NCBI RefSeq assembly: GCF_026210795.1
Contig: NC_089429.1
Location: forward strand, 1,054,001-1,118,000
DNA length: 64,000 nt
DNA from: Rhizophagus irregularis
Taxonomy: Eukaryota; Glomeromycota; Glomeromycetes; Glomerales; Glomeraceae
Reading direction: 5' to 3'
The position numbers were made by a program, and so were the translations under genes. Below the pieces are notes generated by a model. The model was not told the DNA's origin. It was given only the letters and a program-made list of their open reading frames with translations, and searched no databases. Shown here piece after piece: positions 1 to 64,000 of this stretch (position 1 is its first letter; each line of letters starts with the position of its first letter).

Positions 1-120
1 AAATTCTTCAAAATTACTATCAAAATCAAATACTTCTTCGTCACTGTCCGTTAAGTCATCTTCACTAGTATATTTTAAGTTAAATTCTTGACGCGGTATA
101 GAACTGTCAAAATTCGACAT
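1..120 (-). CDS. 5' end of a gene running off the left edge (partial)
   Basis: Forty codons are open from an ATG at 118-120 to the window edge on the minus strand. The peptide begins MSNFDSSIPRQEF and then turns strongly acidic (TSEDDLTDSDEEVFDFDSNFEE). The family cannot be identified from this stretch. Acidic N-termini of this type occur in some DNA-transposase genes (for example piggyBac-like ones) and in host nuclear proteins, so a transposon origin is only one option. The Helitron-type terminus at 415 lies about 300 bases upstream of the start codon, but no link between them is shown. Confidence 0.5.
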   Translation of the reverse strand, partial: MSNFDSSIPRQEFNLKYTSEDDLTDSDEEVFDFDSNFEEF

Positions 121-979
121 TGTTAAAATACCCCTACTTTAGGCTTCTGATTGAACTGAATGTAATTAAAACTCTCGTCAAAGTAATACTTTTATTTTAT
201 TGTTTCAATCGTGTACTCTTGCGTTACTTATTTTGTAAAAAGGCGTTTCATTGTGTAATTTCAGTGTTACCTTTGACCTGAAATTTCCGAATTTAACTAA
301 ATTTGGGCCGGCCTTATAATTTCGGCCGGAGTTAAGAAAAGTTTGACCAGAATTACGATTTAAAGATCAGCATTTTTTAACTAATTAAAGTAATTTTTAT
401 TATTTATATATGCACTAGCTGGATGCCCGCGTTTTACGCGGGCCTGGCTATTAAAATTATGAAAATCAGATACCTTTCTGCTAAGCTGTTATATAAAGTC
501 TAGAATGGTTATTAGCATTAATTTAGAATTTTGTGGTAAATAGGGAATCATAGGCTGTGTATGGCAAGGGATTTTTATAGGCGCCGTCGGAATTGCCGAA
601 TTGAATTTATGGCGTTACGAAATATGGATTTTACCATTTAAATATCTAACAAATCATCAAGATCAGCATTATAGATTTACGGATTACAAATTATCTTCGG
701 CATAATAAAAAAAAATATTTACTTTCTCTGTGTAATTTTTGTATATTTAGCATTAAATAATTACGGCATTACGACGATTTAATATATTACGGTATAAACT
801 TCATATGCCGTAGTGATTTTACAGCACTCACAATCCTTGTGAAATATTTTAAAAATTATTACATATTAATAGGAATATTAATCATTACAAAGTATAACAG
901 ATAATGAGTGTCAGTATAAATAATATGCAATACATTTTTTATTATAATAGTTATTATAATAGTCATAGTGGTTCATTAG
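121..979. other. Intergenic, AT-rich
   Basis: No coding region is seen here. It contains the GC-rich Helitron-type terminus at 415-443 and a GGCCGG-type inverted motif near 307-330. That motif recurs as GCCGGAATTA-like sequence near 7420 and 37745. Confidence 0.5.
415..443 (-). mobile_element. Helitron-type 3' terminus (hairpin plus CTAG)
   Basis: Read on the minus strand, a perfect 7-bp GC stem (GCCCGCG/CGCGGGC, loop of five, 425-443) is followed by six bases and then CTAG (415-418), with T as the next base. Helitrons end in a short hairpin about 10 bases from CTRR and insert between A and T, which this fits. The transposon body would extend to the right. Its TC 5' end was not located and no Rep/helicase coding sequence is visible, so this would be a non-autonomous copy or a fragment. 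Confidence 0.6.
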
Positions 980-1835
980 GAAGCCGGGCAAACCTAAAAA
1001 ACATCCAAAGAATCATTAGACCTAAAAAAAGGTACCAAAATTTAAAAAAAGAAAAGAAAAAATGATTAGTAATTATGAAAAAGAATTTTTTTAAAAAAAT
1101 TAAAAATATAATTCAAACTAACCTTCACTCTGAAAGGTACCACCAAAACCTAAAAAAGAGAAAAGGGGTGTTCCCTACAAAAAAAAAGTTAAATTAGTGA
1201 CATTTTTTAAAGTTTAAAATTCATTTTCAGAACTTACCCAAAGTTCTCAAAAATTGATCATCTACTAAAAAAAGAAAAGAATGAATCATCAATAATGTTT
1301 CGTTAAAGAAATAATGTTAGGAAAATATTATTTACCAAAATTTACATATGTCCAAGGTGTTGCAGTACTGTCTAAACTACAAAATATAGAACACAAAATG
1401 TTAGTTTTAATGTTTCATTTCATTAAGAAATAAAAAAAATTAATGAAAAACACTTACAAATTCCATGTCTGGAAAGAGCCAAAGAACCATCCTACAGAAT
1501 GCAAAAATAAACATTAGTAAACATTTTGTTAACTAACATTATGTTAAAAGAAGCATTTTAAAAGAACCTACTAAAATTTCACACGTCCAGAATCATGAAC
1601 AAACCATATAAAAAAGGAAGAAACATGATGTTAGTAAATGTTTTGTTAAAAAATTTTTCAAAGAAAAAATACTCACCACAATTCTGTTCGTGTATAAATT
1701 ATTCCTTATTCAGTTATCTAAAAAAATAAAAAATCAAACTGTTAGAAATGTTTGATTAAAAGAAATGTATTAAATCCTTCCTTACCAAATTTCCACGCGT
1801 CTGAAGACAAACCAAGAAAACCACTGATACCTAAA
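980..1835 (-). repeat. Tandem array of about seven exon-like units, period about 110 bp
   Basis: On the minus strand, units of roughly 35-48 bases at about 1784-1830, 1673-1721, 1566-1607, 1455-1499, 1332-1376, 1120-1160 and 980-1022 are each preceded by a T-rich tract ending in AG or similar. Several are followed by GTAAG, GTGAG or GTAAAT. The spacers share a motif close to CTTTAACAAAACATTACTAAC. Each core ends in a version of GAAATTTTG and can encode about 11-15 residues, for example SGFLGLSSDAWKF and LDSTATPWTYVNF. Some cores contain a stop, so this looks like a decayed tandem exon duplication rather than a working gene. Confidence 0.45.
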
Positions 1836-1840
1836 AAAAG

Positions 1841-2930
1841 AAAGCTTTATTTTTTGGGTTTTTTTTTGGTTTTTTGCATAGTTATTAAATACCTGTAATT
1901 GCTGTTATTAGAAATGTTCAATCCCCCTGGTAAAATCCTACTTTGAGAGCTGTGCAGGCATTAGAAATTAAAAATTAAATGTAAAAGAAAAGGTGTATTT
2001 TTTTTTAAAAGAAAGGGATTTTTTTTCGTCATATGGGAAAATTCAGAAACTGAAAAATATTTATTTTTTTTAAAAAAAAAAGAAAATGTGTCGTATGGGA
2101 AAATCCAAAAAACTTTTTTTTAAAAAAAACAATGACGATTGCTCAATAAATTTTTTATATTTTATATTACAATTAGTACTAATTGGATTAGTTGCTATAA
2201 TTTGTTTTTACGCCAATCATTTATGCAGCCTAATTCAAAATTGTATTGGGATTAGAGCTGCTAATCAATGTCAAATGATGCGCCACTCCGAATCCCTATA
2301 TAAAAATCTGTAGCACAGGGCGCAGACACATGATGATGGACGATCCAATTTAAATCCACCTTTTTATGCAGGGTAGTCTTAACGTCACGGTCGCACAATG
2401 CTTTTTTTTTATAGATAGAGATTATACAATGTTTGTATTGACGATTTACATTATGAATTTATGATAATTAGTATAAAAAATATCAAGTGTGACATTTCCA
2501 CTGACTGATACCTTTAATAAATACAAAAAGCAAAGTAAAAATGGAGTTTTTTTATGCAAGGGAGAGTTTGAAGAAGGAACATTAATTAGCCATAAATTCG
2601 CATTGATTACGTATTTGCATGTTATATTAGCCATCCCTATAATGTGTGATGTGTAACAGGTTACGCCGAAATTTGTTGACTAAGTGGCGCGGTTAACTGT
2701 AATCGTCAAATTAACCTAACAAAATTGACCAAAAAAACTTAGAATTTTTTTCGTAAACAGACAATAAAAATAAATAAATAAATACTATTAGGTTTTTTAT
2801 CAATAAAATTTCAAACCGTCATAATGATTATATAATGATGGATAAAGATGCTCACTTGGTCCTGCGGTTTTGTATGGCATGCCGCTTGTTAGAACTGGGT
2901 ACTGAGTTGACAAAAGATCAGCATCGGGTT
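1841..2930. other. Intergenic, with one copy of a dispersed repeat
   Basis: This stretch is AT-rich with poly-T and poly-A runs. A block at about 2506-2590, containing ATGCAAGGGAGAGTTTGAAG, recurs at about 8070-8145. No convincing coding sequence was found. Confidence 0.5.
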
Positions 2931-2939
2931 GATTTCGTG

Positions 2940-3540
2940 AAGAATTTTTTTTTCTTTTTTTTTATTAACTTTTTTTTTTATAAAATAAATTTTTTTGGTA
3001 GAGAATTTTTTTTATTTTTTTTAATATAGGTAAGGCTTTTCTTTGATAGAATTTCTCTGGGAAATTTTTTTTTGATAGAAAGATTTTTTTTTTTTGATAA
3101 AAAATTTCGTTAGAGAATTTTTTTATTGATACGGTAAGGGAATTTCTTTTAATAGAGGAGTTTTTTTTTTGATAGATATTTTGTTGAAGAATTTTTAATA
3201 AAGAGAATTTTCTTTGACAGATAATAATTTTTTTTAACAGGAGAGATTTTTTTTAATAGTGAATTTCGGTAAAGCATTTTTTTTTTATAGAGGAGAGTTT
3301 TTTTGATGAAGAATTTCTTTGAGAATTTTTTCTTTGTAGAAAATTCATTGAAGAATTTTTTTATAATAGGGAAGATTTTTTTTTTATAATAATAGAGTTA
3401 AGTTTTTTTTTTGATAAAGAATTTCATTGAGAATTTTTTTCTATAGAAAATTCATTGGATCAGAACTTTTTCTTGATAGATAATTTTCTTTATAAAAAAT
3501 TTCTTTTGAGAATTTTATTTAATAGGTGAAAATATTTTTT
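2940..3540. repeat. T-rich degenerate minisatellite
   Basis: About 600 bases consist of irregular repeats of a unit close to GAGAATTTTTTTTGATAGA (about 20 bases), with variable T-run length. It is not coding; the short open frame at its left end is only the repeat read through. Confidence 0.75.
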
Positions 3541-4753
3541 GGTTAACGTCTTTTACCACAACCCAAATATGTAAAGACATAAATTGAATAACGAACTTAA
3601 AAGGAAGAAGAGGCGGTGGAAATATTAATAAAGAGTTGTGCGAGAATAATGTATATAAAGAGCGTAGAAATGATATTGGGAAAGTAGAAAATCAAAATTC
3701 AAACCTTCAACGCTGGCTGCGAGAGGCGCAGCAAAAAAGGATTTCACATGGTAATGATGCAAAAAAAGAAAGTATCCTAGTGGCAAAAGAACGAATCATG
3801 TCAGAGAAGAATGAAAAGTTGATAAAAATAATATTTGGAAAAGAAAGAAAAAGAGAAATTATTAAAACGTAACAAAAAAAAAGACCAAAAAAGAAATCAG
3901 CATAAGATCAGATGAAGGTCATGGGATCAACACAGAAAAATACTGTGCTCAGTCATGTAAATTGTTTGTTCGATTAGATGGAACAAAGAAATGATGATTA
4001 AAGCTCTGAGTCTGTGTAAAGTTGTAAAGCACCTTAGTTTAAAAAACAACATAAATACCAATCAGCAAAAGTTGTTATTCACCTAACTAATTAATCAATT
4101 TAGAGGAAGGGGAAAGAACGTCACATGTAAAGAATCTTCGATATCAATACTAGTACTGATAAGACTTAATCAAATTTTTATTTTTAGACGGTTTCTCACT
4201 GACTTTAAATTATTAGAGAATCATGACATTTTCAAAGGGTTTCATATCGAAAATTACCTGATGATGTCAAAAATTTGTCAGTTTGGGACAACAGTGATGA
4301 AATGATATATTTTCAAAAAAAATAATTTTGATGAAAGGCAAGATTTTATGATCATGTCGATATCATGTCATATTGGAAAAAGTGGTAAATTTATGTCATG
4401 TAGTGGAATGATTTGCTGCTATAGGCAAATTGGATTTTCCACTACTATCTTGGCATTCTTGGTATTATACTTTAATTTTTTATTGCCGGAAGAAACATAC
4501 TGTGATTCCTTTAATCTTTCATTAATAATGATTACTCGTATCGCAAATTACTATTCTGTATTTCTATGAGCTATCAGATATTCTATATTATTTGGTAATG
4601 ATTAGTTGGATTATTAATAATGTAAAAGGCTTCCTCATAAACTGATATAATATGAATTTTGTTGCAGGTACTGTATTTAGATTGTCCCATTTTTACTTTA
4701 CATTCATGAACTTCTATATTACATCAGATTATTAAAATATGTAACATGTTATT
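3541..4753. other. Intergenic with a possible gene remnant and F-box 3' flank
   Basis: An open frame of about 77 lysine-rich codons (about 3639-3872, plus strand) has no ATG at its start and is at most a remnant. A stretch at about 3905-3965 (GATGAAGGTCATGGGATCAA) resembles about 8375-8425. Positions 4664-4753 nearly match 14470-14571, the 3' flank of the next F-box gene, showing that the duplication of the two genes included flanking DNA. Confidence 0.5.
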
Positions 4754-6415
4754 TTATTTATTAAAATTGTAAACAATATCATTTCCAATGATACGTAAAT
4801 TACGATATTTTTGGACTATAATATTATGCAATTTAAATTCATTTACTTCATCTTTCAAAAAAAACAATTCTTTACCATCATTATGGCTAGGAAGTGTCTC
4901 TAATAAAATAGCTAAATATTTAACTTTTTCCTTTTTCATAATATGTTTCTTTATGTTAAATAAGACATTTTCTCCTCCATTTTTCATCGTATTTTTAATT
5001 AATAATTTCTTAATAAAAGTATTTTGAGAATTTTTCAAAAATATTTCAAAATCATTTGTATTAAATGAAAGTGACAAAGATAAATATTCTAATTTAGAAG
5101 GAAGAACTTGTCCTAAATTTTGTAATACAATTGAGCTATATTCATCATAAAATGTATGATAATCGTAATTATCCACTAGAATAGTAAGATAATTAATATT
5201 TTGTCCAATATTTTCAATTAATAAATAAATGTCAATGTCATTAGGTTTATCTGAAGTAAAATATCTAATTTTTGTACAATATTTTATAATTAATTTAAGT
5301 AATTGTCGTCTTGATTCTTCATACCCATCAGTATGTAATATGGTCAATTCAAAATTTTCTAAATAATCACCATATTTTTGTAATAGTAATTGTAATGATT
5401 CAATATGTAATATTTCTTTTATGAATAAAGATCTCAATTTAAAAGGTTTAGTAACCTTAATAACTTGTTGAACAAAATCAGGATTTAAATAACAATAAAG
5501 AATATGAATAGATTCTAAAACATTCAATTGATTGAATACTTCTTGTAAAATATTATTTATATTTCTAAAGTCAGTATAATGAAATATAATTGTATTTAAA
5601 GTATTTGAACAATTAGAATTTTTTAACGATAAAAATGGTTTATATAAATTATTATGACGTCCAAATGAAATTATTTTGAGATTATGTTGTGAAATAATTA
5701 CTTGTTGTAAATATTTTTCAATTAATAAAAAATTCTTAGTATTATATAAAGCAAAATAAGCAACAAAATGAAGTGATGAGATTGAATTGCAATTAGAATA
5801 TAAAAATTTTAAAAAAGGAATGATAGCATTTTCGATATTTCGAGATGAAATATTACAAGTATGAATTTTAAAATTTTTGATATTATATATAAAATTTGGA
5901 TTTTGTAAAATCAATTCTATAACATCGTTAAAGTATTTACAATAAACGTCCGCATACATTACAATTTCAAAAGAACGTAAAATTCCTTCATTTTCAATGA
6001 ACACTTTAGATAATGACCTATAAACTAGTTTTTCTAGCTTCTCATGATCATAATTCACCAAAGAACCAACCCACATTTTAATAGAATGATAAGTGCTATT
6101 TATATTTAAATACTTAATAAAACTAGGATAGTTGAATAATAATGTATTTGAAGGTAATAAGATATTAATAATTCCATATTCATCGAATTTTTTTTTATCA
6201 TTTTCGTTCAGGTAGGATAAATAAATTTCAATACAGCGATAATTTTGGGTAGGAATACAAAAAGGGTCTTCCCATAATAATGGGATCGCTAAACGACACC
6301 ATAACCTATTAACTAAAATACATGAATATAATGTTGAAAAATCTTTCTTAAGACACTTTATAATTTCATTTGTTAATTCAGGCAAATCTCCTGAAAATAT
6401 TTTTGAGCATGCCAT
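4754..6415 (-). CDS. F-box/leucine-rich protein, copy 1 (553 aa)
   Basis: A single uninterrupted reading frame encodes a protein starting MACSKIFSGDLPELTNEI. The N-terminal 50 or so residues (LPELTNEIIKCL, YSCILVNRLWCRLAIPLLW) form an F-box, the segment that binds Skp1 in SCF ubiquitin ligases. The remainder is an irregular leucine/isoleucine-rich region (for example LGQVLPSKLEYLSLSLSF near the C-terminus) of the kind that forms solenoid substrate-binding domains. The start is chosen because MA(C/F)SK is shared with the three other intact copies. Its closest relative is the copy at 14572, including about 90 bases of 3' flank. The promoter block of the other copies is largely unrecognisable upstream. 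Substrate recognition for ubiquitination is inferred from family. Confidence 0.85.
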   Translation of the reverse strand: MACSKIFSGDLPELTNEIIKCLKKDFSTLYSCILVNRLWCRLAIPLLWEDPFCIPTQNYRCIEIYLSYLNENDKKKFDEYGIINILLPSNTLLFNYPSFIKYLNINSTYHSIKMWVGSLVNYDHEKLEKLVYRSLSKVFIENEGILRSFEIVMYADVYCKYFNDVIELILQNPNFIYNIKNFKIHTCNISSRNIENAIIPFLKFLYSNCNSISSLHFVAYFALYNTKNFLLIEKYLQQVIISQHNLKIISFGRHNNLYKPFLSLKNSNCSNTLNTIIFHYTDFRNINNILQEVFNQLNVLESIHILYCYLNPDFVQQVIKVTKPFKLRSLFIKEILHIESLQLLLQKYGDYLENFELTILHTDGYEESRRQLLKLIIKYCTKIRYFTSDKPNDIDIYLLIENIGQNINYLTILVDNYDYHTFYDEYSSIVLQNLGQVLPSKLEYLSLSLSFNTNDFEIFLKNSQNTFIKKLLIKNTMKNGGENVLFNIKKHIMKKEKVKYLAILLETLPSHNDGKELFFLKDEVNEFKLHNIIVQKYRNLRIIGNDIVYNFNK

Positions 6416-7188
6416 ATTGTAAAGAGGAAAGGGGGAAAGATATTATGCTTAAAAATTTTCAACAAATAAAATTTATAAAATTTTTCGGAGTATTCCGATA
6501 TATGGACACAACAGATCAGCCGACCATAACATTTAGAACCACATGATTAAAGATTTACGTTCAACAAACAATATAATTGGTAAATAAAAATTTTTACACA
6601 GTGACTAATCAGGAATAAGTAAAATTTTACTAGAATCGGATAAATGATCGGCCGATAGGAAAGTAAAATTTTACTATTCCAATTAGCCAGGATATAATTG
6701 ATTCATCCCCTGCCATTATTCACACAATAATAAGTGTTTTATAGTATATTATGAGTAAATAAATATAGTATATTTTATTATTGAATCCTATTTTCTTTCG
6801 CTTGGTTTTTTTTCATTTTAAAAAATTTTAAAAAAACGATTAAATTTTAAAAAGCTTCGGAGCTATTACTATTACACTTGAAAAATAACATTGATATTAC
6901 GAATAAATTAAAAGAAAGTTTTTCTCATTTGAAAAATGCAAATCTTTCTGAATCACTCAAATTTTCAAATCCGTCTATTACAATATATATAATTAATAGT
7001 TAATTTTTACTGAAATCTCCTAGGAACGGATAAACAAATACATGCTACCTAATAGGTATAACTACATTTGTATAATCGTGTAAATGATGCCCGATCAGGG
7101 GATAATGAATTAATGATAGTTTTGGCATTTCAGATTTTATTAAAGAAATTAAATGGTTTCATTTTATTATATTTATTAAAATTCTATA
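6416..7188. other. Intergenic upstream of F-box copy 1
   Basis: Two copies of the palindrome AGTAAAATTTTACT lie at about 6618-6631 and 6662-6675, around an inverted GATCGGCCGATA motif. No coding sequence is seen. A diverged trace of the family promoter may remain near 6478-6520. Confidence 0.4.
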
Positions 7189-7685
7189 CACAGTGAAATT
7201 CGATAAACCGGATCTATCGGTTCCACTAAAAATATCCGGTTTATCGGGATATCCGGTTTAGCGAAAAAATTTCGATATATTGAAAATCTATTATATTGAA
7301 TTTTTAAAAAATTTTCATGCTAATAAAACTAATATACACTATAATTTGATTTTTTCATCTAGTTTTAAGTCATAGAGGTCATGAAAATGAATATAAAATA
7401 TTTTAAAAGTAATACATAACTTCAGCCGGAATTAAGATTTTTATAATTCCGGCCAAATTTAGGATTTACCGCATCACGTCACTTAAATTTTATTGGTTCC
7501 CAGTCACGTTATCCGGTTTATCGAATCATTTTTACTATAGCTGGTTAGAAAATTGATCCGTTATAGCGAATATCGAGCTTTTACTAGTAAACTCCGGTAT
7601 ATCGAACCTATTTTAATATACGTGATTTGGTTCCAGCAAAAAAGTCCGGTTTAGGCGCAAATCCGGTTTATCGAATTTCACTGTG
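7189..7685. mobile_element. pogo/Tc1-mariner-like MITE, 497 bp, TA duplication
   Basis: The element begins CACAGTGAAATTCGATAAAC and ends with the exact reverse complement, extending to about 25 bp of terminal inverted repeat. It is flanked by TA on both sides (7187-7188 and 7686-7687). Internal copies of CCGGTTTATCG in both directions are typical of pogo/Tigger-type elements. There is no transposase frame, so it is non-autonomous. The boundaries are directly visible; the superfamily follows from the CAGTG start and TA target. Confidence 0.9.
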
Positions 7686-10540
7686 TATTTATTAAAAATA
7701 TAAACTTGTATCAACCTGAAAACCGGATCATGAAAACAAAAAAAAATCTTTTGTTTTTTAATTTTCATTCTGTTAGGGAATTCTTAAAATAAGAATCGAT
7801 TTTAGAATCAACCAATCATTCTTACCGTTGGCCACTGCATAAAATACCCAGGTCTTATTCAAAAACTCGACTTTTTAAATTGAATAGTACCCATGGGTGT
7901 TGTGAGGTAAATGGCAAAATTAGCCTTTTTCTACCAGAATTAAGAATTTTATGTCATGTACAATACAAGGTCTTAATCACGGGGTATTATCTTTGGGATA
8001 TTATATGCAGCGGCATACGGTATGTTTCAGGAAAATTTTATCAAAAAAGCATAAAGAAAGGACTATTATACTTTTATTAAAATATAGAAAGCAAGGTAAA
8101 AATAAAGTCTCTTTTATGCAAGGAAGAGTTTGAAGAAAGAACATTAAGAGATATTAGGTGTTTTATCTATAAAAATTTCAAAACTGTTAGAATGACATCT
8201 TCACGTTATATAAATAATGGTGGATATGGATAACATCTTATTACATGTGGCGAAATTTTTTTTTAGATCTGCCAATAAATTTTTTTATAATTCTGATAAT
8301 TTGAACCAGATCTGTAGCAATTTTTAGCAGGCTTTAGATAGTTTCAGCCAATTATACAATAATTTGGCCAGGATGAAGGTCATACAGAATCAACACAGTG
8401 CACAGTCACGTGAACAGATCAAACATTGTTGTATCTCGTGACTCCATTCATGATTTGTATAAAGACAAGCTATCAACTCCTAAATTTGTAACGCCTTTGC
8501 GGTCTGTCACAATTTTAAAATAAAAATAAAATTAAATTAAAAAGATTTGTATAAAGATATTTCGCAATCAAAAAAATTATCGTTCAGCTAATTTTGAACT
8601 ACTTAGTTTTTGATTCTAGAATTCAGTTTCTTTGTAATTTGTTCTGTAACTTTGTTCACGTTGAGAAATAAAAATAAAGATAAAAATAAAAAATTAGCGC
8701 AAAAAATTCCTATTTTTTCACCAAAATGTTGTTTTATCAGAATCAACAATGTATGTGTGTGTAGCATCAGAACAATAAAGATTATGATAAATTTTTCAAA
8801 ATCGTTTAAAACCCTGAAATTTCAAAAAAAAATTCCGTTTAGAAAAACTGAAAAAATAATAGATGTATTTCAATACAGAAAATTAAGCAACAAAAGACGA
8901 ATTCCCCTGTAAAATGCATATTGATTCTCCTATCTCTAAATAATTTTAAATTTCCATCAAACTTGATCAAATATTATTGAACTGACTATCTATAAACGTA
9001 TTTGTTTTGCCCAAAATGTGTGGTTGGATATAAGTCTTAAAAAAATGAATTAATGAAATAAAAATAAATTCTTTATATTATGAATGATTGAATGGATACG
9101 AAAAATATATTCAGATTGATCAGATTAATGGATAGAGAAATTTTAAAAACAAAAAAAAAATTTCAATGCAAGTTGATCGTACAGTACATGTAATTTGCGC
9201 GTTCCATTTATATGTATTAAATTCAAGTAAAAAAAAATTTTTAGACTAAATGTATTATATATCTTTATTTCAATTATTTCCCCAATCTGAACCTACAGTA
9301 AATGACAAAGGAACGAAAAAAAAATTATTAAAAGAAAAATATTAGTAAAAAAAAATAAATAAATAAAGGAAAAAGAAATTGAAAAAAAAGGCGCCTACCA
9401 TGGCTAGCAGTATCGATCTGATCCAGATTCAAGCCTAAAAACAAAAATAAATAATGATATATTTTTATAAGTTGATAAAAATATATAAGATTAATTATAT
9501 AAAAAATATAGAAAAAAAACTAAAAAGCAAAAATTTTTTTGGTTTAAAAAAAAAACCAAACAGTTAAAAAAAACTAAAAAATTTGGAAAAAAAAATTTCA
9601 ATTAAGAAAAAAGCTAAACCGAAAAAAAAGAAATTTTTTGGTTTTAAAAAAAAGCCAACCAAAGAAAGGAAAGTTTGAAAAAATTTTATTTAAGCAAAAA
9701 AATCGAGTCAAAACAAGAAATTTTTTAAAAAAAACAAAATCAACATACCGAAATTTAATTATTTATTTATTTTATTTCTAAAAGAGTGGTAATTAAAGTA
9801 TATTACAAATAACACGTATTTAGCACCGAAGTGCTTAATTGAACTGTCTATATGTGTAGATCTCTAACTTTCATCCCATCAGTTAGGACCACACTCTTCG
9901 TTCGGAAGTATTTGAGAAAATAAGTCTACGCTATTTAAACAAATTTTAAAATAAAACAATCCAAGGTCGCAGACTGCCAGATCCGTATTTTTCTTTCTCC
10001 CGGAGACGTTACCTGTAAATACTGTAAGAGGCAAAATGATTCACACTGTTTTGAGTGGTTAGTAAAGGGTTATCACGTAATTAGCAATAAAAGTATAAAC
10101 AAATTAGTTATAGAGACTCTTCATAAATGTAAGAGAGTAAAGAAATAACTTGTTGCTGGGACTTACATTAAATGGCCTAGGATCTGCGTACTCCCTCCCT
10201 CTTTGATAGCATCATTTATTTCAATCGCTATCCTTTTCTTTGGTCGGTTCTTTGCTCAGACATTTTTTATATTTCTTAGTAGAAGATGCATTATCTGAAA
10301 ATTTAATAAAGTTTTGCCCGATACAGTATATGGGCTTTTATTTTTAACAATGTACTGTATTTTGTATGTGAGCAAATAAATGGGCTGATCAAAAGTCACG
10401 CGATTAGTATAATTAATTCTGAACTTCCCCAGCGTAACCATTAAAAAAAGCTCAGACACGTGATTCATGTGATATGACTGTGGCTAAGTGTGGCTATGGA
10501 AATTGCACTACGCAGTTATCGACCTTAAGAATCCAAAGGT
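7686..10540. other. Long intergenic region without recognisable genes
   Basis: This stretch holds the second copy of the dispersed repeat (about 8070-8145), a second copy of the 3905-type repeat (about 8375-8425) and A-rich tracts with AAAAACCAAAC-type runs (about 9300-9760). Short open frames here either lack an ATG or are compositionally unlike protein. Frames around 10256-10468 and sequence near 9960-10200 are less AT-rich and could be relics, but no family is recognisable. Confidence 0.45.
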
Positions 10541-10542
10541 AA

Positions 10543-10730
10543 AAGTTTCAGCCTAAACTAACCTTCCTTACCTAACCCTAAAATACTCCAACGTCTACGT
10601 TATCTTCAAGGATAAGTATTTCCGCCTAAGCCAACTTTCCTTACCCTAACCCTAAGATACTCCAACGTCAATGTTATCTTCAAAGATAAGTATTTCAACC
10701 TAAACTAACTTTCCTTACCTTAAGATCTCC
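10543..10730. repeat. Tandem repeat of 71-74 bp, about 2.5 copies
   Basis: Copy 1 is 10543-10613, copy 2 is 10614-10687 and a partial copy 3 starts at 10688. Each contains AACTTTCCTTACC, then CTCCAACGTC and GTTATCTTCAA. Copies 1 and 2 include CCTAACCCTAA, which resembles telomeric sequence only by virtue of the repeat unit. Confidence 0.85.
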
Positions 10731-11421
10731 ACTCTAAAGATGATTGCTTGAGAATATAATGAAATTTTATAGATGTTAATTCATAAGAGTAAAAACAAAT
10801 TCTTTTAAATTAATAAAATTAGAGTAATTATTTTATTAAAATAGAATGTAATGTTAATTTAACAATAAAATTTATTCAATTTCAATTTATTAAAATACAT
10901 TAATTTAAAATAAATTATTGTAAATAATGAGTGCTATCAGTATTCCCTTCCATTTTAATGGCATGGTTCACTTATTTTGATAATGTTCAACGTCTTCACC
11001 TAATTTATTAATAGAACTATATGACTTACTTACTACTTTATAATACAAACTAGTTTTTGCTCTTCTAGAAGGGAAGGTAGCATTAATTAGTCAAAATAAC
11101 AGTTGCAATTTAGTTTGTTGAACCGGTATTATTGCTTACTTGGCGATTTCCAAGATATCAGGTTTATTTCTACAGGTTCATATTTTCTGCCAGTTTTGTT
11201 TTAAAAGATTTATAGCTATTGTAAAGAAAATAAGCCAACCTTTTATTTTAAAAAAAAAATTGTATTCTTGGTATTTGGTAATGTAGACGTGAAAAGAAAG
11301 CTTAAATAATAGCTTAAATAATACGCGTAAATAGATCAGTTACCACAAACTGCGCCGTATGTAACAAAATCAAATGCCCGAGCTTTTTTGATGGTGTTAC
11401 TGGGTAAGATGCTTAATTCTG
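10731..11421. other. AT-rich intergenic spacer
   Basis: Nothing recognisable is seen in this spacer before the remnant that begins at 11422. Confidence 0.4.
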
Positions 11422-11736
11422 ATGTTGATCACACGTTTCCGAAATGACTCATTTTCTTTGTTTAAAAAGTGGCTTGGTAGCAATATTTTTACTTTGGTTT
11501 ATTCGAACATGTCTGCTGTTAAAAGAGAAGAATATTTTAAGGAGACTGAACCGTCAGAATGGTCACTTGTCAGCTTTTTGAGTTGGAGATCCAAGCAACA
11601 TGAAGTATTACAAATGTCACTCGAATATAGCACCTGGAAGAGCTTTATTGAAAATATTGTTAATAACTCTCAACTACAGTATATAGTGATTTTGCATCGC
11701 GAAAGGCTCAAGAATTGGTACTTTCGTTTAAGGTAA
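11422..11736 (+). pseudogene. Unidentified coding remnant
   Basis: An ATG-initiated frame of 104 codons has protein-like composition (for example KWLGSNIF, EYSTWKSFIENIVNNSQ), unlike the surrounding AT-rich noise. No motif or family is recognised. It ends just before a tandemly duplicated block. It may be an upstream exon of, or a relic related to, the decayed gene that follows. No expression-related signals were identified. Confidence 0.3.
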
Positions 11737-11813
11737 AAATGTTTAAATAATATGATACAATATATGCTTGGAATCTGTTGGACGAGCCTTGATCCCACAA
11801 TTTCATTATGGAT

Positions 11814-12026
11814 CTTGGTAGGATGCCTCAGTCTATTGCTGGACACGTTTGGGAGGTCCATGAGCCAACCAAATGATAGGTCCCTGAGCCTTGTCCAGTT
11901 CGATCAACAGTGTAGTGATAGGCCATGAGTTCTGATATCTCTTGGTAGGATGCCTCAGTCTATTGCTGAACACATTTGGGTGGTCCCTGAGCCAAACCAA
12001 GTGATGGTCCCTGAGCCTTGTTCAGT
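11814..12026. repeat. Direct duplication of an 86-bp block
   Basis: Positions 11814-11899 and 11941-12026 are two copies of one sequence starting CTTGGTAGGATGCCTCAGTC and ending near CTGAGCCTTGTCCAGT. They differ by a few substitutions and balanced one-base indels, with a period of 127 bp. The block is far more GC-rich than its surroundings. GAGCC/GGTCC motifs recur inside it and just before it (11783-11790). Confidence 0.85.
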
Positions 12027-12269
12027 CTGTAACTGCGTCCAAGCATATAGTTGCTATTGATTCAGAGCACTAACTGCATTACCTGAATCTTATAATAATA
12101 AAAATTTAGAAGTACGGAATTTTTGGGATCAGCAAAAAATCTCTGATCTTTGATAATAGGTTGGAAATTGTATCAAAGGAAACCAAATTACAAACAACCA
12201 TTTCGGATGTGGAGTTTTTATATATTAATTGTTTATTACATATGTAAATTGACATGTTTCTACCAGCTC

Positions 12270-14145
12270 AAATACATTATCGACAAATCCGAAGCAGCAA
12301 CAACTCACTCTGCTCTTATGGGAGAAAGACGGAGTCAGATTCTGGAAAGTGAATTGAAACACAAGAGAAAGGTAATTAATGATGCCATGATCCACAAAAA
12401 AGAATAGTGTAAGTTCGCTATTTATGTATGTTTCATTGTATTTTTGTAGGATTTCTTTCAAAGTCCTGCTGAAGTATCAACAAATGTACTTATTAAACAG
12501 TAGAAAATAGATGAAGACATTCTCAATGAAATGGACAATGAGGAAAGCGATGTATGTTTTTCAATAATCCACAGATATTAAAATCAGGGAAATATCCAGG
12601 ATTATGTTTACCCATCTATTTTTTTTTTCTATAAAAAGCTTGCCAGTTATGCACATTTGCAGAAACTATTGAATGAAGGGGTACAATTACCAGCGAGTTA
12701 TAAACAAAAGAATGAAGTCAGGGAAAATGCATCTACATGCAAGAAGGTAAAAAATTCTAGGTAGTAGGTTAAGAGAACTTAAAAATTCATGTATATTTTC
12801 TATATTTAGACAAAAAAGCGTGTGAAAATTACTATGAAAACAAATTATTCAGGTGAAAAGTTTTCTTCTAAGTTTCCTTTTTCTTCTAATGAGGAAGATG
12901 AAGAAATAACAGTGAAATAACTTTTGATTTTACCAACCTTGAAAAGGATTTGTTTCGAGAATTGACCAATGAGGTATACCACTCCTTATGTTTTTATTAT
13001 TTTCCATATCTCACAGTCTGCATCCTTATATCAATATATCAAAAAGATTTAGAGAATACCAGATGAAAGCACTTGAAAAAGCAAAAACCGAAGGGTTGAA
13101 ATATGATGACACATGAAATTTTGTAAGTGTTCGTAAAATTGACCAGCCAATGATTTATGTTAATCATTCTTCTGTTAATTTTAGAACTTTATTGTCAATG
13201 ATGGTATTCCATTGGCCTTGTCTGTATCCTTTGTTTACTATTGAAGAATGGGAGGAAATAATGTCAACCAACCCATACAAGATTCAAGAATCTCTTCTTC
13301 CACAGAATAGTGGCGTACTCATTTAATGATTTGTAAGTTAACTTATTTTATAATAACTGCTCATGAGTTACATTGTAATATTCTTTTTAATGCATTACAG
13401 GTATAACTGTATTCCAGACATTGCACCACAAAAGATGACTGAGAATGAGCACTGTTACAAGTTTCTTCACCCAATCTCCCGTCCAATATTCTCTAATTCA
13501 AAAAAAGAATATGAACTAACATTGAATCATGCCAATAAAAATTTAACAAAGAGGCCAGTCTTTAGTTGTGTCATAGAAGATATACCAATCCTTAACTCAG
13601 AATTCAAACCTCTTGGTAGCATACCATTACAATGTAATAAAGATGAGGTGAAAGTACAGCTAAAGCACAGCTAAAAGCACAAAAATTGATAAATCAACAG
13701 CTACGAAGCAAAGGAGATCCAGGAGAAGTGGGCATATTCTTAAATATAGGTAAATGAGAGATTATTTAGAAAGTTGTTATTTTGTGTGTATTAAAATATT
13801 AAAGTATCTTCTGATAATCAGGTGCATGATTTGATGAAAACATATTTCATGAATTTGAGATATGATGGATTATATTCTTCATGGGCATTTCAAACAACAA
13901 TGATTGATAAAGCATCAATCCCATTAGCAGATTTTTCAATTAGTCATCTTATTGCTTTAAAAGCATGTATTTTTTTTGTCAACAATAACGAATCTTGTTT
14001 ACTACTTTCATTTGTTCTTTACAATCGTAGGAACATAGTGAAAGAATCGTGAAGGACTTCAAATACAGAAAGTGTAGGACTGGCAGTACTACAACTCCTG
14101 AACAAATATCATATATGCGTGATGAACCTGTTCTCCACAGATAAA
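12270..14145 (+). pseudogene. Decayed multi-exon gene, unidentified family
   Basis: Several protein-like segments are joined by GT-AG introns. Segments include KSEAATTHSALMGERRSQ (ending about 12405), SPAEVSTNVLIKQ (about 12451-12551, with an in-frame TAG after KQ), YAHLQKLLNEGVQLPASYKQ (about 12640-12747), KKRVKITMKTNYSGEKF (about 12811-12917, in-frame stop), IEEWEEIMSTNPYKIQESLL (about 13185-13326), YNCIPDIAPQKMTENEHCYK (13401-13674) and a final segment with GLYSSWAF and IDKASIPLADFS (13822 to about 14145). Stops and frame breaks occur between or inside exons, so no intact product is predicted. Charged segments and an acidic SSNEEDEE patch suggest a nuclear protein, but no domain is recognised. 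It may be a lineage-specific repeated gene. Confidence 0.5.
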
Positions 14146-14571
14146 GAAACTCCTTAGATATAATCCCCTTAAAAGAATCAAAATAAAAATAAGTAGTGTA
14201 TAAAAATCATCTGCTATGATCTTGTACCATTAAACTCCGAAGAATAATATTCTTATATGTGTGTGGGTGATATGATATGATGTATGGTATATGTTTATAA
14301 AGTGAAATCACTGCTATAACTTATAAATACACTTGATTGTTTTGAAGAGCGTGCAATTTATATGAAAAATGCGTTCAGAAATCATTATGTGCTTCTTAAT
14401 AATTAAACAGCCGAATGGTTTGCTAAGAAAAAAAATAATCACTTTCAAATCTGATTGGCCGATATACAGTAGGTACTGTATTTAGATTGTCCCATTTTTA
14501 CTTTACATTCATGAATTGTAATATACAGTGCTTATATTACATCAGGTTATTAAAACATGTAACATGTTATT
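14146..14571. other. Spacer including duplicated 3' flank of the F-box gene
   Basis: Positions 14470-14571 closely match 4664-4753, including TGTAACATGTTATTTTATTT just before the stop codon. The duplicated segment therefore extends about 90-100 bases past the coding region. Confidence 0.7.
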
Positions 14572-16245
14572 TTATTTATTAAAATTGTAAACAATATCAT
14601 TTTCATTAATAAGTAAATTACGATATTTTTGGACTATAATATTATGCAATTTAAATTCATTTACTTCATCTTTCAAAGAAAACAATTCTTTACCATCATT
14701 ACAAATAAGTTGTGACTCTAATAAAATAGCCAAATATTTAACTTTTTCCTTTTTCATAATATGTTTCTTTATGTAAAATAAGACATTTTCTCCTTCATTT
14801 TTCATCGTATTTATAATTAATAATTTCTTAATAAAAGTATTTTGAGAATTTTTCAAAAATATTTCAAAATCATTTGTATTAAATGAAAGTGACAAAGATA
14901 AATATTCTAATTTAGAAGGAAGAACTTGTCCTAAATTTTGTAATACAATTGAGCTATATTCATCATAAAATGTATGATAATCGTAAGTATGCACTAAAAT
15001 AGTAAGATAATTAATATTTTGTCCAATATTTTCAATTAATGAATAAATATTAATGTCATTAGGTTTATCTGAACTAAAATATCTAATTTTTGGACAATAT
15101 TTTATAAATGATTTAAGTAATTGTCGTCTTGATTCTTCATACTCATTAGTATTACCAAAATTTGATACGGTCAATCCAAAATTTTCTATATAATCACCAT
15201 ATTTTTGTAATAGTAACTGTAATGATTCAATATGTAATATTTCATTCATGAATAAAGATCTTAATTTAAATGGTTTAATAACCTTAATAACTTGTTGAAC
15301 AAAATCAGAATTTAAACTACAATAAAGAATATGAATAGATTCTAAAACATTCAATTGATTGAATACTTCTTGTAAAATGTTATTTATATTTCTAAAGTTA
15401 GTATAATGAAATATAATTGTATTTAAAGTATTTGAACAATTAGAATTTTTTAATGATAAAAATGGATTATATAAATTATTATGACGTCCAAATGTAATTA
15501 TTTTGAGATTATGTTGTGAAATAATTAATTGTTGTAAATATTTTTCAATTAATGAAAATTTCTTAACATCACGTATGATAAAACAATTAACAAAGTGAAG
15601 TGATGAGATTGAATTGCAATTAGAATATAAAAATTTTAAAAAAGGAATGATAGCATTTTTGATATTTTTTTCTGAAATATTACTAGTATGAATTTTAAAA
15701 TTTTTGATATTATATATAAAATTTGGGTTTTGTAAGATCAATTCCATAATATCATTACTGTATTTACAATAAAAATTCGTATGAATTTCAATTTCAAAAG
15801 AACGTAAAATTCTTTCATTTTCAATGAACACTTCAAATAATGATCTATAAACTAGTTTTTTTAGCTTCTCATAATCATAAACCACTAAAGAACGAGACCA
15901 CATTCCAATAGAAGAATAAACACTTTCTATATTTAAATATTTAATAAAACTAGGATAGTTGAATAATAATGATGTATTTGAAGGTAATAAGTCATTAATA
16001 ATTCCATATTCATTGAATTTTTTTTTATCATTTTCGTTCAGGTAGGATAAAAAAATTTCAATATAATAATAATTTTGGGTAGGAATATTAAAAGGGTCTT
16101 CCCATAATAATGGAATCGCCAAACGACACCATAACCTACTAACTAAAATACATGAATACAAAGTTGAAAAATCTTTCCTAAGACACTTTATAATTTTATT
16201 TGTTAATTCAGGCAAATCTCCTGAAAATATTTTTGAGCATGCCAT
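14572..16245 (-). CDS. F-box/leucine-rich protein, copy 2 (557 aa)
   Basis: An intact single frame starts MACSKIFSGDLPELTNKI. It has the same layout as copy 1: an N-terminal F-box (LPELTNKIIKCLRKDF, LVSRLWCRLAIPLLW) followed by a leucine-rich region ending in the shared LHNIIVQKYRNL tail. Alignment by eye to copy 1 is nearly colinear, with small insertions (for example near SNFGNTNEY) and scattered substitutions, so these two are the youngest pair in the window. The start is supported by the MACSK conservation. The conserved promoter block lies 73-95 bases upstream. Its role as a substrate adaptor of an SCF ubiquitin ligase is inferred from the F-box. Confidence 0.87.
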   Translation of the reverse strand: MACSKIFSGDLPELTNKIIKCLRKDFSTLYSCILVSRLWCRLAIPLLWEDPFNIPTQNYYYIEIFLSYLNENDKKKFNEYGIINDLLPSNTSLLFNYPSFIKYLNIESVYSSIGMWSRSLVVYDYEKLKKLVYRSLFEVFIENERILRSFEIEIHTNFYCKYSNDIMELILQNPNFIYNIKNFKIHTSNISEKNIKNAIIPFLKFLYSNCNSISSLHFVNCFIIRDVKKFSLIEKYLQQLIISQHNLKIITFGRHNNLYNPFLSLKNSNCSNTLNTIIFHYTNFRNINNILQEVFNQLNVLESIHILYCSLNSDFVQQVIKVIKPFKLRSLFMNEILHIESLQLLLQKYGDYIENFGLTVSNFGNTNEYEESRRQLLKSFIKYCPKIRYFSSDKPNDINIYSLIENIGQNINYLTILVHTYDYHTFYDEYSSIVLQNLGQVLPSKLEYLSLSLSFNTNDFEIFLKNSQNTFIKKLLIINTMKNEGENVLFYIKKHIMKKEKVKYLAILLESQLICNDGKELFSLKDEVNEFKLHNIIVQKYRNLLINENDIVYNFNK

Positions 16246-16317
16246 GTTGGAATAGAGAAAGGGGAGGATTTCATTTCAAAATGTAAATAAATTTATATTT
16301 GTACAATTTCCATTAAT

Positions 16318-16340
16318 CCATAAAAAGGCAACAAGGGAAC
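16318..16340 (-). promoter_or_regulatory. Conserved F-box family promoter block (copy 2)
   Basis: The plus-strand sequence CCATAAAAAGGCAACAAGGG recurs upstream of F-box copy 3, the F-box pseudogene and copy 4 at similar distances. Read toward the gene it contains CCTTTTTATGG, a TATA-like or SRF-box-like core. It lies about 73-95 bases before the ATG, suitable for a core promoter. Function is inferred from conservation and position. Confidence 0.55.
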
Positions 16341-16639
16341 CAAAAATGATACGTAAATCGTTCCTTTTTTATGTAGTTCAGATAATTCCTGCTGATCTCT
16401 TATAGGTCATCGATTAATTTGTTTTATTCATAATCATGTGAAATTAGTATATGTATATGAATCACTATGAAATAATCTTTTAATTGGGTGTGTCAAATCC
16501 TATAATTATTTACAAATCATTATTTTTTGAACTTTAATTTAATTCATGATCCGTAAGTCAACCGCAAAAAATTCATATATGATTTCAGTGCAAAATTTAT
16601 TTTAATACATAATATTTATCCCAAAGTTTTAAACAGTTT

Positions 16640-16990
16640 AATTTTTACAATAATTTTTTTACCTTTTATTTGATCACGAATTAAGTCATTTATTTCATTT
16701 CTCAGAGGAAAAATTTTTTCATAATTTATAATGTAATTATTTTCACCTTCTTCTTGATTATATCATTAATGAATAACTTTTTAATAAAATATTTAAGATA
16801 CTTTAAAAGACACTATCTTAAAATCTTGTAATATAACTGGGTAAATTTTAATTATTTAAATATTGAACTAATAACAGCTCATGGATCAATGAACTCAAAT
16901 TATCTAGATAATTAATTGTGCGCACACAATTAATAATATTCTGCAAACAAATTGTAATATGAACATCCAAAATTAAATTCTTTAAATTTA
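16640..16990 (-). pseudogene. Degenerate 3' remnant of an F-box/leucine-rich gene
   Basis: Minus-strand sequence retains, in the right order, decayed versions of the segments coding LQNLGQ (near 16840) and FIKKLLI (near 16770) from the C-terminal third of the F-box family. Stops and indels are throughout. Similar remnants lie upstream of copy 3 and of the F-box pseudogene. Confidence 0.5.
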
Positions 16991-17521
16991 TTAAATTTAC
17001 CATAATTCCAGTAATATTTTTTTACTGTATTATATTATATCATATCATATCGCTTTATTTAGATAGCAGTTTTTTATTATATTATTTTTGTTACACTGTT
17101 AACAGGTGGTTAGGTCTAATTGGCACATCTTGTCACGGACAAAATTTAGTTGTGCATATACTAGCCATAATTAACAAGTGCAAAGTTTACTAAATATGAG
17201 ATACCATCTTTATATATAGAGATCTAATGACAAACACTTAAACAGCCATTACTACTGTATCTGAGATGCATCAACTGTGACATGATATGCATATTAAAAT
17301 TGGCCTAAATTCTAGAATGAAAAAAAGTATTAGTTAGTAATACTTTTTATCCCACAGTTCCTAGTTAAAATTCGTGATTTTTTTTCTTGATATTTACACG
17401 GGTGGTGTTTATTTTAAAAGATGGGTAAAAAAGTCTATCAATATTGAAATAAAAAGTCTATCATTGTTAGTCCAAATATGTATATTAAAAGGCTTTATGG
17501 TACAGATACCGTGATATAAAT

Positions 17522-17565
17522 CAGTTATTTCACGGAGTTACTGTGGAATCCCCGTGAAATAACTG
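17522..17565. other. Perfect 14-bp inverted repeat (hairpin)
   Basis: CAGTTATTTCACGG (17522-17535) and its exact reverse complement (17552-17565) are separated by 16 bases. This is a strong potential hairpin in an otherwise AT-rich gap with no gene (16991-18116). Its function is unknown; it may be a relic of a fold-back element. Confidence 0.75.
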
Positions 17566-18116
17566 TTACTTATTTCAATGATTTTATAAACCTCATACTT
17601 CTCAATTAATATAAATCTCTCAAAATCTTTTAAATTTTGAAACCACATAAACTAACATTTACTTTTGTAGAAATGCTATACCCTGAATTATAAAAAAAAC
17701 TATTAAATTTACCAATTTTAAGTTATTATTTATTCGTTGAGGATAATGTTTTATTCCAAATGTTATTTAAAAGTAAAAGAATGCCCCGAACTTTAAAAAT
17801 TATCATTTAAGTAAAAAGAATTCGTATATGTCACTAACCTACAATGTCCAAGCTGATCAATTACCTTAAATTCATCATTATAAACTTAATGGTCGTACCT
17901 AAAGGTATTCATGATTTAACATTTAATGGCTTCATATTTACAGTGGTAATCTTTTATAGATTTTATTTATTAATACAAATAAAAAAAATTTTATTAATAT
18001 TGATCTGATGGCAACAAAGTTGCCATACATTTAGCCTAATTTAATAGTTACAGTATATTAATAATTGAAATATTTTGTATCTTTCAGTTTTTAAGATACA
18101 CATGCAAGTTATTAAA

Positions 18117-19775
18117 TCATTTATTTAAAATGTAATAATCTTCTAAAAAACTACTTGCAGTAATATATAAATCAACATATTTTTGAACTATAATATTATA
18201 TAATTTAAATTCATTTACTTCATCTTTTAAAAAAACCAACTCTTTATTATAACCTTCATTCTCTTCATTCTCTGCATCTAAAAAAGCAAAATATTTAACC
18301 CTTTCCTTTTTCATAATATATTCTTTTATATAAAATAAAATATCTCTTTCTCCATCAATATTTTTAATTAATAATTTCTTTATAAAAATATTTTGTGAAT
18401 TATTTAAAAATATTTTTAAATCATGTATATTAAATGAAATTGATAAACATAAATATTCTAAATTAGAAGGAAGAACTTGTCCTAAATTTTTTAATACATT
18501 TGAACTATATTCTTTATAAATTGTATGATAAATGAAATCATCCAATTCAATAGTAAGGTAGTTAATATTTTGTCCACTTTGAATTAGTGAGTAAATATTA
18601 ATATCATCAGGTGTACCCGGATCAAAATATATAAGGTTTGTACAATATTTCAAAATAAATTCAAGCAATTGTCGTTTTGGTTCATCATATTTAGTTTCTT
18701 CTATAAATCCAAAACCAAAATTTTCTAGATAATCACCAAATTTTTGTAATAGAAGTAGTAATGATTCAACATTTAATATTTCATTCATGAATAAAGATTT
18801 TAATTTAAAAGGTTTAATGACCTTAATAATTTGTTGAACAAAATTAGAATTTAAAGAATCACAATAAAGAATATGAATAGATTCTAAAACATTTAATTGA
18901 TCAAATACTTCTTGTAAAATAGTAATTATATTTCTAAAATCAATACTATCAAATATAATTGTATTTAAAGTATTTGAACAAAGAGAATTTTTTAATGATA
19001 AAAATGGATTATGTAAAATATCATTAGATCCAAATGAAATCATTTTGAGATTATGTTGAGAAATAATTATTTGTGAGAAACATTTTTCAATTAATGAAAA
19101 ATCATTACTATTAACATTAAATATATGAAAATGAAAAATAATTGATGAGATTGAATAACAATTCGAATATAAAAATTTTAAAAAAGGAATGATATTCATA
19201 ATATTTGAAGGTGAAGAGTTATAATTATAGAAGAATTTTATATTTCTGATGTTGTAAATAAAATTTGGATTTTGTAAAATTAATTCCATAATAGTATAAT
19301 TAAAATCACTATCCATGGCCATTACAACTTCAAAAGAATGTAAATTTCCTCCATTTCCAATGAATATTTCGAACAATGACTTATAAACTAAATTTCCTAG
19401 CTTATTACAATAATCATATTTCATCAAAGTTTCAATCCACTTTCCAATAGAATGACGAATATTTTGCATATTTAAATATTTAATAAAACTAGGATAATTA
19501 AATAATGTATATGTAGGTACTAAATCATAAATTCCATATCCATTAAATTTTGCTTTACTATCTTCATTAAAATAGTGTGAATAAATTTCAATACAATGAT
19601 AATTTTTGGTAGGAGCCGAAAATGGATCTTCCCATAATAATGGTATCGCTAAACGACACCAAAATCTATTAACTAAAATACATGAATACAATGTTGAAAA
19701 ATCTTTTCTAAAATACTGCACAATTTTATATGTTAATTCGGGTAAATCTCCTGAAAATATTTTTGAGCATGCCAT
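18117..19775 (-). CDS. F-box/leucine-rich protein, copy 3 (552 aa from MACSK)
   Basis: The frame is open from 19811, but the start is placed at the second in-frame ATG (19775) because MACSKIFSGDLPEL is the conserved N-terminus of the family; the upstream 12 codons are unique to this copy. An F-box lies in residues about 8-50 (LPELTYKIVQYFRKDF, LVNRFWCRLAIPLLW). A leucine-rich region follows, with LGQVLPSNLEYLCLSISF, and then the C-terminal YNIIVQKY segment. It is more diverged from copies 1 and 2 than they are from each other. The promoter block is 92-114 bases upstream. The predicted role is SCF substrate adaptor. Confidence 0.87.
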   Translation of the reverse strand: MACSKIFSGDLPELTYKIVQYFRKDFSTLYSCILVNRFWCRLAIPLLWEDPFSAPTKNYHCIEIYSHYFNEDSKAKFNGYGIYDLVPTYTLFNYPSFIKYLNMQNIRHSIGKWIETLMKYDYCNKLGNLVYKSLFEIFIGNGGNLHSFEVVMAMDSDFNYTIMELILQNPNFIYNIRNIKFFYNYNSSPSNIMNIIPFLKFLYSNCYSISSIIFHFHIFNVNSNDFSLIEKCFSQIIISQHNLKMISFGSNDILHNPFLSLKNSLCSNTLNTIIFDSIDFRNIITILQEVFDQLNVLESIHILYCDSLNSNFVQQIIKVIKPFKLKSLFMNEILNVESLLLLLQKFGDYLENFGFGFIEETKYDEPKRQLLEFILKYCTNLIYFDPGTPDDINIYSLIQSGQNINYLTIELDDFIYHTIYKEYSSNVLKNLGQVLPSNLEYLCLSISFNIHDLKIFLNNSQNIFIKKLLIKNIDGERDILFYIKEYIMKKERVKYFAFLDAENEENEGYNKELVFLKDEVNEFKLYNIIVQKYVDLYITASSFLEDYYILNK

Positions 19776-19866
19776 GTTGGTAAAGGAAAGATGAGAGGCC
19801 TTCATTTTCAAAATGGAATTAATTTATCAATTGTCGGAACGTTTGTTGTACAATTTATTTAGTATT

Positions 19867-19889
19867 CCATAAAAAGGCAACAAGGGAAC
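19867..19889 (-). promoter_or_regulatory. Conserved F-box family promoter block (copy 3)
   Basis: CCATAAAAAGGCAACAAGGG matches the block at 16318 exactly over 20 bases. The next 30 bases also align (AAAAATAACATGTAGATCG). A CCGAT/ATCGG mini-hairpin follows at about 19942-19958, and related hairpins occur at the same place in other copies. Confidence 0.55.
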
Positions 19890-20084
19890 CTAAAAATAAC
19901 ATGTAGATCGTTCCTATTTTGTGTAATTCTGATAATTCCTACCGATCTTTTATCGGTCGCCAATTAATCATAATGCCTGTGCTACAAGAAATTAGTATAC
20001 CTGATATGATCTTTTAATTGTTTGTGTCAAATTCTATAATTATTTACAAAATTAAAGTATTATCATTTTTTGAACTTTAATACT

Positions 20085-20420
20085 ATAAGTCATTTTTTTT
20101 TTTAGAAAAACTTTTTTTTTAATATATATAATAAATTGTTTTACGTCTTTTACCTCATTCCTCAGTTTATATTATTAATAAATAATCTTTTAATAAAATT
20201 TTTAGAATATATTAATAGATTAACTCAAATAATTTGAAATTATTTTTAAGAATTTTCCTAGATTTTATAATATAATAGTGAACTTAAAGAATTCATTATA
20301 CTTTCAGTGATAAAAAATTATATGTTATGAAAAATGACATCGTTCACCGATAAATAATCAAAATTTTTAGCAAAAAATAGTGATGTAATCAAAAAACGAT
20401 CAAATTATTATCATACCATT
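20085..20420 (-). pseudogene. Degenerate 3' remnant of an F-box/leucine-rich gene
   Basis: Decayed equivalents of the FIKKLLI-coding segment (about 20175-20210) and the LQNLGQ-coding segment (about 20260-20285) lie in family order on the minus strand, upstream of copy 3's promoter. No frame remains open. Confidence 0.45.
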
Positions 20421-20966
20421 ACGTAATTCTATGATAGCAATCCTTAATAATTTGTTGGGACGTTACACAATTCAGATTTATTTATTGCAGTGTAATCAGT
20501 TAGTGTAATTTAAATATCACAAATTTTTTTAGTTGTATAGATTTTAATTTTATGAATCTTTCAATTTAACTGAATCTGAAATTATGTGATTGCAATAATT
20601 TCATGCTGGGTGTATCATTGGAATACACTACATGTTAAATATTGGATTATATATTCTACCATATGAAACTTTAATAGCTTACACAAATAGTATAAAATTT
20701 ATACAAAGGCCAAATTAATTTGCAAAAAGCTTATGATATTTTCAAATAAATTGAAACGTGATTTGTGTGAGTATGCAAAAAGGATATATATTAAAGTGAC
20801 TCATTTGATTTATTCAACTTTTTGGGCATATTATTTGGACACAATTTAATGCATTTCAACAAAGTTTATTAAAAAAAAATTATACTATCGTCCCGTAATT
20901 AATTAAGAAATTTACAATAAGAAACACACACACAAAAAAAAATAATAATAATGTTTTAAAATAATT
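20421..20966. other. AT-rich spacer between F-box remnant and P450 pseudogene
   Basis: No gene, repeat or structured element is evident in this stretch. Confidence 0.4.
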
Positions 20967-23065
20967 TTAGTTACTTTCGGTAAACAGATTCTTTTCAGTA
21001 AACAAAAGTTCAATATTAACTGGTCGTAATAAAAATTAAGAACGAAAAATCGACTTTTCTTTGTTAATACTATCTTTTGGAATACTTTAACAAATATATT
21101 TTTATTTTATTATATAATAAAATAAAAATATATTTGTTAAAGATTAAAGACATTATAATAACTTACAAAACACGGAAAATATAGCTCGTTGTTCCATTAA
21201 AGTAAAAATTTAGTCCAATTCTAAGAAAAAATAAATAAATAAATAAATAAAAAAAGTAATCAAGTAACCAAATTAGGACTCTCCATAATGCTTATGGTGA
21301 AAAAATACGTACCAGTTCCTATGGCCAGCAGAAAATAGGATCCAAAAAAATGGATGCCTTTTTTCATTCATTAAAAATCTATCAGGATTTGTATTGATTT
21401 GGATTTTCCCAGTATTTAAAGTTATGATGGATTTGCCATATATTCATGATACACAAGACACCTTTAGGTACAACGTAAGATCCAATTTTAATCGGTTTTG
21501 ATGGTTTTCGAAAATTTGTTAATGTAGTTGGTGGATGAATTCTTAAAGATTCCTTAATGATTGCATTAACGTAATTCATTTCCTAAATAATGAAAAGGTT
21601 GAATGTTTGCATATATATACATGGCAAAAAAAGAGATGAACGAAAAATTCTGGCATATACTATTATACTTATATACTTACTTTTAATTGTTCTGAAGTTG
21701 GTATGGTTAGATTATTTCCAAGTATATTAATTACTTCTGATCTAGTTCTTTCTTGCATTTCCTATTCAAAATGAAAAAATATTATACCAAAATCATACAA
21801 AAAAAAAATAATAATAATAATTATCGACTTACGGGATATTTTGCAAGATAATAAAATGACGTAGCTAATGCAATTGACGTGGCTATTAAAAAAGACCAAT
21901 CGTTACAACTTAATTGTTACAACTCAATTGTTACAACCAAATTGCTATAAATCAATTTTATAACCTAATTGTTTACAACCCTATTGTTATAACTCAAGTA
22001 CTAAGTCATGACCCACAACAAAATTATTTACCATCTCATCCATTAATTGGTATTAATTTCTTCTTGTTCACCATATTCTAACATTTTAGTTAATAAATCA
22101 GTGCTATTTTCTTTGTTATTAATCTTATTATTTTTCATTTCATCCTTCTTCTTTTCTATAATTTCATAAATAAAATTATCAAATTCTTCGACAGCTTTAA
22201 AGAATTTTTTATTTGATTCCAAAGGTAATTCATTAATTTCATTTATGAATGAAAATATCATACGAAGAGGAGTTCCAATGAATGAAATATTATGTTTATT
22301 AACATTTATATAATGAGGAATTTCGGGTGATTTCAAACACTAGAAAAGAGAAGATCAAATTATTTCCCCGATCATCAAGATACCAACAAATTAAAAATTT
22401 GTTTACACCAAATTGATGACTGAAGGCCATTTTCCCCAATATTTCAATCGTAATACGTTGAAATAAAGTAAAAATATTGATCGGTCCACTTAAATTCTTT
22501 TTCATAAACGTAAAAAGTTGCAGAGTAGTTTTATCAATCAAGTCAAACTTTCTATATGTTTTCCATAAATGGGTTAAGTGACCAATCAAATTAATACGGT
22601 ATAGTAATTATTAAAAAAATTTATATCATACATACTTCATCATTAGAATAAAAAAATTCAAATTTTGGTACATCCTCCTCTAATTGATTATAGTTTAGAA
22701 TTATGGTTTTACTTTATGTAAATCCTTGAACTTCATATTACCCGGTGCCATTAATAGATCTTTTACACATTCGGGACTTACAAAACTAATTTGTTTGAAT
22801 GGACCAATTCGAGTCTAACAAAAATATAGTTAAAAAAAAGTACTGCGCCCGCCCGCGGACAGTTCACGACATAAATCACATAAATTATAAAACATTTTTC
22901 TTTTCATGAGGAAAAAAAAAAAATTAAAATGAAATGTTTTGGTTTTACCAAATATATTTCATGATCTCCTGAAGATTTTGACATAATTTCTTCAATTTCA
23001 TCATGAGGTTTCTGTCTCATCAATGCCCACATCGTTGGTAATCCAGAAACGTATAAAATTATAAA
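20967..23065 (-). pseudogene. Cytochrome P450 gene, multi-exon, disabled
   Basis: P450 landmarks appear in order on the minus strand. An N-terminal segment has HDEIEEIMSK (about 22949-23050). PECVKDLLMAPGNMKFKD follows (22713-22814), then a C-helix/D-region exon (22407-22589) and GTPLRMIFSFINEINELP (22040-22338). The I-helix-like IALATSFYYLAKYP lies near 21832-21880, EMQERTRSEVINIL near 21690-21765 and the ExxR helix IKESLRIHPP near 21550. NPDRFLMNEKRHPF and FSAGHRN, followed by IGLNF, form the heme-binding region. RPVNIELLFTEKN ends at a stop at 20967. P450s are membrane-bound monooxygenases. Lesions: a one-base insertion after NPNQY (about 21384); splicing across GTACGT...CTTAG makes the heme-cysteine codon TGA; another frameshift follows IGLNF. 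The start exon is uncertain. Confidence 0.8.
21085..21143. other. Near-perfect AT-only palindrome inside a P450 intron
   Basis: Arms CTTTAACAAATATATTTTTA and its reverse complement meet at a TATATA centre with one indel. It lies in the last intron of the P450 pseudogene and is a likely cruciform or slippage-prone site. Confidence 0.7.
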
Positions 23066-24798
23066 CATAATGAATAATAATAATTAAAAGTATAGTAAAA
23101 AGTATGATCAAAAAACATGATTTAAAAATAAAAAAAATATTTTCTTAAAATAAAAATAATTTAAATAATTTGAAGTTTTTGTTTCTTTTAAAAGCGGGTA
23201 AATATTAGACATTTCAACCATGATCATCTGACTTTGATAAATTATTTATAATGAATAAAAAGTAAATGTGAAAGATTGTGAAAATAACGGAAAAAATATA
23301 ATTAATAAAAGAGTATATAAAAAAGAAAGAAAGAAAAGGAAAAGGAAAAGTGCACAAAAATCAGCTGATTGATCTGCCGTATATCAATTAGGCTCGTTCT
23401 ACCTTACATCAAATAGACTCATTCAAATCTTAATTACTTTAACAAATAACGAGTATGAATGTTTGGATGAATTTATTAAATTTATATTGTTTCAAATTCA
23501 AAAAGTTCAAATAGTTTCCAAATATACGTTCATTCACGTTTATTCATTAAAAAATTTTGCGATATATTTTAAAAAATATAACAATAACAGATAATATTAC
23601 GTCTATAAAAAAAGTACTAGTAAAAAAATAACGTGTCGATAATAATGTGATTGTGAGCGTCGGGTTTATGTTGTAGCGGGATTCTGATTGTTGGATACGG
23701 ATGTAATCAAATAGATAAGAAAATATTATCTTTAATTAAACTCATAGAAACTTAAAATAAAAAATCCATCCCATTTCTGATATGTATAAATGGTGTTATG
23801 TAAATTTTTTCTTTGTACTAGTTCTACATCTATTACAAATAAATTGATAATGTTTTTACCATAAAAAAAAAAAAAATAATAAAAATAAAAAATCCGAAAT
23901 CTTTTTTATTATAATAAGAAGGTTTTTAAAAAATTGGGTCGTGCATATGCATAATTAGATTATTTCTATTGGTAAACTTTTCACATTCTTCCTACGATAT
24001 CATCCTAATTTCCAATTTCATTAATGATAATATTCACCGAAAGTATAAAATTGGAAATAATGTAAATGAATAAAATGCATTATCATCATACCTCAAAAGT
24101 CTTTTTTAAAAGAGAGTCCATTGTCTGCATGCAACACTACCAAAGATTTAAAAAATCATTGTTTTTTTTTCTGTTTATTCTCATTACTCAATAATAAATA
24201 ATTGCTTACATTATACATAAATGAGTGTGACTTTTACATCCTAAACCCTAATCTTTAGAATCCTGTTTAATCATTAAGGGGGATATTATACTATTTTGGA
24301 TCTGTAAAATATTGCTTTCCTCCGCTTATTTCTGTCTCTTTTTTTTTTATTATTGTTTAGAATATTTCAAGGAATGTTTTTACTATCTTATGATATTATT
24401 TAATTTTTTAATAACAGATAAAAGAAAAATAAATAAAAAAAATTTTATATACGTCAAAAATCAGAAGATATTTTCGTTAATATTATTTTTTCTTTTTTTA
24501 TTCAAAACAAAAAAAAAAATTTATAAATCTTTTTTCTTTTTTCTTCTTTTTCTTTATTCTATTTGTTTCCTTAAAAGAGAAGTCCAATAATCTTTTTTTT
24601 TTTGTAGGAAAAGTTTAAGTATTGTTTTTTATTAAATACGTTCTATTATTAATTTGGAAATAACGATTTTTTTTTCTAAAGTTAATGCAATAATAATGGG
24701 TATCATATCCTAAAAAGTCTTTTATCACGACCAAGTAAACTAAATGATTTCGAAAAAATTCCATCAATACCTACACTAAAATTTATGTAGACTATGAT
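23066..24798. other. AT-rich intergenic region
   Basis: No coding sequence was recognised. Low-complexity A, T and TTTCTTTT tracts produce a spurious open frame at 24312-24590. An upstream (first) P450 exon could lie here but was not identified. Confidence 0.4.
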
Positions 24799-25321
24799 TA
24801 GGGATGCCAAAAGTTCGGTTATAACCGATCATAACCGGTTTTTACCGGTTCGGTTATCGGTTCGGTTTCAGTCCAAGACCGACCGGTTAACCGTCAGTTT
24901 TATATATAAAAAAAACCGATCAAAAAACCGATCGGTTAATTGTAAATTTTAATATATTCCGGAAAAAAAAAATGATTTTGTTTATTGAGAATACCATTAA
25001 AAACTATTGTTTTAGTGTTTTTATGTATAATATTCTCATTTTTGAAATTATCGAATTTACGCGTTGATCACGTGATTTTTCGTTTCTCTGAAAAAATCAC
25101 AACATCGGCGTTATTGTTGTAAATAATTACATAAATTCAAAGAATATTATTCAAAAAGTTATAATTGATACTTTATGGCATTATTTTATTCGATTTTGCG
25201 GTATTTTTGTAATCGGTTTTGTAGTTCAGTTTTATCGGTCGGTTTTGCGGTCGGTTCGGTTTTGGTTGAAAACTGCAGTTTTAAAACCGAAACCGAACCG
25301 AACCGACCGTTGGCATCCCTA
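24799..25321. mobile_element. hAT-like MITE, 523 bp, with 8-bp duplication
   Basis: The element begins TAGGGATGCCAA and ends TTGGCATCCCTA. The perfect direct repeat ACTATGAT flanks it at 24791-24798 and 25322-25329. An 8-bp duplication with TAGGG ends is diagnostic of hAT elements. The subterminal regions are packed with CGGTT/AACCG repeats on both arms. There is no transposase frame. The perfect duplication suggests a fairly recent insertion. Confidence 0.93.
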
Positions 25322-25329
25322 ACTATGAT

Positions 25330-26059
25330 TAAGAAAAAATCTCAAGATAAATTCAAGAAATTGTATCGGGAATTTCTCATGAAGGAATTCTCACGTTTTT
25401 AAAATGGAATTGCGAACGCTGGAGCCATAACTTCTTTTATTTCCAAGATGTTGAATATATAAAGCAATTTTTAACAAATCAAGTAAGTATCTTTTTTATT
25501 TATCATGGCAAAAAAAAATAACCAAATAGCAGCGCAAAGTATAAATAACAAATAAAAGCTTTTTTTCTAAAAAAAAAAAATTAACAATTAAATATTTTAT
25601 AATAAAAACCTAAACCTTTTTTTATTTTTAGACGTGCCGCAGTTGGCAAATGCTGAGTCTTGTCACATGATGTCATTGGCGAAGATGCTTTCACTTGATG
25701 GATTTACATATTCATGTCTACTTACTTGACTATATATGCATAATTACACTATTATCTACATTGGTGTGTGCATATTGATATAAAAAAAAATGAAAGCGTG
25801 TTACTATAGCAACATGCCTGCCCACCTCGAATTGCTTTCATACTATAATAATGTTCTATGCACTCTTCATGCATTGATATGTCCTGTTTTCATTTAGCTT
25901 GTCACTTTGATCATAACTGCATTATATATAATTATCTTATTGTCACTCATTTTGAAAAATGCGCTTATACATGTAAGCTATACAAGCTAAACCTAATATG
26001 TCGTACCATAGGGGACAAAAAAATACTGTACACGTCCGTAAATCACCAATTCCAAAACT
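25330..26059. other. Intergenic
   Basis: No gene was recognised. Several CACGTG-containing stretches begin here and continue through the fold-back cluster to its right. Confidence 0.4.
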
Positions 26060-26496
26060 ACCGACAAATTTTTAGCAATCACGTGATTGATTTCACAGAT
26101 CATTCCTAAAATGGATAAGTTAATTTTAACGAAAAAATAAAAAATAAAAATAAAACTTGATAACAAATATCATACATTTTTTAAACTTACAAGAAATGTG
26201 TATTTTTGCCCACTCTACAAGTTTACCTAGGTGATAAAAGTAGGTTTTGAATATGGATTTTGACTTTTTATATGATGATTTGTAAATAATTAATTTTACA
26301 AAACTCTGTATCCAAAACCTACCTTTATCGCCTAAGTAAACTTGCAGAACGAGTAGGCATATTGTGTGAGTTTTAAAATGATATAATGTCTGAGTTAAGT
26401 TTTATTTAAAAAATAAAAAAGAAAAAATTTTTTCGTTAAATTTGCCATTTATGATCATCAAAAATCGATCACGTGACCGCTAAAAAATTTGTCGGT
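26060..26496. mobile_element. Fold-back element, about 437 bp
   Basis: The left arm starts ACCGACAAATTTTTAGC, then ATCACGTGAT. The right arm is the reverse complement with scattered mismatches (ATCACGTGACCGCTAAAAAA). The arms pair nearly to the centre: AAGTTTACCTAGGTGATAAA near 26220 pairs with the segment around 26320-26345. No matching target-site duplication was found and there is no coding sequence. Confidence 0.65.
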
Positions 26497-26639
26497 GCCA
26501 CTGGGGTAGTTCCAATTCCATGCTATTCCTGCGGGAAATGGGGGCAATTAGGAAACATGTAGTGTATAGAGACCCTTGTGTGTAGTGTATGGTGAAATTT
26601 AGCTATGTACGTATGGTTGCACTGAGTGTACTGTACGTA

Positions 26640-27589
26640 CAGTGGCCTACAAAAAGTCAGTGAGTACCTGTAAAATACAATAATCATTATGCAAATATGC
26701 TCCAATGTAAAGTTTTTTTTTTATTAATTGACCCACCTTTTGTATTATAAGTAAAGTTGATCACCAAGTTGAATTACACCTACTCTGAAAATTACACGAA
26801 CTTCTAATTAAAATTGATTTTTGTATTTAAAATTTATTGGAAAAAATTAGATTTTTAATAGAAATCTTTTAGTATTAATACAACGATAAACTAACTTATT
26901 TGATCATATTTTATTTTTTAAATAAATTATTTTCCATAATTTATAACATTATATGAAGTATCTATCATCAGTATTAACGCAATGATCAGCAAGTTACAAC
27001 ATTTTTACTGGCATTTGCCGATCATTTGTAGATCACTACCAGATTATTTACCGGAATTTAGCAAAACTAGTGCATTAAATTTAGCCAAATTTTTTTTGTA
27101 TGAATGTTGGAAATTTTGACTATTTGTTTCTAACTTTTTTATTATAATCATAATATAAGATCATGATTTATTCTTTATTTAACAATTTACAAATAATTAA
27201 TAGATGCCAAATATCTTTGCCAAACGTGTGTAACTTGCTAATTATTTTGTTAATGTTGATGATACTTCGTGATCATTATGCTGTAAATTATGACAAATAA
27301 TTTTATTAAAAAAAAATTAAGTGTTTTAAAGCAAATATTTTAATGCTAAATTATTACCATAGATTTCCATTAAAATATCTAAATATTTTAATAAATTTCA
27401 AAATATAACAATTAATTTTAATCAGAAATTCATGTAATTTTCAGAGTAAGCATAATTCAACTTGGTAATCAACTTAACTTATAATACAAAAGGTGAGTCA
27501 ATTAATAAAAAAAAAACTTTACATTGGAGTATATTTGTGTAATGATTATTATATTTTACGGGTACTCACTGACTTTTTGTAGGCCACTG
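26640..27589. mobile_element. Long fold-back Tc1/mariner-type element, 950 bp, TA duplication
   Basis: The termini are CAGTGGCCTACAAAAAGTCA and its exact reverse complement, flanked by TA (26638-26639 and 27590-27591). Inverted similarity continues far inward: CTCCAATGTAAAG, TTTTGTATTATAAGT and CTCTGAAAATTACA each recur in reverse complement. Nearly the whole element is two arms of about 450 bp. No transposase frame was found. Such elements can fold into a very long hairpin if transcribed. Confidence 0.9.
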
Positions 27590-27690
27590 TACATACATGG
27601 CAAATAAATAATAATAAATATTAATTAAATCAAAACGTACGTACGTATGAATGAAATAAGAGACCAAACGAACGTAAATACAAATGATAA

Positions 27691-27957
27691 GGCGCAGCCG
27701 CAGTAACTGTCTACACTAGTACTAGCCCAGCCGCACCGGCAATTTTTGCACAGTCACGTGATCTATTTTTAATTCATCACATCGTCACGCCCGAGCCTTG
27801 TTTCACTGTTTATAATTATCTGAGGGACTTAGTTTTTTTCGAGTGAGTAAAAACTTATTCGTCACGCCTTTATTCGTCACTTTGTTTTCACGTGTTAGTG
27901 CATAACGCCGTAATGCGGCCCTGTTTGCAAAATTTGCCGGTTCACATATGCTGCGCC
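27691..27957. mobile_element. Possible small MITE
   Basis: GGCGCAGC at the left edge and GCTGCGCC at the right edge are inverted. Inner segments CACCGGCAATTTTTGCA (about 27736) and GCAAAATTTGCCGGTT (about 27928) are also inverted. The region is unusually GC-rich for the window. No target-site duplication is evident, so the limits are tentative. Confidence 0.4.
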
Positions 27958-28124
27958 ACTGGATACATTTATATATACATATAACAATTACGTATGGTTA
28001 GTGTACATACGTACAAAAAATATGTTTGTCATGTCGTACAATCACAAAATCAACGTATAGTGCACATCACTATACACTACATACATAGGTGTCTATACAT
28101 AACATCTTTTCTATATAATCTCTA

Positions 28125-28720
28125 ATGGCCGAATTAAAACTTCGTCAAGACGTTACTCCCCTCGACAGGGTATATGAGGCAACGAAGACCATTTATTTTT
28201 ACTGTTACATAGCTGCCGGGTTTTGTTTGACAAAGATAATTTCAAACTAAACTTGTCGAGAGTCGAAATGGGCAAGGAGACCTTAATTATGCAGTAGAAT
28301 GTCGTTCGACTGATAAGATCCTTGGCGTAATCGAAGTTAAGAAAGAAGATTTTATGAAGGGGCTCGCCCAGGTGTCCGTGCAGATAGAGTCAACTTGACA
28401 CGTAAACGCAAAGCCGATGAAATCAATAATGGCCAGAATGTGGATAGGGTGTTTGGAATTGTCACCGATACTTTATGGAATGTTCGCTAGATAACGAGGG
28501 GAAGCCATCGTTTAAACTATCGGAACAAGTGACCGTTGTGTACAATGACGAAAATTTGCAAGATAAGGTGGAAAAAGTTATTACATTAATTCCTATTTAA
28601 ATTTTAGAGTCCTCGGATATATCGTATGGTTGTTAGAGGAGACACAGAAATTAAGAGGGCGAGGTCAACAAGCAATCAAACTTGCTGGAAAGTCAGTTAG
28701 TTTAGATAAGTCTTAGCATA
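28125..28720 (+). pseudogene. Nuclease-like (PD-(D/E)XK-type) gene, frameshifted
   Basis: An ATG begins MAELKLRQDVTPLDRVYEAT. The frame then breaks, and protein-like segments continue in other frames: NYAVECRSTDKILGVIEVKK, then VFGIVTDTL, NEGKPSFKLSEQVTVVYNDE and VEKVI. The GVIEVKK core, preceded by an acidic or polar residue on a strand, is the ExK signature of restriction-endonuclease-like folds. The assignment is an inference from this motif and overall composition. Multiple frameshifts and in-frame stops show that the copy is dead. The Asp that normally precedes the motif was not identified with certainty. Confidence 0.5.
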
Positions 28721-29273
28721 AAAAGTTCTTTATGTCCTGAACCTTTCGCATGTATTACGGTCAACGTCCCGATATGTATTTATTTTTTATCTCTGTATTA
28801 AAAAAGCAAGTCTTTGCATTCGCAAAATAATATTGAGTATTTCTCTCATGAATAAAAAGTACTACTAATTATGTTGATTTAATGAGGCCAATCGGCCAGC
28901 CATTAACCCGGTGAGATAAACACGTGATTTTTAATTCATGAGTCAACTTATTTGCAATGACTCGTGTTTGAAAAAATAATTCCGTAATACACGTGAAAAC
29001 GTGAAAACGCTCAATTATAATAAGCACTTCCGAAATGTGTGACAGGTTATGTATATTATTATTATATATTTAATTGATAAGATACTAATATATACACGAT
29101 TACTCATTACATGCAAATTTATATTCAAATAATATTTACGCGTCCTGGTCATGTGAGTTCGATTCATTACAAATCAGAATAATTGTACGAGTTCGTGTTA
29201 CATCAAAATCTATTAAAAACCACAAAATGACATCACATCACTACTCAAACTTTTAAACTTAAGAAATCTAAAT
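28721..29273. other. Intergenic
   Basis: AT-rich, with a CACGTGATTTTTAATTCATG segment near 28921 resembling the fold-back cluster (27757). It would contain the promoter of the gene at 29274. No clear TATA element is singled out. Confidence 0.4.
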
Positions 29274-30042
29274 ATGTCAGAGTCTCAATTTCCACGGTCT
29301 CTTTTTCCTCAATTTACGGAAAAAGATTTTAAAAAAGCAAGTGAGAATTTTAAGAGTTACGTGAACTGGACGGAATACAATAAGTGGGTTGAAGCCGGAA
29401 GTCCGTATGAAGAGCACGACGAAATACTTATGAATCTGAATCTCGAACATAATGAATCTTCTCAAACAAGATCAACTGGTAAGTCTATTCTACTATTTCA
29501 TTTTCATGTATATGTTTGGTCATATAGTCAAACTTATAAAATTCTTTTTTAAGGAACCCGACGATATGTTAACGGAAGAAGAGAATACAGAAATGGAATT
29601 TACCCTAACGGAAATTCCAGGAAGACAAATCATAAAGCCGGGAAAACAAGCAATGCAACTCCTTCCAATGAAGGAGCCAAAACCGCCGCTTGTAAGAAAA
29701 GTGAACATTGTAATCAAGGCTCTGGACCAAACAACGTTCCCAACACTAACAGGGTACACAAATCAAATGCTCCTAGATCTACAAAAGGATAATATTCTTA
29801 ATACAGTGATCGGCCGGGATGTTATTGGAGTAGTTAGGGAGTTTAAATTTAATAAAACAAGTGATCGAATGGAGTTAATTGGATCGAATACTGACGCATT
29901 TGACATCGTACCTAAGGAACTATACATGTACACTATGATCTTGCCACGTAATCATTATTTGATGTTAAGACATATAGAAGGAAGATGGTTTAGGGCCTTA
30001 GCTTATTTTTCTAATCATGATTCCCTATGCACATTTTCTTAA
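29274..30042 (+). CDS. Two-exon gene of unknown function; exon frames do not agree
   Basis: Exon 1 (29274-29478) encodes MSESQFPRSLFPQFTEKD and ends at a good donor (GTAAGT). A 75-base intron ends TTTTTTAAG at 29553. Exon 2 is open to 30042 in one frame (EPDDMLTEEENTEMEF ... EGRWFRALAYFSNHD, about 160 residues) with balanced protein-like composition. Splicing as drawn enters a different frame, which gives an Asn/Lys/Arg-rich tail and stops at 29792 (147 residues total). A weak GTGAAC donor at 29361 would connect exon 1 to the long frame. A one-base disabling change is also possible. No domain is recognised in either version. Confidence 0.5.
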
Positions 30043-30511
30043 CGTATTCTTTACTAATATTTCTAACAAACTATAAAGAATTATAATATTTTTTATTTAT
30101 CATAGCGCAGTATATATAATTTTTTTATACAAATAATAAACTAAAGACTCGTTTTTACTTTGCTATATATTTTATCGTGACGTATACACATATTTAGTTT
30201 ATTTTTTATTTCCACGAATTCATTGAATTACACGAATTCCTATCATTCTGTTTTTTTTCCTTATTTACTTTGTGAACGTAATAAAATCTAATAAAATTGA
30301 TAAACTCATATTTTTTATCATTACCGAATTTATAGAATTCCTTGATTCTAAGAATACATATAGTTCTCTGAATTCTAAGATTTTTTTCTCATGTGTATAG
30401 TATAGGATATCTGTTGTTGAGTACTATTCGGATAAATAAGTAACTCGTTATTTCCATCTTTCCACACATACTACGCAATACAACTTAACCAGCTTCCACG
30501 TTCTATTAAAA
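30043..30511. other. AT-rich intergenic
   Basis: GAATTC-containing short repeats (for example ACGAATTCATTGAATTACAC) occur here. No gene was recognised. Confidence 0.4.
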
Positions 30512-31090
30512 ATGATTTGTGGCGACGTCTCACAACTCGGAAATATCCGAGAAGAGGCGAGTAGTATTCATCCTGGAGTGGAAGAACTGTTGAATCAGGA
30601 GGTAGCTAATTACGCAAAGAAAAAGGATTGTCAGCGACTGAAAACAACAGCAAATAAGATCCCAGGTGGGATTGATACTTTTAACAGGTTAGTTTTTTTC
30701 GAACAGTCTCTTTCTGAAATCTGAACGAGCGAAGAAATTGTAACAAGCAAAATTAGAAATTCAGAAAACAATAACCAATCAAGTTAAAATGGAAAACGAT
30801 GCTTATCTTAGTGCTGAATCTCAACATTTGCAAGATGAACATGAAAAATTTGTATATGACATACGTTCATTAAAGAAAAAATTGGAGGATCGATATAATA
30901 CAAAATGCAACGCATTGCATCTTATGAAGCCGCCATGAGCAAATCCATAGAAGAAGTAAGAAAAACTCTTACATTTGCGGAAAAGTCTATTGCTATATTA
31001 GAAAGCAACAATCGGAGATATTATCTCCGCAAATTATTACTCTCTTCGATTTATTTATTACTTTCGTTTCTAATCAAGCAAATGATAGTA
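30512..31090 (+). pseudogene. Coiled-coil protein gene, frameshifted
   Basis: A first segment (MICGDVSQLGNIREEAS to IPGGIDTFNR) ends at a GTTAGT-like donor at about 30690. Downstream the sequence codes heptad-rich helix (ESQHLQDEHEKFVYDI, SLKKKLEDRYN), then hits TGA, while the continuation is in another frame (MQRIASYEAAMSKSIEEVRK, AEKSIAILESN). The join needs a frameshift near 30900. The family is unrecognised. Long alternating charge with hydrophobic spacing predicts a coiled coil. Confidence 0.45.
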
Positions 31091-31660
31091 CTATAGAACC
31101 GAAAAAATATAGCACTGTGAGATAGATGGAACAATTTGCGAAGTGATATTGAGACTGACCCAACCCAGAGATTCGAAAAAAATATACTTTCCGAAGAAAA
31201 ATGGAAGATAATCGTTCCTACAATAATGAATTAGAAAATTACATGAAGCCGCTATTAAAGCAACTTGCCGACCATAGAGATTATTTTTCATTGTCTGAAG
31301 GGTGCTTTCTGGAGGTACTTAGTTTAACTAATTTATTGTTGCGAGGCATTTTCTGGCCTTGACCCTTCGAAGAAATAGCTCTGCTCTGCTGAAATAAGTC
31401 TCGCGTTTCTTTAGCAATAATTAGACCATATTCAAGAGCTAGTTTAAGTTCTTTCACACGCAAGCTCTGCTCAAAACATTCTAAGCATTTTTTTTTTTAA
31501 GTTTTGTTCACGAAGTGACTTTATTCTCCCTAGTAATCGCTTCTCTTTGGACTTTGTGAATCGAAAGAAGGATAGTTATGATCTTGCTATTATAATTTAC
31601 TGTGAACTCGCCCTTCAATATAGGTTCCCATCCAGTCTGATGTTGCCAAGGTACGCCCAA
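31091..31660. pseudogene. Patchwork of short coding-like remnants
   Basis: Plus-strand MEDNRSYNNELENYMKPL (from 31201) and minus-strand VKELKLALEYGLIIAKET (31281-31463) both have protein-like composition, but neither is long or anchored to a family. They suggest overlapping relics of two genes. Confidence 0.3.
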
Positions 31661-31992
31661 TATTAATATTGATTTGCCTTTTCCGTTCCTATTCTTTTCT
31701 GTTTCAACAACCAGAAAATCATCTCTAATTGTTATAAATATTTATGATATGATGCAACGTACAACCATTCAAGTTGCTTTCGCTTATAAATTTGGTGTAT
31801 GTTATTAATGTCCTAATTTAAAAGGATAACATATTTATACATATTTATTTAAACGTCGCTATCTATCGCCTCGCTAAATATCCTGTGGGTTTAATTTTAA
31901 AAAAATATTTCATCTATTCGTCTAACAATTCCAAACGATTACGTCGTATATTATTCCTCCAAAATCTTATAATTGTCATTGTTTGACACGTT
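31661..31992. other. Intergenic
   Basis: No supported feature is present between the remnants and the P450 fragment. Confidence 0.35.
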
Positions 31993-32110
31993 CAGCATGA
32001 TCCTAAAATTTGGAAAATTTTAAATCAATTTGTCCCTGAAAGATTTTTAAACGGTGAAAAGAGACACTCGGATTCCTTTCAGTGGCGATCCAAGAAATTG
32101 GCATGTAATC
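31993..32110 (+). pseudogene. Cytochrome P450 fragment (PERF/meander region)
   Basis: The plus strand encodes QHDPKIWKILNQFVPERFL and then NGEKRHSDSFQW. HDPxxWxxPxxFxPERF is the conserved segment between the ExxR helix and the heme loop of P450s. Here PERF is intact, but the expected Pro before xxF is Leu. No heme-cysteine loop or other exons are adjacent. The opposite strand and different sequence show that it is not part of the P450 at 21-23 kb. Confidence 0.7.
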
Positions 32111-32398
32111 AAATCGTATTTCTTACTAAAAATGTAAAATCGTATAAGATTCTAAATGAACTTTACATATTATATAGTGCCGGTCAAAACTTCTCATATA
32201 TATAATGCCGGTCAAAATTCTTCTTTAATGGAACAAAGGGTTCTTTTATCCATGATACGTAAGTAAGTTTTTAAAGATCCATTTTTTTTTATTTTTTAAA
32301 AATATTTATATCATTTTATTTTTATATTTCATTAATTATTCATATAATAGTAGTTAAAACGTTTGCCGTGCCGTAGTTATAAATATTTATATCAAAAA

Positions 32399-32427
32399 CT
32401 AGGAGTAACCCGTCGCGCTGCGCCGGG
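32399..32427 (-). mobile_element. Second Helitron-type 3' terminus
   Basis: On the minus strand a GC-rich 19-base hairpin with one mismatch (32409-32427) is followed by six bases and CTAG (32399-32402), with T next. The spacing equals that of the terminus at 415, although the sequence differs, so it is a different family. The CT-rich minisatellite to its right would lie inside or next to the element. The 5' end was not located. Confidence 0.55.
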
Positions 32428-32639
32428 AATAAAACTTGCCCATCAAGTCAAAAAAAGTAAAAATGATATGGCTATATTTTAGAAATAGGCTTAATATTTT
32501 AATAATATTAATTACAGTATGATAAGGTTAGAAGAAAATCTAATAAATTTATATAATTTACATATTTATACTAATAAAGGTGAATTGTGTATGAATGTTA
32601 TATAACTGGAAATTGACATTGATTCAAAGTAAAGTCTCG

Positions 32640-33130
32640 TCACTTTCACCTCATATTACTTCTCATTATTCGTCTCCCATTATTTTCTATTACATCTTTT
32701 CATTTTCCATTATTTCTTTTTCTCTCCTGTTTACTTCCCATCATTTCCTTTTGTCTCTCATCGCTTCCTTTTGTCTCTCATCACTTCTTTTCGTTTCCCA
32801 TAACTCCTTTTTGTCTTCCATCACTCCTTTTCGTCTCTCATCACTCCTTTTCGTCTCCCATCACTCCTCTTCTCTCCCATCACTCCTTTTCATCTTCCAT
32901 CACTCCTTTTTGTCTCCTATCACTCCTCTTCATCTCCCAACTCCTCTTCGTCTCCCATCACTCCTCTTCATCACCCATCACTTCTCTTCATCTTCCCATC
33001 ACTTCTTTTCGTCTCCCATCACTCTTTTTCATCATCCATCATGCCCTATTTTTCCTTTTTATTTTCTATCACTTCTCATTACTCTCTTTTACTCCATTTC
33101 TTCTTCTATTACTTTCCATTACTCCATTGT
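32640..33130. repeat. CT-rich minisatellite, unit about 20 bp
   Basis: The unit CATCACTCCTTTTCGTCTCC is repeated with variation for about 490 bases of pure pyrimidine-rich strand. It creates a 211-codon Ser/Leu/Phe open frame that has no protein-like features and is not called as a gene. Confidence 0.9.
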
Positions 33131-34473
33131 TATTTCATTTTTTTTTATTAGCATCTTTCTCCTTGATCATTGTAATTTACTTATCTTTTTATTTATTGTT
33201 ATTGTTTTTTTATTTGTATCACTTAATTAAAAATAAATACAGTGATTTTTTTCTTTAAAATCAAAAATGTAGGACTTAAGTTTTAATATTTGCAAATAAA
33301 ATTTCATTATATAAGATTATTTTGAATAAATATGTTTGCAAAAAAATTTTTTAAAAATATCTTCGCAATAAAATTTTGACCGATCAAAATTAGCTGTTTG
33401 TTTTAGTACCTTATATATGGGGAGTAACGTAAATAGACCTAAAATAGTAATTTTACGATTATTTTTAATTTGCAACAAATAAATTCATATGTTTGCCGAT
33501 CAAATAAATAGCCTTAACTTTTAAGTTTAAATCAGGCACTGAATCATGTGAAACACAAATAACACAATTCAAAGATTATTTATACAGGCTAATCTAAACG
33601 TTAGAAGTATTTTTTTATTATATTATAAGAATATAGATATAGATTATATAGATATAGATGTAGATTTTAATAGATTTTACGTTAATTATTCATAATATAA
33701 ATAAGTTTAATCTAACTTTATTTTAATAGTAAATCAATAGCCATCTATTATTAAGAAGTCGTGAAAAATCTTAATAAACGAACGTTGCTTATTACAGTAA
33801 TATGCTGCGCCACAACTACAACTTCGTTCAACTTTCAATTTATTTGATCCTTTAGTATTCTTTGTTGTATCCCTCCTTAGAATTCTATAGTTTGAAACAT
33901 GCCGCTATATCATAATTGCAAGAAATTATTTGGTTTATGTTTTATTACTTTTGGAATAAATTTAATAATATTATTTATTTATCTAAGCAATTTATATAAA
34001 TATTTTAAAATTTTATTTTATTAGAAATAAATTTATTATTTTTTTTTTATTCACAATATTTTGAGCACAAAAAATTTATTGAGTTACTATATTTTAGAAA
34101 CATTTACGTCATTAGCCAAAAAAAGTTTAATACTATATTTATTTTTTCTGGAAACAATAAAAAGAGAAAACAAATTAATTATCAATAAAACGTTTATTTT
34201 ATATAAAAAAAAGATGTTAAAATAAAAATTTTAATTTTCTGGTTTCATTATAATTTTTTTACCAACAGTTGAAATTTCCTAATTACTTTAAAGGTTAAAT
34301 AATTGAATTATACTTCCATTTATTTAATGATTAAATAACTTCTTAGTTGAATCATAATAATTCAATCGTAAATGAATATCACTATCAATAACAGAATGCA
34401 TTAAAAGATAATAAATAATTTCTAGATTAAAAAATCTTATAATAAATAATTTTCACTTGTAGTTGCTTTTTGT
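33131..34473. other. AT-rich intergenic region upstream of the first kinase gene
   Basis: Long A/T tracts only. No gene or clear repeat was recognised, apart from a short TAGATATAGATG-type microsatellite near 33630-33670. Confidence 0.4.
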
Positions 34474-34600
34474 GTAACAATATTTTTTATTTTTGTGATC
34501 ATCGGCTGATTTAAAATCATGCAACATATAAAGGCGTAACAATATTTTTATTTTTGTGATCATCAGCTGATTTAAAATTTGGCATGCAACATATAAAGGC
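34474..34600 (+). promoter_or_regulatory. Tandemly duplicated core promoter of the kinase gene
   Basis: A 62-65 bp unit is present twice (34474-34535 and 34536-34600). Each copy carries the near-palindrome TGATCATCAGCTGAT (or ATCGGCTGAT) and then CATATAAAGG. The two TATAAAG boxes (34527-34533 and 34592-34598) lie 137 and 72 bases before the ATG at 34664. A related TGATCATCTGATCAT occurs at about 43302, upstream of the second kinase gene. Confidence 0.65.
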
Positions 34601-34663
34601 GTAAAAATTTTTTTTTTAAAAAAAACTATTCCCCTTCTACGTAAAATTGACCAGTAATCTAAT

Positions 34664-36306
34664 ATGGAAGAATTTAAGCTCAGTGATGATGTAATTGAAC
34701 AAATAAAAGATTTTGATTATTGGGATTTAACAAATGAACAAAAATTGTTAGTTGATAAGTTAATATTAAATGAAGAATTAAAAAAACGTTTTAAAGGTTA
34801 TGGTTTGTGCAAAGAATGTAAACAGCCTAATACTGGTGGTGATTGGTGTAAGTCATGTAACGTTACGCATTTTCAACAAAATTTCCAAAATTGGTCTAGT
34901 AAAAATAATGAAGTCGATAAGTTTATTCAAAAAAAACAACTCAAAGCTAAACGTTATGAAGAAATTTTAGAGTGGATTGAATATGATAGATTTGAAAATG
35001 TTGAATATTTGGCTGAAGGAGGATTTGGAACTATTCATAAAGCAATTTGGAAAGATGGATATATAGTAAAATGGAATTCTGAAAATAATCAATGGAAGAG
35101 AGAAGAAAATTGGTTACAACATAAAAATTTTCCAGTTGTTTTAAAATGTTTACATAATTCTGTTACATCCAAATTTTTAAGAGAAGTAGGTTATTTATTT
35201 GTATATAATTTTCAAACTACTGTACCAATATAAATGTTAAACTTACTATTATTATTATTATTATGGATTCTTTTTTAGATTGAATCTCATACTATGGTTA
35301 TTTCAAGTTGGGTAACTCGGTGTTTTGGCATTACTAAAGGTCCAGATTCTAATAAATTCATGATGGTAATAGAATATGCAAAAGAAGGTAGTTTAAGACA
35401 ATATTTAAATAATATATTTAATTTGATAAATTGGGAAGAAAAGTTGGAAATTTTACAAAAGATTGCAGGTGGCCTCGATTCTATTCATGAAAAAGGATTA
35501 ATTCATCGTGATTTTCATAGTGGTAATATGTTAAAAGGTGATGGATATACTATTATTACTGATTTAGGATTATGCCAACCAGCAAATGTAAAACCTGAAT
35601 ATGAAAAACAAGTACTATATGGAGTATTACCTTATGTTGCGCCTGAGGTTTTAAGAGGAAAAGAGTATACTCAAGAAAGTGATATCTATGCATTTGGAAT
35701 TATTGCATATGAAGTCTGTACAGGGCTTCCTCCTTTTTATGATTTTGCTCATGATAAATTCTTAGCTATTAGCATTTGTGAAGGGCATAGGCCAAAAGCT
35801 AATTATAAAATTCCTCAACTAATTTTGGACATAATTAAACAATGTTGGGATGCTGATCCTTTGAAACGACCTAAAGCATGTGAATTATATAAATCATTAT
35901 ATAAATTATATTATTCAAGTGATCAAGAAATCCATGAGCAAATTAAAGAAGCAGAAAGAATTAATGAAAAGTTTACTTCTACTTCATTACCATATAATGG
36001 TACTACTCTTTCATATACTACAAATCCTCAAGCAATTTACACAAGTAGACTTTTAAGCTTTGAAAATTTACCAGAACCTAAAAATGACTATTCAGGTAAT
36101 TAATGTCTTAGTTTATATTAGAAAAAGTATTGTTGAAATACTTGTAATTAACAATTATTTTTTGTTTTCTAGTATCCATAGAACCAATAGATTTCACTAA
36201 ACTCAATCTAGGTACTAATTTACATTAACTTGCTTCCTGCATGATTAACTTTACTAATAATATTAACAATTTACTTTAATTCATTCTTATAGATAAAGAC
36301 AACTAA
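34664..36306 (+). CDS. Protein kinase with Cys-rich N-terminus (4 exons, 463 aa)
   Basis: The model joins 34664-35185, 35279-36095, 36173-36211 and 36293-36306; all introns are GT-AG and the phases agree. The N-terminal region has CKEC (residues 49-52) and CKSC (62-65), likely a small zinc-binding motif. The kinase domain shows the glycine loop AEGGFGTI (117-124), the ATP-binding lysine in VVLK (161), HRDFHSGN (250-257), DLG (269-271) in place of DFG, and APE (295-297). All catalytic residues are present, so activity is predicted. It belongs to the tyrosine-kinase-like group much expanded in these fungi. The acidic C-terminal tail is short. Last exon: only four codons and stop. Transcription probably starts from the duplicated TATA boxes upstream. 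Confidence 0.88.
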
Positions 36307-37572
36307 GGAAGAAGATTTACAAATATTCAGAATATAAATTTCTTTATTTGTGTCTATTATTTTATTATTTATTTCTTTATGATTTTTACAGCGTGTGTAT
36401 TTTATTGGAATATATTTATTATTATTAAATTTTATAAATAAAGTTTTTTATAATTAAACCAAAAATAAATATGATGAATTACTATATGCATTGTATATTA
36501 TAAAATTATGAAGAAGTAATAAATTACATTATTTATATTTTTTCTTGACTTTATAGTCACATTTTCAAATTTAACATTATATAGTTTAACCCTTTTAATA
36601 TTCCTTGTGTATTCCTCTTTAGAATTCTTGAATTTGAACGGGATATTTATGATTAGTATTGCTCGATTGTTGCGTTGTCAACATTGTCAACATGTCATTT
36701 TTTTCAATTTAATTTATGTTTTTACTACACTTTAGAAAGAAATAAGCATATTTAATCATTCATGTACCTTTATGTTTTTACAATTATGTTTTTTGCTTTT
36801 CTCAGGAAATATTTTAACCCTTCCTTTGTATTACTATATATTCGCATCCTATGTATGTAGTATGAATGAATATTCTTATTAATTTATTTTATAGTTAAAA
36901 AACTAAAATAATCTATTAAAATACTTTATCAGATATTTAGATAACCTCATAATGTAATTTTATTTTACAAAATTATATACAGTGTAATGCCGTAACTTAC
37001 CTAATAAATTTATTAATTGTAAGGCGCAGTATTATATTTAATATTAGTATAGTAGTTTAAAATTGTATTTTAATTGGTCCGCAATGACATTAAACTATGA
37101 TGAACCATAATTAGGAAGGATTAACGTCCGAGATGACGTTTAACTAATGAATTATTGAGTCAGGTGATTAGAACATCAGGTGATTAGTTTGTAGATCATG
37201 ACATTAAATATAAGGATAATTTTAAATGGTTACTAGAACGGATTTACATTAAAGAAAGGAGTTACAAATAAGTAATGATGAACATTGTTTGTTTAAAGTG
37301 AAGCAACGCTTTTTAGCAATTTATTCAGTAAATATTAAGATTTGAGGCAACGCTCAGTATAAAAAGGTGTAGGATTAACAGGGTACAATATAAATATAAA
37401 TAGATGGCGATTTTGACTTTAAAATGAGGTTAGAATAATTTTTAAATTTTAGGATAAATATTTAACCGTTATTTAATATTATTAAACCAAGCATATTATT
37501 GTATTTATTTATATTATTAATAAAGTATTATTTTGTCAATATCTATGGTGGCAACGTGACTTATCACGCCCG
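36307..37572. other. Intergenic, AT-rich
   Basis: Contains the probable 3' UTR of the kinase gene (AATAAA-like signals near 36437-36470). No other gene was recognised. Confidence 0.4.
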
Positions 37573-38163
37573 TAGAGCTGCGACCCGTTACCCATTTATC
37601 CGGATACAATCCGGGTATACTCGAGTATCTATGAGTATCCGGGTTATGGAATAGCAAACGGGTAATACCCATTTTGTATCCGTTTTATGTTGACATATAT
37701 ATACCCGCGGGTAATTGCCCCATAAATTTTGCTAGAATTTTAATGCCGGCCGGAATTAATGTTTATAAATCACTTGGGTGATCGTCACTAATAAGTACGG
37801 TTACAAGTTTTAATATTTGAACGAAAAAGTTACCACAAAAAATAACTTTTGTCCCATTTTATTAATTCTGGCTAAAATTGTAATTTTCGGCTAGAATTAA
37901 ATGTTTACCACTGGTGAGTTTTAGCAATGCTTATCGTAAAAGATTTCTTTTTTTTTTTATATATATTTGATAGTTTTCTTAATTTATAGATTTATTGAGA
38001 AAAAACCAGGTTTTTATCCGGGTAATACCCGGGTATACTCGGGTCATATCTAACAAAAAAGATAAACGGGTATAAACGGGTAATACCCGTTTTGGAGTCG
38101 GGTAACGCATTTTTTGATTTGAGTATGATCCGGATACAGAAATTCTGACGGGTCGCAGCTCTA
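37573..38163. mobile_element. hAT-like MITE, 591 bp
   Basis: The 16-bp terminal inverted repeats are perfect: TAGAGCTGCGACCCGT at 37573 and ACGGGTCGCAGCTCTA ending at 38163. TAGAG termini fit hAT. Inside, GGGTAATACCCG and GAGTATCCGGGT motifs recur many times in both directions. The flanks share TATCACG (37562-37568 and 38164-38170), but on the left it is four bases from the element edge, so the duplication is not clean. No coding sequence is present. Confidence 0.82.
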
Positions 38164-38214
38164 TATCACGGGCATAGGTATTACAACAGTCATATATAAC
38201 TGAAATAATGAACT

Positions 38215-39725
38215 ACACATGTGTATAATGTTATATAGTTTAAATTCATTTACTCCATTTTTTAAAAAAAAAATTAATCATCATCATCATCATTTCTACG
38301 ATTTGTATCTAAAAAACAAAATATTTAACCCTTTCCTTTTTCATAATATGTTCTTTTACATAGTATAAAATATTTTCACTTTTACCATTTTGGATTATAT
38401 TTCTAAATTAATAATTTCTCTATAAAAGTATTTTGTGAAATTTTGAAATTTTTTAAAAATATTACCAAATCATTCGTATTAAATAAAAGAGTCAAACGCA
38501 AATATTCTAATTTAGAAGGAAGAACTTGTCCTAAATTTTGTAATACAGTTGAACTATATTCATCATAATTTGTTGTATGATAATCGTAAACATCCATTTC
38601 AATAGTAAGATAATTAATACTTTATATTTATTTATTATTTAAAAATAATGAATAAACATTATCAGACATACTTGATTCAAAATATCTAATCTTTTTACAA
38701 TATTTCATAATAAACTTGAATAATTGTTGTTTTAGTTCAATATATTCAGTATCATTTTTAAGACAAAACCCAAAATTTTCTAAACAATCACCAAATTACT
38801 TTGATAGTAATTGTAATGATTCAACATGGTAGTATTTCAATCATAAATAAAGATTTCAATTTAAAAAGTTACTTAATAATTTGTTGAACAAATTTAGAAT
38901 TTAAAGAAACACAATAAATGGTATGAACAAGTTTCTAAAACATTTAATTGATCAAAAACCTTTTGTAAAATATTAATTATATCACTAAAGTTAATATAAT
39001 AAAATATAATTGTATTTAAAATATTTGAACAATTAGAATTTTTTAATCGATGATAAATATGGGTGATTATAAAGTAATATTACTAGATCCAAATGTAATT
39101 ATTTTGAGATTATGTTGTGAAATAATTATTTGTGATATACATTTTTCAAACAATGAAAAATTATTGAATTTATACAATAAAGATAAATTTAAAAACAATT
39201 GATGAGATTGATTTGCAATTAGAATATTAAAAATTGTAAAAATGGAATGATATTTATTACATTCGGAAACGAATGAGGAAAATTGAGTTTTAAATTTTTG
39301 ATATTGTAAATAAAATTTGGATTTTGTAAAGTTAATTCCATATTTTCATTAAAATCTCTACAATAAATATCCATGTCAAGTACAACTTCAAAATAACGTA
39401 AATTTTCTTAACACTTTGATCTATAAAATAAGTTTTCTAGTTTCTTATAATTATCTTCATCACTGTATTTTTAACCCACTTTTAATAGAATAACGAATAT
39501 TTTGTATATTTAAATATTTAATAAAACTTGGCTAATTGAATAATGTATAAGTAAGTACTGAATTATTATCAATTTTATATTCACTAAATTTCTTCATTTA
39601 AAAAGTGTAAACAAATTTCAATACAACGATTATTTTGTGTGGGAATTGAAAATAGATCTTCCCATATGCTAAACGACACCAAAATTTATTAACTAAATAT
39701 ATGAATACAATGTTGAAATAATTTG
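38215..39725 (-). pseudogene. F-box/leucine-rich gene, dead copy
   Basis: Almost the full length of the family can be followed: WCRLA-type sequence near 39665, the LQNLGQVLPSKLEYL segment intact near 38510-38560, and the C-terminal NEFKL-type region near 38235. The frame is broken repeatedly by small indels and stops. The MACSK start is gone; homology fades at the KDFSTLYS region near 39700. The promoter block survives at 39817. It has the same orientation as all other copies. Confidence 0.85.
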
Positions 39726-39816
39726 CTATCAAAAGGAAAGAAAGAAGAAAAAGGAGTAGCTTTCATTTCAAAAAAGATTCAATTTATCAATTTTAGTAAC
39801 GTTTGTTGTAACTAGT

Positions 39817-39840
39817 CTATAAAAGGGCAACAAAGGAACT
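39817..39840 (-). promoter_or_regulatory. Relic of the F-box family promoter block
   Basis: CTATAAAAGGGCAACAAAGG aligns with the blocks at 16318 and 19867, and the next bases (AACTAAAAATAACAT) continue the alignment. It sits upstream of a dead gene, which shows that the block duplicates together with the coding region. Confidence 0.55.
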
Positions 39841-39984
39841 AAAAATAACATCCTTTCTTGTATAATTTGGGTAATTCAGGCCGACAGGCCTAACAATCTC
39901 TTATTATTTATTATCGGTCACCGATTTAATAATGTCTGTGCTACAAGAAATAATATCAAAATTATGTAATTTAAAGTCATGATA

Positions 39985-40410
39985 CATTTTCATCAACTCT
40001 ATCTATATTAACCGATGAATAACTTTTAATAAAATATTTGAGAATATTTTAAAAATGCTTTCAAGTCACTCCGAATTGATCTTAAACTTTTAAATAAACA
40101 AGAATTTATCCTAAATTTAGTAATATAATTGGATAAATTTTAATGTAACTTAATTATTTAAATATTTGAACTAACAATGTTTCACAACAGGATCAATGAA
40201 TTTAGACCATATAGGTTAACTACACAAATAATAAAATTAATATATTTAATGAATTTAAACACAAATCTAATGATTAAATATTTTAGCGAAAAATCGCGAA
40301 ATGGAAATTATTTATCGATCAAATTATTACCATGGTACGACATAATTCTGTGGTACGGAGTATGTTACACGTTACATGATTCAAATTAATTTATAAATAA
40401 TTTCATTTCG
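39985..40410 (-). pseudogene. Degenerate 3' remnant of an F-box/leucine-rich gene
   Basis: Decayed FIKKLLI-coding (about 40020-40050) and LQNLGQ-coding (about 40105-40135) segments lie in family order. It is related to the remnants at 16640 and 20085, including the inner block around 40300 (ATCAAATTATTACCAT), which resembles about 20400-20420. Confidence 0.5.
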
Positions 40411-40954
40411 TCAACTTTGAAATTCAAATAATATTCTCAAAAATGGATATATTTGATTGAGATGGATATTGATTGCATGATGAGAACTGGACGTAACCTA
40501 ATCAAATGTTGCATTTAAATGTGGTTACATAAATTAAAAATGGGTTAACACTTTTGATGAATAATAATCATAACATAAATATCATAAATATTAAAATTTA
40601 TACAATTTAAAATAATAACCAAATAAATGATTTATAAATAATTTTTATTGAAAAATACTAATGTGTTGTTACAAAATTACTTTGTTACAAATAATATTTT
40701 ATAATAATAAATATAATTATCTTTATTTAATAATTGAAAAGTCCTAGTATAAAAATAATAGAGAATGTGAATTATTTAAATTACAAACTAAGAATCTTTT
40801 TATTACTCTAATCTTAGTGTTTAAATAATTTCAAAATAAAATAATAAATAGTAAATATGAATTTGTTTTCAAGTAAATTAATTTAAAATCCATCTAAAGA
40901 GAATAAATATATTAGTAAATAAATATAATATATTATTTTAATATTATTAAAATA
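40411..40954. other. AT-rich intergenic
   Basis: No feature is recognisable here other than the likely 3' UTR of the kinase gene to the right. Confidence 0.4.
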
Positions 40955-43171
40955 TTAAATTATAAACAAACCATCGGGAGTTTCTTGTTTATCTTTTTCT
41001 TCTGAATGAAGATTTGGATTATTTTTTACTTCATCTATATAAATAAGATAAATTAGAATAATAATAACTGATCATGCATTATTATAAATAATTTATTTTA
41101 CTTACCATTAATACTAATATTTGATCGTCGTTGCATGAATTCTCTCTCAAAGTCATTTTGAACGTCTATTATTATCAATAAATCAAATTTATTAACATGC
41201 TCATCAACAAAAATATTATAAGAAAATTAGAATCGATATATAAATAAATAATTTAAGACTTTTCCATTCTCTATTTTTAATTTTTTCGATAATCTGGGTG
41301 ATTCTTTACTATCATTATCTAAAATTAAGATATACAGTAAATTAGTATTTATTTATTATAAAACACTAATAGGAAAAAATTACCATTGGAACTAATTGGC
41401 GTATATTGATTACTCGATTTACTAAGATTACTAGCTATAATAAAATGGATCATTTAATATTTATTATATAAAATTCAACATAATTTTAATAAATACTTAC
41501 AATTACTAGAAATACTAAAATCATATGATCTACTGATATAAAATGCTATTTTTAAAAAAAAGAGGTTATCTCAATCTATTTATTAATTAATAAAGGACTT
41601 ATACTAAAACATTATTATCTTTATATTACCTTTTTGTTCTTCTGTTATTATTTATTTAAAAAAGGTATCATTAATTATAATGTTAAAGAAAAAAAATCAA
41701 ATAGTTAATAAACATTAAAAAAGCATACCTTCTGTTGCATTTTTTGGTTCAGGTAGATTTTCAAAATTATGAATTTTACTTGTAAATATTTTACTACTCA
41801 TAATATTGCTTGTTTTTTTGTCTATTTCTATTATTGGTTGAGGTAATTCATTTGGATTATTTCGATAATATGACATAATTTCATTCATCTTATTGCAAAG
41901 TGTATCGATATCAGGCCTTTTTAATGGATCAGCATCCCAACATTGTTCCATTAGACTTTTATATTCGGAAGGAATTTCTGATATAATTTTTGGTCTTATA
42001 CCATCAATGATATTAATTGCAAGAGTATAATCATGTTCATAATTCATAAATGGAGGTTGCCCAAATGAAATTTCCCACATAAGCATTGCAATACTATAAA
42101 TATCAGATTTAAGAGTATACCCTTTTCCATTAATAACTTCAGGAGCTATATAGGGAAGATTTCCATAAATGCTTGTTGATGGTTTGTCTGCAGGACCACA
42201 AAATCCAAGATCACTAATACTCCAATCAGCATTAAACTGTGAATATAATATATTTCCAGAATGCAAATCTCTATGAATTGAATTCTCTATATGAACATAA
42301 TAAAGTGCATCAATTATTAAAAAAGTAATTTTAATCCTTTCATTCCATGTAAGTTGATTATGATTTTGTTGTAAATATTCTCTTAAATTCATATCATACT
42401 TTCTCATTACAAGTAAATAATTTCTATTTGATGGATTTTGTGTTAAACCAAAACATTGAACAATCGCTGAATGTTTGTTGCACAAAGTCAAATGTGATTT
42501 AGCCTTTAAAAAATAATAAATATTATTATTACCAATTAAATTTTAAATTTAAGTTCTTTAAATATTTTTAACTTACAAACCTCTTCAAACCAACTTTGAC
42601 TTGCATTTTCAACATTTTTTAATTCTTTAAGTATTACAGCTTGAGCTCCAAATCTTATTAATTGTTGCTCTTTAGAATTCCATTCATTATATTTTCCATC
42701 AATCCAATCTGCTGTATAAATCTCTGAGAATCCACCTTTTGTCAGATATTTAATATTTTCTAAATTATTAAATGGGATCCATTCAATAATAACATTTGGT
42801 CTAAGTGTTTCCATTTGACAATTTTTTATTAAATTATCAATAACATTATTTCCAGAAGTCCAATTTGAAAAATTAGATTTTAAATAATTTTGAACACAAT
42901 ATTCACAATATAATGTAGCTAAACATTTTTGGTTACAATTCTCACAAATTCTTCTTGTTCCTGAATTAAAACGAATTTTATCTCGGTCATAAGATTCATT
43001 ATTTAATCTTATTGCTTCAGTTTTTTCTTCTTCTGTAAGAGATTCGTCAGCAAGAACGAATTGTTCACAAAATTCGTATTGTTCATGAAGGCCAACGTAA
43101 ATATTATAATCAATTGATGCAAATGCTCTACTATTTACTGCTTGTATTAATTCTTCCCGAATATTGGACAT
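40955..43171 (-). CDS. Protein kinase with Cys-rich N-terminus, second copy (up to 8 exons)
   Basis: Minus-strand exons: 42581-43171, 41729-42503, 41630-41641, 41501-41545, 41384-41434, 41259-41318, 41106-41165 and 40955-41034, with consistent phases. The ATG is set at MSNIREELIQ (43171). The N-terminal part has CENC (76-79) and CEYC (89-92). The kinase domain has TKGGFSEIY (144-152), a lysine in VILKEL (182), HRDLHSGN (274-281), DLG (295-297) and APE (317-319); all key residues are kept. The first donor is GTTTGT, chosen for phase. Exon 6 lacks a GT donor at the expected point. If it is not spliced there, translation runs on to a stop at 41227, with no loss of the kinase domain. The remaining exons add a Ser/Asn-rich tail. 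Confidence 0.8.
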
Positions 43172-43321
43172 TTTTGTTAAAAGAAAAAATATTTTTAAGT
43201 GCAAAAAAAATAAAGTTTCCAGACGGTTAACAAATAAGTTGTGCAACCACCAAAATTTTAATATTGTCTACTTGTCACGTGCTGCATTGTAAACAAAATA
43301 ATGATCATCTGATCATACAAT

Positions 43322-43334
43322 ATAGACAAAATAA
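43322..43334. repeat. Target-site duplication of the LINE, left copy
   Basis: ATAGACAAAATAA is repeated exactly at 52515-52527, on the far side of the retrotransposon. Confidence 0.85.
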
Positions 43335-43471
43335 GATTAAGCCTTTCCGACGATCGTAAAATACCAAAAATCCACAGAAGAAATTTTCACTAAAAACATA
43401 TATTTCTTTCTAGACAAGTGTCAATTTTTTCACCCTTTTTGGCCCCTACGTTCTTCCCGGAACATTACCAT

Positions 43472-45706
43472 ATGAGTTTTAATATAAGAAAAAAATTTTC
43501 AAACAAATTTCTTAAAAATATTGAAAAGTCTTACCGATCGGTTACCAACGAAGAAGATATATATTATACATTCTCTTCCTCAAAGACAACTAACAATATG
43601 TCTCAACAACCAGTTATAAACCCTACTAACACAACCGGAGATACCTTAATAGACACTGTTATGGAGGAAGCAACGGCTAGTTCTTCATCTCATGTCCTTT
43701 CTCACAGCGAAATAGACCTCACATCACGTGACCCACAGGAAAAAGATATTCACACGCAAACACCAATCACTGAAAACTTCCCCATTATGGATGAAGATCC
43801 ATCTACATCTAACCCCGATAAGGGTAAATCTGCGGAATCTCAACCAGCCTCACAAACAAATAAACCGAATTCGATAGAAATATCCGTGTTAAACGACATT
43901 TTTAAACAAACACCCCAGGCTTCTAACAAAGCACACAAAGGTTTCATCCCCAGAGACAGTTTCCGACCCGAACTTTCCAACAATGATATCATCAAGTTAC
44001 TAAAGACGTCATTTATATGTGATAGTAACGCCTTCAAATTTGAAGTTAACTCAACTTCAACATACAAATACTTCACCATATATTTCCGAACGCGTGACTC
44101 GCTCAATCAATATATAGAAAAATGCCCGCCAGAACTTGAACAGGTTAAAATTTTTGAACTTACCAACACAGCTATCAACACATTACTCGAGAGAAAATTT
44201 TCCAATCTCGACCAAGCTGTTATCAAAATTATGGATATACCATATAACTATGACACATCCATGCTCATCAAACACCTCGCTATTAAAACCAATAGCATTA
44301 TCATTGATCATAAAGAAATCAAAAAACCACCCAGGAAAATACCTAACCGAAATAACCGTGGTCGCCCGATCTATATCAAACCAGCATATAAACAACTAAT
44401 CATCCGTTTCGATAAACAAACAGCCTACGATTATTTTATGCAAGAAAATTATTGGAGCCTAGAAATAGAAAACTTCGTAGTTAGAATACTACCGGGAAAC
44501 CAAAATGATCCAGAATTTAAAAAACGTACTGGTAATTATTTTAAAATTACAGGACTCCCACTCAATTCTACCGCCATGGACCTTGAACCACTGATCAAAC
44601 ACATTTACGGACGCACTTGCACGTTCACACAAACCACTAGATACTCAACCGCCAAAAATGCATATATATACGTATCACCTGATAATTATCCCACCACCGC
44701 CATGAATGGCGCATCTTCACTATTTGAAGGCCACAATATCTACATTCTTCCCGGGCACTTATCAGTTAAAACATGCAATACTTGTGGATCACCACTACAT
44801 CTTTCAAACAATTGTGACGACAAAAACTTCAAAATGAACTCTGATAATCGTAAGATTTTTCAAAAAAGGTTCATAGACCGTAAAGATGAAAAAATTACAA
44901 TCAACGAGTGTCACAAGAATAGATATAACCACGTGATATCTCTTAACACTCAAAACAAAAATGCAAACCTTCCGCCAAAGGACGATACACGTACACAACC
45001 ACAAACAAGAACCCATAAGAACGGTTCACAATCTGGTAGCTTACTTTACCCCCGTCAAGGGAAACAACCACGTCACATCCCACGTAATAACAACGAAACT
45101 CACAATTGGGACGACTTACTTATCACCCCCCAACACAACCAGTCGCAAACTGCATCAAATAATCATTTAAATAAAAGAATCGACGATCTCGAAAAACAAG
45201 TCCAATCACTCATTAATAACATTCGATTATTACAACAAAACAATACGAAAACAGATCAAAGCATTGCCGACCTACACCACAGTCATATGACTATGGATAC
45301 ATCGCTTTCAGAAATAAAAGAAAGATGTGTCAAATACGATACAATTATTCAACAACTTACTACTAATATTAATTTACTAAGTAAAAAAGAGATAGCAGCG
45401 ACCCAAGAACGTCCTCGCAAAATATCAAAAAAAGTCACGCCATATGAACAAACTTCATACAGAGCAACTAAATCCAAATACAACCTTAGGAATAATAAAG
45501 ATAATACTACTTATGAAGACGAAAGCGAATTCCACCCGTCCACAGGAGACGACACAGACGTCCCGGACGAAAATGCTATGTCAGATGGCGCTAGTTTCGA
45601 AGGCATTATAGATAACACGTTACAAGAACCTGTTAAAAATGACACTTTTACAGTCAAATCATATAATCCACTAAACCTCCTCAATAGTTTTAACGCTACA
45701 CGTTGA
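43472..45706 (+). CDS. LINE ORF1 protein (744 aa), nucleic-acid binding
   Basis: The frame is open from about 43418, but the first ATG is at 43472 (MSFNIRKKFSNKFL). The N-terminal 150 residues are Ser/Thr/Pro/Asn-rich. Residues about 250-400 contain two regions resembling RNA-recognition motifs (AVIKIMDIPYNYD; NYFKITGLPLNSTAMDLEPL). A CCHC zinc knuckle CNTCGSPLHLSNNC (435-448, C-x2-C-x4-H-x4-C) follows. Residues about 565-655 form a coiled coil (LNKRIDDLEKQVQSLINN). ORF1 proteins package element RNA and act as nucleic-acid chaperones. This frame is intact, unlike ORF2. The 5' UTR is only about 137 bases. Confidence 0.85.
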   Translation: MSFNIRKKFSNKFLKNIEKSYRSVTNEEDIYYTFSSSKTTNNMSQQPVINPTNTTGDTLIDTVMEEATASSSSHVLSHSEIDLTSRDPQEKDIHTQTPITENFPIMDEDPSTSNPDKGKSAESQPASQTNKPNSIEISVLNDIFKQTPQASNKAHKGFIPRDSFRPELSNNDIIKLLKTSFICDSNAFKFEVNSTSTYKYFTIYFRTRDSLNQYIEKCPPELEQVKIFELTNTAINTLLERKFSNLDQAVIKIMDIPYNYDTSMLIKHLAIKTNSIIIDHKEIKKPPRKIPNRNNRGRPIYIKPAYKQLIIRFDKQTAYDYFMQENYWSLEIENFVVRILPGNQNDPEFKKRTGNYFKITGLPLNSTAMDLEPLIKHIYGRTCTFTQTTRYSTAKNAYIYVSPDNYPTTAMNGASSLFEGHNIYILPGHLSVKTCNTCGSPLHLSNNCDDKNFKMNSDNRKIFQKRFIDRKDEKITINECHKNRYNHVISLNTQNKNANLPPKDDTRTQPQTRTHKNGSQSGSLLYPRQGKQPRHIPRNNNETHNWDDLLITPQHNQSQTASNNHLNKRIDDLEKQVQSLINNIRLLQQNNTKTDQSIADLHHSHMTMDTSLSEIKERCVKYDTIIQQLTTNINLLSKKEIAATQERPRKISKKVTPYEQTSYRATKSKYNLRNNKDNTTYEDESEFHPSTGDDTDVPDENAMSDGASFEGIIDNTLQEPVKNDTFTVKSYNPLNLLNSFNATR

Positions 45707-45818
45707 TACTATAACTCCCTCCACCATATTTTTGGACTAATTACGGACTTCCCCTACTGATTTTGATGTTTAAATAATTTTTTTACACATTCAATTTTAT
45801 ATTAAATTTTTTTTTTTT

Positions 45819-47106
45819 ATGGAACACACCAATATAACACCCCCGGTTGGCGTCGAAAACCAACCTTTAAATAATAGATTTCAATATTCATACTCCTTAA
45901 ATAATCAAAAAACAATAACCCAAAAAAATCCAGAAAATCTCGAAAGACAAAAAAAAAAAAAATGAAAATGATAACTTTCATACTTCACCCCTTAATAATA
46001 CTGAATCATCCTTTTACCAAATACATAGTTATACTACTCGTGATCCTCGAAACAACGAAGATGAACAAATGTTAAATTATATACAATCTAACATCTTTAA
46101 AGATCCTGACTGTCCTGGTTTAGCGTCTACATCACAAACCCACGCTACACCCTCTACTATGGATTCACCACCACGAACTCAATTCATCGATTACTATAAG
46201 TTTGGCACTGTTAACATTCAGGGAGGGTTCAACAATAAGTTAAATGATATCCTCTCCTTCTACAGTTTACACAATTACGACATTTTAGTCCTCACGGAAA
46301 CTGGTTTACACCATAATAATGATCCAAATTCGACCAAAACTAAACATTCCAAACATTTCCTACCTTCACTAAATGACGATTATGAAAAAAATAGTATTCA
46401 TATATACACGGACGACAAAGGAAATACAAAAGGAAGTGGAGTTTCTCTCATTATTTCTGATAATCTACAAAAACACGTCATCAAATCTACAACTTTTCAG
46501 GGACGTATTCTAAGTATTGACTTATGTTTCAAAGGCAATCACTATATCAAACTTATAGGTTGCTATTTTCCAGCAAACGCTTCAGATGATAAAAATCTGA
46601 TAATTAGTTGTTACAAAGAACTGGAAAAAATTTTATTCAACGCGTCACTCAATAACTACCAATGTATAATTTTAGGTGATCTAAATATTAATTTAGACAA
46701 AATTAAACGCTCCAATCATTATTCAGCATGGAGACGTGAGATCAAAAATATTCTAAAAAATCTTAATATGATAGATGTGTTAAAATTTTTTCACGACCAA
46801 CCTTCATATACACATAGTTCCATTAGACACGAAGGTCCAAATATAGAATCGCGTATTGATTATATATTCATGACGACTAATTTATTACAAAATACTTTCT
46901 ACGCATTTACACATAATGTATCACGGGATTTATTCACCACTGACCATAAAGCTGTAGGCTGCTATTTCACGCAAGACTATTTTAGAAAACTCAATAATAG
47001 TTCTAGAAAAAGTTTAGAAAAATCTGCTACTTTTAGGCCTAATCTCACACCCAAAATTCATTATAAATACCATTTGATGACCAATAATCTATGGTCTCTC
47101 TATAGA
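45819..47106 (+). pseudogene. LINE ORF2, endonuclease portion (broken)
   Basis: ORF2 most likely starts at ATG 45819 (MEHTNITPPVGVENQP). A run of 14 A at 45949-45962 shifts the frame by one base, after which the frame runs on to the MITE at 47107. Conserved features of APE-type endonucleases are visible: VNIQGG (about 46210), LTETGL (46288), GDLNIN (46675), RIDYIF (46854) and TTDHKAV (46938). This enzyme nicks target DNA to prime reverse transcription. The homopolymer shift could be a real mutation or a sequencing error. The MITE interrupts the linker before the reverse transcriptase. Confidence 0.85.
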
Positions 47107-47385
47107 CACTGGTAAAAAAATGATTTATCCTACACATATCTTACACATATTGGGTACTCAAAATGTAGAAAATCATACACAAATAATACACATATTATAC
47201 ACATATCGGGTACTAATATATATATCATACATATATCAGGTACCTGATAGGTATACTATATATATAAGTACCCGATATGTGTATGATATGTGTATTATTT
47301 GTGTATGATTTTCTACATTTTGAGTACCCGATATATGTAAGATATGTGTAGCATATGTGTAGGATAGACCATTTTTTTACCAGTG
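47107..47385. mobile_element. CACTA-like MITE inside the LINE, 279 bp, AGA duplication
   Basis: The termini are CACTGGTAAAAAAATG and CATTTTTTTACCAGTG. AGA is duplicated at 47104-47106 and 47386-47388. The whole element is a near-palindrome built from TACACATATC, GGGTACTC and AAATCATACACAAATAATAC blocks and their complements. CACTG ends with a 3-bp duplication fit CACTA/EnSpm-type elements. Element plus duplication is 282 bases, a multiple of three, so the LINE frame on the two sides is in register, but the insert itself contains stops. Confidence 0.88.
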
Positions 47386-49706
47386 AGAATTAACAATGGT
47401 ATAATTTTCCGTCAGTTTTCAATCAATCAAAACGTAAATGATCACACCCCTGAACAACAAATAGAAACTTATTGGATTAATATAAAAAATATTATTAACC
47501 AAACTAAAGAAAAACATATTCCTTTCTCTACATACAAACACCACGTTAAACACGATCGCCCCCTTCGCCTTAGACAAAACAACAATAAAGTGCTCATAAT
47601 TCGTAATATTTTACGACAATTCTCCAATAGTAAACTTCAGAGAATCAAGGATGGCGAAACTCCTTGGAACGAACATTGGCAGCGTTGGAATCTTTATCGT
47701 CATCAAATTGTATCAGTTGACGTCCACTTTCACTCAAAAGAAACGGTTTGTATACCGAAAATATTAACATTAAATAATGTTAAAGAAACCAAAAAGATTA
47801 TCCAAGGCTTATTAAGAGTCATTATTATTTTACAAAAACATGAGGAAGATAACTGGAAAAGTGACAACATTAATCGTTTTATCAACCAACGTAACGATAA
47901 TTTGGTTCATAATCAGAAAAGAATGATTAATAGTATCCTTGATCGTAAACCAGAAAGAATTAATTTAGATCGTTTACATTATTACGATTCTAATACTAAA
48001 CAACATTTATTTACCAATAATCCATCCATTATAGCTGAACAAACTAATTTACATTTCCAACGTTTAGGAAAATCTTTGGAGGAAATTAATGAAATCAAAA
48101 ATTATGAAACAATACAAGATCTTCCTCCTTATTGGAGATCAAGTTACGAACCTATTAAACGACCTGAATTTGATCACATGACGTCCTTGTGCGACGAATT
48201 TAGTATGGAAGAAATGTTTAATACCATTTCCGCTCTACCTAATAATAAAGCCGCTGGTATCTCTGGAATCACCTATGAGGATATTAAACACCTTCATGAA
48301 GATTTTAAAGCATATATTAGAAATTTTTTCAACACTATCCTACGATTTCAAATTTATCCAGAAGAATGGTCTCGGGCTTTACTATTCCCGATTCCTAAAC
48401 CAAAGGCATGGGATTGTAAAATTGAAAACACCCGCCCAATCGTTCTATTAGAGACATTTAGAAAATTATTTGTCAAAATACTAACACAAAGAATTAACAT
48501 ACTTTTGACAACTCATAATCTCATTAATGAGAATAACCGTGCGGGTTTGATTGGTCAATCAACCCTACAACCATTACAAATTATTCAACACATCATAGAA
48601 TCTGCTAACAATGACAAAAAAGAACTTTGGATTGGATTACAAGACCTGAGCAAGGCTTACGATCGAGTTAATCGATCATTGTTAAAATTAGCGTTAGAAA
48701 GACTACATTTCCCTCTCCTATCGTCACCCTCTTACTATCCCTGTTTACTAATAGGAAAAATAATGTAATTTTACCATCTGGATTGTCCACGGCGTTCGAC
48801 GTCTTACAAGGCATCGACCAAGGAGAAGTCATTAGTCCTATTTTATGGATTATCTACTATGACCCTATGTTCACCCATTTGGCATCTTTGCCAGACATAT
48901 TACACACTACTTCCATTACAAAAATTAATAATATTTATCAACCGGATTCCGATCTGAAAATTAATTACCTTTCCTCGGTGGTTGGATATTTAGACGATAC
49001 CAGTTGGTTTGCGTCCTCACAATCTCAATTAGAATCCAACCTCCAAATCGCCAATTCGTTTTATGATATGGCGAATATCACGATCAACCACGACAAGTAT
49101 ACCATCCTTACGAATAATCCCAAATTTTGTAACAAAGGTATACAATTGGCCGTCACTCCATCAAAATCGATTACGATCAAAACGGCCTCACGCTCCTCCT
49201 CCAACCGAATTTTAGGAATATATATTAATGCCTTTAATTCGTATTCACCAACTTTAAAAAAATTAAAATCTATTATTAATTATTTCGCATATACTATGCG
49301 TTTCAAAAAACTAACACACGACCACCTTATTTATATTATTAATAAGGTTCTCCTTCCGAAATTGGAATATATTAATCAATTTACTATTTTTACCCGACAA
49401 CAATGTGATTCTCTTTTAGCACCGGTCAAAAAATTATTTAAAAAACATTTAAAATTACCGGTTTCATCACATAACAATATTATTCACAACAAACTTTTCC
49501 CATCGATTAATAGTTTTTTTTACAACCAATTTTATTCACACGTTTCGATTGTGAATGTTTTATTTAACACCCCTTTATTTTCCACTATTGGTCTTCAAAA
49601 AATTTTAAATACACAATATGAATTTTGGTTACCCAATTTCCCTACGGCAAAAAATTTTTCCAACCCTTTATTAACAAAAAATCAATCACTTTTACACGAC
49701 AATTGA
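47386..49706 (+). pseudogene. LINE ORF2, reverse transcriptase portion (broken)
   Basis: Open from the MITE edge to 48768, then continued one frame over to 49706. Reverse transcriptase landmarks: NNKAAGISGITYEDIK (fingers), DLSKAYDRVN (motif A, about 48650), GIDQGEVISPILW (motif B, about 48812) and GYLDDT (motif C, Y-x-D-D, about 48985). A single-base loss near 48705 (after LERLHF) separates motif A from motif B, so no continuous polymerase can be made. It copies element RNA at the nicked target in active relatives. Confidence 0.9.
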
Positions 49707-50476
49707 TATTATTCAATGAATTTTATATTAACTTTTTACCACATTGTAATACTTCTGTTACTGGTGGAAGTAACCCTATAATGTTATATTTCTATTCAAA
49801 CATTAATTTACCTGAATTAAAATTTTCAGACTTACAGAGTTTACGGAAAAAACGAATTATGTTCATGGATCAATTATCATCTTTAGATGGACATTATTTA
49901 AGTACATGGAAAGAAGTCAAACAACAAAATCCTAAGGCTAATTTCCAAGGACCTACACCAGGTTGGTTTACGAAGCTTGAAAAAGATAACGTTATATTAT
50001 CTGAAAATTCTCGGCGCCTGATCCAAGATTTGGATTTATCACTGCCGGCCAGATTTATCTCTACATCCCCTAAAATTCGTAAAGAAGCCGTTTCTCGCCT
50101 AACAAACGAATGGACAATCTCTTGGGATCTTTCACAACAACAAGAGTTTTACGGCAAAACAATAGAACAACACAATGATATATACGGTACCAGTTTAACT
50201 TATAGAACACATTACATACCAGCGTTAGATGCTGACACCCGTACCAACTTAACTCCAAAAAAATTAACACCTAGTTTACGTCCATGCCCTGGTAATTGTG
50301 GTCATGGTGTTCCTTTCCACAACGACCTACGTCCCAAATGCGTTCTTGTTTCGCTCACGTCACATTTAATAATTTTTAAAACACATGGGAAAAAATATAT
50401 ACCTCCATATTTTCGTGATAAAAATCACAATTCGTTAATTTTTCCTGTTAAACTTTACACACATTACGCTTATTAG
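49640..50476 (+). pseudogene. LINE ORF2, connection region (broken)
   Basis: A further frame switch near 49660-49706 moves the reading frame to one that continues to a stop at 50474-50476 (segments GPTPGWFTKLEKDN, RPCPGNCGHGVPFHND). It lies between the reverse transcriptase thumb and RNase H. The CPGNCGHG segment may bind metal. Another shift close to 50460 is needed to enter the RNase H frame. Confidence 0.75.
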
Positions 50477-50478
50477 CG

Positions 50479-52332
50479 TTGACTATTACAAAACATAGAT
50501 TAATTGTTCCGAACGTTTTACCTTCACATATTCCCTTACTTTCTTCATTAGACTCGTATATTAATACGAATAAGGATTTTTTTATTAATCCATTAAATTT
50601 AAATTTAGATATTTCTTCGCCTTTTTTTATCAGAAATTTATTTTTAGGATCGTATGATTCAATCCTTGATTTATTTGAAATTTCAAAATCTTTTTTATTA
50701 CAAAATACTTTTTCTTTTTATACTGATGGTTCTTTTTCCAGATTAGAGGAAAGTACTTCTAGTCCAACACAAATGGGTTTTGCGTGGATCGAGACGTCTA
50801 ATTCCACGCCTAGTTCTAATATACCACCACCTTCTTTTAAAGGAGCGTTATCCTTTAATCCGTCTTCAACCAAAGCTGAAATTTATGCATTGCTGACTAC
50901 TATTATCGTGGTTCCGAATAATAGTGCAATTGATGTCTTCACTGATTCACTGAATATGATCCAAACATTCCACAAGATCACTAACAAGTCAACATCTATA
51001 CGACAAAAACTCAAATGCAAAAATCATATAGCATGGCGTCTAATTGATACGCTAATAGAAAAGAAAGGATTGACATTACGTCTTCACAAAGTTAAAGCAC
51101 ACTCCAATGATTTTTGGAATGATACGGCGGATGATTTGGCAAACATGGCGCGACAATTACCGCCCATCGAAATTAATCCCACTCATCTTCCTGGTAGCCT
51201 TATGACTCCCTTATGGGCGTCTATTGCTCCTATAGATCGCGATATTAGAAAATTTGGACATAATATTACTGATACTTATACTTTTGATCAACTATTGGGT
51301 AATACAGGATTATCACCTATCTTTGATCGATTTTCCATCTCCTCAATACATTGGCCGTTGACTCAACTTTGGTTACATCACAACTCAACGTCTGATATTT
51401 GCAGCTCAACTAAATCCTCCTATGACGCTTTTAAAATTAAGGCGTTCAACCATATTTTACCTTGTGGTGATGTTTTAATTAAACATTACCCGGATTTATA
51501 TCCGAACCAAGATATACCCTGCCCTTTCTGTTCTGACCTAGCAGACTCAAATGAACATTTAGGATTATGTACAAATTTATTTCCCATAATCAACAAAACT
51601 CTTCAGGCGCACAAAATTATCCTGCAGGATCTTATTGATAAATACACGGATTACGACATAACCTTCATCACATCTGCAATCAATCAATTTGATTTGCTCA
51701 AACCCCTCACGAGCGACAACTCGTCAAATCACCTGATCTATTTGATTATTCATCAACTAATACCGCAAGATTTATATAATTTAACACGATCCTTTACATT
51801 CAATGATAAAATTTCCCGGAAAATTATCTGGGAATTCCTTTTATCTTTTCATGAAGACATCTATTCACAAATATGGCCAAAACACTGTTCCTTGTTACGT
51901 GCGTGGGAACGTTGTAACGGAATCACTACGAATCAAAAACGGAATATTAAATATAATGATAAACGTAGACGCCGACATCAAGTTTCTGTTAATCCTCCCC
52001 TCAATGGTAGTACATCATCCACTTCACCACCTGCACAAGCTCGGACTTACAATCGCAGACGGACCAATACCACTCCTTCAGATGGATCTCCGCGCCTTCA
52101 TGTTCACCCTTGGTTCACGACGCCCCCATCTAATCGTCCCCTGTCTTCACCGCAATTACCAATGTGGTTGATCTTGTGCACCTGCAATTTTTTACATTCC
52201 AGTGGTTGGTTGTCTTTTATACGTCACCCTACCCAGTTAGAGTTGGATTTAGATAATTTTTCTTCTACTTGTAATTTTAATTTCAATTTTTTTAGTTCTT
52301 CTTTTTCTTTACCTGTTTTCTCCACGACATAA
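50479..52332 (+). pseudogene. LINE ORF2, RNase H and C-terminal zinc motif
   Basis: The frame is open to the TAA at 52330. RNase H catalytic residues are in place: YTDGSF (about 50719), KAEIYAL (50872), FTDSLN (50938) and NDTADDLA (51118), together with VKAHSNDFW. Further on is CPFCSDLADSNEHLGLC (about 51520), the C-terminal Cys/His motif of many LINEs. The enzyme removes the RNA strand after first-strand synthesis. The tail beyond 51950 is Pro/Ser/Thr-rich and may reflect frame drift. There is no ATG at the start; this is the C-terminal part of the broken ORF2. Confidence 0.88.
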
Positions 52333-52514
52333 GGCTATACCTGTTTGTCATTTGTAAAGAACGGGCAAGGCGACTCCTTTGGGCTTCACCCGAGAAGTTG
52401 GGTTTTATCACTAGCTTAGAATTCATTAGACTTTTAGTTTAAAATTGTTCTTTTGTAATGTTGGACCCCAGTCGTGTCGATATTTTAAAAATAAAAATAA
52501 AAATAAAAAATAAA
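52333..52514 (+). other. LINE 3' UTR with AAAAT-type tail
   Basis: The noncoding end finishes in repeated AAAAAT units directly before the right target-site duplication. Such simple tails are typical of non-LTR elements. Confidence 0.75.
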
Positions 52515-52527
52515 ATAGACAAAATAA
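52515..52527. repeat. Target-site duplication of the LINE, right copy
   Basis: ATAGACAAAATAA is identical to 43322-43334. Confidence 0.85.
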
Positions 52528-53568
52528 TCCGTCATTACCGGCAACTTGGATCTTTTTATTATTTTTTTTTTATTGTACATAAGTGATGTAAAAACTACAA
52601 AGGTACAAATGACGCTAAGGTTAAATTTTCGTAGACTAGAATTATTTTCTGCAAATTTAGTTTTGATATTTTTGGAAAAAACCTATTTTATCAAATCATC
52701 ATAGAATTCAAAAATGGAAACACCTTTAAATTCATAGTAAAATAAAATTTCAATTGCCATATTTGTTGATGATGATTGTCTATGTTATCAATAAATTTCA
52801 ATGGTAATAAAAAAATATTAAATATTTAATAATGGATTAATTTTCTTTCTTTTTTTTAATAATATTTATTTTAGTTATTACTTAGGATTTTTTTTTTATT
52901 GGCAATTGATGTTTAATGGAGCCAAATTTGAAGTTTCGAATGAAAAAGCGAAATCAAAAATTCAATTCTGATTATAAAATAATATTTCGATATTTAATAT
53001 AGTTAGCATATTTTTCAGGAAATATTATTGCCTTTTTCGTAACATAATGAGCTTATAAAAATTAAAAGTTAACCATATTTTAGATGATTTCTCTATTCAA
53101 TAAAACTTTTTTTTAAAAAAAATTCAAAGATCATCTCTTAATAATTTTTTATTGCAAGAAAAAAAAATTATTATAGTTGGAGACTAAAGCCACTAAATAT
53201 TTAAGAGTATAAGACAATATATACAAACTATCCATTTTTTAGGTATATCTAGACGACATTATTATTGATGACTATATCTATTTGGTGAGCGACTCTATAA
53301 AATGATCCTTATTTTAAACATCGTTATTTATTCACTTTTTAATACAAAAAAAAACCATTTACTAGGACTTTCTAAGAATTTAGGCCATTAGAAAATTATA
53401 CCCACCGTTTGCATAAAATTCTTGAAGAGTATCCTAATGGTTCACAAGTTTTTTGTGAATTTTCCAAAATACCAAGCAAATATAAAACAATAGATATTAT
53501 TACTAGCAAAGAACAATCGCATTATTGAAGTAATTATATATAGAAAAAAGAAATTGACAGATAATAAT
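52528..53568. other. AT-rich intergenic
   Basis: No gene was recognised. Its left edge was contiguous with the kinase upstream region before the LINE arrived. Confidence 0.4.
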
Positions 53569-53582
53569 AGCGTGATTAATAT

Positions 53583-54695
53583 TTCGTCGAACAAAAATGT
53601 TAAAGAAACAAAGAAAAATTCTTCACGCAGGAGGTTCATTGAAAGGGAAGATCGTCGAAATTCCGGTTAAAAATAACAACCGCCATGAGATATATGGAAG
53701 ATAATTTTGCCGATACATCACGTGAAATTACGTTTATGGACGAAGAGATATATGAATATATAAGAGATGTCGGTTACGTGGAACAATTAAAAGTTAAACG
53801 ATGTTATAAGTATAATACGATCAAGGCCAATATTCGTTTTACTAAAGATTATGAACAAATTATTTTGCGAGGAGGCTCCAATATTATTGTAGTCAGAAAT
53901 GGTCGTCAATATTTTTGCAGAATGTTTGACTCGAAATTGACGCCACGTGAATCAGCGAAAAATTTAGATGGCAAGCGATTAAGAAAATCATGATTGGTAA
54001 CGAGGTAAAAAATGAAACTATTATTAAGGAAAACATTAAGAAATACAGCGGTCATTTTGGTAAAATAATTAGGATCAACAAAATTAAATATATCCTAATA
54101 TATTTTAACAACGAAAACGATATTATGAAAGCCGTAACAATTCTGCGATATAATATGTTAGGAAAGAGCTTACAAGTGAAAACACAAGACGATTTGATTG
54201 ACAAAGACGGTAGTTTTAAGAAACAGAGGACTCATAAGACGACACCAAACAATAATTCTAATCATCTATCGGAGGATGAATAATTTTATGAAGCAACGGA
54301 TAGTCTTACGGGTTAGACGGTCCAAAATACAAATAAGGTTGAAGATTTTAATAAATTGAATGAGGTTTTTAGTGACAGAATTAACGAGAATAGTGGTAAA
54401 ATTGATGGATCAAAAGGTAAAGAAAAAGCAGGTATAACTTTGAACGAAAATAAGAAACGCATTACGCAAAATCAGGGTGCTAGGGAAGGCAGTGATAATG
54501 AGTAAATACACAATAGAGTGATCTTTAGTACTATATTAGACTTTTTACAACATATCTAGGTTTTTATAGTAAAGATTCAAATTTTGTATTAGATAGATAC
54601 TTTATTGACACAATGTATTTACTTACGTTGACATTGGAATTAATTTCGTTTGTAATTATTCCAATACTAATATAGTTATATAAAAAATAAAAAAA
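53583..54695 (+). mobile_element. Retroposed RRM-like ORF, copy A (about 1.1 kb)
   Basis: The flanks AGCGTGATTAATAT (53569-53582) and AGCGTGGTCAATAT (54696-54709) match at 12 of 14 positions and could be an aged target-site duplication. The right end is A-rich (ATAAAAAATAAAAAA). The content is colinear with copy B at 57541-58843. Confidence 0.5.
53597..54505 (+). pseudogene. RRM-like protein gene, copy A, frameshifted
   Basis: ATG 53597 begins MLKKQRKILHAGGSLKGKI. Frames then switch near 53690, 53985 and 54285. Coding segments align with copy B: DVGYVEQLKVKRCYKYNTIK (B: KVGYIERLEVKWNYKYKMVR), GGSNIIVVRNG (B: GGSNIVLTRND), GHFGKIIRINKIKYILIYFN (B: GHFAKVIKINKFKYILIYFN) and the C-terminal NENKKRITQNQGAREGSDNE (B: NKNKKRVVTTQGQREDSDSE). 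KYILIYFNNEND resembles an RNP1-type strand of an RNA-recognition motif, and two such domains are likely. Copy A extends about 50 codons further 5' than copy B. It is disabled by at least three frame changes. Confidence 0.65.
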
Positions 54696-54709
54696 AGCGT
54701 GGTCAATAT

Positions 54710-55827
54710 GATAAGGCAGTGGGTAAAATTTATTTATTTATTCATCGATGCGTTTTTAACAACTTACAATATTTGCAATTATTTTTTTATTTAATTTAGT
54801 AATGGAAGTGAGATTCGATTCAGTTCATCATATCTTCTTTCATTACCAGCAAATAATTAAAAGGAGTTATTTGAATTGATAATAGTGACGTTTTCTAAAT
54901 GAAGACATTGTACTATGTTAAGACCAAAAATAGAAAAAGCACATTTTAGAGAAGTTTTATTGGTCTATTTATCACGTTAATAATGCTGAAATTATCACCT
55001 TAGCAAGACAAAAAGGATTTGGTAATTAATTATTTATCATACTGCATTATTTCGTAACGAATTTATGTTAACCTATCATTATCTTTAAATAGCAAGTAGG
55101 TCAAAAATAATCCATCATTCTCTTTAAAACGAAGAAATTTTATTAAATCATATTAGCAAGTGTAAGAGCAATACTAATGAAACGTACTATGTATTTATGT
55201 ATTCTAACAGTCGTGGAAATTTTTACGCCAAGATTTGCCAGATTTACGAAACAAAATTTTTTTTATAAATTTGCAATTAATATTTTTTTTTTTATGGGAA
55301 AAATAGAAATCGTTTATAAATTAATTAATATTAAGTAAATTAGCACATAAAATCTTGATATTTACATTGGAACCATTTACTCATTATTCACGAGGCGAGT
55401 AATAAACATTTAGCTAAAATTAACAAACTTCTACTCAAAAAATTTACTCTAACCAAAATTGGGATGACTATTTTATTCAGTTAAACTCTTACCTAGAAAC
55501 AAAATATGATTTATATATATTCCACATAATTAATTACTTTTTATACAAAAATAAGTAAATTTATTGGATATAATAAATGAAATAAATTATCGTTATCTGT
55601 TATAATTTCAGTAATAATGCATCGATAAAACAAGTTATTTTTATTTCTATTATTAAGACAAAGTACAGAGGCGTAGTTAAAGTAAGTCATAACTGAGAGT
55701 GGCTTTTTTTACAAATCCAAAGTTTATATATTATATTTATTATTGTACAAGGAAAACGTTAATTCATTGCAAATACATACATAAATAAATAAGATAAATA
55801 TTAAAGGCAAATATAAATAATTACTAT
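54710..55827. other. AT-rich intergenic
   Basis: No coding sequence or ordered repeat was recognised. Confidence 0.4.
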
Positions 55828-56600
55828 GATTTGAGAAATAAGGATTCTTGAAGATATGGTCCACTACCGTCAACAATTTCAATAGAATTAATAATTTGTC
55901 TAATTTCAGATAATTCTTCAGAACTAAGATTAACTTTTACTGCTTCAACATTTTATTCCAAATGTTTGCTTTTTCTTGTTTCAGGAATAACAACCATATT
56001 ATTTCCCTGTAAAAAGTATATAATTTTAAATAAATGTTATGATATTAAAATGTAATAAAATTTTAAGGTTAATACTTACATGAGCAAGAATCAAAGGTAA
56101 ACAAAGTTGACCTAAAGTTACGTCTTTCTTTTTCTCATTAAATTTATGTACAACTGCTAATTTTTATTGACATTTTCACCTTGAAAACGTGAAATCATTC
56201 TTCTAAAATCATCTGATTTAAAATCATCAATATTTTTCCTAAATAAATAAATATATACATACATATATTTGTAAATTGCTAGTAAAGTACAATTTAAAAA
56301 ATGATAAATACTGTTAGAAATCCACGCTATAGTGATACAAGCTTCTATAATTCCATTTTTTTCAATATTCAATCTTAAAAAATAATATTAATATAGATCG
56401 AAAGGGTTAATATTAATCATGTTAAATATTAATAAAAATTGATATACTTACTTCAACTACTTGAACTGCGGCAATAGGATGAACTTTATACAGAATATTC
56501 AGAAAGAACAATATATTTAACTTTTCCTTCCTTAACAAGTTCTGCTAGAGCGTTAACAGAGGTCTTATGCACAGTACCATTACAAAAAGTTACACATTAC
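55828..56600 (-). pseudogene. Aldo/keto reductase gene, disabled and 5'-truncated
   Basis: Aldo/keto reductase segments in order on the minus strand: VNALAELVKEGKVKYIVLSE (about 56500-56570; active relatives read IGLSE), a segment with FDDFKSDDFRRMISRFQGEN (about 56157-56230, resembling the RRxxPRFxxEN part of the AKR13-like group), VTLGQLCLPLILAH (about 56075-56130, followed by a GTAAGT donor) and NNMVVIPETRKSKHLE (about 55950-56010) with the C-terminal NVEAVKVNLSSEELSEIRQI. Lesions: TAA right after YSV, TAA after KHLE, and missing N-terminal exons with the catalytic Asp/Tyr. These are NADPH-dependent carbonyl reductases in working form. Confidence 0.75.
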
Positions 56601-57523
56601 TGATAACAAAAATTAATTATAATTTAATTAAAAATTTTAAATTAAATGGTTAAATTATCTTAAAATTAAAATAAAGTGACCCTAAAGAAGTGTTCCGAAA
56701 TTAAAGGTTACATTTTATCTTTAATGAACTCATCTAATCTTACACTAAATATATTAACATGTAGTTGTTTGAAAGCTTTACGAATTATTAATGAAAAATG
56801 GCCTGTTAAAGGTACCAACTTTTTTTTGCAAAATATAAATTTATTTAATATCAATATTGTTTTATTTATACACATGTTCCTTTTATGAATCAAAGATAAA
56901 TTATGTGGATACCCTACTACATGTAAAACTTTCTAAGTAAAATATCCAGTTTTTTAATGGGACCAACAGATTGATCAATAATAATCAGAACTGTTGCTAT
57001 TATAATTGGTTGTATTTCATATTAAAAAACCAACATGTAAATATAAGAAAGCAGCCAATCTAGAAAGTTAGTGTTCTCATATTAGCCAGCCAGATAATCT
57101 AATAGATCTTTAAATCCATCTAAATAAAATTAAATAGCTTCCAAAGTATACTAGTTGATTGGTAATATATCATATGATTGCTTGATCATATTTCGTAATA
57201 TACCTCATTTTAAAACCACAAAAAAATAAAATTTTACAACTCATATTACGCGAAACATTCAAAAATAATCCTGGAATAGTTTGTTATAAAAATAGATTTG
57301 AAGATGATTATAAAAAAATTACAATTCGTTTCTTTTCATATGATTCTAGTAATATTATATTATTTTACATTGCTTGACTAATATCTAAACAGAAATTATA
57401 ATCACAAATGATACTATCAATATAAAATCTAACAGTAAATGTAAAGCAAGAGAGCTCTTATTTTTTAAATTAAATTTAATATGAAGGATTTATTGTCAAA
57501 TAATATATTATAGTTATTTATCC
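56601..57523. other. AT-rich intergenic
   Basis: No gene was recognised. Short open frames near 56676-56893 exist on both strands and are not protein-like. Confidence 0.4.
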
Positions 57524-57540
57524 TAAACTAGTAATATGAG
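57524..57540. repeat. 17-bp target-site duplication of retroposed copy B, left
   Basis: TAAACTAGTAATATGAG is repeated exactly at 58844-58860. Confidence 0.93.
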
Positions 57541-58843
57541 TTTTGAAGTTTTATGATTTTCCTGCTTACCGGAAAGATGAAATTATATACGAGCTTTTAA
57601 AGAAAGTGGGATATATAGAAAGATTAGAGGTCAAATGGAATTATAAATACAAAATGGTCAGAGCCAGGATTCGCTTAACAAAAGAAATGGAAGAAAAATT
57701 TCAAAAAGGTGGATCCAATATAGTGCTAACAAGAAATGACCGTACGTGTTTTTTCAGACGCAAAAATGGACGCTTCAGCAATTAAAAGAAGATATGAATG
57801 GCAAGCATATAGAAAATTGGATATAGAGGAATTAGAAAAGAAGGACAAGGAAATTATTAAAAATTACAATGCAACCTTCGGTGGACACTTTGCCAAAGTG
57901 ATCAAAATAAACAAATTTAAATATATTTTGATTTACTTTAACAATGAAAATGATTTATTAAATGCAATTTACAGATCCACAATGGTAGAAGATTTAGGAA
58001 AAGGTTTAAAGATAAAACTTCAAGACGAATTGATTGGAGATAAAGGGACGTACAAGCGAAAAACAGGAATAAACAGATTTAAAGTGCCAACACAAACAAA
58101 GAAAGATAAATTTGTTGACGCCCAATCTGATATTCTATCAACAATACCGCGAACAGAAGAAGAACATGCAGATTTTGACGCCTTGAACAATAATTTCAGT
58201 GACAGATTGAATAAGATTGAGAAGAAATTAGACTTGCCAAAAGGAAAGGATAAGAAAATGGAAGAAAAAGATGACATTAACAAAAATAAAAAACGCGTAG
58301 TGACAACGCAAGGACAAAGAGAAGATTCCGACAGCGAATAAACAAATTTGTCCAGAAAATATTATACAAAATCAAGAATATTTCCTTTTGATTCAACATT
58401 TGAATCTGATAGAAGATACGACAAATAATTAGAGTATAAAATTAGACGCTATCTTAGGTATTTTCATCAATAGTGTAGTTTTAAATTAGAATTTTTTTTG
58501 ATGACAAAATTTTTTCGAAAATTTTTTATTTTTACAATATCATTTTTATTTCAATAGATATAAATTAGCAAAGCCTCTACTTTTTAGAAAATATTAAAAA
58601 CTTACAAAAACATAGTAAAATTGATTTAGTAATGTAGTTTAGGAAAAAACAATATTAATTTTTAATCAACACAATTATTATTTTTAGTTAGATTTTAAAT
58701 TAGAAAACTTAGAATAGATATACTTTAGTTATAGAGGGTATTATATTTTAGATATAATATTTTCTAGGTGTTTTAATATTTTGTATTGACTTTTGTATAC
58801 AAAATTAATAAACGCGTTACTAATTTCTTTTAAAAAAAAAAAA
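57541..58843 (+). mobile_element. Retroposed RRM-like ORF, copy B (1.30 kb) with A-tail
   Basis: The segment is bounded by a perfect 17-bp direct repeat and ends in TTTTAAAAAAAAAAAA before the right copy. These are hallmarks of target-primed reverse transcription. It carries one RRM-like ORF and about 500 bases of 3' noncoding sequence, but no reverse transcriptase. The 5' end falls within the coding frame, as in 5'-truncated retroposons. It could be a processed pseudogene of a host gene or an ORF1-only LINE derivative. Confidence 0.88.
57543..58341 (+). pseudogene. RRM-like protein gene, copy B, one frameshift
   Basis: Frame 1 runs 57543-57785 (DEIIYELLKKVGYIERLEVK, GGSNIVLTRND). Frame 2 runs to the stop at 58341 (WQAYRKLDIEELEKKDKEII, GHFAKVIKINKFKYILIYFN, DLGKGLKIKLQDELIGDKG). 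Comparison with copy A puts a short deletion near 57745. Two RRM-like folds are followed by a basic linker (KRKTGINRFKVPTQTKKDK), a coiled-coil-like stretch (SDRLNKIEKKLDL) and a charged tail ending EDSDSE. The layout, RRMs then basic or coiled region, recalls LINE ORF1 proteins. No ATG precedes the first frame because the copy is 5'-truncated. Confidence 0.7.
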
Positions 58844-58860
58844 TAAACTAGTAATATGAG
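58844..58860. repeat. 17-bp target-site duplication of retroposed copy B, right
   Basis: TAAACTAGTAATATGAG follows the A-tail and is identical to 57524-57540. Confidence 0.93.
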
Positions 58861-59309
58861 CTAGCTTAATGATGACTGATAATGTATAATTATGGATTAT
58901 TTTAATTACACAATATCATTAATCATATATATTAAAAGCCACAATTATACATTATTAGCCATATTCCTAGTTTAGGTATAAATTAATAGATGTAAAAATA
59001 TAACTCATACATAAACTTTATTTTTTTTTATGAATTATAATAAAATTTTCTTTGGAAAAATAAAATCAAACTTTCAAACAAATTTTCAAATCTAATTTTC
59101 AGACAAAATTTTTCAAATCAAATATCAAATTTTTAAAATTTTCAAATGACTTACCAAATGTGCCCAAATTTCAATACTCCCTTTAACAATATTCCACTTG
59201 ATAAATGTTTTCATAACCATCATCTTCAATCTGAACCATTTACTTTTCAATATTCTATTACTTACCTATACATTCTTTTCATTTTCTTAATTATATATAC
59301 AAATCTCCA
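58861..59309. other. AT-rich intergenic
   Basis: Short TTTTCAAATC-type repeats (about 59060-59150). No gene was recognised. Confidence 0.4.
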
Positions 59310-59510
59310 ATGTTAAGAGACTTTGAAAATAAATTTTTTGATAAAATAATCCCTTCATTAGTTAAGAATTCTTTTTCATTAACAAAATTAGCATTATTTG
59401 AATGTGATATAGACTTATCATTCATAGCTGTGTTCAAAAATTTCCAAGAACTTAATTTATATCAACCACATACTTGTTTTACTCCTTATTATAATAAAAT
59501 TCATAATTAA
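59310..59510 (+). pseudogene. Leucine-rich (F-box family-like) fragment
   Basis: A 66-codon frame (SFSLTKLALFECDIDLSFIA, FKNFQELNLY) has two leucine-rich-repeat-like strands of the kind found in fungal F-box proteins. It is not obviously derived from the local F-box copies and lies on the opposite strand. Nothing upstream or downstream extends it, so it is probably a fragment. Confidence 0.35.
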
Positions 59511-61019
59511 TACATTCTTTTTTCTCTCATTAAACTTCTCTCTCTCAACTCTCTCAAATCTTTTCATCTATCAAATCTCTTTCTTCTTGAATATTTCCTT
59601 ATCTCAAACCTTTCATATTACAAACATTACTATCTCTCTTACCTTTCATATTATCCTAAATATTCTCCTGCACTATCTATTCTTCTTTCATTTCTTGATT
59701 TACTTCTCCATTTCTTAATTTTCTTTATGAATTTACTCTCATTTTATAATAAAGTTTCTTTCATCATCTCTCTCTTTCTACAAACACAAAATTGATTTGA
59801 TAGTTAATTTAAAGAATATCCTTACAAATAATTCCCAATAGTATATACATTAATCTTCTAAGCAATCTTATATTACATAGCTTGGCCCATAGCTTACCAA
59901 ATATAGTATGGAGATGTAATCTATACCCTTTGGTCAATTTGGGAATACTCGGCCATTCTTAGATAATTTTTACAAGGGGATCATTTGCATCGCCCATGAA
60001 GCATTGCACCATGCTGATTGGTGTCAGAGATCCTTGTAAAAATTTACCCTTTCTTGATCATTTGATCTATTTCATGTGATTTCATTCTTCACATGTGATA
60101 CCCTTTATTCAATTATTCATTTCTTTGTTGAGTTCTTTCCTTAATAACTTATCAACTCAACATTATCCATCACCGTTGGTTCCACAATTTCTGTGTCCAA
60201 GTTCAATTCTTGGAGGTGATTTTCCTTCTTTTTTCAGTTTTCCATTCTAAATATTCTTTTTAAAGAAAAAGATAAGAGAAATCATCACATTCTGTTTAGA
60301 CACGATATTTTGGTAAATTTCTCAATTATTTTTTTTCATTTTAATGAACAGTTTCTAATAGTTCATCATCTTTTTTTTAAGTAGTTTTCTGAGTTTGCTT
60401 GGATCTCAGTAAGTAATAATTTTGTTTTTTCTTTGAATTTTTTATACAAACTTCACTAACATTTCTTTTTCTATTGTAATCGGTTGGTTCTTCAGAGTAT
60501 TTGGACGCGTAGGAAAAGTTTAATTTTTTCTTTGTTTTAGATGGTTTCTTCAGTGTACTAGATGAGGTGTATTTTTAATCACTTTATTTCAGCAAAATGA
60601 TAACTAATAATGAATTTTTATTCTTTTTAGGCAACTTTTTAGAATCATTTGGCGTGTGAAAATAACACTCATCTAAATTATAAAATAATTAATATCTCAC
60701 TCACATTATCTACTTCTCCATCTTTCCTATGATAAAAGCACACTTGCAATTTCATCCCGTAAAAAAAGTCGATCCATTTTTTATATTCCATCTTTTTTCT
60801 GTAAAAGGCTCATGTTTCCGGAATGAATAGCCTTATATTACGGAATTTATCAAATTATTTACATTTTCCGTGAATATTGATCCGTGAAAGGCTCATTTTT
60901 ATGGAGTTTTTACAGAAATAATGGATAAAATTTTTTATAGAGCATAGAAGCGAACTTAGAGTTAAAACCCTAAAGATGGAACCCTGGAACTCTTTCTGCT
61001 GATCTTTCAACCAAAAATT
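59511..61019. other. Intergenic, pyrimidine-rich then mixed
   Basis: TCTCTC/TTTCTT tracts occur at 59520-59790. An inverted repeat AATTTTTACAAGGGGATC (59965) / GATCCTTGTAAAAATTT (60029) encloses a GC-richer segment. A tRNA-like T-arm is seen near 60198-60214 (see rejected items). No gene was recognised. Confidence 0.4.
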
Positions 61020-61600
61020 TTATGGAAGAAATATCAAATTTTATTAAGAAATACTATAGTTCAATGCAGGAAGAGATAATAAACAAAGCTATTAATGAGT
61101 TCTATGAAGACTTTAAATGGTTAGAAGCAACCTAGGACCAAACACTATTACAGAACCAGATACCTTCCCGGTAACAATGTTTTTACCAGGTGGACCTAAA
61201 ACACGTCCTCTAAACATATATCTAGTTGAAACTTTCTTATTAAAATGGAGTGGTAAAGTTTCTACAAACTTCTCAAACAAAATTTTTGGCGCAGCAACAA
61301 CTCTACATCATGTGAGGCATGTGAGCTGGGACTTCTAAATATACTAAATATCTAATTTTTATTCATTAGATAAGGCAAAGTACAAGAAATATTAAACGGT
61401 CAAGATTCATGTGAAAATAATGGAAGGTTCAAAATTTGGAAAATGAGGGGAACGAATAATATTGAGCAAAGATGTGGAGATAGATATAAGAAAATAACTA
61501 CAAATCTAGAAAATCATGTTAGAGAATTGGAAGTTGATGCAGCGACAAATTTGCTGATCTCAAGCACTAAGTTTCAAAATTCACTTTTGTAATATTAATA
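61020..61600 (+). pseudogene. Short unidentified coding remnants
   Basis: MEEISNFIKKYYSSMQEEII (from 61021, ending TAG), then an overlapping 73-codon frame at 61117 (TEPDTFPVTMFLPGGPKTRP), then EQRCGDRYKKITTNLENHVR near 61460-61545. The sequence is less AT-rich than its neighbours, which suggests former exons. No family is recognised. Confidence 0.3.
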
Positions 61601-61740
61601 AAAAAATCAAAACTATTCAACCAAGGTAAAGTCTACTATGTATTTATTTTAAAGGATGGAATTTGAAAAGTTTAGGTATAAGGTCACATGTAATATAATA
61701 ATGAACTAAAATATTTTTTTAACTTCTTTGTTTATTAAAA

Positions 61741-63354
61741 TTACAAATAATTATCTTTTATATAATTATATGCATTAATATATAAATTAGTATAATATGA
61801 TTGAACTATAATATTATGTAATTTAAATTCATTTACTTCATCTTTTAAACAAAATAATTCAATTTCATCCCTAGTATAAACATCTATATCTAAAATAGCC
61901 AAATATTTGACCCTTTCCTTCTTCATAATATATTTCTTTATACAAAATAAAGTCTTCTCATTCCTATCCAATACTATATTTTTAATTAACAATTTTTTAA
62001 TAAAAGTATTTTGTGAATTTTTTAAAAATATTTCCAGATCAATTATCCCAAAAGAAAGAGCTAAACTTAAATATTCTAATTTAGGAGGAAGAACTTGTCC
62101 TAAATTTTGTAATACAATTGAGCTTAAATCAATACAATCATTATAATCAATAGTAAGATAATTAATATTATGTTGATTATTTTTAATGATTGAGTAAATA
62201 TTATTATCACCAGGTAAACCCAAACCAAAATATCTAATCCTTTTACAATATTTCATAATGAACTTGAATAATTGTTGTTTTTGTTCAATAAATTCGGTAT
62301 CATTTTCAAAAAAAAACCCAAAATTTTCTAAACAATCACCAAATTTCTCTAATAGTAATTGTAATGACTCAACATGTAATATTTCATCTATAAATAAAGA
62401 TATCAATTTAAAAGGTTTAATAACCTTAATAATTTGTTGAACAAAATCAGAATTTAAAGAATCACAGTAAAGAATATGAATAGAATCTAAAACATTCAAT
62501 TGATCAAAAATTTCTTGTAAAATATTAACTATATTTTTAAAATCAATGTAATAAAATATAATTGTATTTAAAGTATTTGAACAATTCGAATTTTTTAAAG
62601 ATAAAAATGGATTATATATATTAGCATAATACCCAAATAAAATTTTTTTGAGACCATTTTGTGAAATAATCATTTGTGATATATATTTTTCAATTAATAA
62701 ATAATCATTGATGAAACGATTTCGTTTATAAAATTTAATTACAAATGATGAGATTGATTTGCAATTACTAGAATATAAAAATTTCAAAAATGAAATAAGA
62801 TTTTGAGTTATAATAATAGAAAAATCTAAAGTTAAATTTCTGATATGGCATGTAAGATTTTGATTTTGTAAAATCTTCATATTATTTAAATACCTATAAC
62901 CTGTAAAAGGTAGTACAACTTCAAGAGAATGTAAATTTCCTTCATTTTCAATGAACACTTCAAATAATGATCTATAAACTAAGTCTTCTAGCTTATAATT
63001 GCATTTGCCAATCCAATTTACAATAGAATTACAAATTTTATTTGTATCTAAGTATTTAATAAAACTAGGATAATTGAATAATGTATTTGTAAATTTTAAA
63101 TCATTATTAATTTCATATTCATTAAATTTTGCTTTACTATTTTCATTTAAAAAGTGTAAATAAATTTTAATACAATGATAATTTTGAGTAGGAGCTGAAA
63201 ATGGATCTTCCCATAATATCGGAATGGCTAAACGACACCATAATCTATTAACTAAAATACATGAATACAATGTTGAAAAATCTTTTCTTAAATACTGTAT
63301 AATTTCTTCTGTTAATTCAGGTAATTCCCCAGAAAATAATTTTGAAAACGCCAT
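61741..63354 (-). CDS. F-box/leucine-rich protein, copy 4 (537 aa)
   Basis: An intact single frame starts MAFSKLFSGELPELTEEI, the most diverged N-terminus of the local family. The F-box occupies residues about 8-50 (LPELTEEIIQYLRKDF, LVNRLWCRLAIPILW). The leucine-rich remainder includes LGQVLPPKLEYLSLALSF and the tail LHNIIVQSYYTNL. It is somewhat shorter than copies 1-3. By eye the F-box pseudogene at 38215 looks closer to this copy (shared FKFIMKYCKRIRYF-type segment) than to copies 1 and 2. The predicted role is SCF substrate adaptor. A promoter block lies about 95-116 bases upstream. Confidence 0.87.
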   Translation of the reverse strand: MAFSKLFSGELPELTEEIIQYLRKDFSTLYSCILVNRLWCRLAIPILWEDPFSAPTQNYHCIKIYLHFLNENSKAKFNEYEINNDLKFTNTLFNYPSFIKYLDTNKICNSIVNWIGKCNYKLEDLVYRSLFEVFIENEGNLHSLEVVLPFTGYRYLNNMKILQNQNLTCHIRNLTLDFSIIITQNLISFLKFLYSSNCKSISSFVIKFYKRNRFINDYLLIEKYISQMIISQNGLKKILFGYYANIYNPFLSLKNSNCSNTLNTIIFYYIDFKNIVNILQEIFDQLNVLDSIHILYCDSLNSDFVQQIIKVIKPFKLISLFIDEILHVESLQLLLEKFGDCLENFGFFFENDTEFIEQKQQLFKFIMKYCKRIRYFGLGLPGDNNIYSIIKNNQHNINYLTIDYNDCIDLSSIVLQNLGQVLPPKLEYLSLALSFGIIDLEIFLKNSQNTFIKKLLIKNIVLDRNEKTLFCIKKYIMKKERVKYLAILDIDVYTRDEIELFCLKDEVNEFKLHNIIVQSYYTNLYINAYNYIKDNYL

Positions 63355-63447
63355 GTTGGTTAAAGGAAATTTCGTTTCAAATATTTCAAAAAATAATTTA
63401 TTAATTTTCGGAGTTGTAGTAGGTGTTGTACAATTTTAATTAATATT

Positions 63448-63470
63448 CCATAAAAAGACAACAATAGAAC
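63448..63470 (-). promoter_or_regulatory. Conserved F-box family promoter block (copy 4)
   Basis: CCATAAAAAGACAACAATAG aligns with the other family blocks with few changes, and the AAAAATAACATGTAAATCAT continuation is retained. It is 94-116 bases upstream of the ATG. Confidence 0.5.
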
Positions 63471-63503
63471 TAAAAATAACATGTAAATCATTCCTTTTCT
63501 GCT

Positions 63504-63553
63504 CCCATCCATCTGATCGACAAGAGACATGATTTGTCAATCAAGTGGATGGG
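63504..63553. other. Imperfect 20-bp inverted repeat upstream of F-box copy 4
   Basis: CCCATCCATCTGATCGACAA is followed after a short loop by its near reverse complement, ending TGGATGGG, with about three mismatches. Smaller CCGAT/ATCGG hairpins sit at the equivalent place upstream of copy 3. It may be an operator-like site or a fold-back relic. Confidence 0.6.
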
Positions 63554-64000
63554 TGATTCCCCTGATTCCGGCCTACTAATCTTATTTGTTACAGCGTATG
63601 AAATCATAAACCAAATTCTTATTATTTAAATACATAATTATTTGTGACTATTTGCAAAATTAATAAAAAAGATTAAAATTCCATAATTAATTAACTTATT
63701 ATAAGCAAGTTTATCGTGTAATTTCAAGTTTTGGTTATGATTCCGTATATATTAAGTATTATTAGATCACGTTATTTTTAATTTTCTCGAATCAAATTAA
63801 AAATTATATTTTGTCTTTTTAATTATACTAAATTTTAATGATAAAAAAACATGATTCTATTTTAGTCCCTATGTTTTTATAAATTAATAATATTTTCCTC
63901 AATAATCTTTGAAAAATAAAGTAAACTACCGATGATGATCACTGAACCTGCGAATAACCTAAAAACAATAAAACCTTAAAATAATTAAAATATGATGATT
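63554..64000. other. AT-rich end of window
   Basis: No gene was recognised. Confidence 0.4.

Follow-up and report, generated by a model that had tools for sequence, protein, structure and literature searches.

Two retroposon copies in the window

The DNA analysed here (the window) is a 64,000-nucleotide stretch of the Rhizophagus irregularis genome, covering positions 1,054,001 to 1,118,000 of contig NC_089429.1. It contains two 5′-truncated copies, A and B, of elements that we refer to as “half-LINEs”, i.e., non-LTR elements that encode an ORF1-type protein only (Table 1). Each copy retains pieces of a related reading frame.

Copy B has a reading frame that is now split in two, and its flanking repeat, TAAACTAGTAATATGAG, is found on the plus strand of the window only at the two flanking positions. 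At the DNA level, copy B is 73–79% identical, over most of its length, to its four best other places in the genome. Relatives reach their own 5′ end 0.9–1.2 kb upstream of the point equivalent to position 57541, meaning that copy B is truncated inside its ORF. Thus, the 17-bp duplication, A-run, and truncation within the ORF that were originally predicted for copy B are all borne out. The original prediction also listed a 14-bp degenerate duplication around copy A as probable; the two flanks agree accordingly, and the element that they enclose fits the predicted start. Copy A is 73% identical at the DNA level to another locus (L077) over 690 bp.

Copies A and B are colinear and their ORFs are related, as first proposed, but their proteins are only 41% identical and their 3′ tails differ. 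The two copies fall into two sister families, H4 (copy A) and H1 (copy B), rather than into a single family.

Table 1. Features of the two half-LINE copies in the window
Feature	Position	Strand	Remarks
Copy A, 5′-truncated half-LINE, family H4	53583–54695	+	ORF pieces 53643–53993, 53951–54283, 54317–54505
Copy A, left target-site duplication, degenerate, AGCGTGATTAATAT	53569–53582	+	12/14 versus right copy
Copy A, right target-site duplication, degenerate, AGCGTGGTCAATAT	54696–54709	+	12/14 versus left copy
Copy A, 3′ tail type T3, A-rich end	54560–54695	+	28 genome places including its own
Copy B, 5′-truncated half-LINE, family H1	57541–58843	+	A-run 58832–58843 included
Copy B, left target-site duplication, TAAACTAGTAATATGAG	57524–57540	+	Exact 17-bp direct repeat
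Copy B, right target-site duplication, TAAACTAGTAATATGAG	58844–58860	+	Exact 17-bp direct repeat
Copy B, ORF remnant, first RRM-like unit	57540–57785	+	Stop-to-stop frame; matches L003 core, modelled as RRM
Copy B, ORF remnant, second frame: second RRM-like unit, linker, acidic end	57730–58341	+	203 aa open
Copy B, 3′ tail type T1, hairpin and long-range helix, terminus GCGTTACTA	58722–58822	+	Common to LINE subclade 1; covariation

Half-LINE families in the genome

ORFs related to those of copies A and B occur at ~160 places in the genome, in at least five families (H1 to H5; the labels are our own). The second frame of copy B has at least 150 protein matches. Such protein matches come exon by exon and represent lower bounds. 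Core protein identity between families H1, H2, H3, and H5 is 27–43%.

Full-length half-LINEs measure ~2.2–2.7 kb, and full-length copies with an unbroken frame are present in the genome. Unbroken copies contain one ORF of 530–694 aa and no reverse transcriptase (RT). Similarly, ORF lists revealed no RT ORF inside half-LINE copies that are bounded by a duplication. In a search for two-ORF LINEs that scored 48 of 1488 candidates, none of the 53 scored RT matches was preceded by a half-LINE ORF on its own strand at a distance of up to 9 kb. Downstream of one LINE, at 6.5 kb, there is a half-LINE ORF that belongs to a separate element. SINEs do not code; an element of this length with a conserved ORF does not fit a class that is short and non-coding. 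Rfam returned no match at the gathering score for five loci.

Hallmarks of retroposition

Copies of families H1, H2, H3, and H5 end in A-runs that lie inside duplications of 15–18 bp. Among 31 H1 loci examined, 24 have a recognizable tail and A-run, and seven have no recognizable tail. An exact repeat of ≥15 bp spans the element in 12 of the 24 tailed loci, with a shorter repeat or none in the remaining 12. Since copy B was chosen for its repeat, we also counted without it, giving 11 of 23. In a control with cross-paired flanks (n = 870), repeats of ≥15 bp were found in eight pairs (0.9%) and repeats of ≥12 bp in 78 (9%); therefore, repeats of 9–12 bp prove little by themselves. Duplications were also found in three of six H2 loci (16, 18, and 15 bp), in H3 (15 and 15 bp), and in two H5 loci (17 and 15 bp).

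A count of copies with A-tails and duplications had been suggested as a check on the original prediction, and such copies proved to be numerous. Copies A and B are thus neither the only processed copies, given the ~160 related places, nor the only ones with duplications. The proposal of an ORF1-only retroposon family is further upheld by the existence of autonomous LINEs that share the half-LINE tails.

Partner LINEs and shared 3′ tails

The 3′ tail of H1 (T1) is common to L1-like LINEs of ~8 kb, while H2 and H3 carry another tail (T2) that is common to a second LINE subclade. By this measure, candidate partner LINEs are identified for three families: H1, H2, and H3. One such LINE, L016, has open, overlapping ORF1 and ORF2; in another, L015, ORF2 is open and ORF1 is split over two frames. 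Each has a 16-bp duplication. The ORF2 of L016 matches the Pfam families RVT_1 (2.2e-26) and Exo_endo_phos (5.4e-9), and its nearest solved relative is human L1 ORF2p (8e-27). L016 is an autonomous L1-like LINE by all its features: ORF1, ORF2 with endonuclease and RT, a duplication, and an A-tail. The partner ORF1 has a CCHC knuckle-like match that falls below the Pfam cut-off.

T1 occurs at 40 same-strand places in the genome, a count that omits two short opposite-strand rows. Nineteen are found downstream of an ORF2 C-terminus, all at a distance of no more than 503 bp and 18 at no more than 144 bp; eight follow a half-LINE ORF and 13 follow neither. For T2, the corresponding numbers among 25 places are six, eight, and 11. 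No T1 or T2 place follows both types of ORF. For T3, the tail of copy A, a search for a partner LINE gave none, with no ORF2 match at the seven places fetched of 28.

The T1 tail folds with clear covariation. In the fold, 92.1% of cells are paired versus 79.7% after shuffling, and the covariation score is 0.389 versus 0.188; in each case, none of 500 shuffles is as high. Slid versions of T1 are 40–65% paired. One covariation measure gives a weak result: the number of double-change pairs is 11 versus 9.0 for shuffled alignments, with 27 of 500 shuffles reaching 11. Because an L1-type machinery of the relaxed kind could accept RNAs whatever their tail, tail sharing is to be read as association and not as recognition.

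The 5′ ends also show similarities. The start AACTCT is common to 12 aligned leaders, with exceptions, and is shared with LINEs in most of the leaders seen; the H3 leader also has TAGAATTCCGCAG in common with LINE1.

One H1 locus, L006, appears to have exchanged tails. L006 is 91% identical to another H1 copy, L001, over the element. By contrast, in the last ~150 alignment columns, it matches the LINE L016 at 126 of 134 positions (94%) and L001 at 94 of 141. We considered a nested insertion as the source of the LINE-like tail and rejected it, since a single 16-bp duplication encloses the whole chimera, both element and tail, and there is no A-run at the junction. L006 thus ends in a LINE tail that replaces its own.

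The encoded protein

The half-LINE protein consists of an N-terminal part, a coiled-coil-like stretch (identified by eye), a basic stretch, two RRM-like folds, and a charged end. The two folds, which were part of the original prediction, are also predicted by an AlphaFold2 model of the H1 core. Pfam gave no RRM match, and nothing above the curated cut-off, for the half-LINE proteins submitted; a PDB profile search with the core returned no match at E-values up to 10. We describe the product as a putative RNA-binding protein of the ORF1 type.

It had also been proposed that the element is ORF1-only and has the layout of a LINE ORF1. The first part holds, there being no RT; as to the second, the partner LINE's own ORF1 has no significant similarity to the half-LINE protein. 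Using hhalign, the probability was 1.1% for the whole proteins and 6.9% for the cores, the latter colinear over 137 columns; neither value is significant. The predicted layouts of the two proteins are similar. A comparison with another LINE ORF1 gave 3.8%.

Half-LINE ORFs are under purifying selection. dN/dS ranges from 0.096 to 0.506 in 18 pairs from H1–H3 and from 0.13 to 0.28 in six H5 pairs, with 22 of all 24 pairs at or below 0.35. Three pairs of LINE ORFs gave 0.155–0.235. When split H1 copies are compared with L001, dN/dS is 0.14–0.24 for the RRM-bearing C-terminal pieces and 0.31–0.51 for the N-terminal pieces.

Possible mechanism and alternative explanations

Copies A and B very probably represent dead elements from a large half-LINE lineage that is mobilized in trans by an L1-like LINE. 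This reading draws together the shared tails, T1 covariation, duplications, truncations, one tail exchange, purifying selection, predicted RRM-like fold, and lack of RT in bounded copies. We propose that a full-length half-LINE gives rise to one RNA encoding a single putative RNA-binding protein, and that the folded tail at the 3′ end of this RNA is the one also worn by the L1-like LINE. The ORF2 protein of the LINE, with its endonuclease and RT, would recognize the tail in trans, nick the target, and use target-primed reverse transcription to copy the RNA of the half-LINE, leaving an A-run, a duplication of 15–18 bp, and, frequently, a 5′ truncation. The half-LINE protein itself most likely acts in cis, coating the RNA that encodes it in the manner of ORF1p; such a role would account for the selection that preserves its sequence.

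There are several other ways to account for parts of these data. First, half-LINEs may have arisen by deletion, as HAL1-like descendants of an L1-like LINE that had this very ORF1; the descendants would have retained it together with the two ends, but not ORF2. We consider the chances of such an origin to be even; because it concerns origin, it would leave the mechanism unchanged. The 3′ tails, start motif, and leader sequence that half-LINEs have in common with LINEs all argue for it. So does the ORF1 of another LINE found here (L047), which has a Pfam RRM match (5.3e-6). In addition, a weak model of the LINE ORF1 core (pLDDT 66.5) predicts successive beta-alpha-beta units, the last two of which seem to be ordered like the half-LINE core when secondary-structure lines are compared by eye. 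The lack of significant homology to the partner ORF1 is a point against this origin, as is the lack of any upstream half-LINE ORF among the RT matches of the candidates scored.

Second, the half-LINE protein could serve the LINE, which would need it, such that the two form a two-part retrotransposon. In its favour, half-LINE ORFs show purifying selection comparable to that seen for the LINE ORFs, and each of two LINE subclades has its tail type in common with half-LINE families. However, the LINEs have a full ORF1 of their own, including the knuckle-like match, leaving no gap for the half-LINE protein to fill, and we regard this arrangement as improbable.

Third, the ORFs could have originated from a LINE ORF1 and become domesticated or effector-like genes that simply travel with LINE fragments. 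Powdery mildew EKA genes, related to the ORF1 of the LINEs Satine and Kryze, are described as multicopy ORFs co-opted from a fungal LINE ORF1 (PMC4641428), and half-LINE ORFs are likewise conserved. EKA candidates are reported to be truncated ORF1s that lack a nucleic-acid-binding domain and are treated as effectors, with positive selection in the groups analysed (PMC4641428). In half-LINEs, by contrast, the RRM core is present and conserved, with lower dN/dS in the RRM-bearing pieces of split H1 copies than in the N-terminal ones, and the elements are complete ORF1-only retroposons, many copies of which have their own duplication, making an EKA-like history very unlikely.

Lastly, the copies could come from a host RRM gene that was retroposed repeatedly, i.e., they could be LINE-made processed pseudogenes of an ordinary mRNA; we consider this the least credible account. 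Unbroken frames, A-runs, and duplications are also typical of processed pseudogenes, the predicted fold is similar to that of tandem-RRM proteins of the host, and an intron-bearing progenitor may exist. Points against it are the ~160 places in five sister families, LINE-type tails within the transcript in H1, H2, and H3, the start motif shared with LINEs in most leaders seen, and the tail exchange in L006.

Returning to half-LINEs mobilized in trans, the data also raise a broader picture, which we put at slightly less than an even chance: an old, radiating ORF1-only lineage in arbuscular mycorrhizal fungi, with at least five families descended from one RRM protein that selection maintains because it works for its own RNA. 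Such a lineage would persist by following its LINE partners, one after another, through their tails, and could change partner by capturing a new LINE tail in one template switch. L006 exemplifies such a change for a fresh LINE tail; for longer times, it is suggested by H2 and H3, which have distant proteins and one tail.

Relationship to known elements

To our knowledge, the main half-LINEs described so far are the HAL1 elements of mammals, with HeT-A as an example from a special setting. We found no literature joining the words arbuscular mycorrhizal, LINE retrotransposon, and ORF1, a result that holds for these words only; in a word search, the main texts of the R. irregularis transposable element papers examined contain no occurrence of “nonautonomous”, “non-autonomous”, or “ORF1”.

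HAL1 is non-autonomous and encodes ORF1p only (PMC5753468). The elements described here resemble HAL1 in these respects and in their probable dependence on L1-type machinery. HAL1 is a derivative of L1 that arose several times (PMC5753468); here, at least five families belong to one protein lineage, the ORF1 of the partner is a different one, and a covarying 3′ tail is common to passenger and LINE. Our best reading is of a HAL1-like design that has undergone a multi-family radiation. Drosophila HeT-A is a non-LTR element that encodes a Gag-like protein only, beside relatives encoding Gag and RT, and that transposes only to chromosome ends (PMC3776773). Half-LINEs likewise seem to lack RT and to exist beside fuller relatives; unlike HeT-A, they are interspersed at interior places with target-site duplications. 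In SINE/LINE pairs with stringent recognition, a stem-bearing tail is common to both partners, and poly(A) ends occur in stringent LINEs too, e.g., SART1 (PMC3747384). Half-LINEs resemble such pairs in sharing T1, which is structured, and T2 with LINEs; the half-LINE passenger differs in encoding a 530–694 aa protein under selection.

Two-thirds of R. irregularis transposable elements are reported to be unclassified (PMC11075540), and half-LINEs would assign part of these repeats. A fungal LINE passenger that is non-autonomous and encodes a protein, with several sister families and partners identified by a shared, covarying tail, would be a natural experiment on why such a passenger keeps a protein. 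Its families would also provide a record of tail capture.

Two sister families in the window

The original prediction described two copies of a single RRM-like retroposon family, here called half-LINEs (ORF1-only elements that lack a reverse transcriptase [RT]). The 17-bp duplication around copy B is confirmed, with TAAACTAGTAATATGAG present exactly at 57524-57540 and 58844-58860 and nowhere else on the plus strand of the window. For copy A, the degenerate 14-bp duplication was recovered as well, AGCGTGATTAATAT (53569) and AGCGTGGTCAATAT (54696) being alike at 12 of 14 positions. The view of A and B as one family stood only in part: their ORFs, broken in both copies, are related, but because the proteins share 41% identity and the 3′ tails differ, we assign the copies to two sister families. 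The exon-like minus-strand pieces between them are reminiscent of an aldo/keto reductase.

Coordinates and members of half-LINE families and associated elements (L-numbers are loci fetched from the genome; T1 is the tail of H1)
Feature	Position	Strand	Remark
Copy A	window 53583-54695	+	5′-truncated
Copy B	window 57541-58843	+	5′-truncated
A-run of copy B	window 58832-58843	+	seen in the sequence
Pieces between A and B	window 55820-56600	-	exon-like
T1 tail, L068	1235-1325		nothing recognizable upstream
T1 tail, L070	113-226		nothing recognizable upstream
Frames beside LINE, L016	412-789, 8724-9989 (oriented)		presumed Sel1-like repeats
LINE, L017	2474-5125 (oriented)		5′-truncated, T1 tail
Half-LINE, L017	6024-8545 (oriented)	same as LINE	own tail cut off by other sequence
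Half-LINE, L003	~1114-3700		within minus-strand ORFs
Family H1			copy B's family
Family H2			L002, L013, L049-L052
Family H3			L063, L064
Family H4			copy A's family
Family H5			L079-L083

Families and protein layout

The searched genome comprises 146.7 Mb in 32 contigs. Copy B gave 50 matches as DNA and 150 as protein (E ≤ 0.01); a protein query from a third family had 69 (E ≤ 0.001). Grouping the hits of both protein searches by start position and strand, with a 2.5-kb limit, puts related ORFs at 160 places on 26 of the 32 contigs, a rough count for which only part of the candidates was scored and in which the weakest matches may be non-members. We distinguish five families, separated by ORF and tail. 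Identity in the RRM core is 27-43% among H1, H2, H3, and H5; H4, outside this comparison, is represented only by copy A and by seven fetched places that share its tail; in five of them the alignment to A extends past the tail.

A full-length copy (~2.2-2.7 kb) consists of the 5′ start, a short leader, a single ORF, a 3′ UTR, the tail, and an A-run. Unbroken frames, measured stop to stop, reach 530 (L002), 631 (L063), 651 (L001), and 694 aa (L079); in many other copies the frame is broken. Between its N-terminal part and its charged end, the protein runs through a stretch that looks coiled-coil-like by eye, a basic stretch, and the conserved core. Sequence searches detected no RRM in it. The predicted pair of RRM-like folds is supported for the H1/H2 core by an AlphaFold2 model from 14 aligned cores (mean pLDDT, 79.8), which has two such units in succession. 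Among the PDB matches listed, most are tandem-RRM proteins (NONO, Sex-lethal, HuD, poly(A)-binding protein), with low TM-scores when both domains are taken together (no higher than 0.49 of the query). One H1 subgroup (L001, L003, L006, L010, L017) appears to carry its N-terminal domain in tandem duplicate, the halves cross-matching.

Marks of retroposition

Further genomic copies with duplications and A-tails were found in H1, H2, H3, and H5. Tail and A-run are recognizable at 24 of 31 H1 loci checked, copy B included, and absent at seven. An exact 15-18 bp repeat spans the element at 12 of the 24 tailed loci (11 of 23 without copy B). When flanks of different loci were cross-paired, repeats of at least 15 bp arose in 8 of 870 pairings and of at least 12 bp in 78 of 870; shorter repeats than 15 bp were therefore left out of the count. 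The complexity filter of this count also removed a 15-bp repeat at L010. Element length across the 12 loci runs from ~490 to 2600 bp, the usual picture of 5′ truncation. In H2, repeats measure 16 (L002), 18 (L013), and 15 bp (L051), and just 10-11 bp at L049, L050, and L052. Two H3 loci have 15 bp each; L065, recognized by its H2/H3-type tail alone, had no repeat. The H5 test covers L079 (17 bp) and L080 (15 bp), with L081 and L082 lacking an A-run in the fetched stretch and that of L083 falling outside the range.

Shared tails and partner LINEs

We show that half-LINEs are associated with LINEs. A genome search with copy B's T1 tail yielded 42 rows, 40 of them kept as places once two short rows on the opposite strand were set aside. 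Nineteen of the 40 come no more than 503 bp after the C-terminus of an ORF2 (144 bp or less for 18 of them), eight follow a half-LINE ORF, and 13 follow neither. Six of these 13 were fetched: four run into a half-LINE 3′ UTR and two (L068, L070) are tail only, and may be copies truncated almost to nothing or an additional kind of passenger. T2, the tail of H2 and H3, occurs at 25 places: six after ORF2, eight after half-LINE ORFs, and 11 after neither (two truncated H2, four H3, five unassigned or unfetched). Five of the six lie within 152 bp of the C-terminus; the sixth, L055, is 2.8 kb past an RT match and aligns with other T2 LINEs across the ORF2 end. Mean column identity of T2 across its LINEs, H2, and H3 is 86% (15 tails used; 18 sought, 16 matched), and the bodies have no comparable similarity. 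T3, the tail of copy A, occurs at 28 places; no ORF2 was found at the seven fetched, with ORF2 probes ill suited to distant LINEs.

Two places (L011, L012) match copy B over its final ~130 bp alone. They have ~730 bp in common, with the tail at its end and an ORF inside; used as query, this ORF hit open frames as long as 2119 aa. Two LINEs of ~8 kb, L015 and L016, each lie in a 16-bp target duplication. ORF1 (703 aa) and ORF2 (2094 aa) of L016 are open and overlap; L015 has an open ORF2 (2119 aa) and an ORF1 split over two frames. ORF2 of L016 has matches to Exo_endo_phos and RVT_1, and its closest solved relative is human L1 ORF2p. L016 is inserted in an ORF of presumed Sel1-like repeats, which the frames on both sides of it carry. 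RT matches of T2-tailed LINEs (contigs C4, C13, C23) are 41-53% identical to L016, and we thus call these LINEs a second subclade.

Two T1-tailed LINEs (C17:1385555, C24:2813960) have equal scores and equal ORF2 lengths (2119 aa), a hint that the autonomous partner has multiplied recently. At L017, the half-LINE lies 0.9 kb 3′ of the LINE. The ORFs around the L003 half-LINE look like a Gypsy-type LTR element, with a CCHC knuckle and protease-like and RT-like parts.

Tail fold, tail exchange, and a common start

For the T1 fold, 35 loci were sought, 33 matched by pattern, and 30 aligned (L034, L038, and L039 left out). RNAalifold gave a hairpin and a long-range helix. Scored on the alignment from which it was taken, which favors the structure, the fold has 92.1% paired cells versus 79.7% in shuffles and a covariation score of 0.389 versus 0.188 (each 0 of 500 shuffles as high). 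Further pair types were matched by 2 of 500 shuffles; double-change pairs, the weakest measure, numbered 11 versus 9.0 (27 of 500 as high). Slid partners were 40-65% paired. In the long-range helix, GUGUUU changes with AAACGC, GUGCUU with AAGCGC, and GUAUUU with AAAUGC, the last version being common to LINE L016 and half-LINE L006. Double changes occur in 7 of 38 T2 pairs, where strong conservation weakens the test.

L006 is 91% identical to half-LINE L001 over the element and tracks it up to alignment column 500. In columns 550-700, a range reaching into the A-run, it matches LINE L016 at 126/134 positions and L001 at 94/141; L001 matches L016 at 93/141. A single 16-bp duplication encloses the entire chimera. 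Read most simply, reverse transcription switched templates between half-LINE and LINE RNA, or the two recombined beforehand.

The short motif AACTCT stands at the start of all 12 aligned, hand-picked leaders (T1 and T2 LINEs, H1, H2, H3, H5), and H3 and the T1 LINEs have a longer piece, TAGAATTCCGCAG, in common. Variants are GACTCT (L010, L081) and AACTTT (L002), with neither in L049. Among three T2-tailed LINE loci, L045 starts with AACTCT and the others have only a TCCGCAG part.

Constraint, mechanism, and known systems

Nei-Gojobori dN/dS is 0.096-0.506 in 18 pairs within H1, H2, and H3 (16 at or below 0.35; the top two values, 0.506 and 0.421, come from an N-terminal piece and a young pair, respectively), 0.13-0.28 in six H5 pairs, and 0.155-0.235 in three LINE ORF pairs. 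These ratios are rough because broken copies entered as their open segments and dS exceeds 1 in several pairs. Constraint on the half-LINE protein is about equal to that on the LINE proteins.

Sequence comparison detected no homology between the half-LINE protein and the partner ORF1; both cores were modeled with successive RRM-like units, the LINE model being weak (pLDDT, 66.5). No LINE carrying the half-LINE protein as ORF1 appeared at 53 RT matches (up to 9 kb upstream, same strand; 48 of 1488 candidates scored). One RT match has a half-LINE ORF 6.5 kb downstream. Word searches of two R. irregularis transposable element papers and keyword searches of one literature library returned no description of these half-LINEs.

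Most likely, the LINE ORF2 protein would recognize the tail of half-LINE RNA and insert a copy of that RNA in the genome, with the half-LINE protein acting in cis as a coat for the RNA that encodes it; both the recognition and this cis role we infer. In its working the half-LINE resembles stringent SINE/LINE pairs (PMC3747384); it is not itself a SINE. HeT-A, coding for a Gag-like protein only (PMC3776773), works similarly but, unlike the half-LINE, is telomeric. The predicted parallel with mammalian half-LINEs holds for the mode of working, and descent from the present partner is at most a possibility: like HAL1, which codes for ORF1p only (PMC5753468), the half-LINE is an ORF1-only element.
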